Shown: positions 1-54,591 of the stretch, one piece after another
Position numbering within the stretch: the stretch's first letter is position 1
Layout: every line of letters begins with the position of its first letter
Assembly (NCBI RefSeq): GCF_003383095.1
Contig: NZ_PSYW01000006.1
Span: 1 to 54,591 of the forward strand
Direction: 5' to 3'
Length of the DNA: 54,591 nt
Source: Haloferax sp. Atlit-12N
GTDB taxonomy: Archaea; Halobacteriota; Halobacteria; Halobacteriales; Haloferacaceae
Made by a program: the position numbers and the translations under genes
The notes under the pieces: model-generated
What the model saw: only the letters and a program-made list of their open reading frames with translations
Told to the model about the DNA's origin: nothing
The model's database searches: none

Positions 1-127
1 CCCGACCACCCAGCGTGTGAGTGGATCCAACAGCAGGTCCCGCCCGAGGGCCTCCCATATCACAAACTGGTCGACCTGATGCAAGAGGCCAAACGCCGGT
101 TCGTCAAGGACCCACCGTCGTCGACGC
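1..127. repeat. Terminal direct overlap, left copy
   Basis: These 127 bases are repeated without a mismatch at the right end (54465-54591). The reading frame of the gene that runs off the right end continues correctly through this copy to a stop at 172-174, so the ends join into a circle or a permuted concatemer. The exact length of 127 matches the largest k-mer of common short-read assemblers, so this is most likely an assembly overlap. A packaged terminal repeat is less likely but not excluded. Confidence 0.95.
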
Positions 128-174
128 ACGTCGTCCACGACTGGTGTCGCCACGAGATTCGGGAGGTGAAGTAG
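1..174 (+). CDS. Probable Mu-F/SPP1-gp7-like head morphogenesis protein, C-terminal part
   Basis: This is the 3' end of the gene that starts at 54024; joined across the circular junction the protein is 204 aa. The C-terminal part has a CEWI segment, then a HDWCRH segment and a short beta strand. That spacing resembles the C..L...HP.CRH end of Mu-F-like minor head proteins. Its place between small and large terminase is unusual for that family, which normally follows portal, so the assignment is an inference. The stop TAG (172-174) directly abuts the ATG of the next reading frame at 175. Confidence 0.5.
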   Translation, partial: PDHPACEWIQQQVPPEGLPYHKLVDLMQEAKRRFVKDPPSSTHVVHDWCRHEIREVK

Positions 175-428
175 ATGGCTGAAGCTCACGAAAGTGGAAC
201 CGAGGGCCCGATACCCGCGCCAACGGGTGCCGGGTTCCCCCGGCGGCACGAGCCCACAAGAACGTTTCCAATCAAACGCTTCTTTCGGGCGTTGATAAAT
301 CTGCCGCTGGTGAGATGCTTTACCGCATTTGGAAAGAGCTTGAAGAAATTTGGATCGAGTACTACGAAGGCGATGTCCGGCGCGACAGGCGAATTTACTC
401 ATACACACTCACAGGTCGGGTGGTGTAG
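175..428 (+). pseudogene. Small gene before terminase, coding frame changes inside it
   Basis: An ATG at 175 directly follows the previous stop and opens a frame that encodes MAEAHESGTEG and then loses halophile character. In the -1 frame, codons from about 243 to the TAG at 426-428 encode acidic, well-formed protein (for example WKELEEIWIEYYEGD). Joining the two frames at the C5 run near 235-240 gives one coherent protein of about 84 aa that ends just before the terminase start at 432. Either one base is missing in this sequence, the gene is mutated, or the ribosome shifts by -1. Staying in the first frame would give an 86-aa product ending at 435 with a poor composition. No function recognised. 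Confidence 0.5.
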
Positions 429-431
429 CCC

Positions 432-2099
432 ATGAGTACGACCGCCAACTCCGACTCCGACGCCGTCACCGAGTCGCTGGCGAAGCTCGTCCGGGACCGT
501 CCGACAGCCCACCCGCTCAGCTTCTCGATCAAGCACCTCGGGACCGACGGCATCCTCGCGCCTCCGCGTCACCTCCAGGACTGGTACCAGCACATCTGGG
601 AAGCCGTCTTCGACGAGCGGGCGCCGAAGAATCTCGGGCTGTTCGCGCCCCGGAACTACGCGAAGACCGTCTCGACGATCGAGGTCGTCCCGGCATGGCT
701 CGCGGTCAACTTCCCGAGCATCCGGATGGCCATCGTCTCGCACAAAAAGGACCACGCCAACAAGCGGGCGAAGACGGCGGTCGCGTCCATCGAGGCGGCG
801 TGTGAGCGCTACGGCGTCGACGTCTACGACGAGTCGAAGACGACGATCCAACTTGACGCCGGCCGCACGAACATCGAGCCGACGCTCGAGCCCGTGTCGA
901 TTCGGACGTCGGACACGGGGTCGCACTACGACGTTATCATCTACGACGACATCGCGACGCTCGCAAACCAAACGACGGCGCTCCGGGGAACCATCTCGGA
1001 GAACTTCGAGGAGTTCGCCGACAACGTCGCCGCCAAAGAGGGTGCGACAGTTCTTCCTCACAAGTCGATCAACATCGTCATCGGGACGCGTAAGACGCCC
1101 GAAGACGTCTACCGCGAGCACATCCTCACGACCAACAACCCCGAGTGGGACGACTTCATCGCCCGGAACGTCTCGCGACCGGGATGGGCCGCTCGCGTAT
1201 GGCGCGCCACTCCCGACTGGCAGGTCATCGAGAACGAGGCGTTCGAGGTCCACGGGACCGACGGCAACGTCTACGAGACCATCCGGGACGTCCCCGCCGA
1301 AGTCGAGATCATCGACGACGGCATCCAGCCCGCCGGCGACACAGAGTTCCGGACGCTCTGGCCCGAGTTCGAGCGCCCCGAGACGGTCCTGACGAAGGTC
1401 GTCTCGAAGGCTGGCAGCGCCGGCCTGTGGCGCGCGGAGAACCAGCAGAACCCCGAGGCAGCGGTCGGCCGCGTCCTCGACCTCGACTGGCTCCGTTTTG
1501 TCGACCCCATCCCACGGGACGACTACGACGCCCTGGAGTGGTACGCCGGCCTCGACTTCGCGAACCCGAACAACCTCGCCGCCGAACAGCGGGGCGAGAC
1601 GGACTACTGGGCGCTGGGCGTCGTCGCGTACGACCGCGAGAACGACCAGCAGTACGCCGTCGACGTCTGGCGTGACCGCGGGTTCATGTGGAAAGAAGCG
1701 GCGACCGACTTCATCGCCGCGAACCTCTCTGGACTACCCATCGGCGAGCTGTTCGTCGAGAGCAACTTCGCCGGCGAGGAAATCGCGGAGGTCATCGCAG
1801 ACCCCGAAACGTACGAGGAGGCCGCCGTCGACGAGCCCTCGTATCGTGTGACCCCAACGGCGTCGAACGGTGAGAAGGAAGACCGCCTTACGCGCCTGGC
1901 CAACCGCTTCCAGCAGGGGAAGATCAAGGTCGCATCGAAGGAGAACGAGCGCTGGGAGTCGTTCATCCGCGAGGAGTGGCTGCCGTTCCCGGACGCTGCT
2001 CACGACGACCGCTTCGACGCACTCGAGATAGCGTCCCGCGGTCCGGAGGGCACGGTCAACCGTGTCTCCGGCGACGACTTCGAACATCTCGACTGGTGA
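432..2099 (+). CDS. Terminase large subunit (TerL)
   Basis: This is the ATP-driven DNA packaging motor that docks on the portal and cuts concatemeric DNA. The 555-aa length is usual. The N-terminal ATPase has a degenerate Walker A (FAPRNYAKT, residues 71-79), Walker B (DVIIYDD, 167-173, with the catalytic Glu position read as Asp) and a coupling motif III (NIVIGTRKT, about 214-222). The C-terminal RNase H-like nuclease shows GLDFANP (D375), a Glu in FVESNF (E443) and HDDRFDA (D525/D526/D529), the expected three-acid set. It is followed 9 bp later by portal, as in most tailed viruses. Confidence 0.95.
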   Translation: MSTTANSDSDAVTESLAKLVRDRPTAHPLSFSIKHLGTDGILAPPRHLQDWYQHIWEAVFDERAPKNLGLFAPRNYAKTVSTIEVVPAWLAVNFPSIRMAIVSHKKDHANKRAKTAVASIEAACERYGVDVYDESKTTIQLDAGRTNIEPTLEPVSIRTSDTGSHYDVIIYDDIATLANQTTALRGTISENFEEFADNVAAKEGATVLPHKSINIVIGTRKTPEDVYREHILTTNNPEWDDFIARNVSRPGWAARVWRATPDWQVIENEAFEVHGTDGNVYETIRDVPAEVEIIDDGIQPAGDTEFRTLWPEFERPETVLTKVVSKAGSAGLWRAENQQNPEAAVGRVLDLDWLRFVDPIPRDDYDALEWYAGLDFANPNNLAAEQRGETDYWALGVVAYDRENDQQYAVDVWRDRGFMWKEAATDFIAANLSGLPIGELFVESNFAGEEIAEVIADPETYEEAAVDEPSYRVTPTASNGEKEDRLTRLANRFQQGKIKVASKENERWESFIREEWLPFPDAAHDDRFDALEIASRGPEGTVNRVSGDDFEHLDW

Positions 2100-2108
2100 T
2101 AACATATC

Positions 2109-3812
2109 ATGACTGAGCCACGAATGACAAAACTCGGCGAAGACGACAACGGCGAGCTGGTCGCACTCGACTGGCCCGACGCCGACGGCGTCGAACAGAA
2201 GATCCAAGCACAGATCGCCGCGACGCCTCAGTCTACAGATGGGGGCTCTCGGAGTGAAGACAAGATTGGCCCCGTACCGCGCATCTCTGACAAGGGCGGG
2301 CTCTGGAGTTCGATCGACCTCCAGACGTTCACGCTCAACTCGACGGAACTCGCAACGACCGTCAAGCGGTTCCGAGACGAGATGTACCGCAACCAGTTCC
2401 CGGTTCTCGTCCCGGCGTTTACGCACCGCTGCACATCCTGCGGGACGTCCTACGGCGAGGAGCGTGAGACGTGCGAGGTCTGTGGCGGGACAGAGTTCGA
2501 GACCCCGTCGCGAGAGCAAAAGGAACGCTACGAGCAACGATTCGACACGATCAACGACGACGACCAGTCGCTGGCGTCGCTGATGAAGTACGAAGAGGAC
2601 TACCAGTCGTTCTACGGCGTGTCGACTATCCTCGCCCGGCTCCGCTATCAGCACGTCACCAGCGAGACAACAGTTGCCGGCCGGTCGGTCTCCCAAGGTG
2701 GCCGGTGGGAAGCCGTCGAGATCGAAGAACTCGTCCATGCCGACCCGTTGCGCGTCCGTCCGGTCCTCGACGAGAACAACCGCCACGGTGGCTGGTGGAC
2801 GTGCCCGGCGCACCGCGGCGAGTACTGGGAGCACACAGACCTCACGTTCGACGGCGTCGACGCCGACGCCCCTGAGGAAGTCTGCCCCGAGTGCCATGCT
2901 GAACTCGCAGAGGTTGGCTACGTCGAAGTTGGCGGCCGCAACGACGACACCAAGCGGCTCTTCCTCAAGCACGAGGTCATTGACTGGGCGCGACACTATC
3001 CCATTCTGAACGGCCTCGACGGCCGGTCGCCGGTCCTGCCGCTCATCAAGCTTCAGGCTATCCTGCAGTGGTCGCGCAACTATGAGCTCCAGTACCTCAA
3101 CCCGCAGAACGACCAACAGCTCCCCGACAAGTTCCTCGTCGCGTACGGCAAAAACGTCCGGTCGTCGCTCCGTGCGTCGCTCCAGGAAGAAGAGGCGAAG
3201 AACCCGTGGGAGGAAGGCCGGCTCATCTACGAAGGCAATCCCGACGACGTCGAAATCGAGATGCTCGACCTGTCGAGTGACGCCGGGATCAACGGCCGTG
3301 AACCCATGGTCGAGCGTCTCATGTCGCAGGTCCGCGCGATGTTCGGTATCTCCGACGCCATCGAAAACGAACTCTCAGACACGGGCGGCCTCAACGCCGA
3401 GGGCGAGCAACTCGAGATCACGAACGCGGCCGTCGCGAGCGCTCATCAAGACACCGTCGAGAAAGCGCTGAACACGCTCTGCCGTCTCATCGAGCGCGTC
3501 GAAGGGCACTTCGACTGGCGACTCAAGTTCGTCGATCCCGAGCGCGACGACACTTCACTATCGGCGCTGGACGTCCTCGAAGGCATCAACCTCGCTCAGA
3601 AGACCGGGACGAAGGTCTCGGTCGAGGACGGCCAGCTCATCATCCCCGACCAGCAGATCGACCCGGCCGAGCCCGAGAGTACTGGGAACGCTGCGCCGGC
3701 GGACGCCCCACCACCCGACCAAGGCCAACCACCGGGAGAACCCCCGGACCAGACGCCGAACAGCCCGCCTCCCGACCCAACGACCCCCGAACAACCCACT
3801 CCTAACGACTAA
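2109..3812 (+). CDS. Portal protein
   Basis: The 567-aa protein sits directly after TerL. It is predicted to form the dodecameric ring at the capsid vertex through which DNA enters and to which the tail attaches. The central region (LPLIKLQAILQWSRNYELQ and the following segment) and the region around MFGISDAIENE fit the portal clip and stem area. Unusual for the family are two apparent zinc-binding insertions: C108/C111/C122/C125 and C232/H235/C259/C262. The C terminus (about 520-567) is a Pro-rich tail. ATG 2109 and an in-frame ATG at 2124 are both possible starts. The stop overlaps the next ATG (TAATG). Confidence 0.9.
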   Translation: MTEPRMTKLGEDDNGELVALDWPDADGVEQKIQAQIAATPQSTDGGSRSEDKIGPVPRISDKGGLWSSIDLQTFTLNSTELATTVKRFRDEMYRNQFPVLVPAFTHRCTSCGTSYGEERETCEVCGGTEFETPSREQKERYEQRFDTINDDDQSLASLMKYEEDYQSFYGVSTILARLRYQHVTSETTVAGRSVSQGGRWEAVEIEELVHADPLRVRPVLDENNRHGGWWTCPAHRGEYWEHTDLTFDGVDADAPEEVCPECHAELAEVGYVEVGGRNDDTKRLFLKHEVIDWARHYPILNGLDGRSPVLPLIKLQAILQWSRNYELQYLNPQNDQQLPDKFLVAYGKNVRSSLRASLQEEEAKNPWEEGRLIYEGNPDDVEIEMLDLSSDAGINGREPMVERLMSQVRAMFGISDAIENELSDTGGLNAEGEQLEITNAAVASAHQDTVEKALNTLCRLIERVEGHFDWRLKFVDPERDDTSLSALDVLEGINLAQKTGTKVSVEDGQLIIPDQQIDPAEPESTGNAAPADAPPPDQGQPPGEPPDQTPNSPPPDPTTPEQPTPND

Positions 3813-4120
3813 TGACACGAAGCGTCCACACCGACGAGAAGACGGTTGACGTCACCCAGGCCGGTGTTATCGATGGCACCGAACTCGAGATACCCAAGCA
3901 GGAACAGGTGGCTCTCCGAACGACTGAGAACGACGCAGTCACCGGCGACCCCGAAATCGCGCTCCAAGCGAGCATCGACGGGACCAACTGGATGGATGTT
4001 GCGACGGCCACGGGGCTCGAACTCGAGATTCTGAAAGAAGTTCCCGACCCGAAAGTCCGAGCAGCGGTCACGACAACGGCCAGCGCTGGCACGCTCACGC
4101 TGTGGATTTCTGCGAAGTGA
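3812..4120 (+). CDS. Small beta-rich virion protein, possible capsid decoration
   Basis: A 102-aa protein whose ATG overlaps the portal stop. Alternating hydrophobic and polar residues, a Thr-rich C terminus (VTTTASAGTLTLWISAK) and no helix-like stretches suggest a beta sandwich. The pattern (IDGTNWMDVATA...) resembles small phage proteins that hold a signal against a reference strand, found near capsid genes. Function as decoration or connector protein is inferred from position only. Confidence 0.6.
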   Translation: MTRSVHTDEKTVDVTQAGVIDGTELEIPKQEQVALRTTENDAVTGDPEIALQASIDGTNWMDVATATGLELEILKEVPDPKVRAAVTTTASAGTLTLWISAK

Positions 4121-4126
4121 TTCATC

Positions 4127-4429
4127 ATGCCATCCGACCTCCCATCCACGATCAGGCGTGCGCTCGCCACTGAAGACTCGACAGAGTTCGGCGTCGAACT
4201 CTATCGCATCCTCGCCCCGCCCGATGATGATGAGTTCGTCGACTCTGTTCTCGGCATCGTCGTCGAGTTAGAGAGCGGGATGGCCATCGCAGACTGGAAC
4301 ATCGACGCCTGGCCTGACGACGAACAACTCATGCACCCTCACCAGAGCATCTACGGCTCGCTCACGGACCTCGAACAGGTTACTGAGGGCACGCTCGAAC
4401 ACCTCACACGGGTGAACTCTCGCCAATGA
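4127..4429 (+). CDS. Hypothetical acidic protein in head module
   Basis: A 100-aa protein with no family I recognise. It is acidic with mixed alpha/beta character, and its last codons overlap the ATG of the protease gene (4426). Conserved overlap on both sides places it in the head operon. Confidence 0.75.
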   Translation: MPSDLPSTIRRALATEDSTEFGVELYRILAPPDDDEFVDSVLGIVVELESGMAIADWNIDAWPDDEQLMHPHQSIYGSLTDLEQVTEGTLEHLTRVNSRQ

Positions 4430-5187
4430 GCATTCAAGTACTCAACCATCCAGACGCTGGCGTCGACGCGAAGGCCATGGTCGGCGAGTCCATCTCCGAT
4501 ACGTCGGGGCGCGTCCGCAACCGCCGCCTCACACGTGAGGATGTCCCCGACGAGTGGGAGCAGCCCATCTTCGACGCTGAGGACTTCATCATCGAAGGCC
4601 CCGCGTCGGTCGAGATCGTCGACCGCTCGGGGCAGCAGATCCAGATGGACGCCGTCCGGGACGCGCTCGACCGCTTCATGCTCTCGGATCGCGAGCCAGG
4701 CATCATCTCCGACAAGCACGACGACGTCCCGGTTGGCGTCCCGCTGTGGGACTGGACGACCGACGACGGCCAGCGCTACCAGACGGTTGTCGACGGCGAC
4801 ACGTTCCAGCTGGTCGCGAACCTCGGCAACGAGACGACGATGAGCAAGCTCGCCCGGCTGCGCTGCCTCAACGGCGACTACGGCGGCTACTCCATCACCG
4901 TCTACTCGAATCAAGAGGTCGCGAAGCCTGACGGGGCGCGAGTCACGACCGAGTGTGACCTCCACGCCGTCACTATCGGTCACGAGGATCTCGTCATGAA
5001 CCCGGCGGCCGACTTCGACGTCGTCGACTTCAAGCACGGCGACGTACTCGAGGCATCGCTCTGCCGACGTCTCCGTCGACGCGACTCGCTGACTGGTCGC
5101 GTCGAGCAAAAGCTCCGGGGCGATCCGAAAGCCGGCGACGAAGACAACTCGCTCGCTGCTTCCCTTCTTGACCACCTTCGAGACTGA
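4426..5187 (+). CDS. Prohead maturation protease, XkdF/S78-like
   Basis: A 253-aa protein between portal and scaffold, the standard place of the prohead protease that removes scaffold or capsid N termini during maturation. The likely catalytic His is H98 in the ISDKHDD segment and the likely nucleophile is S156 in GGYSITVY, matching the H...G[FY]S arrangement of XkdF-like serine proteases. The last 40 residues are basic and polar and may be a tail that is trimmed. Assignment rests on these two motifs plus gene order. Confidence 0.8.
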   Translation: MSIQVLNHPDAGVDAKAMVGESISDTSGRVRNRRLTREDVPDEWEQPIFDAEDFIIEGPASVEIVDRSGQQIQMDAVRDALDRFMLSDREPGIISDKHDDVPVGVPLWDWTTDDGQRYQTVVDGDTFQLVANLGNETTMSKLARLRCLNGDYGGYSITVYSNQEVAKPDGARVTTECDLHAVTIGHEDLVMNPAADFDVVDFKHGDVLEASLCRRLRRRDSLTGRVEQKLRGDPKAGDEDNSLAASLLDHLRD

Positions 5188-5280
5188 CTAACTGACCGGT
5201 CGCGACGGGCGACTAACCCCCCTGATGACGGAGCACCTGGCCAGGCTCTCGAGGGGGATTTGACGAGGCCACATCTGACG

Positions 5281-6318
5281 ATGGGAATTTTCAGCAACAG
5301 TAGCAGCTCGGTCGACACAGCCCGAGCCGTTTTGGAAGGCCTTCCGGAGGGTGCCTCGCCGTTCGAGATCCTCCAGACGGTCGACCAGAAAGCCGGCGAC
5401 GGCGATGTCGACCCCGACGACGTTGTACAGGAACTGCGCGAGATGAGCGACGAGGTTGACCAGAAGCTCGCCGAGATCGACGGCGCTGGTGTCGACCAGA
5501 AAGATATGCGCGACGCGGCTGGCGCAGTCGCTTCTCGGACGCCACTCTCGGAAGAAGATGCGATGACTGTCTTGTCTGCGACAGTCGACGCCAGCGAACA
5601 GCAGGATGCCTCTGGACTGGTCGACGCGTTCGACTCTGTCCACGGCACCGACCAGAAAGCCGAGAACGGCGACGGTAACGCGCAAGAAACAGATGCAGAC
5701 GCAGACACGAACACGGACACGACTCACATGAGTGACACCGACACCGACGGAGGTACCGATGTCGACCAGAAGCAGACTGACGGGGACATGAACCCGATCG
5801 ACGTCGTCGAGGAGATCGGCGACTCCGAGGCTCGAAGCCTGGTCGAAAACTACGCGGAGTCCATGAACAAGGACGTCGACGAAGTGGCGGCCGAGTGGGT
5901 CGCCGAGAACGTCCCCGGAATGAGCGTCGAGGGCTACGGCTCCAACGGCGACGACGCAGGCGCTGACACCAGCGCCGGCGCGCCGCCGGACCAGAACGGT
6001 GGCCAGCAGCCGCCGTCGGTCGACCAGATGCTCCAGAGCGCGGAGTTCAACGAGCACGTGGCGGCCGCGATCACGAACGACGAGGTCCTCGACGAGATGG
6101 CTGGCGCACTCGGCCAGAAGATGGCCAGCGACGACGAGTTCGCTGAGCAAGTGGTCGAGAAGATGACCGAGAGTGACGAACTCTCGGACAAGCTCGTTCA
6201 GACGGTCGACCAGAAGGGCGACTTCGTCTCGACCAGTCAGACCACGACCACGGCGCCCGGTGGCGAGGCAAAGACCGTCGGTGGGTCGGCAGCGATCACT
6301 GGGGGTGGTGACGAATGA
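5281..6318 (+). CDS. Scaffold-like acidic protein with repeated DQK motifs
   Basis: A 345-aa, very acidic, low-complexity protein directly before the major capsid gene, the usual place of the scaffold. I chose ATG 5281. A TTG at 5260 would add seven residues, but the G-rich ribosome-binding stretch ends only a few bases before it. The tripeptide DQK occurs six times (residues 35, 60, 72, 124, 162, 310), and residues 34-57 and 161-184 are related copies (VDQKxxDGDxxPxDVVxE). An internal ATG at 5728 follows the low-complexity DTNTDT region and could give a shorter nested product. The stop overlaps the capsid ATG. Confidence 0.8.
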   Translation: MGIFSNSSSSVDTARAVLEGLPEGASPFEILQTVDQKAGDGDVDPDDVVQELREMSDEVDQKLAEIDGAGVDQKDMRDAAGAVASRTPLSEEDAMTVLSATVDASEQQDASGLVDAFDSVHGTDQKAENGDGNAQETDADADTNTDTTHMSDTDTDGGTDVDQKQTDGDMNPIDVVEEIGDSEARSLVENYAESMNKDVDEVAAEWVAENVPGMSVEGYGSNGDDAGADTSAGAPPDQNGGQQPPSVDQMLQSAEFNEHVAAAITNDEVLDEMAGALGQKMASDDEFAEQVVEKMTESDELSDKLVQTVDQKGDFVSTSQTTTTAPGGEAKTVGGSAAITGGGDE

Positions 6319-7556
6319 GCGCCCGCGCCAGCACCCACCCGATGATGGGGTACGCTGGGGGCAACTCCCCAGAGCGCTTCCTCGAGTCGAATGTCCTCGG
6401 GGACGTCCCGATGGACTGGGACGAGGGTCTGCTCCAGCGGGCACAGTACGACACGTCCACTCAGGCGCACGTCAACTCGATCTTCAACGCGACGCTCTAC
6501 GCCCAGTACAACGACGAACACAAGTGGTACAACGCTCTCACGCAGGTCGACCGCTTCAACGCGTCTCTCGAAGGCCCGGTCACCGCGAAGGCGTTCCGTG
6601 CCGCGACCACGCCCGTCGACCTCCAGTCGCACTCCGAGGGTGGCTCGGTCCCGGCTGGCCAGACCATGGGCGTCGAGGAAGTCGAGTTCGACCCCAAGCG
6701 CTCGGAGACCGTCATCGAGGTGACCGACCTCCAGCAGATCCGCGCGTCCATCGAAGACGCCGTCGGCTTCGAGGAGTTCTGGGAGCTGCAGGAGCAGCAG
6801 CTCGACCTCGCAATCGACCGCGACGGTATCGCGTCCCCCGTCTTCCAGGGTGACCCTCAGTACGATAGCGTCGACGAGATCACGACCCTCGACCGCGTCA
6901 TCGCGTCGAGCGACGAGGAGGCCAACGCAGTCGACCCCAACGGGAACGCCTACAACGACGGCGACCTCGACTACGGGAGCGTCGACCGCTCGGCCGACTC
7001 GTGGGCCGACTCGTACGTCGACCACAACGGTGCGTCCGGCACTCGGCAGCTGACGAACGATCTGTTCACCTCGTTCCTCAACTCGATGAACGAGTTCGCG
7101 GGCGTCGACGTCTACAACGACGTCGCCATCCTCACGGGCCACGACACCGCGGGCGTGCTATCGGACCTCGCGGCCGAGCGGAACAACGTCCGCAACGTGG
7201 CGGCGATGGCCGACTACACGACCGAGAGCGTCGGTGACGCGGAGTCCATCCGCGGTCTCTCTGGGACTGCCCGCTACCGCGACTACGACGGCATCCCGAT
7301 CATCGGAAACCAGCACGCGATCAAGCACGGCGACATCTCGTCGATCTTCATCGTTCCGACGGACACGATCCGTGGCCAGCCGCGGCTGTCGATCGAGCAG
7401 TTCACGGCGCCGTACACCGAGACGGCCGGCCGTGGCCAGTCGCAGGGGTACCTCGCGACCGGCAACTACCGCGACGAGGCGCTCATGCTCCTCAACCACG
7501 AGGTCATCAACCGCGACTTCGCCTCGTGTGGCCTGATTCGCGACCTCGCGGAGTAA
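6315..7556 (+). CDS. Major capsid protein, HK97 fold
   Basis: 413 aa, the usual size, following protease and scaffold. The N-terminal part is helix-rich with a long QQIRASIEDAVGFEEF-type spine-helix segment. The C-terminal part carries the A-domain-like region with DGIPIIGN and SSIFIVPTDT strands, typical of HK97-fold capsid proteins of this size. An Asp/Asn-rich insertion (about residues 190-235) may be a surface loop typical of halophilic virions. ATG overlaps the scaffold stop. Confidence 0.9.
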   Translation: MSARASTHPMMGYAGGNSPERFLESNVLGDVPMDWDEGLLQRAQYDTSTQAHVNSIFNATLYAQYNDEHKWYNALTQVDRFNASLEGPVTAKAFRAATTPVDLQSHSEGGSVPAGQTMGVEEVEFDPKRSETVIEVTDLQQIRASIEDAVGFEEFWELQEQQLDLAIDRDGIASPVFQGDPQYDSVDEITTLDRVIASSDEEANAVDPNGNAYNDGDLDYGSVDRSADSWADSYVDHNGASGTRQLTNDLFTSFLNSMNEFAGVDVYNDVAILTGHDTAGVLSDLAAERNNVRNVAAMADYTTESVGDAESIRGLSGTARYRDYDGIPIIGNQHAIKHGDISSIFIVPTDTIRGQPRLSIEQFTAPYTETAGRGQSQGYLATGNYRDEALMLLNHEVINRDFASCGLIRDLAE

Positions 7557-7570
7557 GCACACTCACGAGC

Positions 7571-7882
7571 ATGATTCGAACCAGCATCCTCATCGCCCTC
7601 GCGAAGATTCTCGCGAAGGCGATCCCCCAGCTCCACACAACGTCCGACGTCCAGACTGCCGTCGACGCAGTCCGCGCTCGCGACGACTGTCGGGCACGGT
7701 CGACGCCGTACGCTGCCGGTCTCGAAGACGGCGCCGTCTCGGTCGCCATCGAACTGAATGCCGGTTGCACGTGTCGTGGCCGCCAGGCATGCGATCACTG
7801 CGGCGGCGCACACGACTATCCCGAGCCAGGCTGGGCGACTGACCAGACCGGCGTCGACGTCGGCGACACCACCGCCGTATAG
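7571..7882 (+). CDS. Hypothetical protein with CxC...CDHCGGAH zinc motif
   Basis: 103 aa, beginning at ATG 7571. The N terminus is a helical segment (IRTSILIALAKILAKAI) that could be amphipathic or membrane-associating. The C-terminal half has C-T-C followed by CDHCGGAH, a likely zinc site. Located between capsid and connector genes; role unknown. Confidence 0.7.
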   Translation: MIRTSILIALAKILAKAIPQLHTTSDVQTAVDAVRARDDCRARSTPYAAGLEDGAVSVAIELNAGCTCRGRQACDHCGGAHDYPEPGWATDQTGVDVGDTTAV

Positions 7883-7886
7883 ACAG

Positions 7887-8246
7887 ATGACTAACGCAAC
7901 TACCACCACTACTGCCGTGTCAGACGACTCCGACACGCCCGACGCGGAACCGATCACCGTGACCGTTCTCATCGAGGGCTTCGAGTACCTTCGCAGAGTC
8001 GAGGGCACTCACTGGGCCCGTGACGGAGAACGGAACCTCTACGTCTACGATGGCGACCTGACTGTCCTCGAAGTCACGGACGGCCATGTCGTCGAAGTCT
8101 GTCGGGAGAGCCACGTCGAGACAATCGCGGTACGAGACCGAACGAACAGCACCGACCACGACCACGGGCCATCTGAAGACGAGTCGGATGCCGGCGACGG
8201 CGATGACGAGCCCGCCACAACCACCACTACTACGGAGCGTCACTAA
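7887..8246 (+). CDS. Hypothetical acidic protein with Thr-rich ends
   Basis: 119 aa from ATG 7887. A compact beta-rich core (residues 22-80) lies between a Thr-rich N terminus and a highly acidic tail ending in a run of six Thr. The stop overlaps the ATG of the next gene. Probably a small virion protein; no family recognised. Confidence 0.7.
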   Translation: MTNATTTTTAVSDDSDTPDAEPITVTVLIEGFEYLRRVEGTHWARDGERNLYVYDGDLTVLEVTDGHVVEVCRESHVETIAVRDRTNSTDHDHGPSEDESDAGDGDDEPATTTTTTERH

Positions 8247-9013
8247 TGCCAGTCACGACCCTCAAGAGCGCACAGGATTTCGAAGAAAAAGGCCACGCTG
8301 AAGTCGAGTTCGTCGGCTTTCGGTACATCGGCGAGTCGTCGATGAAAGCGGACGTCGACATCCGCGAGCGAGCAGGCTATGATGGCCCCGCAAAGTTCCA
8401 GCAGGGCCAGGTCTATCTCGCGCTTCTCCCGACGTTCCTCGACCCCGACCACGTCGAGAACGCAAACATGGGCGTCCACGCTCTCGAAGCTCGCAACGAC
8501 TTCGAGGTAATCTACGATGCCGAGCGCCTCGCTGAAGCTCTCCTCAAGCGGAACTACCTCCCGCCAGAGGTCTTCTACGAGGGATTCGACCGCTACAAGC
8601 GCAAGAAGCTCTTCGACAAACTCGACCTCGACGACGCCGGGCGCGTCTACGACAAGGACGACGAGGCGCCCTATCGCGATCAACTCCGGGACATCGCCGG
8701 CATCGAGCGCGACGAAGCCGCAGAGGTTTCCCAACAGCGGAGCGACGAGTACATCCAGCGCTTCTCGCGCTCGCAGGCCTCCAACATCGTCAAGCTCCTC
8801 CGCGACGACGCCTCGGAGATCAACCTCAACAGCGCCGGTCTCACCGACATGGCCGAGTTCCTCACTCGATTCGAGCCCGCAGTCGTTGAAACCGCCGTCG
8901 ACGTCGACGCTGGCGACGCCGATGCGGACGAACTCGAACGTGTCCGTGCCGATGTAGCGGACGACGAAGACGACGAAGACGAGTCGGACGCCGATAGCGA
9001 CGGCGAGGAGTAA
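8246..9013 (+). CDS. Hypothetical head-region protein with acidic tail
   Basis: 255 aa. It has a beta-rich N-terminal region (1-90) and a helical, charged middle (RYKRKKLFDKLDLDD). The last 30 residues are almost entirely Asp, Glu and Ser, a disordered acidic tail. Its place between capsid and the head-tail connector suggests a capsid-associated role, but I recognise no family. Confidence 0.75.
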   Translation: MPVTTLKSAQDFEEKGHAEVEFVGFRYIGESSMKADVDIRERAGYDGPAKFQQGQVYLALLPTFLDPDHVENANMGVHALEARNDFEVIYDAERLAEALLKRNYLPPEVFYEGFDRYKRKKLFDKLDLDDAGRVYDKDDEAPYRDQLRDIAGIERDEAAEVSQQRSDEYIQRFSRSQASNIVKLLRDDASEINLNSAGLTDMAEFLTRFEPAVVETAVDVDAGDADADELERVRADVADDEDDEDESDADSDGEE

Positions 9014-9018
9014 GCCCC

Positions 9019-9720
9019 ATGTCGACCGCGCCAGATGACGTCCGCTACGCGAGCGTCGAGGCCGTCCTCACGGCCGCGACCGACTCCGACCCGTCGATGG
9101 CGGCTCAATGGGAGCGCGACCGGGCGAAACGCCGAGCAGTCGCAGCCACCGAGACGTGGGTTCGCGAGACTGGAAAAGCGTTCCACGCCGTCCGCGTTGG
9201 CGACCCGAACGAACCGCGAACGTGGCCTGTCTTCGACGTCCAAGACGCCGTCTCGTGGTCACCAGCGACGATCATCCTCGACGAACAACCGCTCCCGATC
9301 GACGCGGTCGAAGGCGATGCGATCGAGGTTCGCGATGGCCGAGACTCGTGGGACGACATCACCGCTGAAGAGGGCGACTCGTGGACACTCGACTATCGCC
9401 GCAAGCGTCTGCGGATTCACCATCGGCGCTTCGCCCGGAAGCCATGGGACGACCCAAACACGCGGTTCTGCCGGCTAACGTATCGCTACGGGCCGCTCGA
9501 CGACACCGTGTCGATGACTGACGGCCTCGTCGAAAGCGTCCCCGAAGACGTCGCCGAGGCAGTCGCAGCGAAAGCGGCGATGCGGCTCACCCTCGACGAC
9601 AACTCCGAGCGTGGGCTTCCGGACGACGGCCAGCTGACGAGCCGTGGGTCGAAGCGGGCTGCGCTCAAAGAGGAATGGGAAGACACGGTGGCCAACTACA
9701 CCGGTTTCTCAACGCTCTGA
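9019..9720 (+). CDS. Head-tail connector (adaptor-like) protein
   Basis: 233 aa in the position of the head-tail adaptor. The central beta region gives way to a C-terminal helical part (SVPEDVAEAVAAKAAMRLTLDD), the pattern of gp6/gp15-type connectors, where helices bind portal. Function is inferred from order and architecture; followed two bases later by the neck gene. Confidence 0.6.
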   Translation: MSTAPDDVRYASVEAVLTAATDSDPSMAAQWERDRAKRRAVAATETWVRETGKAFHAVRVGDPNEPRTWPVFDVQDAVSWSPATIILDEQPLPIDAVEGDAIEVRDGRDSWDDITAEEGDSWTLDYRRKRLRIHHRRFARKPWDDPNTRFCRLTYRYGPLDDTVSMTDGLVESVPEDVAEAVAAKAAMRLTLDDNSERGLPDDGQLTSRGSKRAALKEEWEDTVANYTGFSTL

Positions 9721-9722
9721 CC

Positions 9723-10142
9723 ATGGAACTCGAAGCCGACTTCGAGGGCCTCGCAGAGGAAGCGCTACTCGCCAACGTCGCCGCAACGCTCCGCGACGAG
9801 TATGGGCCACTTCTGAAAGACGCCATCGAGGAGAACTTCAAGGCGTACGCCGCCGCGAACGACTACGACATCTCCTTCGTCTGGGACGCTGCCAGCGACC
9901 CTGTCGTTGAGCGAACTCGTCGCTCTGTCCACCTGCGACTTGAGTGGCCAGGGCTCACCGCCCTCTTCGAACTGGGCGTTGAGCCGCACACGATCACCGG
10001 CGATCTGCACTTCTACTGGGCTGAGAAAGACATGTGGATTCAGACAGATTCCGTCAACTGGGGGAGTGAGACTGGCGGTATCCCCGAATCCCGGGCAATC
10101 CAAAACGGGCTCGAGGACCTCCGCCAGGAGCTGCAACGATGA
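9723..10142 (+). CDS. HK97 gp10-like neck/tail-completion protein
   Basis: 139 aa from ATG 9723. A helical N terminus leads into a beta region with LFELGVEPHTITG and LHFYW, resembling the fEyGT..h.I.....LhF core of the HK97 gp10 family. A C-terminal SRAIQNGLEDLRQEL helix follows, as in that family. Predicted to join the capsid connector to the tail. The last codon overlaps the next ATG (10139). Confidence 0.65.
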   Translation: MELEADFEGLAEEALLANVAATLRDEYGPLLKDAIEENFKAYAAANDYDISFVWDAASDPVVERTRRSVHLRLEWPGLTALFELGVEPHTITGDLHFYWAEKDMWIQTDSVNWGSETGGIPESRAIQNGLEDLRQELQR

Positions 10143-10609
10143 CGCTCGTCGAAGACGTCCTCAGCTGGATCCAGGCCGACTTCGCGGGCGGGTTCCCTGG
10201 CGACCTGGAGCGAGTCAACCGCGACGACTCGAACAAGCTTGACGCTGGGATCCGGTCTCGGAAGCAGGACCTCGCACGCTCAAACCTTGTCGGCGTCGGC
10301 TCGGTCCGGACGGACCCCACCGCCGTTGGGACCGAGTACGAGCACAAACAGGACGCGGTCCTCTCCTGTCGCATCGAGGGGCTTCACGAAAACCAGCGCG
10401 GCCACATCGCTGACGGCGCTGCGTTCGAAGCTCTCGTCCGGAACGTTAGGCTCGCCATCCTCACACACCGCGAGTACCCCACGACGTCGACGCCGGCGAC
10501 CTACCACACGATTCTCCTCGAAAACGAGCGCAACGACTCGAAGAACTACCGAGATTTCTACCAGTACTCGTTTGAAATACGTTTCCGCGGGTACGACGAC
10601 TTCAGCTAA
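10139..10609 (+). CDS. Tail terminator-like protein
   Basis: 156 aa between the gp10-like protein and the tail tube, the standard slot for the tail terminator that caps the tube. Alternating beta strands and a helix (GAAFEALVRNVRLAILTH) fit the alpha/beta fold of that family. The sequence similarity is not strong by eye, so the call depends mostly on gene order. Confidence 0.6.
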   Translation: MTLVEDVLSWIQADFAGGFPGDLERVNRDDSNKLDAGIRSRKQDLARSNLVGVGSVRTDPTAVGTEYEHKQDAVLSCRIEGLHENQRGHIADGAAFEALVRNVRLAILTHREYPTTSTPATYHTILLENERNDSKNYRDFYQYSFEIRFRGYDDFS

Positions 10610-10643
10610 CAACCATGTTTTCCACACACGGCGGAGGTGACCG

Positions 10644-11564
10644 ATGAGCGCCGGCGCTGGGAGCAGCACCGTCGCGTTCACGCCCGAACCGTCGTTCGGG
10701 GGCGACCCGGACACGGGGACGGCGACGTTCTACCTCCCGTTCAAGAACCCGACCGTCGGAGAAGCATCGCTATCGAATGAACTGCGCCGCCTTCGCGACC
10801 CTGACTCGGCCGTGAGCGTCGGCTCGCTCGCCCAGAACTTCGAGGGCGCGCTCAGCATCTCGGGAGAACTCTCGACGAACGACTGGCATCAGCTCGTGTT
10901 CAACAACGACTCGAACACCGGCTGGGAGCCTGGTCGCATGCCCTCGTCTCGCTGGTATCTCGGCGTCGATTACCTTGACGGCGCGGGGACTGGCACGACC
11001 GAGCGTGAGCTGGCAATGTGCATCGTCACGAACGCCCAGATCACCTATCAGCAGGGCGGGGCCGTCACCCTCGACCTGACGATGATCTACGGCGACGAGC
11101 CGGATCTTTCGACGAGCATCACGCCGTCGAACGTCCAGAAACCCACCGACAGCGACGTCGTCGCCTTCCACGGCTTCGATGTCCAGGTCGACGGTGCGAC
11201 CGTCTCGAAGCTCCAGAACGCGACGCTTCAGCTCTCGCCGAACGCCCGCTTCCATCGTGGCGCGGACCGACACCCAGTCGCCGCTGTCATCGGAGACGTC
11301 ACGCCGACGCTCTCGACGACGGCCATCTACTCCGGGCCGGAAGCTGTCGAGCGCGCGTACGGTGCAGCGGCCGCAACGACGCCTGCTGACCGTCTCGACT
11401 CGGTTAGCGGGGCCGTCACGACGACGAACGGTTCGGGGACGACCACGACGTACAATCTGACTGGACTCGTCCCGCAGTCGTACAACTGGCAGGACCTCAT
11501 CGCCGCCGACAGCGACCTCACAGAACCCGTGACCTACAACGTCGACGACGTCACGGTGGCCTAA
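10644..11564 (+). CDS. Major tail tube protein
   Basis: 306 aa, beta-rich with many Thr/Ser/Gly, placed just before the frameshifting chaperone pair, which is where the tail tube gene always lies in long-tailed viruses. The internal region (NAQITYQQGGAVTLDLTMIY) looks like the long tube strands. A good ribosome binding site (GGAGGTGA) lies a few bases upstream of ATG 10644. No sheath gene is seen, so the tail is predicted to be non-contractile. Confidence 0.8.
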   Translation: MSAGAGSSTVAFTPEPSFGGDPDTGTATFYLPFKNPTVGEASLSNELRRLRDPDSAVSVGSLAQNFEGALSISGELSTNDWHQLVFNNDSNTGWEPGRMPSSRWYLGVDYLDGAGTGTTERELAMCIVTNAQITYQQGGAVTLDLTMIYGDEPDLSTSITPSNVQKPTDSDVVAFHGFDVQVDGATVSKLQNATLQLSPNARFHRGADRHPVAAVIGDVTPTLSTTAIYSGPEAVERAYGAAAATTPADRLDSVSGAVTTTNGSGTTTTYNLTGLVPQSYNWQDLIAADSDLTEPVTYNVDDVTVA

Positions 11565-11566
11565 TC

Positions 11567-12118
11567 ATGCCGCTTCGAACACAACGCTACGACCTCACCG
11601 ACGAAATCGAACGGATCGACGACGAACTGGCCGACCTCAAAGCGACAAAGCAAGATCTCATCGACGCCGATGAGGACAAGCGAGACGCCATCGGCCAGGT
11701 CAACCAACGAATCACGACGCTCGAAGCCGAACAGCGTGGCGCTCGATGGGCGCGTGACGAAGCCCACCTGCCACCGAGTGAGGGTGGCGTCGACGTCTGG
11801 GATCACTCTGTCGACAGCCTCGAGTTCGCCGCTCTCTCTGCAGGCGACATTGCAGAGGTCTTCAGCGAAATCACGAACCGAACCCAGCGCGTCGTCGAAA
11901 TCCACATGGTCGCCCAGGGGACCGTCGACGCACCGTATCACGACAGCGATGCATCGTACGGCGACCGCGTCGAGACGGTCGGGGGCGGTCTTCCGGCCGC
12001 GTTCGTCAAGTTCGCGTACAACCACGTCAACAGTCTCTCGACGGTGGGAAATCCCGCCGGGACCGCCTCCAAGCGTTCGCCCGAGGAGACGCGGTCCCAG
12101 ACGCCGACGAGCAACTGA
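11567..12118 (+). CDS. Tail assembly chaperone G
   Basis: 183 aa. The N-terminal coiled coil (residues 8-60, DEIERIDDELADLKATKQDL) precedes a globular part. The gene lies between tail tube and tape measure and its 3' part overlaps a second frame entered through a -1 slip site (12046-12052). This is the arrangement of lambda G/GT, whose products coat the tape measure during tail assembly. Without frameshift the protein ends at TGA 12116-12118 with a polar, basic tail. Confidence 0.85.
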   Translation: MPLRTQRYDLTDEIERIDDELADLKATKQDLIDADEDKRDAIGQVNQRITTLEAEQRGARWARDEAHLPPSEGGVDVWDHSVDSLEFAALSAGDIAEVFSEITNRTQRVVEIHMVAQGTVDAPYHDSDASYGDRVETVGGGLPAAFVKFAYNHVNSLSTVGNPAGTASKRSPEETRSQTPTSN

Positions 12119-12249
12119 CAGCTGACTATTTCGTCGGCCTCGCGATGGCGCACGGCCACCCGCCAGAACAAGCTCGCAACTACTCGATGCGCGACCTCGA
12201 ACTGATGCAGATCGTCTCCAACAATACTGGAGGGCTCCTTAATGGCTGA
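11567..12249 (+). CDS. Tail assembly chaperone GT, made by -1 frameshift
   Basis: Shifting -1 at GGGAAAT (12046-12052) joins the G frame to a downstream frame that stops at TGA 12247-12249, giving about 227 aa. The T part encodes well-formed halophile protein, for example DEQLTADYFVGLAMAHGH and RDLELMQIV, and has no start codon of its own with a ribosome site. Its last codons overlap the tape measure ATG (12242). In lambda the T domain recruits the tube protein to G-coated tape measure; the same role is inferred here. The T part is too short and startless for ordinary gene calling. Confidence 0.8.
12046..12052 (+). promoter_or_regulatory. Programmed -1 frameshift slip site GGGAAAT
   Basis: In the G frame the codons read GTG GGA AAT, so the heptamer is G GGA AAT, a perfect X XXY YYZ slip site in the correct phase. 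After a one-base backward slip the codons become GGG AAA and reading continues in the T frame. Lambda uses GGGAAAG at the equivalent place. Confidence 0.8.
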
Positions 12250-13387
12250 AGACCAACAGTTCGGCGCAGGCGCAACCCTCGCCGTCGACGTCGATCGCGC
12301 AAGCCTTCGGCACACCCGCGACGTCATCCAGGACACGGTCGGCGACCTCGATGTCACCGTCCGACCAGGTGGCGCGTCGGCAGCCCGTGTCGACGGCGGG
12401 GGCGTTGGTGGAGGCGACCTCTCGTTGTCCGCGGCCGTCGACGCAGTCGATCGCCACGGCGAAATGCGCTCGAAGGAGGCAGCGCTCGGCCGGCAACTCG
12501 CCGCTGAACAGCTCGAAGTCCAGCGCCACATCTGGGAGACCGTTGGGGACATCGCTGAGACGATGGACGACGGCGGCCTCATTGGAGGCGCTGTCGGTGA
12601 CCTCCTTGTCGAGGCCGGCGGCGGCGCTGCGGGCGAAACCGCTGGTGCGGTCGCGAGTGAGATCCCCGACACGATTGGCGACATCCTCGGAACCGCGGCC
12701 GGGGAGGTTCTCGGGAAGGCAGTCAGCGACCTCTTACCGACTGGCGGGTCGTCGGTCTCGATCACGAAGCCGGAGTGGGTCCCGCTTGACGTCGCCCGGC
12801 CGTCGTGGGAGGTCGGCGTCGACACGCCGAGTGATCTCGACGTGCGCGAACCAGACTGGGCGCCACTCGCCGTTCAAGAGCCCGAGTTTGCGGTCGGTGT
12901 CGACCGTCCCGACTGGAAAGTCGGTGTGGATGACCCCTCGCCGCTGCGTGTCGAGACGCCGGTACTCGAGGTCGAAGATGTTCCACCCCTTGAAGTCGAC
13001 ATGAGCCTCTCTGTCGCAGGTGGTGGCGGCGGCGGTGCAAAAAGCACGGGTGAATGGTTCCGTGACAACGTTGAAGCACCACTTCTGGGTGACGGTTTCG
13101 CCGAGTCCGAGCGAAAGGCCTCCAACTATTTGCTCAGGAGGATCGGCGTAACTCCAACAGACATCACTCCTGTCGGCCAACCATCACAGGGATCCCGGTC
13201 GAAAAGCTCTGCAAGCGCTTCAACGACCATCGACTACGGCCCGACGTACAACATCAACCTCGATACCGATCGCATCATTCGAGAAATAAAACAAGCACAC
13301 CGAAAGGACGTCAACAATATCGAGTCGCGCCTCGACAGCGTCGAATCAGATGTCGATTCGCTCCAGCGGGCTCTACGTGGTCGGTGA
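12242..13387 (+). CDS. Tape measure protein (short)
   Basis: 381 aa directly after the G/GT pair, where the tail length ruler lies. Residues 60-165 are helical with Gly/Ala-rich hydrophobic segments (GLIGGAVGDLL, EIPDTIGDILGTAAGEVLG) typical of tape measures. Residues 176-252 are a beta repeat region based on P.W.V.V..P. The last 40 residues form a coiled coil (ESRLDSVESDVDSLQRAL). At roughly 0.15 nm per residue, the family rule, the tail would be only about 57 nm; this is an inference. Confidence 0.8.
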   Translation: MAEDQQFGAGATLAVDVDRASLRHTRDVIQDTVGDLDVTVRPGGASAARVDGGGVGGGDLSLSAAVDAVDRHGEMRSKEAALGRQLAAEQLEVQRHIWETVGDIAETMDDGGLIGGAVGDLLVEAGGGAAGETAGAVASEIPDTIGDILGTAAGEVLGKAVSDLLPTGGSSVSITKPEWVPLDVARPSWEVGVDTPSDLDVREPDWAPLAVQEPEFAVGVDRPDWKVGVDDPSPLRVETPVLEVEDVPPLEVDMSLSVAGGGGGGAKSTGEWFRDNVEAPLLGDGFAESERKASNYLLRRIGVTPTDITPVGQPSQGSRSKSSASASTTIDYGPTYNINLDTDRIIREIKQAHRKDVNNIESRLDSVESDVDSLQRALRGR

Positions 13388-13606
13388 CTATTCACGAACC
13401 ACTAACACGTATTTCCCTTCGATGTACTTCTTAAACAACTTCTTAGCCAAGACGAACACGATTGGGAGTGCGATTATAGCGAGAGCGAGCACAACCAGGT
13501 TCTGGAAGTAGGCGAAGATGACGCCGGCGAGCACGATACCCAACGCGAAGACGGCCACGACTTTCACGGCCGATTTCGCCAGACGAGTCCAGTCAGTCCC
13601 TGACAT
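13388..13606 (-). CDS. Small two-TM membrane protein, antisense in tail module
   Basis: 72 aa with two hydrophobic spans (AVKVVAVFALGIVLAGVIFAY and LVVLALAIIALPIVFVLA, residues about 13-33 and 37-54) and a basic cytoplasmic-type stretch KKLFKKY. It is the only leftward gene inside the structural block and its stop abuts the tape measure stop. An AT-rich stretch (13607-13640) upstream could hold its promoter. Could be a holin or superinfection-exclusion protein; not determinable from sequence. Confidence 0.65.
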   Translation of the reverse strand: MSGTDWTRLAKSAVKVVAVFALGIVLAGVIFAYFQNLVVLALAIIALPIVFVLAKKLFKKYIEGKYVLVVRE

Positions 13607-13686
13607 TTTCTAATACTTTCTACTCTGTCAGAATAAGCGTACCCCCACGACAGCCCGCTAATCGACCCGTACGACCGCAGTAGCGA

Positions 13687-13701
13687 CTTTTCATACTCAA
13701 C
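13687..13701 (+). repeat. 15-bp motif, copy 1, before tail tip operon
   Basis: CTTTTCATACTCAAC ends directly at ATG 13702 and recurs exactly at 25500-25514. A CAGAATAAG element (13629-13637) and a TACCCCC stretch lie upstream in both places. It sits where a new rightward transcript would start after the antisense gene. Confidence 0.5.
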
Positions 13702-14352
13702 ATGCCCACACGACTTACTGGAGCTGTCCTCGAGGTCGACGCGACCCTCGGCGGCCAGCAACGCACCGGAGTATTTCACCTGGCCAAGGACTATAACCTC
13801 GTTAGCGACCTCCGCCGGGAGTATCTCATCGGACCCGTCGGTGAACTGGGGGCACGCTTGATCGGCGTTCTCGAAGACGAAACTGGAGAACAAGCCCTCG
13901 ATGGCGTCGGAACCAACCGCAAAGGCTTCGTGATCGACGCTGGTGCGGGGACGCGGTCGTACGAAATCACCGTGTCGCTGTCCGAGACCGAGTTCGGTGA
14001 CCGCGGGTATCTCCAGATGGGTGATACGGGAGACGAGACAACGTTGACGGCGTACGATGCGACTGGCGCTGACGGAAGAGATCAGGATTCAGTTCTCGGA
14101 CGGTATCTCGAAGAAGCCACGACTGACTCCGCAAATCCGGTATTTCTCCACATTGGCCACTATCACGACGGGACGTACAGTAGCGACGGGCAAGCCGGGC
14201 TCTACGGCGAACCGCGGCCGGTCCACATCCCAGAGGGGCCGCGGGTAGTGGAGTCCGACGACGAACCGTCGACCGTCGAGGTCCAGATCACGTGCCACGT
14301 CGTTGGCTCGTTCGCCGGCCCCATCGACAAAGCAGTTCAGGAGGCCTTCTAA
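13702..14352 (+). CDS. Tail protein, probable distal tail component
   Basis: 216 aa, first rightward gene after the tape measure, the usual place of the distal tail protein that caps the tube and carries the tip. Mostly beta, with strands such as SYEITVSLSET and VEVQITCHVVG at the C terminus. The start directly follows a repeat shared with another intergenic region. Exact family not recognised. Confidence 0.6.
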   Translation: MPTRLTGAVLEVDATLGGQQRTGVFHLAKDYNLVSDLRREYLIGPVGELGARLIGVLEDETGEQALDGVGTNRKGFVIDAGAGTRSYEITVSLSETEFGDRGYLQMGDTGDETTLTAYDATGADGRDQDSVLGRYLEEATTDSANPVFLHIGHYHDGTYSSDGQAGLYGEPRPVHIPEGPRVVESDDEPSTVEVQITCHVVGSFAGPIDKAVQEAF

Positions 14353-14353
14353 C

Positions 14354-15481
14354 ATGCGTCGTCGACTCTACACACTCAAATCGAGAGACGAGGCGACGGC
14401 CGTGCTCGGCAGCGACAGCCAACGCAACATCGCCAGCCAGTCGTCGCTGTCCGGCGGCGTCTCGGTCGCCGAAGCGGTCTCTCTGGAGCCGGGGCAAATC
14501 CGATTCGAGTTCTTCGTTTCCGGTGAGGGATCAGACTACATCGCAAACGCGTTCAAAGAACTCCTCAACTCGGACTACCAGGAGATCCCGTTCTTCGGCG
14601 TCACGAACGAAACCGAGTTCGACGGGTACTACGTCCCCGAATCTGGGGCGACGCGCCCGCTCGACGCGCAGGTCGTTGGCGAGATCCACCGCGTCAACGC
14701 CGTGCTCTCTGAAGCGGGGACCAAGGCGTCTCACCTCCGGTCGCTCGCCATGTCACTCTCGCCGGTACAGAACGATCACGGCAACGACCAATCTGCATCG
14801 CTGACCGTCCCCGCGACCGCAACGGGAGTCAGGTGGTTCAACTCCGTCGACGGGACGACCACGTCGCCCACGCCCACGAACACGCTCTCGACGCAGTTCG
14901 GTGACGTCGACGTCTTCGACGCGGCCGGTGCCCCGACGACCGAGTCGGAACTCGTCTACGACGTCCCCTACGCGGACCAGGGCAAGACCGACTGTCGCGT
15001 GTGGGATGACCGCGGCGTCACGAAGCTCGACGCCGATGACAACGTCCAGTGGGCGAAGGTCTTCGTGACCTCGCACGAGTTCGCGGGGAACATCGTCGTC
15101 GAGAACGGCCTTGTCCGCCTCGAGATGGACGGGCCGACGAACACGCTCGACGTGTCGGTGTGGAGTGACGGAACGGGCCAGTGGTCGTCGCTCTCGCTCG
15201 GGGCGTCCGACTGGCAGCTCTCTGACGTCGACCTCACTCACATCGGCCCGGTTGCCATCGAGGCGCAGCTCCGCTTCGAGAACACGACCGACGGCAGTCA
15301 GCACGCCCAGAACATGCGCCTCGCGAGGGGCGCGACGAAGGTGCTCTTCGAGAACCCCGACAACGAGGCCGAGACGACGCCGACCGGCCTCCAGGACCTC
15401 CTCGACCCGATCGCGTCGAAGGAAGCGCAGACGGCGAACGAATCGCTCGGTCTCCGGAAGCGGAGTGAGGTGAACAAATGA
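14354..15481 (+). CDS. Tail tip/baseplate protein
   Basis: 375 aa from ATG 14354. The N-terminal domain (1-120) is alpha/beta and a beta-rich C-terminal half includes carbohydrate-module-like strands (NTLDVSVWSDG, LRFENTTDGS). Overlaps the start of the large hub gene by 4 bp. Position between distal tail protein and hub supports a structural tip role; no family named with confidence. Confidence 0.6.
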   Translation: MRRRLYTLKSRDEATAVLGSDSQRNIASQSSLSGGVSVAEAVSLEPGQIRFEFFVSGEGSDYIANAFKELLNSDYQEIPFFGVTNETEFDGYYVPESGATRPLDAQVVGEIHRVNAVLSEAGTKASHLRSLAMSLSPVQNDHGNDQSASLTVPATATGVRWFNSVDGTTTSPTPTNTLSTQFGDVDVFDAAGAPTTESELVYDVPYADQGKTDCRVWDDRGVTKLDADDNVQWAKVFVTSHEFAGNIVVENGLVRLEMDGPTNTLDVSVWSDGTGQWSSLSLGASDWQLSDVDLTHIGPVAIEAQLRFENTTDGSQHAQNMRLARGATKVLFENPDNEAETTPTGLQDLLDPIASKEAQTANESLGLRKRSEVNK

Positions 15482-18400
15482 CGATTACCGCGCCCAACGC
15501 GCCGACGGTCTCGGCGAGCGTCATCCGCGAACTCGGCATTTCGTGGAACGACCCGAATAGTGACCCGCCAGAGTCGGTCTCGCGAACGTGGAACACAGAT
15601 TCGGAGTGGGGGTCGCTTTCGGACGTTCAGTCCAACAACGGCACGCTCTCACTCGTCGACAACAGCATCGTCGAAGGGTTTGAGGCTGGTGATTCGGGGG
15701 TCTGGACGCTCGAAGGCCCGTCACAAATCGTCTCGAACCAGTCTTACTCTGGAACGTATTCGCTATTCACGACCGAATCCTCGGGGAGTTCGTTCGGCGT
15801 CTACGATTTCGGCTCGGAAACGGAGATATCCGACCTCGAATTCTACTTCCGTGAATCGAGCACGTCCTTTGGCGGCGGGGTCGTCCTCGAAGACGACTCA
15901 GGGACGCAGCTCTGTGGCGTTGGGTCGAACAATCCGCAAGTTGATGTCCTCGATGGCAACGGGACAACTGAGATCGACTCTGGCGACGGGACTGAGCGCT
16001 GGGTCCGATTCGCGATTACGAGCATCGACTGGGATAACGAGACGTTCAGCGTCGAATGGGAGGATATGCAGTCAGGGTCGACGGCGACATCGACCGGCCA
16101 CCCGCTTGCGAACTCCAATGGCGTCCGCCGCGTCCGCCTCGTCAGCCACACTGGCAACCGATGGGGAGACCCGTCCGACACGGTCGACAACTGGTTCGAC
16201 GACATCTCGATCGGCCAGCCGGAGCGAGGCAGCGCCGACACGACGACGAAGACAGTTCCCGAAGAGGCGACTGAGGCGGACGTCTCAAGCTACACGGCGA
16301 CGCTCAACGGCGGGCGCGTCGATGTTGAGGTCCGCGGCTCGCCCGGAACGGCTTCCGAAGAAAGCCATACAGTCACACTCGACGGGAGCGCCCCGTCGCC
16401 AGTTACGTTTGCGTCGTCGCACTCGGAGTTCGACCTCGTCGTCACACTTGTCGCCGGGACGTCGTCTCCGACGCTCGGGTCACTGACCGTCGACTTCACA
16501 GGGTCGGGCGTTCGTGTGTTTCGGTCGACTGATGACGCGACCTGGACGAAGCTCGCAACGCTCGGCTTCAACGCGACCTCGTTCACGGACACGGGGCTTG
16601 ACGACGGGCGAGAGTACTTCTACGAGGTTGAACCGTTCGACACGGCCTCGTCGGCACGGTCGGCTTCGGGGTCGGCAACGACCATCCTCCCGGACGCCCA
16701 GCAGCCGACACTCGGCAACGGCGTGGAGGACGAGATTGCAGTCAGCTATCAAGACGTCATCAACAACGGTCTCTACCGCCTCCAGACGCGCGAAACAGGG
16801 GCGTCGACGTGGTCGTCATCAGCTCTCGGCTGGGATGAACAAGCGCTCGCTGAGTCGACAACGTCGACGACGGTCACTGGTCGCGAAGATGGGGAGGAAT
16901 ACGAGGTTCGTCTTCGGACAGAGACCTCAGACGCGACGGGAGCATGGACGACGCCGGTCGCTATCACGACCATCTTCCCGGGGGTCACGAACCTCAACAT
17001 CGGCTCGACCACGAAGACGAGCGTCACGCTCGAGTACGACATCAACGCCGACAACGAGGACGCAGTCGAAGTCTATCGCGAGGAACGGCGACTCGGGAAC
17101 TGGGTGTCCGAGCGTCTGGTCGGCGACCTCCCGCCGGACACCGAGCCGTTCACCGACGACACGGTCCTTCCAGAAACAACCTATCGCTACCGTGTCCGAA
17201 CATTCACAGAGCACTCCGAAGCGATCACGGACTGGGTCGATGTCACAACGCCCGACTCGGGTCTTTCGAAGAAGGTCCCGCAGGACGGCTGGTACGTCGA
17301 AATCGACACGCCCAGCGAGACAACCCTCAAACCGGAGGTCATCGAGACGACCTCGGAGCAACCGCGTCGTCTCCCGACGCTCAACGGCCTCCCGCGGGTC
17401 GAACTCCCGGTCGCGAGAGACGACAAGTGGGACTCCGACCAGCTCCGGCTTGCGGACTGTCGCGTCTGGAAGGATGGCGTCCGCCAGCCCATCGAGGAGC
17501 TGACGAAGCCCCGCCAGACGCCCGAGGCGACCGTGCTCACGGCCCGTGGTGGTCGCGAACTCCTGACTCACGTCGAAGAGTACGTCGAGGAGCAGGACTC
17601 ACACTTGTTCGTCGAGGACCTCATCCAGACGACACCGTACACAGCGAACGTCGACGCGCCGGACGCGGACGTCACGTCGGACACGCCAATGCTCTCGGCG
17701 AACTCTGACGAGGACTTCAACAACGCCCTCGCAAACGCGCCGTTCGGCGACGACACGCCGCTCGACGTCTCCGGCGGAGCGCTCCGGACGCACGACGTCG
17801 CAAAAGTCCGCTCAGCCGAGCAGTTCGACCGCGTCCTCGACGATAACTACACGCCCATCGGCTCGGGAATCTTCGGCAGCGGCGAGGCCATCCGCGTCGA
17901 CGGCGTCGGTTGTGAGTTCGACTACGATTTCGACGTGCCGTACACCTACGGCGACGCGACCATCGCGTTCCGGCTCTACATCCCGGACGACACGTACACG
18001 GGCTTCGATATCAAACTCGACGACTCGGTCAAGCGGACGATCGTCGCCGACCAGGACCCGACGCCGATCCCCGTCGACGACCCGACGTGGATCACGACGA
18101 GTGTTGGGTCGCTCTCGCCGGGGACGCACACGGTCTCGATTTACTTCCGCGATGGGAGTTCGGGCGACGGAACGCTTTCGTACGGGACCGCGACGCTCTT
18201 CGACGGCGACTACACGGGCGTCACTAACGAGGACTTCTCGGACGGCCGACCCCTGTCGACTCCCGAAATCAAGCCGCCGAGTATCGACGTCCAGACCGAC
18301 GACGTGAGCACGGTCCGCCAGGTCATCGCCGGTCGCCTCGAGGCGACAGTCAACTCGACAGCTCGCAATCAGGCAATCGCCATCTCGAACGACCAGGGCC

Positions 18401-19380
18401 AAAACTGGATCGAAGCGTCCAACGCGGCGGTCGTCGACGGCGCGTTCGCGTCGGGGACGCCTCGCATCCGGGCGCGGTTCACGCTCTCGAACTTCGACTC
18501 GGGGAGCGGCGACGTCGTCTACGACAGCGGGACTGAAATCGACCTCTTTGACCTCTTCGCAGATCTCGAAGACACGCCGCTCATCGTCCAGCGATTGTTC
18601 GAGGACAACATGGTCGACGTCCTCAACACGGCGGCCGAAAGCGCCGACGCAATCTGGTGCGTGACGTGCGACCAGCAGGGGAACTTCAGCGTGGAGTGGA
18701 CCCAACCCGGCCAGCGTGAGGCGGCGGGCGACCCGACGCTCGTCAACTACTCGGCCGAGACGGATTCGAGTAGCATCAACGAGAAGGCCATCGTCTACGG
18801 GACGAGCTATCCCGTCCGCGACGAGGAGGTCACTGCGGACCTCGACACCGCGGTCGCACTTCCCGACGACTACCTCCAGGAGACGAGCGAGATCGTCCGT
18901 GCGACCGACAGCACGCGCTACGAGCGTGGCGTCGACTACGACTTCGACCCGCTCGCCGGAGAGATCACCGCCCGGTCTGGCGGCGCTATCGCGGACGGCG
19001 AGACGCTTGTCGTCGACTACTCGGTCAAGACTCGGGGCACGTACGAACTCCCCTCGTACTCGGGCGACGGGAAGCACATCGAGACCCAGTCCATCCCGGG
19101 TGTCACGACCCAGCGCTCGGCAGAGCAGGCTGCCCTGATCATCGTCCAGAAGACGTCGACGCCGATGACGACCGCGACCATCACCATCGACGAGTGGCCA
19201 GAGACGTGGAACCTCGTCGACGCAGTCTCGATTCCTGACCTCCCAGGCGATGCGATGGAGGTCTGGTCGCTCTCGGATGAGGGCGGGCAAGTCACACTGC
19301 AGCTCGACAGTCGCGCTCGAGAAGAGGAGGTCATCTCGACACTCAAGACCCAACTGTCGGCGGTGACGCGAGAGATCTAA
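15478..19380 (+). CDS. Large tail hub/central fibre protein
   Basis: 1300 aa, the largest gene. Residues about 60-250 form a jelly-roll-like domain (lamin-G type pattern with WVRFAITSIDWDNETFSVEW). Residues about 255-590 contain several fibronectin type III-like units (FTDTGLDDGREYFYEVEPF, TTVTGREDGEEYEVRLRTE, FTDDTVLPETTYRYRVRTF). Residues about 600-1000 are beta-rich with another carbohydrate-binding-like section. The C-terminal 300 residues resemble a gp27-type hub that sits on the tube end. Such FN3-bearing tip proteins bind the host surface; the S-layer glycan is the likely target. Slightly lower GC near 15700-16100. Confidence 0.75.
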   Translation: MTITAPNAPTVSASVIRELGISWNDPNSDPPESVSRTWNTDSEWGSLSDVQSNNGTLSLVDNSIVEGFEAGDSGVWTLEGPSQIVSNQSYSGTYSLFTTESSGSSFGVYDFGSETEISDLEFYFRESSTSFGGGVVLEDDSGTQLCGVGSNNPQVDVLDGNGTTEIDSGDGTERWVRFAITSIDWDNETFSVEWEDMQSGSTATSTGHPLANSNGVRRVRLVSHTGNRWGDPSDTVDNWFDDISIGQPERGSADTTTKTVPEEATEADVSSYTATLNGGRVDVEVRGSPGTASEESHTVTLDGSAPSPVTFASSHSEFDLVVTLVAGTSSPTLGSLTVDFTGSGVRVFRSTDDATWTKLATLGFNATSFTDTGLDDGREYFYEVEPFDTASSARSASGSATTILPDAQQPTLGNGVEDEIAVSYQDVINNGLYRLQTRETGASTWSSSALGWDEQALAESTTSTTVTGREDGEEYEVRLRTETSDATGAWTTPVAITTIFPGVTNLNIGSTTKTSVTLEYDINADNEDAVEVYREERRLGNWVSERLVGDLPPDTEPFTDDTVLPETTYRYRVRTFTEHSEAITDWVDVTTPDSGLSKKVPQDGWYVEIDTPSETTLKPEVIETTSEQPRRLPTLNGLPRVELPVARDDKWDSDQLRLADCRVWKDGVRQPIEELTKPRQTPEATVLTARGGRELLTHVEEYVEEQDSHLFVEDLIQTTPYTANVDAPDADVTSDTPMLSANSDEDFNNALANAPFGDDTPLDVSGGALRTHDVAKVRSAEQFDRVLDDNYTPIGSGIFGSGEAIRVDGVGCEFDYDFDVPYTYGDATIAFRLYIPDDTYTGFDIKLDDSVKRTIVADQDPTPIPVDDPTWITTSVGSLSPGTHTVSIYFRDGSSGDGTLSYGTATLFDGDYTGVTNEDFSDGRPLSTPEIKPPSIDVQTDDVSTVRQVIAGRLEATVNSTARNQAIAISNDQGQNWIEASNAAVVDGAFASGTPRIRARFTLSNFDSGSGDVVYDSGTEIDLFDLFADLEDTPLIVQRLFEDNMVDVLNTAAESADAIWCVTCDQQGNFSVEWTQPGQREAAGDPTLVNYSAETDSSSINEKAIVYGTSYPVRDEEVTADLDTAVALPDDYLQETSEIVRATDSTRYERGVDYDFDPLAGEITARSGGAIADGETLVVDYSVKTRGTYELPSYSGDGKHIETQSIPGVTTQRSAEQAALIIVQKTSTPMTTATITIDEWPETWNLVDAVSIPDLPGDAMEVWSLSDEGGQVTLQLDSRAREEEVISTLKTQLSAVTREI

Positions 19381-19454
19381 TTCTATTCTTGGGGCGATGA
19401 CCCACCGGGGCGAGCCCACTTCTTCCCCCCACCACTTCCAGTAAACTCAGACTC

Positions 19455-20045
19455 ATGCTCGACATCGCATCCCCTGAAGTCGCATCGCTCGTCGCGCTCG
19501 TCGCGACCATCGCACTCCTCGCGTGGGCTGTCCGCCGCGGCGTCCTCGCCGACCCGCAGGTCGAGGCCGTCCTCGGCCGGACGTGGCCCGACCTCTGGTT
19601 CGTCCGCCGCGACGTCTTCCCTCGTCTCGAACGTCGCTTCCCCATCGCCAAGTTCGAACTCCCGGTGCACGACGCAGAGCTGGTCGGGACGCTCGACGAA
19701 CCGCCGTCTGTCGTCCGTGACCGCCTCCGAGCGCTGTCGCACGTTTACCCCAACAACTGCGCGGCGGTGAAGCGCCTCGATGGTCGCCTCGAGTGTGGGA
19801 GCTACGCGCATCGACCACAGGGGTTGTTCGGGTCGCTCCAGACGCACATCCGGTTGTTCCCGACCGGTGACGGCGGGACCGCTGTGGCCGCTCATCGCGA
19901 GCGCTCGCCGCTCAACGGGCTCGACGAAGGCTGGCTCCCGACGGTCAAGAGCGCGGTTGCACACTACCGCGGGTCGACGTGGAACGCTGAGATGGGGGTC
20001 AAGCGGGCGACGTCGCTGCTGCAGTTGGCTGGCTTCGACATCTAA
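19455..20045 (+). CDS. Membrane-anchored hypothetical protein
   Basis: 196 aa with one N-terminal hydrophobic span (ASLVALVATIALLAWAVRR, residues 9-28) followed by a soluble alpha/beta domain rich in Arg and aromatic residues. The domain includes CGSYAHRPQG and GLFGSLQTHIRLFP. Located between the tail hub and the tailspike genes. May be a tip protein that inserts into the membrane or an accessory envelope protein; no family recognised. Confidence 0.7.
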   Translation: MLDIASPEVASLVALVATIALLAWAVRRGVLADPQVEAVLGRTWPDLWFVRRDVFPRLERRFPIAKFELPVHDAELVGTLDEPPSVVRDRLRALSHVYPNNCAAVKRLDGRLECGSYAHRPQGLFGSLQTHIRLFPTGDGGTAVAAHRERSPLNGLDEGWLPTVKSAVAHYRGSTWNAEMGVKRATSLLQLAGFDI

Positions 20046-20110
20046 TCACCCGAGCGATGACGCACGTCGTGACTCCGGCGACGTGATCGAGCGCGAACGG
20101 ACGATTCACA

Positions 20111-20389
20111 ATGAGTGACAAATCGAAAAATCTCGCACCCTTGAGCAACGGCGATATCCCGCTGTCGACGATGGTGCGTGTGATGGCCGACGAGGTCGAA
20201 GAAGTATCGAACACAGCTGAGCTGCAGCGCCGAGCGCCCACCGACGGCCGCGTCGCAGAGGTCACCGCCGGCGATCTCCCGGATGACAAGAGAGTCTACC
20301 TCGGCGACGGAGACCAGTGGCTGCTCGTCGACGACGAGTCTGGGATTAGCACGCCAGGAGTAACTTTTGGTGATACTGCAGGTCCATGA
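20111..20389 (+). CDS. Small acidic protein before tailspike
   Basis: 92 aa. Helical N terminus (STMVRVMADEVEEVSNTAELQRR) followed by a short beta unit (VTAGDLPDDKRVYLGDGDQWLLVDDESG) of the kind seen in trimeric fibre connectors. Possibly a fibre adaptor. Confidence 0.65.
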   Translation: MSDKSKNLAPLSNGDIPLSTMVRVMADEVEEVSNTAELQRRAPTDGRVAEVTAGDLPDDKRVYLGDGDQWLLVDDESGISTPGVTFGDTAGP

Positions 20390-20426
20390 GCATGCTTATG
20401 TCTGTGAAATGTGATGCGCAAACAGA

Positions 20427-20921
<495 letters not shown>

Positions 20922-22511
20922 ATGACTGACATCGAAATTCGGAACGAGAACGGACAGCTCGTCGGCTACGATCGGGACACTGGAGACAAGGTTCCGATCA
21001 GCTTCGAATCGGTAAGTGCAGACGAGCTACATGGCGTTGCGGATACGATTGTCTCAACGACGAGCGATCTTCAGACAATTTTCAATAATCTGAGTGCTGG
21101 TGAAACTGTCTACGTTGCCCGTCCCGACACACCATATCGAACCGACCAGTGGCTTGACATCGAGGTAGACGACGTTACTGTCGTCTTCCAGTCGCCGTAT
21201 GCGAAGGACGGCTCTGCGATTGTCAAAGTCGCAGACGAGGGTAACGTCGGTGGTATTCGAGTGGGGTGGAACTCATCGGTTGAACGTGTCGAGGTCGTCA
21301 ACTTCGGACACCACGGGAACCCGAACGGGCAAACGAATCCCGATAATAGTATGGATTCGATTATCGTCCATCAGGCCACGGATGTGGAGATTCGTGGTGG
21401 GTTCCTCACTCGACAAGCCCCCTATCATGTCCACAATGACGGGGGGAGTGGAATCACAACAACTGCATCGGCAAAGCACGTTGAAATCCATCGGGTTCTC
21501 CTCGACGATGTGGGGGACCGAGGGATACAGACTGGTGGGGTAGATATTGATGTCCACCATAACACACTCCTAAACGGTTACGACCGCTCGTTGAACGGCG
21601 GGGGTCGCACGTACACAGACCTCGAATCACACGGTGAGCGCATTCGATTCGCCTACAACTACTGCGCTAACAACAGCGATGGGTCTATTATCGGCTTGGG
21701 GAACCAAAACGATGGACCCACTGACGTAGACGTTATCGGGAACATCGGCTACGGGGAGCATCGAAAGTTCATTCGGGTTCAACCCGCTACGAGCAAGGTC
21801 CGAGTAGCCTATAATCGCGCCATCCGTGGGACTGGAACAAACGACAATCCCGCATATCAGGTCCGTGGACCGTCTGATGTGACTCTCGAAGGAAACTACG
21901 CACGAGGGTACAACACCGCTGGATATACTGTTACTGACGCTGCTGGAACGCCTGAAGACGTTACTTTTCGTGACAACACCGCTGAAGACTGTAACATGGG
22001 CCTATCCATTAACGGAACAGGAACTAACATCCGATGGATAGACGGGGATCTTCGCAATATCTGGAAGACTGCCGTCGATATCGACCCCGCATTTAGTGGT
22101 AGTCTTGAAGTCCGTGGGACGACAATCAAGAACTACGACACAAACGCAGGTGGGAACGTCGCCATCAATGTCCCTGCAACGGGCGTCCGCTTTATCGACA
22201 ATCACATCGTCTACAATGGGTCGTCTGCCCTCTGCTTTGAGGGAAGTGGTGGTGGAAACACTTGGAAAGGAAATAGTGCAACTGGTGGCAGTTGGAACAT
22301 CAACGGCACGGATACAGTCACGATAGATAATCAGCCAGTTGTCAAGCGAAATCTGGCAAACATAACTGGCGGGAAAAACGGTGCTAAGGCGTTCCACAAT
22401 GGTGGTGACGGATCGCCTGTCGGCTACTACTGGCTCGATCTCGACGGAGACGTGAGTGCAGGTGATTGGATTCGTGTAGGGGATAACACGACGACCATCA
22501 CACCAGCGTGA
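20922..22511 (+). CDS. Right-handed beta-helix tailspike
   Basis: 529 aa. Residues about 85-440 contain regularly spaced short V/I-x-V/I strands with N/G/D turns (VEVVNFGHHGN, VEIHRVLLDDVGD, VDIDVHHNTLLNG, VRVAYNRAIRG, VTLEGNYARG, VTFRDNTAEDC). This is the parallel beta-helix pattern of pectate-lyase-like tailspikes. Such proteins bind or cut surface polysaccharide. An N-terminal region (1-80) probably attaches to the tail and a C-terminal beta domain (450-529) may trimerise. GC content begins to fall here, a sign that the host-range region has been exchanged. Confidence 0.8.
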   Translation: MTDIEIRNENGQLVGYDRDTGDKVPISFESVSADELHGVADTIVSTTSDLQTIFNNLSAGETVYVARPDTPYRTDQWLDIEVDDVTVVFQSPYAKDGSAIVKVADEGNVGGIRVGWNSSVERVEVVNFGHHGNPNGQTNPDNSMDSIIVHQATDVEIRGGFLTRQAPYHVHNDGGSGITTTASAKHVEIHRVLLDDVGDRGIQTGGVDIDVHHNTLLNGYDRSLNGGGRTYTDLESHGERIRFAYNYCANNSDGSIIGLGNQNDGPTDVDVIGNIGYGEHRKFIRVQPATSKVRVAYNRAIRGTGTNDNPAYQVRGPSDVTLEGNYARGYNTAGYTVTDAAGTPEDVTFRDNTAEDCNMGLSINGTGTNIRWIDGDLRNIWKTAVDIDPAFSGSLEVRGTTIKNYDTNAGGNVAINVPATGVRFIDNHIVYNGSSALCFEGSGGGNTWKGNSATGGSWNINGTDTVTIDNQPVVKRNLANITGGKNGAKAFHNGGDGSPVGYYWLDLDGDVSAGDWIRVGDNTTTITPA

Positions 22512-22636
22512 GACTACAGATAGCGACTCACCGTCTTGAAAGACTGAGTTGAATTTTGGCATCTTGGAACCGCCAGAATCAGCCGAAATATACTCTGACA
22601 GACAGTTTTTTAACTCCCCAATTGAAGATATGGATA
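22512..22636 (+). promoter_or_regulatory. AT-rich junction with candidate promoter and T-run
   Basis: After the tailspike stop the base composition turns AT-rich. A TATA-like AAATATAC (near 22585) lies about 50 bp before ATG 22637, and a T6 run (near 22604) could end the upstream transcript. The two together suggest an independently transcribed cassette. Confidence 0.4.
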
Positions 22637-22843
22637 ATGAGTCGCGATTCCGTCTTATCTTATCGTGATTACGCGGCCTCAGCAGTAATTGGGATCTCGG
22701 CTTCTCTCTTGCTCATCTTCACACCACCAGCTATGCAACTCACGCAGCCAACTCTGATCACCTATATTATCGGATTTGCAGCGTCGTTTGGCCTCGGTAT
22801 GTTAGGAATGCTCGCATTCTATCATGATACGATCCAAGATTAA
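22637..22843 (+). CDS. Small two-TM membrane protein
   Basis: 68 aa from ATG 22637, with spans at about residues 14-31 (SAVIGISASLLLIF) and 40-60 (LITYIIGFAASFGLGMLGMLAF). Overlaps the next gene by 20 bp in another frame, so the two are translated together. Low GC like its partner. Possibly an accessory subunit of the following membrane protein. Confidence 0.6.
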   Translation: MSRDSVLSYRDYAASAVIGISASLLLIFTPPAMQLTQPTLITYIIGFAASFGLGMLGMLAFYHDTIQD

Positions 22844-24644
22844 CACTAAGGGGGTATCGAAAGGGCTCACTATTGCCTCTTGCATAGGCATCTCTATGTT
22901 CTCTCTTGCAGCTGTTTTAAGCGCTGAGAGCAGCTATTCATACGATTTCTTTAAATCATTTTCACAGGTGACATGGGCCGGTCTGGTCATAACCGTTGTC
23001 TCGTCAACAGTCCTGATTCTCCGTGGGGACCGGGGAGATTGGCGAACTGACTGGCGAACAGGACTCGTCCTGTTGTTCGTCGCTTACGGCGTGTATTGGG
23101 AGTTACCACATTTATTGGGCTTACGGATGTGGGCCCCTCCTCGTGGCGATCTTCTGCATCATCATGGGTACGCAGGGTACGTGTTGAATACGGGTGTGTA
23201 TCCTCCAGAAACGGTTTATCCAGTAATCCATGGCTTTTTAGCGATGTTATCTTCGGTCACGGGAGTGACGTCCAGCGCCGTTGGCTCTGCACTCACGTAC
23301 CTGATGACAATTATGTTCGTGCTGAGTATCGCAAGCTTAGGTGGGCAATTGTTTGAACATCCCTCCGCCAGAATTGTGGCTGCTGCTGTCGCGAGCATCC
23401 CTATTTACGGGAAGTACTTACAGCACATCTTCCCATGGTTTCTCTCGTTTTCACTAATCCCGCTGGTGCTCTTGATGTTCTACCGAACCCGGTTAGGAGA
23501 GACGTCGCGCCGTGATCAAGTTGGGCTCCTTATTCTGACCTCTGCAATCACGCTCATTCATCCAATGACGTCTTTGGTAATGGTTGGGGTCAGTATACTC
23601 GCTCTCATTGGCGAATACATCCATCGCAAGCGGACCCAAAACAAAAGTGGATTTTCGATCAGGTCTACTGCGTGGATCATCGCAGTCCCGGTTTTGCACT
23701 ACACGTGGTACTTCGGCCGGAGGGGGCTCGAGATGTTGTTCCGAGATATCGCCATCTCGATAACCCAACTTGAGTCAACAGGGGGTGCGCGAGCCAGTCG
23801 AGCAGCGAGCAGCGGGTATACTATTCCCCAACTGATTTGGCGGTATGTGGTCTTGGAGTACGGTCCGCTGCTACTTCTGCTGGGGCTTGCGGGCCTAGTT
23901 GCCCTCATCGTCATCTATTATTCAGCACGGGGGCGTGGAGAATTGGGGCCAACAATTAGTACTGCAATCTATGTCGGTGGAGGGGTGCTCGGCGTCGTTA
24001 TGTTCGCCGGCGACTTTGTCGCAGAAGGTGCGTATCGATCCAACCAAGTGACTATCCTTGCTTCAATATTGCTCGTTGCATGGGCACTCACCAAATTGTT
24101 ATCAACCGACCATGATTCAGTACTCTGGACAGGTGCCCGGGTAGCGGCGGTCGTTTCAATCCTATTATTGTCGATCTACGCGCCATTCACCGTCTATGCG
24201 GAAACGCGACATGTGACCGAACAAGAATTTAGTGGCTCCGAATGGTTCCTCGGTACACGTAGCGCTGAACGAGCGGTTGAGTCGAATGCAATGAGCCACA
24301 AAATTGAGGTTTTCCTTGGAGACGGCGAATTACGACCCGACGTGACATACGAGGATTGGGCATTCAGATCATCAACGTCTGTGCTCCCCGACCACTACGG
24401 ATACGCAGAAAACAATACAGTTGGTCAAACATTCCCAGATGGCCCATATCTGATAACGAAGACGCGAGACTTCGAGTGGTGGAAGCGTGAGCCACCGAAC
24501 CGCCAGTCATCTATCAATTATCAAACCCGTGAGGACGCAGAGCGTTTGGGACAAGACGCCACCGCTCAGAGGATTTACTCAAATGGCGGGTTCACCGTTT
24601 GGGATATCAATGGTGTTCGAAACTCAACGAACACCGCTAATTAA
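22824..24644 (+). CDS. Polytopic membrane protein, GT-C glycosyltransferase-like
   Basis: 606 aa with about 11-12 hydrophobic spans up to residue 460 and an extracytoplasmic C-terminal domain of about 140 residues. The first large loop has RGDLLHHHGYAGYVLNTG (D109, H112-H114) followed by YP..H (132-136). That is the acidic/His loop pattern of archaeal GT-C enzymes that transfer sugars from lipid-phosphate donors. This suggests modification of host surface glycans, but a transporter-like role cannot be excluded. GC and codon use (TTG, TTA, ATA) differ clearly from the rest of the genome, so it is probably an acquired host gene. Confidence 0.55.
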   Translation: MIRSKINTKGVSKGLTIASCIGISMFSLAAVLSAESSYSYDFFKSFSQVTWAGLVITVVSSTVLILRGDRGDWRTDWRTGLVLLFVAYGVYWELPHLLGLRMWAPPRGDLLHHHGYAGYVLNTGVYPPETVYPVIHGFLAMLSSVTGVTSSAVGSALTYLMTIMFVLSIASLGGQLFEHPSARIVAAAVASIPIYGKYLQHIFPWFLSFSLIPLVLLMFYRTRLGETSRRDQVGLLILTSAITLIHPMTSLVMVGVSILALIGEYIHRKRTQNKSGFSIRSTAWIIAVPVLHYTWYFGRRGLEMLFRDIAISITQLESTGGARASRAASSGYTIPQLIWRYVVLEYGPLLLLLGLAGLVALIVIYYSARGRGELGPTISTAIYVGGGVLGVVMFAGDFVAEGAYRSNQVTILASILLVAWALTKLLSTDHDSVLWTGARVAAVVSILLLSIYAPFTVYAETRHVTEQEFSGSEWFLGTRSAERAVESNAMSHKIEVFLGDGELRPDVTYEDWAFRSSTSVLPDHYGYAENNTVGQTFPDGPYLITKTRDFEWWKREPPNRQSSINYQTREDAERLGQDATAQRIYSNGGFTVWDINGVRNSTNTAN

Positions 24645-24808
24645 TAGCGACGCGCTTCGTGCTCTGTTCTTCTAGTCCGATTGTCAAATAACCTTGGAAG
24701 CCAGCGATGTGTGATGACTCGGTCGACCACGTCGACGGGCGAGCACACGCGGACGCCCGCGCCGACGAGAGGGGCCGGCGCGGTAGCCACAGACCCTCGA
24801 ACCCATGA

Positions 24809-25072
24809 ATGAACAAGCAAAAAGCCCGGGCGTGGGCAGGCTTCATCTTCGCGGTCGCATTCGCCGCGGCGCTGCTCGCCGACGCCCTCGGATTCGCAAC
24901 GCTCACTCAAACACAAATCCTCTGGTTCGGCGCATCGACGTCCGCTCTACTGGGAGTCGACATCGTCGCTGGACGGCAGTCCCAGCTCGCCGGCGCGCTC
25001 TCTGGCGCGGTTCAGGGTTGGTTCAATGCACAAGAGGGTGCCGACGACTCGACGGGAGGCAACGATGACTGA
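24809..25072 (+). CDS. Holin-like small membrane protein
   Basis: 87 aa. Two spans (WAGFIFAVAFAAALLADALGF and ILWFGASTSALLGVDIV), a basic N terminus and an acidic polar C terminus fit class II holins. Its end overlaps the next membrane gene (25065). I see no endolysin, which is normal for viruses of archaea with protein S-layers. An overlapping frame from 24805 is Arg-rich and rejected. Confidence 0.55.
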   Translation: MNKQKARAWAGFIFAVAFAAALLADALGFATLTQTQILWFGASTSALLGVDIVAGRQSQLAGALSGAVQGWFNAQEGADDSTGGNDD

Positions 25073-25349
25073 GGCGGTGGTTCTCGACGCCGTCAACGCA
25101 CTGATGATGTCGGCGAGTACTGTGGGGTTTATCGCTGCCTCTGCTATCCTCCACTTCTATCCCCGCAAAGTCTCCCGATTGCGGCTTCTTACGCTGGTCC
25201 TCGTTTCGCTCGGCCTACTTCTGCTCGGGACTGACGTGATCACCGATGGCTTCGTCCCGCTTCGCGTGCTCGCAGCGCTCGCACTCGTCCTCGCTGAAGG
25301 CGCACTCATCTGGGATTCGGTCTCGGCAAAGACTCCACTAACTGCGTAG
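25065..25349 (+). CDS. Small multi-span membrane protein
   Basis: 94 aa with three predicted spans (MMSASTVGFIAASAILHF, LLTLVLVSLGLLLLGTDVI, VLAALALVLAEGALIW). The ATG overlaps the holin-like gene. Last gene of the rightward late block; possibly a second holin or antiholin. Confidence 0.6.
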   Translation: MTEAVVLDAVNALMMSASTVGFIAASAILHFYPRKVSRLRLLTLVLVSLGLLLLGTDVITDGFVPLRVLAALALVLAEGALIWDSVSAKTPLTA

Positions 25350-25576
25350 CTGTTCTGTCGCTCACTTTTTCCATAGCCACTGGCATATTTCAGAATAAGT
25401 GAGTTTATCCTGACGAGTGACAGTACACTAACCCCTGAACCACCGTTTTCCGTACGCTTACCCCCGGATACGCCCGTCGAAGAATAGGATCCAAACGGCC
25501 TTTTCATACTCAACGACGATACAAACCGTATATCGCGATAGAAATCGGTTAGTTAAGAAGCAAGTCGTCTCTTCGA
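25350..25576. promoter_or_regulatory. Intergenic region between convergent blocks
   Basis: Lies between the end of the late block and the end of the leftward block. It contains CAGAATAAG (25391-25399), a TTACCCCC stretch and the CTTTTCATACTCAAC motif (25500-25514), all also found before the tail tip operon. T-rich stretches after 25365 may act as terminators for the rightward transcript. The possible leftward frame inside it looks non-coding. Confidence 0.45.
25500..25514 (+). repeat. 15-bp motif, copy 2
   Basis: Exact match to 13687-13701 (CTTTTCATACTCAAC). Unlike copy 1 it is not followed by an evident start codon of a real gene. Confidence 0.5.
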
Positions 25577-27337
25577 CTACGCATCAAGCACTCTCTTCGC
25601 GCCGGCGACGTTCTTCGAGACGGTCTGTTGGGACTTGCCTGCCGCACGCCCCCACGCTGACTGACTCATTCCGTCAACTTCGACAAAGTAGTAGTCAAGG
25701 GCCTCGGCCGACGACACGCCGGCCTCGAGGAGACCTCGAACGTAGTACTCCATGTCGATCTCGGAGCTGTCGAGTACCAGCTCGAATCGGTAGTAGCTCG
25801 GAAGGCCGAGATCGGAGAGAACATCCAAGAGCGCCGAAACGGGGACGTCGTACCCCGAGAAGTCAACAGCGTGCTTAATGGCATCTCCGGGGCGGAACAC
25901 GCGATCCTGATGGAACTCGACCTGCCAGCCCTCATCAGCGTGGATCGGCTGATCGCCAGGACGAATCTGGTCGAGCCCTTCGTCGAGAACCCACTCGGTC
26001 GCGTGACGAACGTCCTCTTCGACAACGTTCCAGTTACGGGCGACCTCTTTGAGAACCACAGCCATCTCGTCATCTCCGTCGTCTTCGAACTCGCTGGCGA
26101 GTTGGCGGACATCGTGACGGCTGGCGAGATCACCAACGGCCTTGACATCGAGGTCGCCAACGGCCTTGACCTGATACCATGCGTCGACGAGCCAATTGTT
26201 CGTCGGAATCGAAACGCGAGCCCACACGTCCGCTTCCGGCACGTAGTAGAGCGCGTACGCGATGTTGTCGCGCTTGGAGTAGACTCGCTGCTCCCAGTTG
26301 TCAGGAATCGTCCACCGTTTTTGACCGGGGACCGGCCGCTCCACCGTCGACGAAGTGCGGTGCTTCCAGCGCGTTCCCGGCTCGTCGCCCCGGGAGACGA
26401 CAACGTGCTCGTCGCCGTCGCGGTAGGCGTAGAGATGACCGTCGGCGCGGTAGTGGCGTACTGCTGCGTCGGTGTGCTCAACCTCGAGCCAGCTCCGGAC
26501 ACCACCATGCCCGTGGAAGACGCTGTCGCCGAGCTCGGTCACCGCGTCAAGATCGCGAATGAATTCGACGAGGTCCTCACCTTCAAGCACCTCGCACGCA
26601 CCCTCAGTCTCGACTATGGGCGTCCGCTTTGCTTCGACTTCGTCGGCCCCTGCCTCGCGCTTGTAGTTGTGGATGCGACCAGCGTCGGCGTCGTAGTACC
26701 ACGCGCCCCACTCGTCGAGCCCAATGAGGCGCTCGCCGACGTCTGCTTCGTCTGGGTAGTCGTCGAGCGTGAAGCCATCGTCGTCGGCCACACGGCCGCC
26801 GTCAGCGACTGCCACGGGTGCATCGATCGTCGCGACCGGCGAATCGTCGCCCGCTTCGTCCTCCTCTTCGCCATCATCCGCGTGGACCATACCGGCGTGG
26901 ACTGCGAGTCCGTGGCCACTCGTGAACGTCTGGCCGCATTCGTCGCAGTCGTGGCGCTCGGTCACCGCAGACTGCAGCTCGTCGAAGTCCACGTCACGGG
27001 GCGTCGCGACGTCGACGACGATCTCCGAGAGCGCCTTCGTGATGTCGGTCTTCTCGATCTGGTGGAGTTCGCCACCAACGAACTGGTAGTAGCGACGCGT
27101 GTCGTTCTTCCCCGAGTGCGTGTAGCGGACCATCTCGACGACGTCGCCCTCTTCGACCATCGCACGGCCGTCAAAGCGCTTCGACGTCTTCGGCTTCTGG
27201 TACGCGACGAATTCGCGCTCGTAGTTGTATTTGGGGTGGGTGTCCGTGATGATCGCGACCCACTGCTTGTTCCCAGTCGTTGCTTCGGCGAAGATTTCCG
27301 TTCCGTTCTGCGTCTGAGTGAGCTTGTAGTCCATCAT
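25577..27337 (-). CDS. Zinc-finger and HTH protein, possible replication or partition factor
   Basis: 586 aa. A C2H2 finger (CDECGQTFTSGHGLAVHAGMVH) lies near residue 130, after a beta-rich N-terminal domain. Acidic linkers and two or three repeated small domains follow. The last 35 residues (SQSAWGRAAGKSQQTVSKNV) form a clear sigma-like helix-turn-helix. The gene has its own TATA (TTTATTAC) and a perfect 15-bp inverted repeat upstream, and follows ParA and its partner. A role in plasmid-like maintenance or replication is inferred. A short internal duplication (VKAVGDL twice) is present. Confidence 0.7.
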   Translation of the reverse strand: MMDYKLTQTQNGTEIFAEATTGNKQWVAIITDTHPKYNYEREFVAYQKPKTSKRFDGRAMVEEGDVVEMVRYTHSGKNDTRRYYQFVGGELHQIEKTDITKALSEIVVDVATPRDVDFDELQSAVTERHDCDECGQTFTSGHGLAVHAGMVHADDGEEEDEAGDDSPVATIDAPVAVADGGRVADDDGFTLDDYPDEADVGERLIGLDEWGAWYYDADAGRIHNYKREAGADEVEAKRTPIVETEGACEVLEGEDLVEFIRDLDAVTELGDSVFHGHGGVRSWLEVEHTDAAVRHYRADGHLYAYRDGDEHVVVSRGDEPGTRWKHRTSSTVERPVPGQKRWTIPDNWEQRVYSKRDNIAYALYYVPEADVWARVSIPTNNWLVDAWYQVKAVGDLDVKAVGDLASRHDVRQLASEFEDDGDDEMAVVLKEVARNWNVVEEDVRHATEWVLDEGLDQIRPGDQPIHADEGWQVEFHQDRVFRPGDAIKHAVDFSGYDVPVSALLDVLSDLGLPSYYRFELVLDSSEIDMEYYVRGLLEAGVSSAEALDYYFVEVDGMSQSAWGRAAGKSQQTVSKNVAGAKRVLDA

Positions 27338-27347
27338 TGTCCTTCTA

Positions 27348-27412
27348 CACCTACAACTATAGCCTGTAGTGTAATAAATCTATCGGTGGGGAACAACCTA
27401 TAGTTGTAGGTG
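27348..27412. promoter_or_regulatory. Perfect 15-bp inverted repeat around a promoter
   Basis: CACCTACAACTATAG (27348-27362) and its exact reverse complement (27398-27412) flank a 35-bp AT-rich spacer. That spacer holds TTTATTAC on the minus strand, 34-41 bp upstream of the start at 27337. The right arm abuts the stop of the ParA partner gene. The layout fits an operator pair for autoregulation, a centromere site or an iteron-like origin element. Confidence 0.7.
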
Positions 27413-27413
27413 G

Positions 27414-27797
27414 CTACTCTTCAGTCGAATATTCGCGTTCGAGGTCCGCGAGCGCGGAGTGGACGTCGTCGGGATCCATCTCTGAAACGGCGTCAAGGCC
27501 GTGTTCAATCACGAGCGGCTTCAGATGGCGGTCTTTCAGGAACTCAAAGTCGCACTCGTAGGTGAGCCGCTGGTACTCCGTGTCGAGACGGTCCTTCATC
27601 GCGTCAGGTAAGTAGAACGTCATTCCGTTCCACGCGCTCTTGACACGCTCTGCGTCCCATGGATTCCGTACGTGCACGTCATTCTCTGCGTTCATTGCGT
27701 TCTCTTCACTCGGTGCGTCGTCGCTCTCGTCCTGGTCGTTGCCGGCGTCGCCACCAAGGCGTCGACTCAGGCGGTTGTTGATCTCGTCTTCACTCAT
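27414..27797 (-). CDS. Small acidic partner of ParA, ParB-like role
   Basis: 127 aa. An acidic disordered N-terminal half is followed by a conserved-looking C-terminal domain (WDAERVKSAWNGMTFYLPDAMKD...DFEFLKDRHLKPLVI). I associate that pattern with the small DNA-binding partners downstream of ParA on haloarchaeal plasmids. Its ATG overlaps the ParA stop, so the two are translationally coupled. It probably binds the centromere. Confidence 0.65.
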   Translation of the reverse strand: MSEDEINNRLSRRLGGDAGNDQDESDDAPSEENAMNAENDVHVRNPWDAERVKSAWNGMTFYLPDAMKDRLDTEYQRLTYECDFEFLKDRHLKPLVIEHGLDAVSEMDPDDVHSALADLEREYSTEE

Positions 27798-28561
27798 TGG
27801 TCGATTTCCTCCGCGATAGCCGCGTAGACGTCGGTCATATCCGTGTCCTCTGCTTCGTCACCGAATATCGAGCAGTGAGCGTTGACCGTGCGCTCGATGG
27901 CGGCGCGGTGGCGGACAACCCACACGGGGACACGACCCTCAAAGCGCTCCTCGTACCATTCCAGCATCCGCTTTTGCTCGTTGTCGAGTGGGTAGTGCAC
28001 GTCGGAGACGACAACGCCAGAGATAGCGACATTCGTCCCGTAGTTTTCGTCGAGCGTGTCGAGCTGCCGCAGCAAGTGCTGGACAGCGAGCTTCGACGAC
28101 TCGTCAGCGCGGACGGGGACGAGCAAGTTCTCGGTCGCGAGGACGACATTGTCGTTGATCGGACCGAGCGACGGTGGGGCGTCGAAGATGATCACGTCCC
28201 AGTCGTCGACGTCCTCGAACAGCATCTGCAGGCGCTGCCGGGGGCGCATCCCACTCGCGATGAGGTCCTGCTCGAGCGCGAACATATCGATGTTCCCCGG
28301 GAGAACGTCAAACTCATCGTGAGCGACGACGAGGTCGCGGACGTCGTAGTCATTCGGGCTCGCGAAGGCGTTGTAGAACGTCGGCGGGTCGGCCGTGTAC
28401 TCGTCTTCGAAGCCGAGGCGATGCGTGAGGTAGCCCTGTGGATCGGCGTCGACGGCGAGGACGTCGAGGCCACGATCTGCGAGCGCGCCCGTGATGTTGA
28501 TCGTGTTCGTCGTCTTCGCGACGCCGCCTTTCTGGTTCGTCACACCTATTCGAATTGTCAT
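27794..28561 (-). CDS. ParA-family partition ATPase
   Basis: 255 aa from ATG 28561; an in-frame TTG 12 codons upstream is less likely. Deviant Walker A KGGVAKTT (residues 11-18), the DADPQG motif (about 38-43) and Walker B VIIFDAPPSLG are all present. ParA ATPases move plasmid or provirus copies to daughter cells. The gene heads a two-gene operon with its acidic partner and has repeated CATGCAC sites just upstream, which suggests autoregulation. No integrase is seen, so it implies a plasmid-like provirus state. Confidence 0.92.
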   Translation of the reverse strand: MTIRIGVTNQKGGVAKTTNTINITGALADRGLDVLAVDADPQGYLTHRLGFEDEYTADPPTFYNAFASPNDYDVRDLVVAHDEFDVLPGNIDMFALEQDLIASGMRPRQRLQMLFEDVDDWDVIIFDAPPSLGPINDNVVLATENLLVPVRADESSKLAVQHLLRQLDTLDENYGTNVAISGVVVSDVHYPLDNEQKRMLEWYEERFEGRVPVWVVRHRAAIERTVNAHCSIFGDEAEDTDMTDVYAAIAEEIDQ

Positions 28562-28744
28562 TGCATGCTCGTCATGCACGTCGTTCCATGCACTCAAATA
28601 ACCACGTCAGACGCGGAAAACGCCGATAAATACGCGTACGCGCGCTAATACGTGCGAACAACATATTGCGGTGAGTCCAAATCGGGGCCATTTTTACGTG
28701 GAACCACGTGGTAGATATCGGCGCAAGTGCGCCAGGCGGACCTA
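28562..28744. promoter_or_regulatory. parA upstream region with repeated CATGCAC and palindromes
   Basis: Just upstream of parA are GCATGC (28563-28568) and two direct CATGCAC copies (28573-28579, 28587-28593). A minus-strand TATA (TATTTATC, 28625-28632), the palindrome CGCGTACGCG (28633-28642) and the hairpin ACGTGG-AA-CCACGT (28696-28709) follow. These fit an operator or centromere and perhaps an origin region. Confidence 0.5.
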
Positions 28745-28858
28745 ATGAGTCCCATTGAAACACTACACGCAGTAGGAGCGACGGCTACGATCATCCACAC
28801 CGCCGTCTGGCTTGTCAATCAGTACCGGCGTCGTGGACCGCAGCCGCCTCGGGAATAA
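28745..28858 (+). CDS. Possible 37-aa membrane microprotein
   Basis: A short frame after a GGCGGAC ribosome-site-like stretch encodes SPIETLHAVGATATIIHTAV, then a Trp, then a basic C terminus (QYRRRGPQPPRE). One short hydrophobic span and a positive tail are plausible for a membrane microprotein. It is the only rightward candidate inside the leftward block. Low certainty. Confidence 0.35.
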   Translation: MSPIETLHAVGATATIIHTAVWLVNQYRRRGPQPPRE

Positions 28859-28931
28859 CGAGGCGTCGCTGCACAAAAACTTATTCGAGACGAAATCGCG
28901 AGGACAGCACTGCAGTCATCAGGCTGGATGC
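28859..28931. other. Short non-coding stretch beyond the methyltransferase gene
   Basis: Downstream of the leftward methyltransferase stop. It contains AAAAACTTATTCG, which could serve as a terminator or promoter element; nothing else is seen. Confidence 0.3.
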
Positions 28932-29753
28932 TTACTCGAACTCGGCTATAGTGGTCTGTCCTCGGAGCCTCTGCGTCTGCGAACGTCCCTGTCGAGCTTG
29001 CCAGATACGCTTCGACTCTTCAGACACGCGGTCGTAGTACGCGCTGTCGATGGTCCCACACTTCGCGAGGTCCATCAGGTCGTACGGGTGGGGGTTCTCT
29101 CGGGGCCGGAGCGCTGACCCGCCGTCGGGCATGTTGTCCATCGCGAGGACGCACGTGCTGACCGCCGCATCGAACGCGTCGTCGGGCACGAGGACGTGGT
29201 TGTGTGGCCGTTGGTCGGCGACGAACTCCCGAAACGAGTCGTCCGCACTCCCGTACCACGTCGTCGGGATGACCATGACGAACACGCCGTCGTCTGCGAG
29301 GAGTCGTGTGGCCTGTTCGACGAACAGGTGGAACAGGTCGAACTTCCCGGTCGCGAGGTCGAACTCGTCGCGGTACGCCTCCCGTTCGTCGTCTGGGATG
29401 TCGCTGTAGCGGACGTACGGCGGGTTCATCGCGATGTAGTCGAACTCGCCGTCTGGCGGGTCCAAAAGAAAGTTCGCGTGGCGGACATCGACATCGGCGT
29501 CCGGGTGGGAGTCCTGGAACTCGGCGATGCGCTCGCAGTCGCGCTCGACGCCCACTTCATCGAGCGTCGCGTTCCGACGCCGTGCGACGCTCGCGACGGC
29601 GTCTCGGATGCGGCCACGACCGAGGCCGGGGTAGAGCGCGCGGCCGTCCTTCCCGCGGTGGATGAGGTTGTTCGCGATGCAGTCGGCGACGCCGGTCGGC
29701 GTCTCGACGAAACCGAGATCCCTGCCCTGTGTTGGACCGGTTGTTTCAGTCAT
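28932..29753 (-). CDS. NPPY-type DNA methyltransferase with PIP-like tail
   Basis: 273 aa. SAM-binding motif I is YPGLGRGRI (41-49), a variant of the usual FxGxG. The catalytic NPPY is at 110-113, typical of N6-adenine methyltransferases. The upstream part (GFVETPTGVADCIANNL) resembles type I/II gamma-type enzymes. The last residues QTTIAEFE (266-273) match the Qxx[IL]xxF core of PCNA-interacting peptides. A solitary methyltransferase in a virus usually protects the genome from host restriction. The virus also encodes a PCNA-like protein, so clamp-coupled methylation is an attractive inference. Confidence 0.9.
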   Translation of the reverse strand: MTETTGPTQGRDLGFVETPTGVADCIANNLIHRGKDGRALYPGLGRGRIRDAVASVARRRNATLDEVGVERDCERIAEFQDSHPDADVDVRHANFLLDPPDGEFDYIAMNPPYVRYSDIPDDEREAYRDEFDLATGKFDLFHLFVEQATRLLADDGVFVMVIPTTWYGSADDSFREFVADQRPHNHVLVPDDAFDAAVSTCVLAMDNMPDGGSALRPRENPHPYDLMDLAKCGTIDSAYYDRVSEESKRIWQARQGRSQTQRLRGQTTIAEFE

Positions 29754-29959
29754 TGCGACCAGATTCTTCGAATCGTCTCACGAATCTCACCAGGTCGCCA
29801 GCCACGCACCCATGGGTGAAGCGCTCGGTCGTACCCTTCGAAGATAGGCATCGCGTCGACGGGGGCGCCCTCGACGAGCGCGTGGTTCTGTCCGGCCTGA
29901 AGGCGACGACTCAGGTCCCACATGACGCCCAAAAGTGCGCCGTTGGGGCGGTCAGTCAT
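29750..29959 (-). CDS. Hypothetical protein upstream of methyltransferase
   Basis: 69 aa from ATG 29959. The C-terminal part is Trp/Arg-rich (WVRGWRPGEIRETIRRIWSQ). The stop overlaps the methyltransferase start. No family recognised. Confidence 0.65.
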   Translation of the reverse strand: MTDRPNGALLGVMWDLSRRLQAGQNHALVEGAPVDAMPIFEGYDRALHPWVRGWRPGEIRETIRRIWSQ

Positions 29960-30090
29960 GCCACCACATCCAGTCGGTAAATGCAGTTCGGACTGTGACG
30001 AACCGGGAGCTCGGCCGCCGTCGCACCGCACACAGAGCAACCAATCTCTCCGTTTGGAAGCTTGATCGCCCACGCTGGCAGGTCAGCCAT
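29956..30090 (-). CDS. 44-aa zinc-binding protein
   Basis: Starts at ATG 30090 and contains CSVC, then H and C further on (RHSPNCIYRL), a probable minimal zinc site. Its stop overlaps the next ATG in the coupled series. Found by reading the gap between neighbours. Confidence 0.65.
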   Translation of the reverse strand: MADLPAWAIKLPNGEIGCSVCGATAAELPVRHSPNCIYRLDVVA

Positions 30091-30334
30091 CGTCGAGAAC
30101 CTCGTCTAAGTCGTCAAGGAATGCCTCAATCATCGTGTACTCCGCGGTGAAACCAGCACTTTGGGCCTTTTCGTGCTGGTCTTGGTACTTCTCGCGAAGG
30201 TCTCGAAGCGCTGACTTCGGAACCGCATCGAGGTGTTCGAGCGCATCACGACACGCCCGCTCATCGTCGCCATCCCAGACCCGATCTTCGAGGATCATCA
30301 CCGCTCGATCGATGTTGACGTCGTCTTCAGTCAT
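30083..30334 (-). CDS. Hypothetical helical acidic protein
   Basis: 83 aa, predicted almost all helix (ALRDLREKYQDQHEKAQSAG, IEAFLDDLDEVLDDG). An ATG at 30340 is also in frame, but the GGAGG site sits immediately before it, so ATG 30334 is better spaced. No family recognised. Confidence 0.65.
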   Translation of the reverse strand: MTEDDVNIDRAVMILEDRVWDGDDERACRDALEHLDAVPKSALRDLREKYQDQHEKAQSAGFTAEYTMIEAFLDDLDEVLDDG

Positions 30335-30524
30335 CGTCATCCTCCAAGAGCCAGGTGAATTGGCACTCGCGGCTACAGAACGGTCCCGTGAGGAACCCAC
30401 CAACGCCGATGTACTTCCAGTTGTGATCCTTCCATGCTGCCCGTCGGCACGACAGACAGTAGGGCTCGTCGAGCGCGTCCTGTGTCGCGCGTTCAGCGGC
30501 TCCCGGGAGTGTGGCCTCACTCAT
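30327..30524 (-). CDS. Small zinc-finger protein
   Basis: 65 aa with CLSC ... CSREC, a four-Cys ribbon of the HNH-free treble-clef kind, and a C-terminal acidic tail. Overlaps both neighbours by 8 bp. Likely a nucleic-acid or protein adaptor. Confidence 0.7.
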   Translation of the reverse strand: MSEATLPGAAERATQDALDEPYCLSCRRAAWKDHNWKYIGVGGFLTGPFCSRECQFTWLLEDDDD

Positions 30525-30894
30525 CGTCGACCACCGTCCAGTCGGCGCTCAGGCCGACCGAGTAGCGCATTCCGGGCGTGGCCTTCGAACACGACGCATC
30601 CTCACAGCGGACGAGCATCCGGCCGCCGTAGGACGTGTCCTTGACGTCCTCGACGACGCCGCGGTAACCCCCGGACTCGTTCGAGCGATCGACGTAGACG
30701 ACGTCGCCCTCGTCGGGCTGGGGGAGGCACTCACGACACACGTCGTCACGAGTAAAATCGACCTCAAGGTCGACTGCTTGGACGTCGCGAACATCGAGGT
30801 CGTAACCGCAGGCAGTCGTGTGAGTAGCGCCATCGAACGCGACAGAGTGGTGCCACTCGTCACCCGTCGTCGTGATGAGCGTACCGTCAGTCAT
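30517..30894 (-). CDS. Hypothetical protein with zinc site
   Basis: 125 aa. The N-terminal half has HHSVAFDG...ACGYDL and CRECLP, similar to short DUF-type zinc domains that begin with a beta hairpin. The C-terminal half is a small SH3-like beta unit (GDVVYVDRSNESGGYRGVVEDV). Function unknown. Confidence 0.7.
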   Translation of the reverse strand: MTDGTLITTTGDEWHHSVAFDGATHTTACGYDLDVRDVQAVDLEVDFTRDDVCRECLPQPDEGDVVYVDRSNESGGYRGVVEDVKDTSYGGRMLVRCEDASCSKATPGMRYSVGLSADWTVVDDE

Positions 30895-31076
30895 ATCTCA
30901 ACCGCCTCCGCGGCTACGTGCCCGGCGAGATAGTCGTTAGGGCCGTGGACGCCACCGAACTGTCGATGCTCGCGACAACACCGCGGACAGCGTTTCCGCG
31001 GGTACACGAGGTCTGCACCAGAGCAGACGGCTGGGAGACTGCAGTAGTCGCAGCGAGCGGGAGCAGCGTCAGTCAC
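30891..31076 (-). CDS. 61-aa zinc-ribbon protein
   Basis: CDYCSLPAVC and CPRCCREH give two Cys pairs for one zinc. Coupled by 4-bp overlaps to the neighbouring genes. Confidence 0.7.
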   Translation of the reverse strand: MTDAAPARCDYCSLPAVCSGADLVYPRKRCPRCCREHRQFGGVHGPNDYLAGHVAAEAVEI

Positions 31077-31573
31077 AGTTGATCACCGACCCAGTTCGTC
31101 AGCTCGGCATCTGCCGGTTGGTAGAGTGGATGGGCCGGGTGACCGGCCTTGGTCGTGTCGAGCGCGTAGAGGTCGTAGTCGTCGAGCAGGTCGGTGACTG
31201 CCTCGGCACGCCCGTTAAGCGACCCTTTCGCACCCCACGCGACGACGACTCGCTCGGCGCTGTCGCACACGTCCTGCAGGTGCGCGTCGTTCCCCGGCCC
31301 GACCGGGTCCGCGTGGTCCGCCAGCGCCGCCGGGTCCGTGCTTCGGAGCGCGAACAGGTTGGCGACAACGAGCGACCCAAAGCCCCACTCCTTTGCGAAG
31401 CCGAGACAGCGCCGAATCGTCGGGTCGTCGCTGGTTGCGTCGGCCGTCGACGGATTCAGCATCACGAACGCGACCGTCGGCTTGTCGGCGTCCCACGTCC
31501 GCGAGAGTCGGTAGCGGTACATCCCGTCGTCAGAAAGAACCGCGTCGGCGCGGTTGTCGACGAACTCACTCAT
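31073..31573 (-). CDS. DUF1643 protein
   Basis: 166 aa. The N-terminal half carries the DUF1643 hallmark VAFVMLNPSTADATSDDPTIRRC followed by FAKEWGFGSLVVANLFALRSTDP. The domain continues through VVVAWGAKGSL and ends near HPLY. Full length for the family. The biochemical role of DUF1643 is not known to me; it is common in phages and beside restriction genes. Confidence 0.92.
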   Translation of the reverse strand: MSEFVDNRADAVLSDDGMYRYRLSRTWDADKPTVAFVMLNPSTADATSDDPTIRRCLGFAKEWGFGSLVVANLFALRSTDPAALADHADPVGPGNDAHLQDVCDSAERVVVAWGAKGSLNGRAEAVTDLLDDYDLYALDTTKAGHPAHPLYQPADAELTNWVGDQL

Positions 31574-31742
31574 CGACCATCACCTCCTCACGGAGGTCCG
31601 CCTCACTCTCCACACGCATCTTAACAGCTTCACCGGTTGCGTCGTGGACGCAGTAAAGCGTCGGCGGGAGTTCGAACGGCCCCGCGCACGTGCTATTCGT
31701 CGCCGTCTCGTCACCGCATCGCGGACATCTGTAGAGAGTCAT
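31566..31742 (-). CDS. 58-aa zinc-ribbon protein
   Basis: Starts at ATG 31742 and has CPRCGDE at the N terminus with Cys at 19 and 31 to complete a site. The stop overlaps the DUF1643 start by 8 bp. Short and absent from longer-ORF predictions but embedded in the coupled series. Confidence 0.65.
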   Translation of the reverse strand: MTLYRCPRCGDETATNSTCAGPFELPPTLYCVHDATGEAVKMRVESEADLREEVMVDE

Positions 31743-32023
31743 TCGACAACGCCCTCCACGTCAAACGTCTCAGCATCTCCACCAGTATGCTTGATAGACA
31801 CACGGTTCGGTGCGAGGTGCGGGTTCCGGGCACCGTCCAGTTGGTCAATGTCTCCGAAATGGCTCTCGTCAATCATACCGTAATAGGCGTCGAGCGGTTC
31901 TGTCCCGAAGTGTTGGATAGTCCCGCTTGGCGTCCTGAACACGACCTGCTGGTCGAACTTGCGGAGTCGTGGCGGTATCCAGAGACCGCGATCATCGTCG
32001 ATGTGTAGATTTTCAACCGTCAT
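31739..32023 (-). CDS. Hypothetical 94-aa protein
   Basis: Mostly beta with IHIDD-like start and conserved-looking FRTPSGTIQHFGTEPLDAYY. Coupled by 4-bp overlaps at both ends. Nothing recognised. Confidence 0.65.
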   Translation of the reverse strand: MTVENLHIDDDRGLWIPPRLRKFDQQVVFRTPSGTIQHFGTEPLDAYYGMIDESHFGDIDQLDGARNPHLAPNRVSIKHTGGDAETFDVEGVVE

Positions 32024-32328
32024 CGCTTTTCCTCCAGTCGGTAGCCGTGCGCTTCTGCGAGCCCGAACAGAACTTCCGTCGCCGCTTGCGGAGAGAGGTT
32101 TACCAGTTCTCGGTGCTGCTCGCTAACTGTCTCTCCCTCACCGTCAAGCGAGGCGAATCGAGCATTCTCTTTCCGAAAGACACGAATGCGTTTCATATCG
32201 CCGTTCGGGTGCTTTCGAACACAGCGCTCAACTCGGACACCCATCTGCCGCTCGTCCCACGACTCCTCAACGATGCGTCCGTCGACCTGCTGAGTCTCGG
32301 ACTGGGACGTTGAATCGTCACTATTCAT
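32020..32328 (-). CDS. Hypothetical 102-aa protein
   Basis: Started at ATG 32328, which overlaps the upstream stop by 8 bp. Polar and charged with a central basic stretch (KHPNGDMKRIRVFRKENARF). Nothing recognised. This part of the block is lower in GC than its surroundings. Confidence 0.6.
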   Translation of the reverse strand: MNSDDSTSQSETQQVDGRIVEESWDERQMGVRVERCVRKHPNGDMKRIRVFRKENARFASLDGEGETVSEQHRELVNLSPQAATEVLFGLAEAHGYRLEEKR

Positions 32329-32572
32329 CGCGCAATACCTCTGGTGCAAGCTCTACCTTTGATTTGAACGGCGATTCGTTGCGGAATCCACGAACCGTTT
32401 CGACGTAGTAATCACCGAGTTCAGTCGTCACAGCCCATACCACATCTCCGGCCTTCAGATATACATCAATCCTGCCGTCATCGTGGGGTTTGACTGCAAT
32501 GCCTTCGGATAATAGCAATTCAACCGCTGTCTTCTGTTGCTCGTTTTTATAAATCCTCGTGCTCGAATTCAT
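32321..32572 (-). CDS. Hypothetical 83-aa protein
   Basis: A short helix (KTAVELLLSEG) is followed by a beta unit (GRIDVYLKAGDVVWAVTTEL). Base composition is more AT-rich than its neighbours. No family recognised. Confidence 0.6.
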   Translation of the reverse strand: MNSSTRIYKNEQQKTAVELLLSEGIAVKPHDDGRIDVYLKAGDVVWAVTTELGDYYVETVRGFRNESPFKSKVELAPEVLRDE

Positions 32573-32808
32573 CGGCTACCACCAACCTTCGTCACCCGGC
32601 CGCCGCGGACTTCGTGCGCCTCGCGACGCGTCCACTCGGCGGGCTCTGTTGCGCGGTCGTCGTCCGATCGGACTTCGTGGACGACGTCGACACCGCCGTG
32701 GTCGTACGCGAGCAGCCGGATTCGGTGCTCGACGACGGCGTTGCGCCGGCGGACCGAGACGTACGGGCGGTCAGTCCACTCGGCAAGGAGTCGCGAATCA
32801 GTCATCAT
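32569..32808 (-). CDS. Hypothetical basic 79-aa protein
   Basis: Unusually basic for this genome, with RRRNAVVEHRIRLLAYDHGG in the middle and an Arg-rich end. ATG 32808 or 32805 could be the start. Could be a nucleic-acid binder; not identified. Confidence 0.6.
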   Translation of the reverse strand: MMTDSRLLAEWTDRPYVSVRRRNAVVEHRIRLLAYDHGGVDVVHEVRSDDDRATEPAEWTRREAHEVRGGRVTKVGGSR

Positions 32809-33016
32809 GCCCCTCCATGCGCGACAGGCGTTCCATGCGTTCCTCGCGTTCAGTGCGTGCTTGTCGAACGTCCTCGCGGAGGTACAGCGCCAGGCCGACA
32901 GCGATCAGTCCGACGCCGGCGACGTCCCACATGAGCGTCCGTGGGGCGACCGCGAGCACTGCAAACCCGCCGATGAACGGAAGGTCCGGGAGTTTACATA
33001 GGTCGCTAAGCTTCAT
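32798..33016 (-). CDS. Small membrane protein with coiled-coil tail
   Basis: 72 aa. Residues about 10-45 are hydrophobic (FIGGFAVLAVAPRTLMWDVA and VGLIAVGLALYL), giving two spans, and the tail is a charged helix (REDVRQARTEREERMERL). A GGAGGG site precedes ATG 33016. Neighbouring the nucleotide kinase gene. Confidence 0.6.
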   Translation of the reverse strand: MKLSDLCKLPDLPFIGGFAVLAVAPRTLMWDVAGVGLIAVGLALYLREDVRQARTEREERMERLSRMEGHDD

Positions 33017-33842
33017 CATGTCCCTCCATGCACGCCATGCGCTCAGAGCTTTCGGTGCGCGCATTGAACGCCGGTCGCGACGAGAACGGGAACCGCGACG
33101 CGACCGCTCGGACCCGCTGTTCGAGCATCTCGGGACTGTGGCCGTTCCAGACCTTCGCGTCGGCCCAGAACGCCCATTCGGGCGTCCCCCACATGGACTC
33201 ACGGCCGTCGCGACGAATGAGGTCCTCCTGCCCGAAGTCGCTCTCGTCCTGCCGCCCACGGCCCTGGAGTCGGTCGAGGCGCTCGTCGAACGGGGCATGC
33301 ACCCAGACAACTTCGAGCGTGTGGAACCACAGCTCCAGAGCGACGAGCGCCTCGGTGTCGCGCATCCCGATCACAACCGCGGGCTGGTCGGGGAACGCGT
33401 CGGTCGCCTCGAGGCGTTCGATCACGTCGTGTGCGACGTAGTCGCCGCCGTCGACGTCCCGCCGCATCGTCGAATAGTCGCCGAGTTCGTCTGACGACAG
33501 CGCTTCAGTCGACGCGACGTCGAAGTGGTCACACGCGCCCTCGCGGACGATGTCACCTGTTTCGAGTTCGAGCCCGTCGAGTTCGTCGACGAGTATCTCT
33601 CCCGCGGTTGATTTCCCCGCGCCAGGGAGGCCGACCACTACGACGCCGGTGCGCTGGTCGTCGAGGTGCCTGACGATGGTCGTGTTCTGGAGGCCGTCGC
33701 GACAGCGCTCGCAGAGGACTGTCTGTTCGCCGTTCGTTTGGACTACTGCAAGCCCCTCGTGAGGGCCAGCGTGGTCCGGCATCTCGCACGTGTCTGTGTT
33801 TTTTGTCACCGTAAGCGCCTGGATCGAGAGACTTTCAGTCAT
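33006..33842 (-). CDS. P-loop nucleotide kinase-like protein with N-terminal zinc site
   Basis: 278 aa from ATG 33842. Residues 19-47 contain C, H, H, C and C (CEMPDHAGPH, CERC) as a zinc knuckle. The P-loop GLPGAGKST (71-79) opens an adenylate-kinase-type domain with DIVREG, a lid-like region (DERLDRLQGRGRQDESDF) and a helical C terminus. Family members phosphorylate nucleotides or nucleic acid ends. Substrate cannot be told from the sequence. The zinc extension is unusual. Confidence 0.8.
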   Translation of the reverse strand: MTESLSIQALTVTKNTDTCEMPDHAGPHEGLAVVQTNGEQTVLCERCRDGLQNTTIVRHLDDQRTGVVVVGLPGAGKSTAGEILVDELDGLELETGDIVREGACDHFDVASTEALSSDELGDYSTMRRDVDGGDYVAHDVIERLEATDAFPDQPAVVIGMRDTEALVALELWFHTLEVVWVHAPFDERLDRLQGRGRQDESDFGQEDLIRRDGRESMWGTPEWAFWADAKVWNGHSPEMLEQRVRAVASRFPFSSRPAFNARTESSERMACMEGHDEA

Positions 33843-33984
33843 GCTGGTGTTGCTCCTTGAGTTCAGCATTGCCGTGGAAACAGACCGAACAGACCCATGT
33901 CCACGCCCAAACGCCGACGTCTTCGCGAACGTCGATGTGCTCGTCGCCACAGTTTGGACACGTTTCTGGTGGTCCGTCAGTCAT
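33835..33984 (-). CDS. 49-aa zinc-ribbon protein
   Basis: CPNCGDEH and CSVCFHG form a complete four-Cys ribbon, ending in a His-rich tail (EQHQHD). Overlaps both neighbours by 8 bp. Confidence 0.7.
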   Translation of the reverse strand: MTDGPPETCPNCGDEHIDVREDVGVWAWTWVCSVCFHGNAELKEQHQHD

Positions 33985-34408
33985 GGAACTCACCCAGTCC
34001 AGTATTCTCAGCCGCGCGGCGCTCGTTCTTCCTAATCTCGTCGAGGGCGTCCTGAAACGCTTGGCTCGCCTCGTCTGACAGGTCGTGCTTGTAGGCAATG
34101 ACCTGCAGTTGATCTGGCTCGGTGTCGAACTCGACTTTCTCGGGGACCACGTGGACGGCATCCCACGGGTTCGAGTGATTGGCGTCCATGATCGTCGCCG
34201 GAGAGAACTCGAACGCCGCACGGTCGTTGCCAAACTCTCCTTGCGAGTCGTCGACGACGTACTCGTTTGGATTCGGCTCACACATGGTCACCGGGCGGTT
34301 GCACGCCGGGCAGAGGGTGCTAATGAGCCTGTACGGACGCGTTGACTGCTCGTTCGCTTTCTTCTTCGCGCGCTGTGCTTGTTCCGTCGGAATCCGTGAA
34401 GCGTGCAT
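33977..34408 (-). CDS. Hypothetical 143-aa protein with CPAC motif
   Basis: A basic N-terminal helix (EQAQRAKKKANEQ), then CPACNRPVTMC, a likely zinc site, then an acidic alpha/beta part ending in a charged helix (AFQDALDEIRKNERRAAEN). Not recognised. Confidence 0.65.
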   Translation of the reverse strand: MHASRIPTEQAQRAKKKANEQSTRPYRLISTLCPACNRPVTMCEPNPNEYVVDDSQGEFGNDRAAFEFSPATIMDANHSNPWDAVHVVPEKVEFDTEPDQLQVIAYKHDLSDEASQAFQDALDEIRKNERRAAENTGLGEFHD

Positions 34409-34692
34409 CAGTACTCATACCCCGCGTTACAGCGCCGACAGCGGACGCGCCGCTCGGTCTGCTCCCACTCGGTATGGAGCGAGAACTCGTCAGAGTCGAA
34501 CATCTCGGCGTCCCACATTCCGATGACAAACTTGCCAGTCGTGACCTCTTCGTCGACGACAGTACCACCACAGTCGCACGTGTCGACGACGTCGCTGGAG
34601 ACCGTCCGCGTTCCGCGCCCCGACGGCCGAGTCGTCGTGTCCGTCGGCGGGACCGGTGGCGTGGGTTTGTCGTCGTGAGCTGCGTCACTCAT
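34408..34692 (-). CDS. Zinc-ribbon protein, 94 aa
   Basis: A Pro/Thr-rich N terminus precedes a ribbon of CDCGG and CRRCNAGYEY separated by about 45 residues of beta character. Start ATG 34692 overlaps the upstream stop. Confidence 0.7.
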   Translation of the reverse strand: MSDAAHDDKPTPPVPPTDTTTRPSGRGTRTVSSDVVDTCDCGGTVVDEEVTTGKFVIGMWDAEMFDSDEFSLHTEWEQTERRVRCRRCNAGYEY

Positions 34693-34933
34693 CTTTCGTC
34701 CCCACGGGTCCGTAGATCGGTTCCTCGACGAGCGACGCGTTCTCGATGTCGCCCGCCCACTTCGCCCAGCACGTGTCGCAGTGGTAGTATCCCGCCGGTG
34801 GGCCTTCGTGGAGATTCGAAGCCGGGCCGCCGCAGTGCGGACAGCCTTTTCCCTCGTTGAGGTCGATTCCGTCGAGATCCGCAACCGACTCCCAGTCGTG
34901 GGCCGGGTCGTGCATGCCGGTCGGGCGACTCAT
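34685..34933 (-). CDS. Zinc-ribbon protein, 82 aa
   Basis: CPHCGGPA and CDTCWAKW give a classic ribbon; the two Cys pairs are 20 residues apart. Acidic N terminus. Part of the coupled zinc-protein series. Confidence 0.7.
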   Translation of the reverse strand: MSRPTGMHDPAHDWESVADLDGIDLNEGKGCPHCGGPASNLHEGPPAGYYHCDTCWAKWAGDIENASLVEEPIYGPVGTKDE

Positions 34934-35103
34934 TTGAGTTCACCGTCCACTTTGTAGTCGCTCTCGGAGGGCGTGACATCGACCTCGAGTTCGAGCCGCC
35001 ACTCATCACGACGACCCTCAACCGAGACTTTCGATAGCTCGTAGCCGAGATCGCGGATTGCCTTTCGAATCTCGCGCTCGGCATCTCGAACGTCGTCGTC
35101 CAT
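34930..35103 (-). CDS. Hypothetical 57-aa alpha/beta protein
   Basis: Starts at ATG 35103. A charged helix (VRDAEREIRKAIRDLGYEL) leads into two strands (EWRLELEVDVT). Similar in shape to small DUF-type dimer proteins, but not identified. Overlaps both neighbours by 1-4 bp. Confidence 0.65.
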   Translation of the reverse strand: MDDDVRDAEREIRKAIRDLGYELSKVSVEGRRDEWRLELEVDVTPSESDYKVDGELK

Positions 35104-35432
35104 TAGTTCAGAACCTCCTCGTCAAGAAACTCGAACACCGGTTCGTAGTGGTCAATCACAACGTTCCCTCTCTCGTGGTACGCCATCGACCCGTCTATCG
35201 CCGCCCCGACAATTCGGCCTTCAGAGGCGTCGTAGCCGACGTAAGCAAACTGCTGGAGTGCCGCGATACGGACGTCGTGGTTCTCCGACTTGCACACGTG
35301 GACGGTGTAGTCGATGACGACGAACGGGCTCGCCGCCGACCGCCGGCGCACAGTCAGTTCGACCATTTCGTGGCTCCCAAACTGTGTCTGGTCGCCGCAA
35401 GCGTCGCATTCGAGTACGGACAGTTCGCTCAC
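35103..35432 (-). CDS. Hypothetical 109-aa protein with CxxC
   Basis: CDACGDQTQFGSHEM near the N terminus suggests half of a zinc site, followed by beta strands (VVIDYTVHVC). The stop abuts the following start and the ATG overlaps the stop of the large ATPase gene. Confidence 0.65.
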   Translation of the reverse strand: MSELSVLECDACGDQTQFGSHEMVELTVRRRSAASPFVVIDYTVHVCKSENHDVRIAALQQFAYVGYDASEGRIVGAAIDGSMAYHERGNVVIDHYEPVFEFLDEEVLN

Positions 35433-37093
35433 GAGTCAATCACCTCCTCGTAGATCTCGGACTCCAGTTCACCGTAGACGCGGTCTACCTCTGCTTCTGA
35501 AAAGCCGTTTAGCCGGTCACAGAGATGGTCTCGGAGACCGAACACGTACTCTCCGCGACCAACCTTTTTCACGAAGCCGGCCTCGATGAGGTCCCGCGTC
35601 TTCTTCGACTTCGTGCTGCTGGTCGGGCTCCCACCAGCGTACTTGTACGCGTCTTCTTGCGATGCGGGCCCTGACACGATGAAGTACCGAAGCATCTGCT
35701 GTTTCTTCTCGTCGAGGTCGTTGAGGCGCGACCGCACGTCATTCATCACCGTCTTGACCTTTCGGTTCTCCAGCGGGTCGCTGTCGAGGTCATCCGGAGT
35801 CGGCTGTTGAGACTCCAAGTCTTCGATGCGCTCACGGGCGTGCTTGAGCTTCCGGCGGAGGGTTTCGGTGTCCGCATCACCGACGCCGAACTCGTCGGCC
35901 AACACATCGACAGCCTCGACCGCGCGCTCTCCGATCTCCGGACGGGAATCAAGTTCCCGACGGAGTTGCTGCGCTTCGGCCTCCAGTTCGTTGATGCGTT
36001 CTTCGCGCTCTTCCAGCTGGCCTTCTAGGCGGTTGCGCTCTTCGACGAGGTCCTCAACTTTCTCGGACGCCACGCCACCGTTACCGGTCGCCTGCATGGC
36101 GTCAGCGAACTGACTCGCCATGTCGCGCATGTCCCGCGCGTTCTGCAGCTCCTCTTCGAGCGCCGCCTTCTCGTCCTGCAGCGACTCGACCTGCGCCTCC
36201 AACTTCGAGATTCGGTCCTGGCGACGTTCCTCTTGCTCGGAGATCTCCTGGAGTTCCTCGACGAGGTCGCCCGAGACGCTCATCAACTCGGGGCGCTCGA
36301 ACTCTTCGAGGTCTGGCGTCGCGCCGGCGTCGTACGTGCGCTTGCGTCTGACCTGAACGGTCTGGACGTCGGCTTCGAGGAAGTCCGCCTGGAGGAACGC
36401 CTCGCCGTCGTTGAGGTCCTGAATCGAATCGGCGTAGCTCGACCCGACGACACGGCGGACGACCTTGGTGTCGTTTTCCCAGGTGAGGCGGTGCCACATC
36501 AGCCAGTCACACTGGGTGATGAAGTCTTTCTTGACGTCCGCAGGGCGCTGGGAGATACCACAGAGCCCGAGGCCGTGTTTCCGGCCACGCTTCCCGATTT
36601 TGATGAGCATTTTCCCCGTCTCGTCGAGGCCGCCGCCTTCGGGGATGTACTCGTGAACCTCCTCGACGAGCAGCAGGAACGGCCGGCGGAGCTTCTTCTC
36701 TTTCGTGAACAGCGTCGAAGCAGTTTCGCGGACGAGTTCCGACGCGTCGGCATCGTCGAGGTAGCCCGAGACGTCGAGGATGATAGGCACGCTGTCCTCG
36801 AGGGCGAGTTCCGCGATCTTGTCGGCGTGCTCGGGCCCGACCTGCAGGTCGCACTCTTCGTCAGCGCCCACGTGGAGCAGTTCGAATTCCTCTTTCAGGC
36901 CCCAGTACTCGCCGTCGGTGTCGACGATCAAGACCGGGAACCCCCGGTCGAGCAGTTCTTCGATGATGACCGACGCCGTGTTCGACTTACCTGAGCCGGA
37001 CTTCCCCGTGATGAACCCACGGCCAGTTAGGACGTCGACGACGGGCAGCGAGACTTCGCCGCCGGCGTCGAGTGGAAGTTGTTCATCACTCAT
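35429..37093 (-). CDS. HerA/FtsK-like ATPase with coiled coil and winged helix
   Basis: 554 aa. Walker A GKSGSGKSNT (30-39) is followed by IVDTDGEYWGL, Walker B RPFLLLVEEVHEY (137-149), a sensor-like GISQRPADV and an arginine-finger-like region. This is the HerA/DUF87 helicase/translocase fold. Residues about 275-430 form a long coiled coil (DRISKLEAQVESLQDEKAAL and onward) and residues about 440-530 a winged helix. HerA works with NurA in host end resection, but no NurA is seen here. The coiled coil and winged helix replace the usual HAS barrel. It may act in replication, recombination or partition. Confidence 0.85.
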   Translation of the reverse strand: MSDEQLPLDAGGEVSLPVVDVLTGRGFITGKSGSGKSNTASVIIEELLDRGFPVLIVDTDGEYWGLKEEFELLHVGADEECDLQVGPEHADKIAELALEDSVPIILDVSGYLDDADASELVRETASTLFTKEKKLRRPFLLLVEEVHEYIPEGGGLDETGKMLIKIGKRGRKHGLGLCGISQRPADVKKDFITQCDWLMWHRLTWENDTKVVRRVVGSSYADSIQDLNDGEAFLQADFLEADVQTVQVRRKRTYDAGATPDLEEFERPELMSVSGDLVEELQEISEQEERRQDRISKLEAQVESLQDEKAALEEELQNARDMRDMASQFADAMQATGNGGVASEKVEDLVEERNRLEGQLEEREERINELEAEAQQLRRELDSRPEIGERAVEAVDVLADEFGVGDADTETLRRKLKHARERIEDLESQQPTPDDLDSDPLENRKVKTVMNDVRSRLNDLDEKKQQMLRYFIVSGPASQEDAYKYAGGSPTSSTKSKKTRDLIEAGFVKKVGRGEYVFGLRDHLCDRLNGFSEAEVDRVYGELESEIYEEVIDS

Positions 37094-37123
37094 ATGGATC
37101 GGCCTCCGGCGGTTGTCCGAGAG

Positions 37124-37396
37124 TCACCCATGGAACGTCACCTCGACGCCGTTGATCTCGAGCACGCGGTCGCCGCACTCGGGGCACTGCGTCCGGACGT
37201 GCTCGGGGAAGTGGAGTTTCCCGTAGCCATCGGCGCGGACAGCATCCGTTTCGATCTCGAACTCGTCGACCCAGCCGTCGCACAGCTCCGGCTCGATGTC
37301 CGGCGTCCTGCACCGGACGACGAGACGGTCCTCGACTAGGTCGGCTGGAACGTGCTCGAAGCCGTTGGTCGCGACGAGCGACTCGTGGTCAGTCAT
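37124..37396 (-). CDS. Zinc-binding hypothetical protein, 90 aa
   Basis: From ATG 37396. CPECGDRVLEI near the C terminus pairs with CRTPDIEPELC to make a zinc site. Located directly between the HerA-like ATPase and the clamp-like protein, so a role in the same DNA-processing set is possible. Confidence 0.65.
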   Translation of the reverse strand: MTDHESLVATNGFEHVPADLVEDRLVVRCRTPDIEPELCDGWVDEFEIETDAVRADGYGKLHFPEHVRTQCPECGDRVLEINGVEVTFHG

Positions 37397-38198
37397 CGCG
37401 ACCACCGAGTCCCTTGATCTGCGGCGCGATCGCCCACGTCACGTCACCGACCTGGATGAACATCGGAAACTCGTCGCGGATGTGGAACCGCCACGTCTCG
37501 CCGGCCGGAGATGCTTCGGCGATCGTCTGCATGAAGTCACATCCGAAGACCGCCGACTCAGCGCCCTCACCACGAGTCCGGTGACCGATCAGCAGCTCGA
37601 TGTCTCCGGCACCCTCGTAGGAGGACGCTGTGAACGCCGCCGAGTCAGCCTCCGTCTGGAACACGATCCCGTCATCTGACTCACGAGCGAGACCATAGAG
37701 CACGCCACGCGCACGAGTACCGTCTGCCTCGATGTGCTGGGTGTGGTCGACGTTCGGGAGCGTCGGCATGTCTGGGGCGGGCGCTGTCTCGAAGACGAAC
37801 CCCCAGCGCTCGTCATCAGGGGCGTCGCCATCGCGGCAAAGCGTGACCGTCGTCTGTTCGTCTTGGTCGCGGTCGATTCGGAGCTCACACCACTCGTCGT
37901 CGAGGGCGGAGCACAGCATTTCGAACCAGTCGACATCGCCGACGTCCGCGTTCGCCTGCGACCCGAAGTCAACGGCGACCGTCGTCTCGACCGCGTTGGC
38001 CGTCGACGGCGCGCGAATCGGGACAGGACCCGTCGCGATCAACGTCGACGAAGGGTTGAGCGCGGCCACTTGGCACGCCGCCTCGTCGCCGGTCGTGTCG
38101 ATTTTGATCTGGACTCTGTGCTTGTTGATTGCACCTGCCGCCTGGAGTGCGCTGTGGAGATCGTCGCCGTGGAGATCGACGCTAACGCGGTCGCTCAC
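37389..38198 (-). CDS. Divergent PCNA-like sliding clamp
   Basis: 269 aa. The N terminus (VSVDLHGDDLHSALQAAGAINKH), a central PDMPTLPNVDHTQHIEADG linker and the C terminus (FPMFIQVGDVTWAIAPQIKG) follow the order of archaeal PCNA: first domain, interdomain connecting loop, then the closing ...FPV...vtY.lAPRi. Length is close to the 250 usual for PCNA. A PIP-like peptide on the viral methyltransferase supports this reading. Divergence is strong, so a structure prediction is the decisive test. Confidence 0.65.
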   Translation of the reverse strand: MSDRVSVDLHGDDLHSALQAAGAINKHRVQIKIDTTGDEAACQVAALNPSSTLIATGPVPIRAPSTANAVETTVAVDFGSQANADVGDVDWFEMLCSALDDEWCELRIDRDQDEQTTVTLCRDGDAPDDERWGFVFETAPAPDMPTLPNVDHTQHIEADGTRARGVLYGLARESDDGIVFQTEADSAAFTASSYEGAGDIELLIGHRTRGEGAESAVFGCDFMQTIAEASPAGETWRFHIRDEFPMFIQVGDVTWAIAPQIKGLGGRDD

Positions 38199-38231
38199 GG
38201 CGTGACCCTCCAGAGAAACTGTTCGTTCCGG

Positions 38232-38528
38232 TTAGGTTGTGGGTGTTGTTGTCGAGTCGTCATCTGTTTCCTCCTCGCGCGGGTCCTCAACGAACTCGTA
38301 GAGTCCGCGAGCCACCTTGCGAATCCATCCGGCATCTCTCAGACGCCGGATGTGGTACTCGACGTTCGACTTCGAGATGCCAGTCTCGTCAATGATGTAC
38401 CGCGGGTTAGCGCGCCCCCACGGGTCGCCGTTCTCACGGCCACGTTTGAAGACATCCAGCACCTGGTCTTCCCCATCGCTGGGGTCGAAGCTTCGATTGA
38501 TATCGTTATTCGCCATCGCGCTACTCAT
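38232..38528 (-). CDS. Winged-helix transcription regulator
   Basis: 98 aa from ATG 38528 (ATG 38516 also possible). The core (QVLDVFKRGRENG...RYIIDETGISKSNVEYHIRRLRDAGWIRKVARGLYEF) is a MarR/ArsR-like winged helix with recognition helix around SNVEYHIRRL. It heads the leftward block and faces a divergent promoter with inverted repeats, so it probably regulates itself and the rightward gene at 38710. Confidence 0.85.
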   Translation of the reverse strand: MSSAMANNDINRSFDPSDGEDQVLDVFKRGRENGDPWGRANPRYIIDETGISKSNVEYHIRRLRDAGWIRKVARGLYEFVEDPREEETDDDSTTTPTT

Positions 38529-38709
38529 CGAGTACCACACCACATAGTACGATGCGGTATGTAATAAATAGTGTGTTGCATTATGCTATACACTATGTTT
38601 TGCATAGTTTTATATTGCTGGCAGATCTACCTGTAGGTGTGAAGCGAGGTACGTCGGCCAGAATGGCCGGCCGGTGCTTGAGACACCGACCGCGCTTCCG
38701 TGAGAAAGC
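38529..38709. promoter_or_regulatory. Divergent promoter with operators and leader hairpins
   Basis: The AT-rich core holds a minus-strand TTTATTAC about 32 bp before 38528 and a plus-strand TTTATATTG near 38609. The inverted repeat ATAGTGT/ACACTAT (38568-38574, 38590-38596) encloses the palindrome GCATTATGC, and CTATG/CATAG lies near 38594-38607. The plus-strand leader then has two hairpins: CGGCCA-GAA-TGGCCG (38655-38669) and CGGTG/CACCG (38672-38688). Together they suggest a repressed switch plus an RNA-level element. Confidence 0.6.
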
Positions 38710-39114
38710 ATGAGTACGAAACAAGTCCACCGTAAAAGCACCAACGATGAATCGCTTGCTACGCGATTCGTCCCGGTCGGCGCTATCAACCCGATGACCG
38801 AGGCGAAGCTCCGTGCGTGCAACCAAGTCGAAGCGTCCGATGACGGTGACCACGAGGTCGCTGTCTTCGCCGTCGCCCACCGCCACGGCGTCATACAAAA
38901 CCCTGTTCGTAAGACAGAGGGGGACGCAGAGGCCGTTCTCTACGTAACTGCCGACGGTGAGCGCTGCACCGAGCGCTGGTACCCTATTCTTGAGGGCGAG
39001 TTCGAGAAGATCGACCGGGCGTTCATCGCCGACGAACGCGACCTCGACGAGTCTGGGTCGGGCGCGAAGCGCTTCGCTCCAATCGCCCAGAAGCACCCGG
39101 AGGTCGGAGAGTAA
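38710..39114 (+). CDS. Hypothetical protein, first gene of rightward accessory operon
   Basis: 134 aa, alpha/beta, with no recognised motif. Begins about 100 bp after the TATA and after two leader hairpins. The stop overlaps the next ATG. The position opposite the winged-helix gene suggests early expression. Confidence 0.7.
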   Translation: MSTKQVHRKSTNDESLATRFVPVGAINPMTEAKLRACNQVEASDDGDHEVAVFAVAHRHGVIQNPVRKTEGDAEAVLYVTADGERCTERWYPILEGEFEKIDRAFIADERDLDESGSGAKRFAPIAQKHPEVGE

Positions 39115-39596
39115 TGCGCGGCAACGACATCCACTCGCGCGCCGCCCGGCGCGTTCGCGTCGATCACCGGTCGACTGCGACCGACGAGTTCGACCATCGC
39201 ATCCTCTGCGACGGCGTGCACGACGACGTCGTCGAGGACGACCAACTTGCCCAGCTCGAAGACGCCATCGCGACGGTCGAAGACGTCCGTGATGAGCGCC
39301 GGCGTGAGCTCGGCGACACCGACGACTACGACGCGAGGGTCGAATCGGATACTGCAAGTGCGGCTCTGCAACTGCATGACGTCGTCGACCAGCGCGTGAT
39401 GGAGATCTGCGCCGAGCGCTGTCGGGCCGTCCTCGTCGACGGCGACGAGTGGGTCGAAGAAGGCTGGGAAGACGCCTCGGAGGTCGAAGCCGCTAAGCGC
39501 GAAGCGACGAACTGGCTACTTGAGCATCCGGAAACGTGTAAGCGACTGTGGGGACAGCGGTCTCCAACGATGAGCACGCTGGAGGTGCGCGGCTGA
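39114..39596 (+). CDS. Hypothetical helical protein, 160 aa
   Basis: Starts at ATG 39114, overlapping the previous stop. Rich in His and Asp at the N terminus, with a helical middle (LAQLEDAIATVEDVRDERRRE) and a C-terminal CKRLWGQRSPTM. Not recognised. Confidence 0.65.
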   Translation: MRGNDIHSRAARRVRVDHRSTATDEFDHRILCDGVHDDVVEDDQLAQLEDAIATVEDVRDERRRELGDTDDYDARVESDTASAALQLHDVVDQRVMEICAERCRAVLVDGDEWVEEGWEDASEVEAAKREATNWLLEHPETCKRLWGQRSPTMSTLEVRG

Positions 39597-39907
39597 TGGC
39601 GGTCGCTAAGTCCGGAACCATGAGCGACCGCGACCGCCGTGCCCGAGTCGAGCCACTTTCGGCGGAACGCATCGCGCCAGGCATGTTCGCCGTCTCGAAT
39701 CTCCGCTCAGGGAGCACGTGGATCGTGGACATCCGCGAAGGAGTCTGCGAATGTCCCGACTTTCACTATCGGAGCGGCAAAAACGCAGACGGGTTCGAGT
39801 GTAAACACGAGAAGTTCATCAAGAAGATCGCCAACGGGGAACTCTGCTCACACTGCGGGTATGAGCGCTGTCGTCCGTCCTGCCCGGAGCGTGGTCGCGA
39901 TGAGTGA
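39596..39907 (+). CDS. SWIM zinc-finger protein
   Basis: 103 aa from ATG 39596, which overlaps the previous stop; ATG 39620 is also possible. C51-x-C53 and C69-x-H71 (CECPDFHYRSG...FECKHEKFI) form a SWIM zinc finger, a nucleic-acid or protein-binding element common in archaeal mobile elements. The C-terminal CSHCGYERCRPSC adds a second possible zinc site. Confidence 0.85.
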   Translation: MAVAKSGTMSDRDRRARVEPLSAERIAPGMFAVSNLRSGSTWIVDIREGVCECPDFHYRSGKNADGFECKHEKFIKKIANGELCSHCGYERCRPSCPERGRDE

Positions 39908-40082
39908 GTGTGACTGCCCCCTCGAAGGCGATTCGTACGCGACGGCGACGCCCGACGCCTGCAACGAGACCGACGAGACGGGCGACTTCATGTGCTCGAA
40001 GCCCGCGGGGCACGACGGCCCGCACGCGGCGTGCAACGTCGTCGAACATCCGTCAAAGGTCTGGGGAGAAGACGATGTTTGA
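39900..40082 (+). CDS. 60-aa Cys-rich protein
   Basis: From ATG 39900. CDCP and later C, CS, C and H residues (MCSKPAGHDGPH) may bind zinc. Overlaps the SWIM gene stop and the following ATG. Confidence 0.6.
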   Translation: MSECDCPLEGDSYATATPDACNETDETGDFMCSKPAGHDGPHAACNVVEHPSKVWGEDDV

Positions 40083-40257
40083 CACGCACCGTCGTCACCT
40101 TCGGCGCGGAGGGGCTGGAGTGGGGGCACTCGCAGCCGTCACATGGTACGCCGATGCAACCGAAGTCGCGCTGGGTCTGGCCGTCGTCGCCGCGCTTGCG
40201 CTGCTCGTCGATTCAAAGTTGACGGAGTCGACGTGGCTCCCGTGGGGTGACGAATGA
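40075..40257 (+). CDS. 60-aa membrane protein
   Basis: From ATG 40075. A basic N terminus (HRRHLRRGG) is followed by a hydrophobic half (VALGLAVVAALALLVDSK). One or two short spans. The stop overlaps ATG 40254. Confidence 0.6.
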   Translation: MFDTHRRHLRRGGAGVGALAAVTWYADATEVALGLAVVAALALLVDSKLTESTWLPWGDE

Positions 40258-40496
40258 TGCCCCGGTCGTTTTCGGACCTCGACACCTATTTCGAGATCGT
40301 CCGCTCGGAGACGTCCATCTCGAACGACGGGCTCCGGATGCGTGAGCCCAAGGCCCTCCGGTGCAGCGAGTGTGGAGCACAGCTTCCTCTAACTCGCGAG
40401 CGGTCGCCCGGCATCGAGGAACTCCCACACGAACCAGGGTGCTCGCAGCGCTACGTCACGAGCCGGTACTGGATTCGACAGTTCCAACAAGACTGA
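40254..40496 (+). CDS. 80-aa zinc-site protein
   Basis: CSECGAQLPL and a downstream H/C pair (HEPGCSQRY) suggest a zinc finger of the PhoU-free ribbon type. Last gene before an intergenic region with two GTTGGTTAARAC repeats. Confidence 0.65.
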   Translation: MMPRSFSDLDTYFEIVRSETSISNDGLRMREPKALRCSECGAQLPLTRERSPGIEELPHEPGCSQRYVTSRYWIRQFQQD

Positions 40497-40695
40497 CGAA
40501 GGCCCTCTTTTTGCGTTGGTTAAAACCGTGCGCCTCCGGTCGGGTGTTGGTTAAGACCACTTTCACCCGCCTGCTAACCGCTCTCGTGGCCGTCCGCCGC
40601 TCGTCTGACGCTTCTGTCTGCACAATTCGACATTTCACTTTCACTCCGGGTCACAAAATCCGTTTTTAACCCCCATCACGTCACGTTGAGTTGCC
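40497..40695. promoter_or_regulatory. Intergenic region with T-runs and direct repeats
   Basis: Contains CTCTTTTTG soon after the stop (terminator-like) and two GTTGGTTAARAC copies 31 bp apart (40515-40526, 40546-40557). CGTTTTTAACCCCC ends the region shortly before ATG 40696. It may contain a promoter for the next gene. Confidence 0.4.
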
Positions 40696-40968
40696 ATGTC
40701 CGCGAAGCCCCCTCTGGTGTGCGATGGGTCCGCCGTCAAGGACGCCGGGCCACTCGTGCGTATCGACCGGAGCCAGTTCACCGACCGCATGCGATACGTC
40801 TGCCCCAACGGCCACGCGTCGTGGGCTCCGACGAACTCGCATATCTGGTGCCGGTCCTGCTCGCGGGCATCGGCCAACGACGACGACGTCGATCCTGAAC
40901 ACTACGCAGTGCGTGACAAGAAGACTGGCGAGCTAATCAACTACTCCCGCGTGGAGCTGGTCGAGTGA
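40696..40968 (+). CDS. Zinc-ribbon hypothetical protein
   Basis: 90 aa. CPNGHASWAPTNSHIWCRSC is a four-ligand site within a beta-rich domain. Stands alone between an intergenic region and the convergent repressor gene. Confidence 0.7.
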   Translation: MSAKPPLVCDGSAVKDAGPLVRIDRSQFTDRMRYVCPNGHASWAPTNSHIWCRSCSRASANDDDVDPEHYAVRDKKTGELINYSRVELVE

Positions 40969-40976
40969 GAATGAAG

Positions 40977-41264
40977 TCAGTCAGAAAATTCGATCTCTTT
41001 CTTCTCGAGTGTCTCCGTGTCGAGTTCCTCGTCGAGGAACTGCTCGCCGAGTTCGGTGATTCCATAGAGGCCCTTGTCGACGCGGTTAAGCAGACCATAT
41101 TCGGTCAGCTTCCTGCAGCGGACGCCGGCATATTTACGGCCGATATCAACGCGGGGGACAAGGCCTTCACGAGAGACCGCCAGTGGAGTCAGGTTTCCAT
41201 CCTGACGAATCGCTTCGAGGATGCGGTCGTCAACTCGGCTCATCCACTCTCCCCGCTTGCGCAT
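40977..41264 (-). CDS. PhiH1-type repressor
   Basis: 95 aa from ATG 41264. The sequence pattern WMSRVDDRILEAIRQDGNLT, then YAGVRCRKLTEYGLL and GLYGITELGEQFLDEEL, is that of the phiH1 repressor family of haloarchaeal winged-helix proteins. Upstream in-frame codons are poor, so ATG 41264 is preferred. It faces an operator-rich region with TTGGGTAA sites and presumably keeps the lytic genes silent in lysogeny. Confidence 0.9.
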   Translation of the reverse strand: MRKRGEWMSRVDDRILEAIRQDGNLTPLAVSREGLVPRVDIGRKYAGVRCRKLTEYGLLNRVDKGLYGITELGEQFLDEELDTETLEKKEIEFSD

Positions 41265-41468
41265 GCAGTGTTCATTGACTGTCGTTGTGATATTCCCATC
41301 GAACTGGAATATACTCTTACCCAACAGGTCTACAATATTATTCTCTGGGTAACACCCGTTATACATTGGGTAATGAGAGATTCCCAACGGGTAGAAAGTT
41401 ATTAGTGGGATTGGATTGTGGGTTGACATAGAAGCCGAGACCGCGACACGCACCGCTCAGGTGTAGAA
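41265..41468. promoter_or_regulatory. Repressor operator region
   Basis: Contains the perfect inverted pair TTACCCAA (41317-41324) and TTGGGTAA (41366-41373), plus GGGT-AAC-ACCC (41347-41357) and CCCAACGGGT (near 41383). An AT-rich stretch (TACAATATTATT, near 41331) lies between the arms and could be the repressor promoter. This is the likely genetic switch; repressor would act on both strands. Confidence 0.6.
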
Positions 41469-41494
41469 AAGCCGGGTGTAAGGGCACCCGGCTT
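41469..41494 (+). other. Perfect 10-bp stem-loop in leader
   Basis: AAGCCGGGTG (41469-41478) pairs with CACCCGGCTT (41485-41494) around a six-base loop TAAGGG. Its right half, GTAAGGGCACCCGGC, recurs at 51128-51142 near the start of another transcript. No T-run follows, so it is more likely a leader RNA element than a terminator. Confidence 0.55.
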
Positions 41495-41573
41495 GCGGGA
41501 TTGGCTTCCACACGACTACCAGGCCCTCTCTACGAGGACTGGTTCGCTAGTTACCAGGCTAGCGTGGAAAGCC

Positions 41574-42002
41574 ATGTCTACAAAAGACGATTCGCCGGAT
41601 AAATCAACCGGCACGAACCGGAGTACTGCACGCCGAAACACGACCGCCGCCGCGGACCTCACCGCGTTCCAGAACAACATCCTCGTCATTCTGGCCGAAG
41701 AGCCCATGTACGGGCTCGCCATCAAGCGTGAGCTGGAGACGTACTACGGCGAGGACGTCAACCACGGCCGGCTCTACCCCAACCTCGACGACCTCGTCGA
41801 ACGGGGCTTCGTAAAAAAGAGCGAACTCGACAAGCGGACCAACCAGTACGAGCTGACCGACGACGGCCTCCAGGTCGTTTTCGGACACCTCGACTGGGCG
41901 TTCTCGAAGCTCGTCACCGACGACGAGCGCGCCGAGACCGTCACCGACCTCATCGACTCGAACACTGGCCGGGCGCTCGCGACCGACGGGGGCGAGTGCT
42001 GA
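41574..42002 (+). CDS. PadR-family transcription regulator
   Basis: 142 aa from ATG 41574. ILVILAEEPMYGLAIKRELETYY and NHGRLYPNLDDLVERGFVKK, then TNQYELTDDGLQV, are the PadR winged-helix hallmarks. It ends with ATDGGEC, the TDGG motif that recurs in the large downstream protein. The stop overlaps the next ATG. Its location next to the repressor region suggests it controls the rightward early operon. Confidence 0.88.
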   Translation: MSTKDDSPDKSTGTNRSTARRNTTAAADLTAFQNNILVILAEEPMYGLAIKRELETYYGEDVNHGRLYPNLDDLVERGFVKKSELDKRTNQYELTDDGLQVVFGHLDWAFSKLVTDDERAETVTDLIDSNTGRALATDGGEC

Positions 42003-42286
42003 TGAGTGATTCAGAACTGGCAGGACTGGCAACCGTGGGTTTCAGCGAGACTCACGGGGTCTGTCTGTTCCTCGGGGAGAGAGACACCGAGTGGCAACAG
42101 CTCGAACTCGACGACGAAGAAGGAATCACCGAGACGTACTGGGAGCGACGGATGGTCCTTACGCTCCCGGAACCGATGGACAGTGATGAGTTCCAAGACT
42201 TCGTCAAGGAATGCGGTCACATTCGGAACGTCATCGACCAGTGCCTACCCAAAATCGACCTGATTGACGGAGGCGAGCATGAGTGA
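42002..42286 (+). CDS. Hypothetical 94-aa protein
   Basis: ATG 42002 overlaps the PadR stop. Mixed beta/alpha with FLGERDTEWQQLEL and a short helix near EFQDFVKECGHIRNVID. Overlaps the start of the large TDGG protein. Not recognised. Confidence 0.65.
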   Translation: MSDSELAGLATVGFSETHGVCLFLGERDTEWQQLELDDEEGITETYWERRMVLTLPEPMDSDEFQDFVKECGHIRNVIDQCLPKIDLIDGGEHE

Positions 42287-44162
42287 CTCGACGCTCACGC
42301 CTGACGACGTCCTCAACACGACGGTCAAGTCTGGCACGGGCTCGTGGTACGAGGTCATCTCGACCGACGAAGACGACACGGTCGAACTGATCGCCGTCGA
42401 CGCGACCAACACCAGCCGCTCGCGCAGCGTCGACCAGCTCCTCGAGGACCTCAACGAAGGCGACTGGGAGACTGTCTACGAAGGCACGACTCGCGAAGTC
42501 GTCGCCGACGGCGGGCACGAGGACGAGGACGAGGGCGCGGCCGACGCCGACACGGAACACTTCGAGACCTTCGCCGGCACGGTCGTGATGGACGCCGACG
42601 ACACGGGCCACATCATCCTCGACGATGGCAGCGACACGTGTTCGGTCATCCTCGGGGCGTTCGAGACGGCCGTCTCTCCGACAGATGTCGAGATTGGCGA
42701 CGATCTCGAAGTCCGCGGCCCCGTCGACACCGACGACCGCATCGTCGCCGACGAAGCCGAGTTCATCGACTTCGACCACGGCGTCGACACGGGCGAGCGG
42801 CTCGCAACCGACGGTGGTCAGAACATCATCCTCGTCAAGCCGAACGGGAAGCGTGGAATCAAAACACATCACCTGCCATCGGCCGACGACCCAACGAAGC
42901 CGAAGTGCCGACTGAACGTCGACGGCCCCTCAGAGTGGCAGCAAACGACAGTCGAAAAGCGGCCTCACACGGAACTGTGCAATCGGTGCGCAGAGAACTG
43001 GGGCGGCGGTTCGACCGGCGAGACCATGGCCGACCGACTCGACGAAGCCGACCCTGAAGACCTGGGTCTCTCCCCGTCTGGCGAACGGCTCATCACCGAC
43101 GGTGGGAACACGTGCTCGGAGTGCGGGGCCGTGCTCCCCGAAGAGATCATCGAAGGTACGGGCGTCTACTGCGACGAGTGCGGGACCGGTCAGATGGTCA
43201 CCGACGGGGGTGTGACCTCTGGCGACATCAAATCCCGCCCAGCGACGAAGACGATGCACCTCGACGCGCTTCGCGACGAGTGGGCCGAGTGCTGGCACAT
43301 GCTCGTGGACAACCCCCATGACGCCGATCTCTACAACGCGCTCCACGACCGCGCCGCCAGCATTTCACACACGCTCGAACAGCGTGTCGACGTCCATTAC
43401 CCCGAGTGCCCGAACTGCGGTGCAACCAGTTGGGGTCAAGAGCCGGGTGAGGCGCTTCTCTGCGGGGACTGTCTTCGGACACCCAACGAGGCCGTGACTG
43501 ACGCAGTCCACCACGAGTGGGAGCGGATGGGTGAGCGTCGACCGAACGTCGACGACGAGCACGTGCTCGTCACCGACGGCGGGTGTCAGCACCCCGAATC
43601 CAAGGTCGTTGAGGAGACCCACCGCTGGGATCTGAACAAAGGCTCACTCTACGTCACTGGCACGTGCCACGAATGCGACATGGACGTCGAAGAGACGTAC
43701 CGTGTCGTTCGAGAGTCGGTTGAGGTTTCCCCCGAGTACGACCTCGTCGCTGACGGCAGCGGGTACGACGTCGACGGCGAAGCACCACCTGCGACCGGGC
43801 AGTCGATGCAGAGCGTCGACGCAGACGCCGCCGAGAACATCTCGAAGCGCGCACGCTCGCAAGTCAAAGCCCGAGCCATGCGGGCACTCATCGAGCCGGG
43901 CGACGACGTCCGACTTGACGACGGGAAGCTCTGCCGCGTGATCGAGACGGCGACCGCGGGGCGCTTCACCGGCTACGCGCTCAACGGCCCGGTCGACGTT
44001 CAGCAGATTCCGTATAGCGACATCGACTATATCACGGAGACGCGATCCCGGCTCGTCGACGAGCTGTCGCTGCTGTCGGACGACGAACTCGAACGGCAGT
44101 TCAAAGCACTCGTCAAAGAGATCGACACCCGCGACCGGGCCATCTGGAGGGCCGACCGATGA
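42279..44162 (+). CDS. Multi-module protein with repeated TDGG motifs
   Basis: 627 aa. Repeated short joints LATDGGQ, LITDGGN, MVTDGGV, LVTDGGC and VVADGGH separate small modules: an N-terminal beta unit, an OB-fold-like domain (GTVVMDADDTGHIILDDGSD, about 95-160), several zinc ribbons (CNRC, CSECGA...CDEC, CPNC...CGDC, CHEC) and a C-terminal helical part. No known protein comes to mind. The OB-like and zinc parts suggest nucleic-acid binding. This is the largest gene of the rightward early block. Confidence 0.75.
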   Translation: MSDSTLTPDDVLNTTVKSGTGSWYEVISTDEDDTVELIAVDATNTSRSRSVDQLLEDLNEGDWETVYEGTTREVVADGGHEDEDEGAADADTEHFETFAGTVVMDADDTGHIILDDGSDTCSVILGAFETAVSPTDVEIGDDLEVRGPVDTDDRIVADEAEFIDFDHGVDTGERLATDGGQNIILVKPNGKRGIKTHHLPSADDPTKPKCRLNVDGPSEWQQTTVEKRPHTELCNRCAENWGGGSTGETMADRLDEADPEDLGLSPSGERLITDGGNTCSECGAVLPEEIIEGTGVYCDECGTGQMVTDGGVTSGDIKSRPATKTMHLDALRDEWAECWHMLVDNPHDADLYNALHDRAASISHTLEQRVDVHYPECPNCGATSWGQEPGEALLCGDCLRTPNEAVTDAVHHEWERMGERRPNVDDEHVLVTDGGCQHPESKVVEETHRWDLNKGSLYVTGTCHECDMDVEETYRVVRESVEVSPEYDLVADGSGYDVDGEAPPATGQSMQSVDADAAENISKRARSQVKARAMRALIEPGDDVRLDDGKLCRVIETATAGRFTGYALNGPVDVQQIPYSDIDYITETRSRLVDELSLLSDDELERQFKALVKEIDTRDRAIWRADR

Positions 44163-44323
44163 GCCGCGGTGTTGAGCAAGCGCTCGAAAAGATTCGAGAC
44201 GGCGCGTGGGAGCTCGGAAACTACGAAGACGAACTCCCCGAGGACGTGTTCGCGTACTTCGAAGATGAGTACTGCAACATCGAAGACATGGTCGACAAGG
44301 GGCTTCAGGAGGTCCGCGAATGA
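44159..44323 (+). CDS. Small acidic helical protein, 54 aa
   Basis: Starts in the stop of the large protein gene (ATG 44159) and reads SRGVEQALEKIRDGAWELG with a high Glu/Asp content. Its stop overlaps ATG 44320. Too short for length-filtered calling, but the four-base overlaps and codon use support it. Confidence 0.65.
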   Translation: MSRGVEQALEKIRDGAWELGNYEDELPEDVFAYFEDEYCNIEDMVDKGLQEVRE

Positions 44324-44454
44324 GCCTCGATGAAGCGCGCGAGGACCTCAATGAGGTCGTCCGCAAACACTCGTCGAGCCTCGACGCCGAGGACCTCAAG
44401 ACGCTGTCAGCAGACCTCGACTCCATCGCGAAGAAGTGGGAGGCCCTGCCATGA
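44320..44454 (+). CDS. Small helical protein, 44 aa
   Basis: From ATG 44320. One long amphipathic helix (LDEARE, EDLNEVVRKHSSSLDAEDL, KTLSADLDSIAKKW). Overlaps both neighbours by 4 bp. Perhaps an oligomerising or adaptor peptide. Confidence 0.65.
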   Translation: MSLDEAREDLNEVVRKHSSSLDAEDLKTLSADLDSIAKKWEALP

Positions 44455-44588
44455 GCGCGTCCGACTTCGACTTCGAGCGCCTCGAGGAGGAGGACGTGAT
44501 GCTCCCGACCAGCGAGGGCGACCTCATGCTCGAGGGCCACGACGGCGCGTGGATGACCTGCGAGCACCCAATGGAGGTTCGCGACTGA
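44451..44588 (+). CDS. Small acidic protein, 45 aa
   Basis: From ATG 44451 to TGA 44588. Acidic, with FERLEEEDVMLPTSEGDLM. The stop overlaps the next ATG. No motif. Confidence 0.6.
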   Translation: MSASDFDFERLEEEDVMLPTSEGDLMLEGHDGAWMTCEHPMEVRD

Positions 44589-45022
44589 TGTCGGTTGAGT
44601 CGTTCATCGAGAACGCCCCGTCGACGTTCATCCTCGCGACGCAACTGCCGGCTGCTCACGGAACGCCGCTGTCCGAGCTCGCGACGGTCCGGCAGGACTC
44701 GTTCGACGATGAAGGTCACGAGTGGGACTTCTACCTCAACGGCTCCGGCGAGCAGCGGACCGATGTCGTTCGGACGCACGGCGACCAGTTCCCCGACGAG
44801 TGCGCGATCAACTGGCCAGCGGGTTCGTGTCTGGTCGTCCTGGACGGCGCTGCGCTCGCGGTGCTGAAGCCTGACGAACAGGAACTCTACTGCGACCGCG
44901 ACGAAACCCACGAGTGGGAGCACGCCATCCTCGGTGCGCTCCACGGCCGACTCACCGAGTTGGGCGTTGACCTACCCCCGCTCGACGAACTCGTTCGCGA
45001 CCGTGAGGAGGTGCAGGGCTGA
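44588..45022 (+). CDS. Hypothetical 144-aa protein
   Basis: Mixed alpha/beta with a Trp-rich middle (INWPAGSCLVVLDGAALAVL) and an acidic His-containing stretch (DRDETHEWEHAILGALHGRL). Coupled to both neighbours. Not recognised. Confidence 0.7.
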   Translation: MSVESFIENAPSTFILATQLPAAHGTPLSELATVRQDSFDDEGHEWDFYLNGSGEQRTDVVRTHGDQFPDECAINWPAGSCLVVLDGAALAVLKPDEQELYCDRDETHEWEHAILGALHGRLTELGVDLPPLDELVRDREEVQG

Positions 45023-45324
45023 TGCGGAAGCACTTCTACCTCGTCGTCGAGAGCGAAAAGAACCCAGACCGAGAAGGAGGCGTGTCAATCTACGAGAACC
45101 AGCAGCGGCCGTCTTCGAAGAACGAGCAGACCGTGCACCAGATGCGGAACCTCGAAACGAACGAGACGTGGACGAAGACGATGGTGAGTCTCGGATACGT
45201 TGACTTCGAGGACGAAGACGACTACGAAGAACGCGCCCACGAGAAGATGCTGGAGAAACTCGCCGAGATTGACGAATCGCACCTGCGTGACGCCGGTCTC
45301 GACCCGGAGGAGGTGTTCGACTGA
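45022..45324 (+). CDS. Hypothetical 100-aa acidic protein
   Basis: N-terminal beta strand (KHFYLVVESEKNPDREGG) and a charged helical C terminus (AHEKMLEKLAEIDESHL). Coupled by 1-bp overlaps. Not recognised. Confidence 0.65.
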   Translation: MRKHFYLVVESEKNPDREGGVSIYENQQRPSSKNEQTVHQMRNLETNETWTKTMVSLGYVDFEDEDDYEERAHEKMLEKLAEIDESHLRDAGLDPEEVFD

Positions 45325-46025
45325 TGCGGCGCGTAATCATCGGCCTCGCGACCAGCGGCGTCTCCGAGGACCGGCAGAAAGTCCCGTCGAACCTCGATGG
45401 CAGCTACCCTGCTATCGATGTCGAAGAGCGAACCTACCTCGACGGTGAGTCCGTCCACTTCGGGACGGCCGCCGGCCGCATCGACACCCAAGAAACCGAC
45501 GTCCACATCGACGAGCGCGGTATCCACACCGAGCGCGTGGAGGGGCGAGAAGTCAACGTCACCGACTTCATCTGCGACCCTGCCGCCGGCTGGGTCGGCG
45601 TCGATTCGTCGAACGGCGATTGGCTTTTCGAGACGCTGATGGGCGTTTGGAACGCCAACATCCTCCGATGTGAGCTCGACGTCACGGCCTTCGCGAAGCA
45701 CGTCGACGACCAGGACGGGAACTGCTGGCAGATCGGCTACAAGCACGACCTCGACGATGACGACGATGACGGGCAGGCGAAGTCGGGGACGATGTTCCAC
45801 CGAGACGCCCATTTCGGCGCGGGCTCCGGTCAGTACACCCAGTTCGGCTACAGCTACCTCTTCGACGACCAGTTCGTTCGCGGAACGGTCGCGCAGTCTG
45901 GCTACGTCGCAGAGTTCAACGCTGACAACCCCGAGTTCTTCGCTCGGTGGCTGAAAGAAGAGATCCTCCCGTTCTGTAGCGTCGACGAACCGCCGCAGAC
46001 GACGATCTCGGAGGTGCGCCGATGA
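45324..46025 (+). CDS. Hypothetical 233-aa protein
   Basis: Beta-rich with a poly-Asp loop (LDDDDDDGQ) and aromatic strands (FGAGSGQYTQFGYSYLFDD). Length and repeated Gly/Tyr hint at a barrel or lipocalin-like fold, but I cannot name a family. Overlaps ATG 46022. Confidence 0.65.
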   Translation: MRRVIIGLATSGVSEDRQKVPSNLDGSYPAIDVEERTYLDGESVHFGTAAGRIDTQETDVHIDERGIHTERVEGREVNVTDFICDPAAGWVGVDSSNGDWLFETLMGVWNANILRCELDVTAFAKHVDDQDGNCWQIGYKHDLDDDDDDGQAKSGTMFHRDAHFGAGSGQYTQFGYSYLFDDQFVRGTVAQSGYVAEFNADNPEFFARWLKEEILPFCSVDEPPQTTISEVRR

Positions 46026-46276
46026 GCGTCGACGAGAACGTGGCAAGCGCGAGAGCTAACCACTCCCCACGTACTCGCCTCGAAGCGATCGTCGATCACG
46101 CACTCGAATCGCCAGTCACACAGCCACATCTCGGTGGGATAGACATCGGCTGTGGCGTGTTCATCCACGGCCGACCCGCAGACATCGACCACTACCGCCA
46201 CAACAAGTGCATGCAGACCAAGTCGTGGATCTCGACTGGGCCAGGAGACATGGTCCCGCTTGAGGAGGTGCGGTGA
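46022..46276 (+). CDS. Hypothetical 84-aa protein
   Basis: Helical N terminus (RTRLEAIVDHALE) and a C-terminal half with C and H residues (CGVFIHGRP, HYRHNKCM) that may bind metal. Followed two bases later by the next gene. Confidence 0.6.
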   Translation: MSVDENVASARANHSPRTRLEAIVDHALESPVTQPHLGGIDIGCGVFIHGRPADIDHYRHNKCMQTKSWISTGPGDMVPLEEVR

Positions 46277-46277
46277 G

Positions 46278-47216
46278 ATGGCGGCAGCGAACGTCGAGTT
46301 CACGGAGACGACCGTCACGCGCTACCATGAGGATCTCCTCGACGACGGCGGGCGCGAACTTCGCGTCCAAGTCGCCGTCGACGACGTCGAGGTCGCAGTC
46401 CTCGAGACAGCCGACGAGGGCGTCGCCAAGATCACGGCGATCAACCAGATCGACGATACCGTCCTTCGGCGCGCGTCGTTCGAGGCTGTTGCGGCCGCGG
46501 TCGACAAACTCCACAACCAGGGGTTCGAGACCGACCTCGGGCCGCTGGGCCATCTCGCTCGTACTACTCACACGCACTCGCTGAGCGACAGTTGGGAAGA
46601 CGGCCTCGCGGAACCCACCCAACATGAATTCACGTTTGCATTCACGGCGGAAGGCGATGAGACCGCCCCAACGCTGTCGAGTGACGAAGAGTGGACGCTC
46701 GGGAACTCGCTTGAGCCAGAGCCACGCGATGTCGATTCCAACACGAAGTCGGTCGTCACGCCCGCGTCGGGCGAGGTCGGGTTCGGCCCGGTCGTCGACG
46801 ACGAGGCCGACCAGGACGAGCCCGCTGTCGACGACGCAGACGCTGATGAAGACGAGGATGACGAAGTCTGGTGTGGCATCTGCTTGGAAGGCCCGTTCCA
46901 GAGTCTCCCGATTCATCACGGTCGGAGGCACCCGGATGAAGAGCCGGCGCCGATGGATCACGAGCCGTCCCCTGCGTTCGTTGCCCGAGATCCGGAAGCA
47001 ATCGTCGAGGACGCCAGCACGCCGCGGTCGCTCGAGGAGGTCCTCAACGCGGTCGAACGGCAGGACACCATCATGGACGTCCACCAGCGCATCGCTGGGA
47101 ACCGGTACAAGAGCACCCAACAGCTGCTCAACGACCTCGGGCTGACGAACCCAGGGGCGTCGGACTTCCACAGTGATGTCGACGAGCGTCTCGACGCGCT
47201 CTGGAGGTACCTCTGA
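46278..47216 (+). CDS. Hypothetical 312-aa protein with C2H2 finger
   Basis: From ATG 46278. A beta domain (1-100) and an acidic linker lead to CGICLEGPFQSLPIHHGRRH (about residue 200-225), a C2H2-like finger. A helical C-terminal domain (RSLEEVLNAVERQDTIMDVH and following) contains a possible HTH near STQQLLNDLGLTN. Likely a DNA-binding regulator. The stop overlaps ATG 47216. Confidence 0.7.
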   Translation: MAAANVEFTETTVTRYHEDLLDDGGRELRVQVAVDDVEVAVLETADEGVAKITAINQIDDTVLRRASFEAVAAAVDKLHNQGFETDLGPLGHLARTTHTHSLSDSWEDGLAEPTQHEFTFAFTAEGDETAPTLSSDEEWTLGNSLEPEPRDVDSNTKSVVTPASGEVGFGPVVDDEADQDEPAVDDADADEDEDDEVWCGICLEGPFQSLPIHHGRRHPDEEPAPMDHEPSPAFVARDPEAIVEDASTPRSLEEVLNAVERQDTIMDVHQRIAGNRYKSTQQLLNDLGLTNPGASDFHSDVDERLDALWRYL

Positions 47217-47917
47217 TGTCGACCGAGGCCAGCGACTGGGCGCACGTCGCGAACGCGAACGGAGACGTGTCGATACAGGCGTGGTGCGACGAGCACCGCT
47301 TGCTCCCGCATCTCCTCCCGTTCGAGTACCGGAAGACGACGCCCATCGAGTTCCTCGAAGCCGTCGTCGACGGGCTCGACGACATCCCGAAGACGGCCGC
47401 GACGTTCCGTCCGACGAAGATCGACGGCGTCGAGCACGCCCCTGCTGCAGGCGCGAACATCATGACGGACATGCTCGGTACGCTCGGCTCGTGGCGCGTG
47501 GAAGAGACCACGCCCACGCGCTGGACCAACCCGCAGTACGTCCATCTCGATTCGCTGCAGACGATGCCAGAGAAAGGCGACCGGATGGAGATCATCGAGC
47601 GCTGTGCGGCTTACGGAACGCTCACCGTAGGTGACGTTGCCCCGCGTCTCGGGATCACCAAAGGGAGTCTGCGGCGGTGGCTCACGCGAAAGAACGTCCC
47701 CTGGAGTCACCTCCGGCACGAGGGGATCGTTCGACTCGCCCGGACGCTCCGAACTGCTTCGGAGTGGGGCTACTCGGAGCGCCGGCACGCTCGGGTCCTC
47801 CCTCGCGCAGAGGGGACTGTCCGGTCGTGGATTCAGAATCACGCTCGAGACACCGACTTCGAGCCGCCGGCTGACCCGAGTGGCGAGCAGTGGTTCATGG
47901 GGGGTCAGATCCGATGA
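47216..47917 (+). CDS. HTH-containing regulator, 233 aa
   Basis: The middle (GTLTVGDVAPRLGITKGSLRRWLTRKNV, about 140-170) is a clear helix-turn-helix, followed by a second HTH-like part (RHARVLPRAEGTVRSWIQ). The N-terminal 100 residues are alpha/beta. Probably a transcription or replication factor of the early block. Confidence 0.75.
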   Translation: MSTEASDWAHVANANGDVSIQAWCDEHRLLPHLLPFEYRKTTPIEFLEAVVDGLDDIPKTAATFRPTKIDGVEHAPAAGANIMTDMLGTLGSWRVEETTPTRWTNPQYVHLDSLQTMPEKGDRMEIIERCAAYGTLTVGDVAPRLGITKGSLRRWLTRKNVPWSHLRHEGIVRLARTLRTASEWGYSERRHARVLPRAEGTVRSWIQNHARDTDFEPPADPSGEQWFMGGQIR

Positions 47918-47997
47918 CCCTCGAACGCTCTGTCGTCTGGTGGGTGCTGCTGTGCTCAGCTGTCGTGGTCACCGCTCACCTGGGGGTAACTTGGTGA
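47914..47997 (+). CDS. Possible 27-aa membrane peptide
   Basis: ATG 47914 overlaps the previous stop. The peptide is a single hydrophobic span (VVWWVLLCSAVVVTAHLGV) and ends one base before the next start (47999). Its place in an unbroken coupled series supports it; otherwise too short to be sure. Confidence 0.4.
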   Translation: MTLERSVVWWVLLCSAVVVTAHLGVTW

Positions 47998-47998
47998 C

Positions 47999-48298
47999 AT
48001 GTCCGTGCAGCCGAGTACCAACAGCCCCGCGAACGCGTGGGCGTCTCAAGACGGTCAGGTCGTCGCGCGCCTCGAGTCAGGTGGCCGGTCGCACGCCCAG
48101 CGGCGATGGGACGAACGCTGCCCGCCGGAGTGGGAAGAGTTCTCAGTCCGCGCAGCATGGCTCGACGGCGAGCCGTGGGACGTCCCCGGCGACGACAGCG
48201 CTGCCCGGCTCCACAAACCCTCCGGGATGCTCGTCATTTCGACGTACGGATTTCTCACGAGCGTTGTCCGTGCTCGCTGGAGGGGTTACGATGAGTGA
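47999..48298 (+). CDS. Hypothetical 99-aa protein
   Basis: Polar N terminus, then RRWDERCPPEWEEFSVRAAW and a hydrophobic C-terminal strand (GMLVISTYGFLTSVVRARW). Overlaps ATG 48291. Not recognised. Confidence 0.65.
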   Translation: MSVQPSTNSPANAWASQDGQVVARLESGGRSHAQRRWDERCPPEWEEFSVRAAWLDGEPWDVPGDDSAARLHKPSGMLVISTYGFLTSVVRARWRGYDE

Positions 48299-48826
48299 AA
48301 ATCGAACGCCGGCGTCAGACAATCGGCCAAACTATAAGACCCACGACAGAGAAGAAACCGGATATGCAACGCTGACGCTCATCGGACGTGAGGTCCGGGG
48401 ACATCCCCGGCGACCTCGCGGCCACCGGGGACGGTCCACCAGAAGGAAGTTGACACCTGTCTCTTCTCGTGGTTCCGTCTTAACGTTTGCCCCATCGAAG
48501 AGCCGTGGCTTTCTCACGTGCGGTTCGATGGCGACGCCGGTGGCTTCGACGAGCGTCTCGACCAGCATCGCTCACGAAGCAACACAGACCACCGCTACCT
48601 CGATGCAACACGAGACCACGACGACCACGACGACCGACTCGAACCGCTGTTCTCCCGAGAGAGAATTTTTTTCTTCTCGACGCGCCCCGCGAGAGTACGA
48701 CGGGGTAACCCGCGAGAAGCCGAACAGCCGCCTCACCACCTCGAAGTCCCAGAATCACCAATCAACCACGAGGGGGTCGGTTCCGGAGGAACCACCGACC
48801 CCCTCCCCTGCCTCACATCAGACTGA
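48291..48826 (+). pseudogene. Gene broken by two apparent frameshifts
   Basis: From ATG 48291 the first 36 codons look coding (DREETGYATLTLIGREV). Coding character then moves by +1 near the G4 run at 48397-48400 (GDIPGDLAATGDGPPEG) and by +1 again near 48441-48448. From there the third frame encodes EVDTCLFSWFRLNVCPIEEP and LSHVRFDGDAGGFDERLD and runs to TGA 48824-48826. The joined product would be about 175 aa. The unbroken first frame continues to 48905 (204 aa) but as Thr/Ser/Arg-rich, non-halophile sequence. Sequencing error, real decay or two frameshifts are all possible. A GTG at 48518 could restart translation. Confidence 0.5.
48770..48805. repeat. 12-bp inverted repeat
   Basis: GAGGGGGTCGGT (48770-48781) and its exact reverse complement (48794-48805) with a 12-base loop form a very stable hairpin. 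It lies at the end of the broken gene and upstream of 48898. Could be a terminator without T-run, an operator or part of an origin. Confidence 0.7.
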
Positions 48827-48875
48827 TGTGAGTGGTGGGTGTGGAGAACACCGACTCACATCAGACTGCTGTGAG
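48812..48875. repeat. Two near-identical inverted-repeat elements
   Basis: CTCACATCA-GAC-TGATGTGAG (48812-48832) is a 9-bp-arm palindrome. A second copy at 48855-48875 differs from it by one base (A to C in the right arm). The centres are 43 bp apart and the second ends 22 bp before ATG 48898. This looks like a pair of operator sites for a dimeric DNA-binding protein. Confidence 0.7.
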
Positions 48876-48897
48876 GGTGTTCGTGGGGGTGAAGCCG

Positions 48898-50046
48898 ATG
48901 CGTGACCGGACTCTCCTCGACTGGCGAGTCCCGGAAGCCGAGTGGGAACGGTTCGTCGAACACGTCGAAAACGAGTTCGGCAGTATCGAGGGCTATCTCG
49001 GCCGTGAGGCGGAGGCCGCGATGCGAGAGTATGCGGACACCGACGGCTACGCCGGTGTCGAAGAGCGTGTCGACCGACTCGTCAAGGCGGCAGGTCGCTC
49101 CTCCGATGGCGGCAGCGAAGAAAAAAATTCTCAGTTCAACGGCGTCCCGACGACCCGGGTTACGGTCCGCGTCGACCCTGATGTGAAGGACGACTTCCGC
49201 GCCGCGGCGAAGAAAAGCGACCAGTCGTACGGGGTCACATTCGCCCGCGCGATCCAGACGTACCGCGACGGTGGTCGCGCCGCCCGCCTGGAGCGCCGGC
49301 TCGACCGCGTCCTCGACGACGCCGAGAAGATGCTTGAGCAGGTGGCTGAAGACAGCGACGACGACAGCGTCTCGATGGGGAAGCACCAGCGCTGCGTCAT
49401 CGCGATTTGCAACGAGCTTGGGGAGGAGTTCGTCGACGACGAACTTGAACGCGCCATCCGGAACATCGCGAATGTCCACTCGGAGAAGTCGATTCGCGAC
49501 TACCGCCAAGACGTGATCGAGCGGCTCGACGTCGAACCGCATCCGAACGTCCCGCACCTGTGGGTGCAGCCAGAGAAAGCTGAACGCCTGTGTCCTGGCG
49601 TTCCGAAAGAGTGCCGGCGTCCGGTTGAGCACCTCAGCTCTGACGACCGTGTCAGGCGGCTCAAATTAGCTGCCGGCCGGCGTGCCGCATCGACTGACGC
49701 GGGGAAGATCAGGGTCACCGCCACAGAGATTCGTGAGCAAGTCTTCGACAACGAGACGTCGCGGAAGACGACGCGTGAGCTGATGCGCTCGGCTTCACAG
49801 ACGACCACGGGCGTGGGATTCGATGGCGAGACCTCGCCAGCCGCCCTGCAGGTCAACCTTCGCGTCCTCGGTGAGACAGAGTTCGACCTCTGGGACGACA
49901 TCATCGACTACCGCGACAATACCGACAGCGGGCTCCTCTCTTCGTCGGCGCCGACGACGATGGACGACTTTGTGAGTTCGCCAGACGAGGCCAGTTCGGG
50001 CGGCCAACCGGCGGCTTCAGACGGGGGTGAAGACGGACCATGGTGA
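48898..50046 (+). CDS. Putative RHH-type DNA-binding protein, 382 aa
   Basis: From ATG 48898. The N-terminal part (LLDWRVPEAEWERFVEHVEN and EGYLGREAEAAMREYA) and residues about 90-130 (RVTVRVDPDVKDDFRAAAKK) look like ribbon-helix-helix or Arc-like units. A coiled stretch (RLERRLDRVLDDAEKML) and an acidic C terminus follow. The paired palindromes just upstream suggest autoregulation. A replication-initiation or partition role is possible but not shown. Confidence 0.65.
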   Translation: MRDRTLLDWRVPEAEWERFVEHVENEFGSIEGYLGREAEAAMREYADTDGYAGVEERVDRLVKAAGRSSDGGSEEKNSQFNGVPTTRVTVRVDPDVKDDFRAAAKKSDQSYGVTFARAIQTYRDGGRAARLERRLDRVLDDAEKMLEQVAEDSDDDSVSMGKHQRCVIAICNELGEEFVDDELERAIRNIANVHSEKSIRDYRQDVIERLDVEPHPNVPHLWVQPEKAERLCPGVPKECRRPVEHLSSDDRVRRLKLAAGRRAASTDAGKIRVTATEIREQVFDNETSRKTTRELMRSASQTTTGVGFDGETSPAALQVNLRVLGETEFDLWDDIIDYRDNTDSGLLSSSAPTTMDDFVSSPDEASSGGQPAASDGGEDGPW

Positions 50047-50282
50047 GCGATGAGACCCCAACCGACAGCGACGGCTCCAGCGATGACGAGCTGGTCGACG
50101 ATCTCGGCATCGCCGGCAAGATCGGGACGTACACCCCTCCAGGAGGAGACCCCGAGCCCTGCCGCATCCGGGGTTCGCGTCGCGTCACCACGAACCGCTG
50201 TCGAATGCTCATCCGCGTCGAGGACAACGACCGCATCATCGACACGGATGGAACGCGCGTCCAGGTCAAAGGGGTGCTGTGA
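50040..50282 (+). CDS. Hypothetical 80-aa protein
   Basis: ATG 50040 overlaps the previous stop. Acidic N terminus and a beta-rich C terminus (RMLIRVEDNDRIIDTDGTRV) that resembles a small OB or SH3 unit. Not recognised. Confidence 0.6.
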   Translation: MVSDETPTDSDGSSDDELVDDLGIAGKIGTYTPPGGDPEPCRIRGSRRVTTNRCRMLIRVEDNDRIIDTDGTRVQVKGVL

Positions 50283-50286
50283 GCCG

Positions 50287-50574
50287 ATGCCGACCGAATG
50301 GCAGTCAGCCAACCTCGAAGAGCGACCGTGTTTCCCCGACCTCAAAGCAGACATCGGCGAAGACCCGGCGCGGTTTCTCGCGGAGCCGCTGGAGCCGGAC
50401 GCCGGCGACGGAGCGTCGGGGATGCTCGCCCTCGCTCGCATCCGCGGCCTGGAGACGATCACCAAGGTCCGGGCGTTCCGAGCGGTCGAGCGAGCACTCC
50501 ATGACGGCGAACGGCAGGCGATCAAAGACGCGCTCGACAAGCGCGAACGAGAGTTATCGAACGAGGTTCAATGA
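50287..50574 (+). CDS. Hypothetical 95-aa protein
   Basis: From ATG 50287. The C-terminal half (GMLALARIRGLETITKVRAF and ALDKRERELSNE) is helical and may form a small DNA- or protein-binding bundle. Not recognised. Confidence 0.65.
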   Translation: MPTEWQSANLEERPCFPDLKADIGEDPARFLAEPLEPDAGDGASGMLALARIRGLETITKVRAFRAVERALHDGERQAIKDALDKRERELSNEVQ

Positions 50575-50578
50575 ACGC

Positions 50579-51064
50579 ATGACGGACCTATCCCACCAAG
50601 AGCGCAAGGAACGCATTGCACGAGATGGCGGAGACCCGAACGACACGGTCTGGCGAGCGGGATCACAGGGCGCGTACCACGAAGACCGCGACTGTACCCG
50701 ACTCTCAGCCACGAAATCGAAAGAAGCAACCCGAAAAGAGGCTCAAAAGCGGTTCTGCTACCCGTGTGGGTTCTGTGTCCTCGGAGAATTCAAAGAGGGA
50801 TCGTCAAATCGTTCTCCTCGACGAGAGACAGAACTCACAGTCCCCGACGAGCTGTCGGACTCCGACGTCGCGAGTAAACTCGTGTGGCTTCAACTCGCGA
50901 TCAACGGGGCGCTCTCCACAGCTGAACTAATCGACCAGACAAAGCTTTCGCGAAGCTCCGTTGATCGTGGTGTCAACACGCTTCGTGAGAGGGGGTTAGT
51001 CAATTCGATGCCTGATCCGACCGACGCCCGCCGGCAGCAACACAGACTGGTCAGCCCTCCCTGA
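50579..51064 (+). CDS. Zinc and winged-helix regulator, 161 aa
   Basis: From ATG 50579. The first half contains H..D..C and CYPCGFC, an Ada-like zinc segment (GAYHEDRDCTRLS). The second half is a MarR/TrmB-type winged helix (LAINGALSTAELIDQTKLSRSSVDRGVNTLRERGLV). Predicted transcription factor. Ends just before a promoter region. Confidence 0.75.
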   Translation: MTDLSHQERKERIARDGGDPNDTVWRAGSQGAYHEDRDCTRLSATKSKEATRKEAQKRFCYPCGFCVLGEFKEGSSNRSPRRETELTVPDELSDSDVASKLVWLQLAINGALSTAELIDQTKLSRSSVDRGVNTLRERGLVNSMPDPTDARRQQHRLVSPP

Positions 51065-51170
51065 ATATCCGTCATACTGACGCATATCTATCTCGCTTAA
51101 GGGCGTGCAGTAACGTATAAATATCAAGTAAGGGCACCCGGCCGACTGAGGCGCTTTGCGGGAGGCGCCG
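51065..51170 (+). promoter_or_regulatory. Promoter with operator and conserved leader motif
   Basis: CGTCA-TAC-TGACG (51070-51082) is a small palindrome upstream of a strong TATA (TATAAATA, 51116-51123). GTAAGGGCACCCGGC (51128-51142), identical to part of the hairpin at 41478-41492, lies near the expected transcription start. A GGCGC/GCGCC stem with TTGCGGGA precedes ATG 51171. TTGCGGGA also follows the first copy. Confidence 0.65.
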
Positions 51171-51776
51171 ATGACGGAGTCCGAGCAGCCCTGCGTCTAT
51201 CCTATGAAAGGAACTTGCCAATTCGACCCGAGCAGCGGCGCTGAACTCGGGGAGATACAGTACCTCCCAGACGGAACGACCGGTCGCGAGGTCGTTTCGG
51301 ACCCGTGGGGCGTCCACTGGACGGCAGCGCGTGAGGGCGCGCTCACCCACGGCGAGCATCGTTCGTCGACGACGGCACTCACCAGCTACTTCCGACGCGT
51401 CCAACGCGAGGTCCGCGACGGCACGGAGACAGCGTCGCTCACACGGGCGGCGTCCCTCGCGATCCGGCGGCTCAAGCGAGCGGCCACCGACGAACTCGAC
51501 ACGTTCGTCTGGCTCGCGACGGCCGAGCGCCTTGCTGAAAAAGGCTACTGGAGCGCGTGGATGCTCAACCACCACGTGCCGCGCTGTCCGCACTGCCACT
51601 CGGAGACGAAGTTCCGACCTGGAGTCGGGATGCACGAGGCAGTCTGCGCATCGTCGCCCACCCAGCACGGGGCCGTCGACAAAGCAATCGAAGCACGCGT
51701 TCGGTCACTCCTCGAAGCGGCGTTCGACGACGTCGCATTTGACGAGGATGACCCTGCGCCGCTGGCGCTGTTCTGA
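51171..51776 (+). CDS. Hypothetical 201-aa protein with zinc site
   Basis: From ATG 51171. The middle is helical (TSYFRRVQREVRDGTETASL and following). CPHCHSETKFRPG and a later C-x8-H form a zinc finger near residue 140. Ends with an acidic helix. First gene after the leader element; role unknown. Confidence 0.7.
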   Translation: MTESEQPCVYPMKGTCQFDPSSGAELGEIQYLPDGTTGREVVSDPWGVHWTAAREGALTHGEHRSSTTALTSYFRRVQREVRDGTETASLTRAASLAIRRLKRAATDELDTFVWLATAERLAEKGYWSAWMLNHHVPRCPHCHSETKFRPGVGMHEAVCASSPTQHGAVDKAIEARVRSLLEAAFDDVAFDEDDPAPLALF

Positions 51777-51790
51777 ATTCACGTGCATTC

Positions 51791-52150
51791 ATGGCTGTCG
51801 AGCCTCCTCCAGCCGAGTTTACGGCATACGAGCCGACTCGCCACGTGATTCAGCACGCCAAAGGCCTCTCGAAAGGCCCGAACCGTCACGTCGACGCGGA
51901 CCTCCTACGCGAATGTATCGAATCCGGGGCAGCTCGCAAAGTCAACCGCGGCATGTGGCGCTTCGAGAAAGAGATCGCAGGCGTCGAGTTCGCAGTCGTC
52001 GTCTCGAGCGACTCCAACGAGATCATCACCGCGTTCCCAACCGTCGTCAATCGAGCGGAAGCCGAGCACATCGGCTACTGGGCGGACGATGAACTCGACG
52101 ACCTCGAAGCGGCACAGGAGTATCATGAGCAAAAACCCCGAGAGTACTGA
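51791..52150 (+). CDS. DUF4258-like protein, toxin-like fold possible
   Basis: 119 aa. TRHVIQHAKGLSKGPNRHVD followed by LLRECIESG, FEKEIAGVEFAVVVSS and IITAFP is the order of DUF4258/RelE-like proteins: an N-terminal helix with His, then a beta sheet. Such domains are ribonuclease toxins in some systems. A small RHH-like gene follows at 52421, so a toxin-antitoxin pairing is conceivable but unproven. Confidence 0.5.
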   Translation: MAVEPPPAEFTAYEPTRHVIQHAKGLSKGPNRHVDADLLRECIESGAARKVNRGMWRFEKEIAGVEFAVVVSSDSNEIITAFPTVVNRAEAEHIGYWADDELDDLEAAQEYHEQKPREY

Positions 52151-52424
52151 ATATCAGCTCACCGACGCGGACTTCGACGCGGCCGCCGAAGAGATCTCTC
52201 GCCGCGTCGCCCGCATCGAGGACTCTCCAACCGGCCGCGCGTTCGCGACTGGGATGCTCAAAGCCGCCGTCCTCTTCGAACACCGCCTCCGGAAACGAGG
52301 AGCGGTCGACGAAGACCCATGCACAGACCACGGCGACCGCTGGCCGGACTGCGATGAGTGTGGGTCTGGAGGTGGCGGCCTCTGCCCCGTGTGCAAGAAC
52401 CAAGCGGAGCGACACACGCGATGA
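52125..52424 (+). CDS. Hypothetical 99-aa zinc-site protein
   Basis: From ATG 52125. An N-terminal helix (LTDADFDAAAEEISRRVARI) and C-terminal CDECGSGGGGLCPVC, a tight four-Cys zinc site with a Gly loop. Coupled to both neighbours. Confidence 0.65.
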   Translation: MSKNPESTEYQLTDADFDAAAEEISRRVARIEDSPTGRAFATGMLKAAVLFEHRLRKRGAVDEDPCTDHGDRWPDCDECGSGGGGLCPVCKNQAERHTR

Positions 52425-52705
52425 CCGGGCGCACCAGCCTCACCGTCGACGACGACGTCGGCGAGCGCTTCCGAAGCTTCTGGGACGAAGACAACGAGAC
52501 GGTCACCGAGTTCGTCGACCGCGTCTGCGACGTCCTCGAACGCGTCGACGCCGATGGCCTCCCAGACGACACTGAATTCAACTCGAATTCAGACGAGACA
52601 GACGCGCTCCCCGACAATCTCCTCACAACCGACCACATCGACGACATCGCAAACGCCGCGTCAACCCAGACAACGCGCGATATCGAGTCGCTCTTGCGAC
52701 GGTGA
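52421..52705 (+). CDS. RHH-like small protein, 94 aa
   Basis: From ATG 52421. TSLTVDDDVGERFRSFWDED resembles a ribbon-helix-helix N terminus (strand then FRSF helix). A helical middle and a Thr-rich C terminus with HIDDIANAASTQTT follow. May bind the nearby promoter or pair with the DUF4258-like protein. Confidence 0.55.
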   Translation: MTGRTSLTVDDDVGERFRSFWDEDNETVTEFVDRVCDVLERVDADGLPDDTEFNSNSDETDALPDNLLTTDHIDDIANAASTQTTRDIESLLRR

Positions 52706-52712
52706 ATTCAAA

Positions 52713-52853
52713 ATGGCATTCACGTGTTCTGCGCAGGTAGACGCCGACTGCGTCGGGGATGGGCTCTGGAACGCCGCGTACGAGTCCGATGATGGCCAGC
52801 CCGTCTGCGTCATGTGCGCCCTCGAACTCGGCCTCACAGACCGCGACGTCTAG
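52713..52853 (+). CDS. 46-aa Cys-rich protein
   Basis: From ATG 52713. CSAQVDADC and CVMC supply four Cys ligands for one zinc. Last gene before the late promoter region. Confidence 0.6.
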   Translation: MAFTCSAQVDADCVGDGLWNAAYESDDGQPVCVMCALELGLTDRDV

Positions 52854-52961
52854 CCGTTTCTGACATACACTCTCCCGCTGGCGACGATGTCTCCTCGAGC
52901 TTCGCTGTACCGTATTTAAACTACATACGTTCATCCGACACCATACGACGTTTTCACTTTC
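52854..52961 (+). promoter_or_regulatory. Late promoter for the packaging and structural operon
   Basis: GTATTTAAAC (TATA core TTTAAA at 52915-52920) lies about 45 bp before ATG 52962, after a short gene-free stretch. It opens the longest rightward operon in the genome, so it is the best candidate for the late promoter. Confidence 0.6.
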
Positions 52962-53672
52962 ATGTCCACCCGCGAACGCAGAGTTACACTTGCCCTCAAG
53001 TGGCACCATCTCGACAATCTCTCGCCAGCGGAGATTCGAGACCGCTTCGAGGAAGAGGGAATCGGCGACTACACCAAGTCGACGATCCGCGACTACCTCA
53101 ACGACAAGCCAAAAGAAGCGATCATCGAGCAGATCGAGAAGAAGCACGCCGACGTCCGGCTCCAGTCTGCCGAGCGCTACGAGCGCCTCTACCAGGACGC
53201 GCGTCACGACCTCGAGGAACTCGCCGTCGAGGACGAGCCCGTCCGGCGCGTCGTCCCCAAGATGGACTACGTCGACACCGACCGGGAGTCGCCAATGCCA
53301 TACCCAGCGTGGGAGTTCGTCGAGCCGGGCGACGACGACCGCCCCGAGTGGGCGACCGACCGAGACGTCATCGTCCGCTTCCTCGACGACGAGCGGACAC
53401 ACGTCATGCCAGGGAACCCGTACCCCAAGCGAAGCATCGACGGAACGGCCGCCTACACGACCGAGATGGTCGGTCTCCGCCGTGATCAGCCCGACCTCCA
53501 GAAGCGACAGTCGGCCCGCCGCGAGATGGCCACACGGCAAGACCAGAAAGTCGACGTGCTCGTTGCGGACGAACTCAACATCAACCACGACGGCGAGATC
53601 GAACACGACGTCGGCCTCGACGAAGCGACCCAAGAGATCATCGAGGACCTCGGCGAGGACTTCAAGGCATGA
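52962..53672 (+). CDS. Probable terminase small subunit
   Basis: 236 aa. The N-terminal HTH (NLSPAEIRDRFEEEGIGDYT followed by KSTIRDYLND) is the DNA-recognition type found in small terminases. A helical middle (KHADVRLQSAERYERLYQDA) could oligomerise and an acidic C terminus may contact TerL. It opens the late operon two genes before TerL. The family is too diverse for a firm call by eye. Confidence 0.6.
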   Translation: MSTRERRVTLALKWHHLDNLSPAEIRDRFEEEGIGDYTKSTIRDYLNDKPKEAIIEQIEKKHADVRLQSAERYERLYQDARHDLEELAVEDEPVRRVVPKMDYVDTDRESPMPYPAWEFVEPGDDDRPEWATDRDVIVRFLDDERTHVMPGNPYPKRSIDGTAAYTTEMVGLRRDQPDLQKRQSARREMATRQDQKVDVLVADELNINHDGEIEHDVGLDEATQEIIEDLGEDFKA

Positions 53673-54019
53673 CCGACAACGAGCTGGTCGACGACCACGG
53701 TGCCCAGGTGGACGCCGGCGACCGCGTCCTCGTCGACTTCGACAACACACTCACCGAAGGAGACGTCGCATACTGGGAAGGAGAAAGACCCGACCCGGAC
53801 GACGACGTCGTCGACGCGGTCAACGAGTGCTACTTCGCTGGGTGCACGGTCATCGTCTGGACGGCGCGCCCTTGGAGCGAGGCGGCTCGCCTCGCCGCAC
53901 ACCTCACCGAGTGGGGCGTCCGCTGGCACGGGCTTCGGTGCGACAAAGGCTCGGGAGACGTCTACGTCGACGACAAAGCACTCCGACCGGACACGTTCGC
54001 GGACGCCACCTCCAACTGA
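53669..54019 (+). CDS. HAD-superfamily phosphatase
   Basis: 116 aa. DFDNT (D23, D25, T27) is the HAD nucleophile motif; VIVWTARP is motif II and VYVDDKA is motif IV, with a Lys upstream. Compact HADs of this kind in phages resemble polynucleotide-kinase 3'-phosphatase domains. Overlaps the small terminase stop. DNA end processing during packaging is a possible role, inferred from context. Confidence 0.85.
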   Translation: MTDNELVDDHGAQVDAGDRVLVDFDNTLTEGDVAYWEGERPDPDDDVVDAVNECYFAGCTVIVWTARPWSEAARLAAHLTEWGVRWHGLRCDKGSGDVYVDDKALRPDTFADATSN

Positions 54020-54023
54020 CCCC

Positions 54024-54591
54024 ATGACGCCGCTTGCCTTCCACATCGCCGCTCGCCTCGTCAGCGACGGCTCCGAGACAGCGGCCGACCAGAAGGCACG
54101 GTTCGGGCGCTACGTCAACGAGCAACCGGAGTTCGCACGGTCGCAGTACATGCCCGACCTCGTCCGAGACAACATCGTCGACGTCGTCCGCCTCGAGTTC
54201 GCGCTGTCGCCGCCGGCGACCCCTGACGACCACGACCCTATCCGCAAGCGCGACTACCGGGACTTCTGGCTCGACGCCGTCGGGAGTGAGCCGTGGGACA
54301 TCTACTCAATCGCCGAGGACATGGCCGCCCGATTCGACCTCAACCCCGGCTGGGCGTTCAAGACGGCGCGCCAGCACCTCAACCAGCTCGTCCTTCAGGC
54401 GCGGATGCGCGGCTATCGCGAACAGCCGCTGGCCGGCCGTCGCTTCCGCTGGGGTGGCCCCGAACCCGACCACCCAGCGTGTGAGTGGATCCAACAGCAG
54501 GTCCCGCCCGAGGGCCTCCCATATCACAAACTGGTCGACCTGATGCAAGAGGCCAAACGCCGGTTCGTCAAGGACCCACCGTCGTCGACGC
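54024..54591 (+). CDS. Probable Mu-F/SPP1-gp7-like head morphogenesis protein, N-terminal part
   Basis: Starts at ATG 54024, five bases after the HAD stop, and runs off the right end; it continues at base 1 and stops at 174. The N-terminal 150 residues are helical (RDFWLDAVGSEPWDIYSIAE, WAFKTARQHLNQLVLQARMR) as expected for a head morphogenesis protein. The C-terminal Cys/His motif is described under the left part. Confidence 0.5.
   Translation, partial: MTPLAFHIAARLVSDGSETAADQKARFGRYVNEQPEFARSQYMPDLVRDNIVDVVRLEFALSPPATPDDHDPIRKRDYRDFWLDAVGSEPWDIYSIAEDMAARFDLNPGWAFKTARQHLNQLVLQARMRGYREQPLAGRRFRWGGPEPDHPACEWIQQQVPPEGLPYHKLVDLMQEAKRRFVKDPPSST
54465..54591. repeat. Terminal direct overlap, right copy
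   Basis: Exact copy of bases 1-127. Removing one copy gives a 54,464-bp circle with continuous reading frames. Confidence 0.95.

Follow-up and report, generated by a model that had tools for sequence, protein, structure and literature searches.

A programmed -1 ribosomal frameshift very probably yields two tail assembly chaperones from one start in the haloarchaeal virus or provirus sequence described here. The sequence examined, referred to below as the window, was the entire contig C6 (54,591 bases) of a Haloferax-like genome. Its gene G contains a slip heptamer beyond which a second reading frame, T, continues in -1. As nearly all members of a set of 51 related loci retain such a heptamer, the site encoding the two chaperone forms is, judged from sequence comparison, almost certainly real.

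Slip site and reading frames

The G gene occupies positions 11567..12118 of the + strand and encodes 183 amino acids, 162 of them through the slip codons. The heptamer G GGA AAT at 12046..12052 (+ strand) had been reported in a preliminary description as standing in exact X XXY YYZ phase with the G frame, and the G codons read at this place, GTG GGA AAT CCC, agree with that report. GGGAAA[CT] was found once on the + strand of the window. In the -1 frame, the T extension (12052..12249, + strand) runs for 65 codons (12052-12246) up to the stop codon TGA at 12247-12249, in keeping with the earlier estimate of about 65 codons. This stop overlaps the ATG at 12242 of the next gene, so that T does end inside the start of the putative tape measure gene, as had been proposed. 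The predicted GT fusion comprises 227 amino acids, with a G-to-T junction reading STVGN-SRRDR, and the peptides predicted from T in the source strain include DLELMQIVSNNTGGLLNG.

A TGA at 11779 precedes the T frame, which then stays open from 11782 through 12246; no ATG, GTG or TTG codon was found in this frame between 11779 and the heptamer. The preliminary statement that T has no start of its own holds for the full T segment and has to be narrowed for a truncated T, for which three in-frame ATGs (12145, 12187, and 12205) are available. The GC content by codon position was 0.71/0.41/0.74 in G up to the heptamer and 0.72/0.43/0.71 in T read in its own frame, while the G-frame tail past the heptamer gave 0.50/0.77/0.95. 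The G-like pattern in the T frame and its alteration in the G-frame tail indicate that the coding frame switches at the heptamer.

Conservation of the slip site among related loci

The first search recovered four diverged cellular homologues (G033, G025, G092, and G090) and one viral contig (L014), all with an in-phase GGGAAAC or GGGAAAT and with T in -1. The comparative set comprised 51 distinct loci from haloarchaeal genomes and viral contigs, including the window, and grouping at 55% identity gave 23 lineages. Among the same-genus relatives are Haloferax mucosum and H. elongans, with contigs L015 and L016 matching L005 and L006. T lies in -1 relative to G in all 51 loci, and a canonical in-phase heptamer stands at the junction in 50 of them (GGGAAAC in 47, GGGAAAT in two, namely the window and L014, which is closely related to it, and AAAAAAC in L058). 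In 37 G genes including that of the window (6469 codon positions), an in-phase GGGAAAY occurred 36 times, and never outside the junction, whereas codon frequencies predict about 0.007 occurrences per overlap; chance does not account for the pattern.

Relatives that lack the slip site and give T its own start, which the preliminary description had named as a counterexample, were sought, and the only locus without an X XXY YYZ site, L099, still has T in -1. In several relatives the T frame contains no start codon whatever. At the homologous place (about 1980-2038), this locus reads GAT TTT CGG, a possible single-tRNA slip site for tRNA-Phe on U_UUU.

Three further loci have junctions of unusual form. 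L040 carries two slip sites in series at 1980-1992, GGGAAAGGGAAAC, both in phase, and its GGGAAAC stands within this sequence. In L101 (minus strand; 2010-2022 of the reverse complement), GGGAAAC is followed by one codon and then by the G stop, an arrangement that resembles HCTV-2. L038 (G316:C7 18618-18889) matches the C-terminal part of G (query 129-164) a further time and has T displaced by 90 bases, which suggests that the end of G was partly duplicated in tandem with phase and slip site retained.

Comparison of the window with its three closest relatives gave dN/dS values of 0.10-0.28 for the T-only part in the -1 frame and of about 0.7-3.9, where defined, in the other two frames. T evolves as a protein in the -1 frame only.

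The conservation data also bear on three other explanations of the frame break. T could be a separate gene, translated by internal initiation (for example at ATG 12145) or by reinitiation past the G stop, with the heptamer being incidental. The three ATGs inside T would permit this, but according to the alignment a start at 12145 leaves out the N-terminal half of the conserved T domain; L008, L020, L028, L037, L038, and L043 have no T-frame start codon upstream of or near the G stop, and the heptamer is retained in 50 of 51 loci. We regard a separate gene as very unlikely. Slippage of the polymerase on GGGAAA during transcription is somewhat less likely again. On general reasoning, a -1/+2 product would be expected from the same site by this route as well, but the runs here are just three bases long, whereas known transcriptional slippage occurs on far longer runs, and the exact codon phase of the heptamer is conserved, which is needed for ribosomal and not for transcriptional slippage. 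The least probable explanation of all is that mutation in a decaying provirus, or a sequencing error, broke a gene that had been continuous. The contig was assembled as part of a cellular genome and could be a resident provirus, but this explanation is refuted by the identical position of the break in 51 distinct loci of 23 lineages and by the purifying selection on T. Programmed ribosomal frameshifting thus remains the reading that best fits the comparative data.

Identity of the G and T proteins

The AlphaFold model of G had a pLDDT of 94, and that of the T domain, with a pLDDT of 89.5, was all helical with four helices. In the Foldseek comparison, the G model matched the HCTV-1 tail assembly chaperone R4TML7 with an E value of 2.8e-4, a probability of 1.00 and a TM score of 0.56. 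The G family profile likewise matched the HCTV-1 chaperone (hhalign E 4.2e-6; HMMER 1e-7 for one sequence), and the alignment takes in the 'NSFNTVG' motif before the slip site. Together with the two-piece coding sequence of HCTV-1 and its GGGAAAC, the fold and profile matches identify G/GT, by prediction, as an HCTV-1-type pair of tail assembly chaperones. The only family matching all members of the set is phrog_19457 (E 6.6e-72 for G), which is listed with unknown function and thereby gains a likely one, that of a tail assembly chaperone.

The Pfam chaperone families gave no match to the G/T family, and similarity to bacterial chaperone families of the kind that would point to descent shared with lambda gpG/gpGT was found in neither Pfam nor PHROGs. 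Fold matches of G to phage chaperones were weak, fold searches of the PDB with G and with T returned nothing significant, and tblastn searches of the phage collection gave no match to the window G, to the capsid protein or to two relatives. The lambda G/GT logic put forward in the preliminary description stands as regards the -1 frameshift; the closest relation is to the HCTV-1 chaperone, and no sequence kinship with lambda G/T was found.

Contig and tail module

An exact direct repeat of 127 bases is present at both contig ends (window 1-127 and 54465-54591), as expected in a circular assembly. Thus, the molecule is probably circular with 54,464 bp, and the contig probably represents an extrachromosomal virus or a plasmid-like provirus. 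Among its genes is one for a ParA-type ATPase (27794-28597, minus strand; AAA_31, E 1e-33).

The window contains a tailed-virus structural module of standard type, in which the large terminase (phrog_38, E 2e-54), the portal (phrog_18178) and the tail tube gene are followed by G, T, and a gene of 381 amino acids. The tail tube protein is encoded directly 5′ of G at 10644..11564 on the + strand (Pfam Phage_tube_2, E 1e-13, 51.9 bits against a cut-off of 27; phrog_18409 'minor tail protein', E 5e-151). The 381-amino-acid gene (12242..13387, + strand), whose start overlaps the T stop, is a tape measure candidate by virtue of its position. Homologous genes with a common N-terminus, mostly of about 330-460 amino acids, come after T in many relatives, and the family matches the HCTV-2 tape measure in place and size (435 amino acids there); tape-measure profiles had no significant match to the product. 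G/GT is placed between the tail tube and the tape measure candidate, as expected of a tail assembly chaperone pair.

In some proviruses (L023, L024, L025, L035, L036, L037, L038, and L063), an unrelated gene stands just after T in the place of the tape measure candidate, encoding a lipoprotein-like product (MNRRHYLA...LLAGC) or a membrane protein. In the window, an ORF of 72 amino acids with hydrophobic stretches lies on the minus strand at 13388-13606, flanked by the tape measure candidate and the gene that follows it. Encoded on the opposite strand within the tail module, it is possibly a small membrane protein.

Candidate stimulatory elements

A candidate stimulatory hairpin, absent from the preliminary description, was predicted at 12059..12098 (+ strand), separated from the heptamer by a spacer of six bases (12053..12058, + strand). 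In this fold, GGGACCGCCTCC (12059-12070) pairs with GGAG (12085-12088) and GCGGTCCC (12091-12098), leaving a 2-base bulge at 12089-12090, and the region 12053-12105 had a folding z score of -2.4. The six-base spacing resembles that of textbook frameshift signals. Perfect stems of at least 8 bp located 5-9 bases past the heptamer occurred in 3-4 of the 23 lineages versus 0.2 expected, with a peak at that spacing and a chance P of about 6e-4 to 0.02.

In the four sequences of the Haloferax clade, the stem arms are nearly invariant and the loop is variable; the stem differs only in L005, where one terminal pair is lost, and no covariation or compensatory change was found in it. The hairpin overlap codes in two frames, and part of the stem follows from the protein motif LQxxARGDAVP, so that its invariance could reflect coding constraint. 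On balance, the chances that the hairpin stimulates slippage in this virus appear about even.

A downstream structure common to the whole family was considered and rejected, since the folding energies of the 60 nt past the heptamer were near background (mean z -0.53); 4 of 37 loci fell in the lowest 5% of downstream folding energies, and most lineages have no such stem. An SD-like stimulator about 10 bases upstream of the window heptamer is absent, the energy there being -1.6 kcal/mol, no better than about 97% of gene positions. Across the family, the energies were only weakly shifted (mean -6.6 vs -5.4 kcal/mol), and an SD-like stimulator for the family as a whole was rejected; strong SD-like sequences were present in some distant relatives, such as L008, L049, and L035. 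An Rfam search of window 11500-12400 returned nothing.

Proposed mechanism

According to the proposed mechanism, most ribosomes would stay in frame and produce G, whereas a minority would slip back by one base, with tRNA-Gly(UCC) re-pairing from GGA to GGG and tRNA-Asn(GUU) from AAT to AAA, and continue into T to give the GT fusion. Both the slippage and its rate are inferred. Slippage in this virus and in those nearest to it may be made more efficient by the stem-loop that begins after the six-base spacer. If the lambda model applies, the tape measure protein would be coated by G, and the tail tube protein encoded just upstream would be recruited by GT, in which case the frequency of slippage would set the G:GT ratio.

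The host genome contains tRNA-Gly(UCC), tRNA-Asn(GUU), tRNA-Lys(UUU), and tRNA-Lys(CUU). All canonical sites in the family have AAC or AAT as the A-site codon, and L040 has an additional AAG site. AAG is the shifty codon of E. coli (PMC5009743), and it is a reasonable inference that this codon would be of little benefit where the host has tRNA-Lys(CUU); the GGGAAAG of HCTV-5 shows that the avoidance of AAG is not absolute. A broader and rather doubtful idea is that the tailed viruses of haloarchaea have an ancient frameshift signal in common, in which the slip codon is restricted to the Asn codons AAC/AAT, as in eukaryotic viruses and unlike the AAG favoured in E. coli, perhaps because the host tRNA-Lys(CUU) would pair poorly after moving from AAG to AAA. 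Some lineages would have added a stem-loop, which would mean that an mRNA obstacle of this kind acts on archaeal ribosomes as it does on those of bacteria and eukaryotes.

Little documentation exists for frameshifting in archaea: a 2021 review names one reported case, the Saccharolobus fucosidase gene, and repeats the predictions for a few haloviruses (PMC8211752). In the family described here, one slip site exists in 50 natural versions, and the hosts are relatives of Haloferax volcanii, which is genetically tractable, making archaeal ribosome slippage, and the role of downstream stems, straightforward to test. The kind of finding is itself ordinary; its value lies in how large and uniform the set of compared loci is, and in the test system offered.

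Comparison with known systems

A 2016 review considered -1 frameshifting likely for HVTV-1, HCTV-1, HCTV-2, and HCTV-5, and +1 frameshifting for HSTV-2, and listed the sites GGGAAAC for HCTV-1, AAAAAAC for HCTV-2 and GGGAAAG for HCTV-5 (PMC5009743). In HF1-like viruses, the shift would have to be +1 (PMC7230728). No experimental demonstration that an archaeal virus uses G/GT frameshifting was found in the literature searched, which was mostly without subscription papers. Since the arrangement and even the heptamer have been published for other haloarchaeal viruses, the window case is not the first of its type but a further example of the -1 chaperone frameshift described in them.

The heptamer of lambda ends in G, and its slip codon is read by tRNA-Lys, in contrast to the Asn codons AAT/AAC found here. 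Lambda gpG/gpGT is otherwise alike in logic, in gene order and in having a GGGAAA- heptamer of the form X XXY YYZ, and slippage sets its G/GT ratio (PMC5009743).

Among the haloviruses, HCTV-2 (HCTV2_40/41, KC292028) shares the succession of tail tube, two-piece chaperone coding sequence and a tape measure of similar length (435 amino acids), but its G and T have no sequence relation to the window family, and its AAAAAAC stands directly before the G stop. Hardycor1 (HrrHc1_110/115) has the identical G GGA AAT in the corresponding position, where the first chaperone gene ends, upstream of the tape measure (PMC7911831); the likeness lies in the published heptamer and its position, and the tape measure there has 703 amino acids versus 381 here. 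The HCTV-1 chaperone (DNAM5_122/123, KC292029) differs in its low identity of about 14-19%, in a T part without significant profile match, in the two genes between GT and tape measure, and in a heptamer that ends in C where that of the window ends in T. It agrees with the window in its position in the tail module, in a two-piece coding sequence annotated in GenBank as a frameshift product, in a GGGAAAC verified to be in phase with T in -1, and in remote homology by profile and fold.
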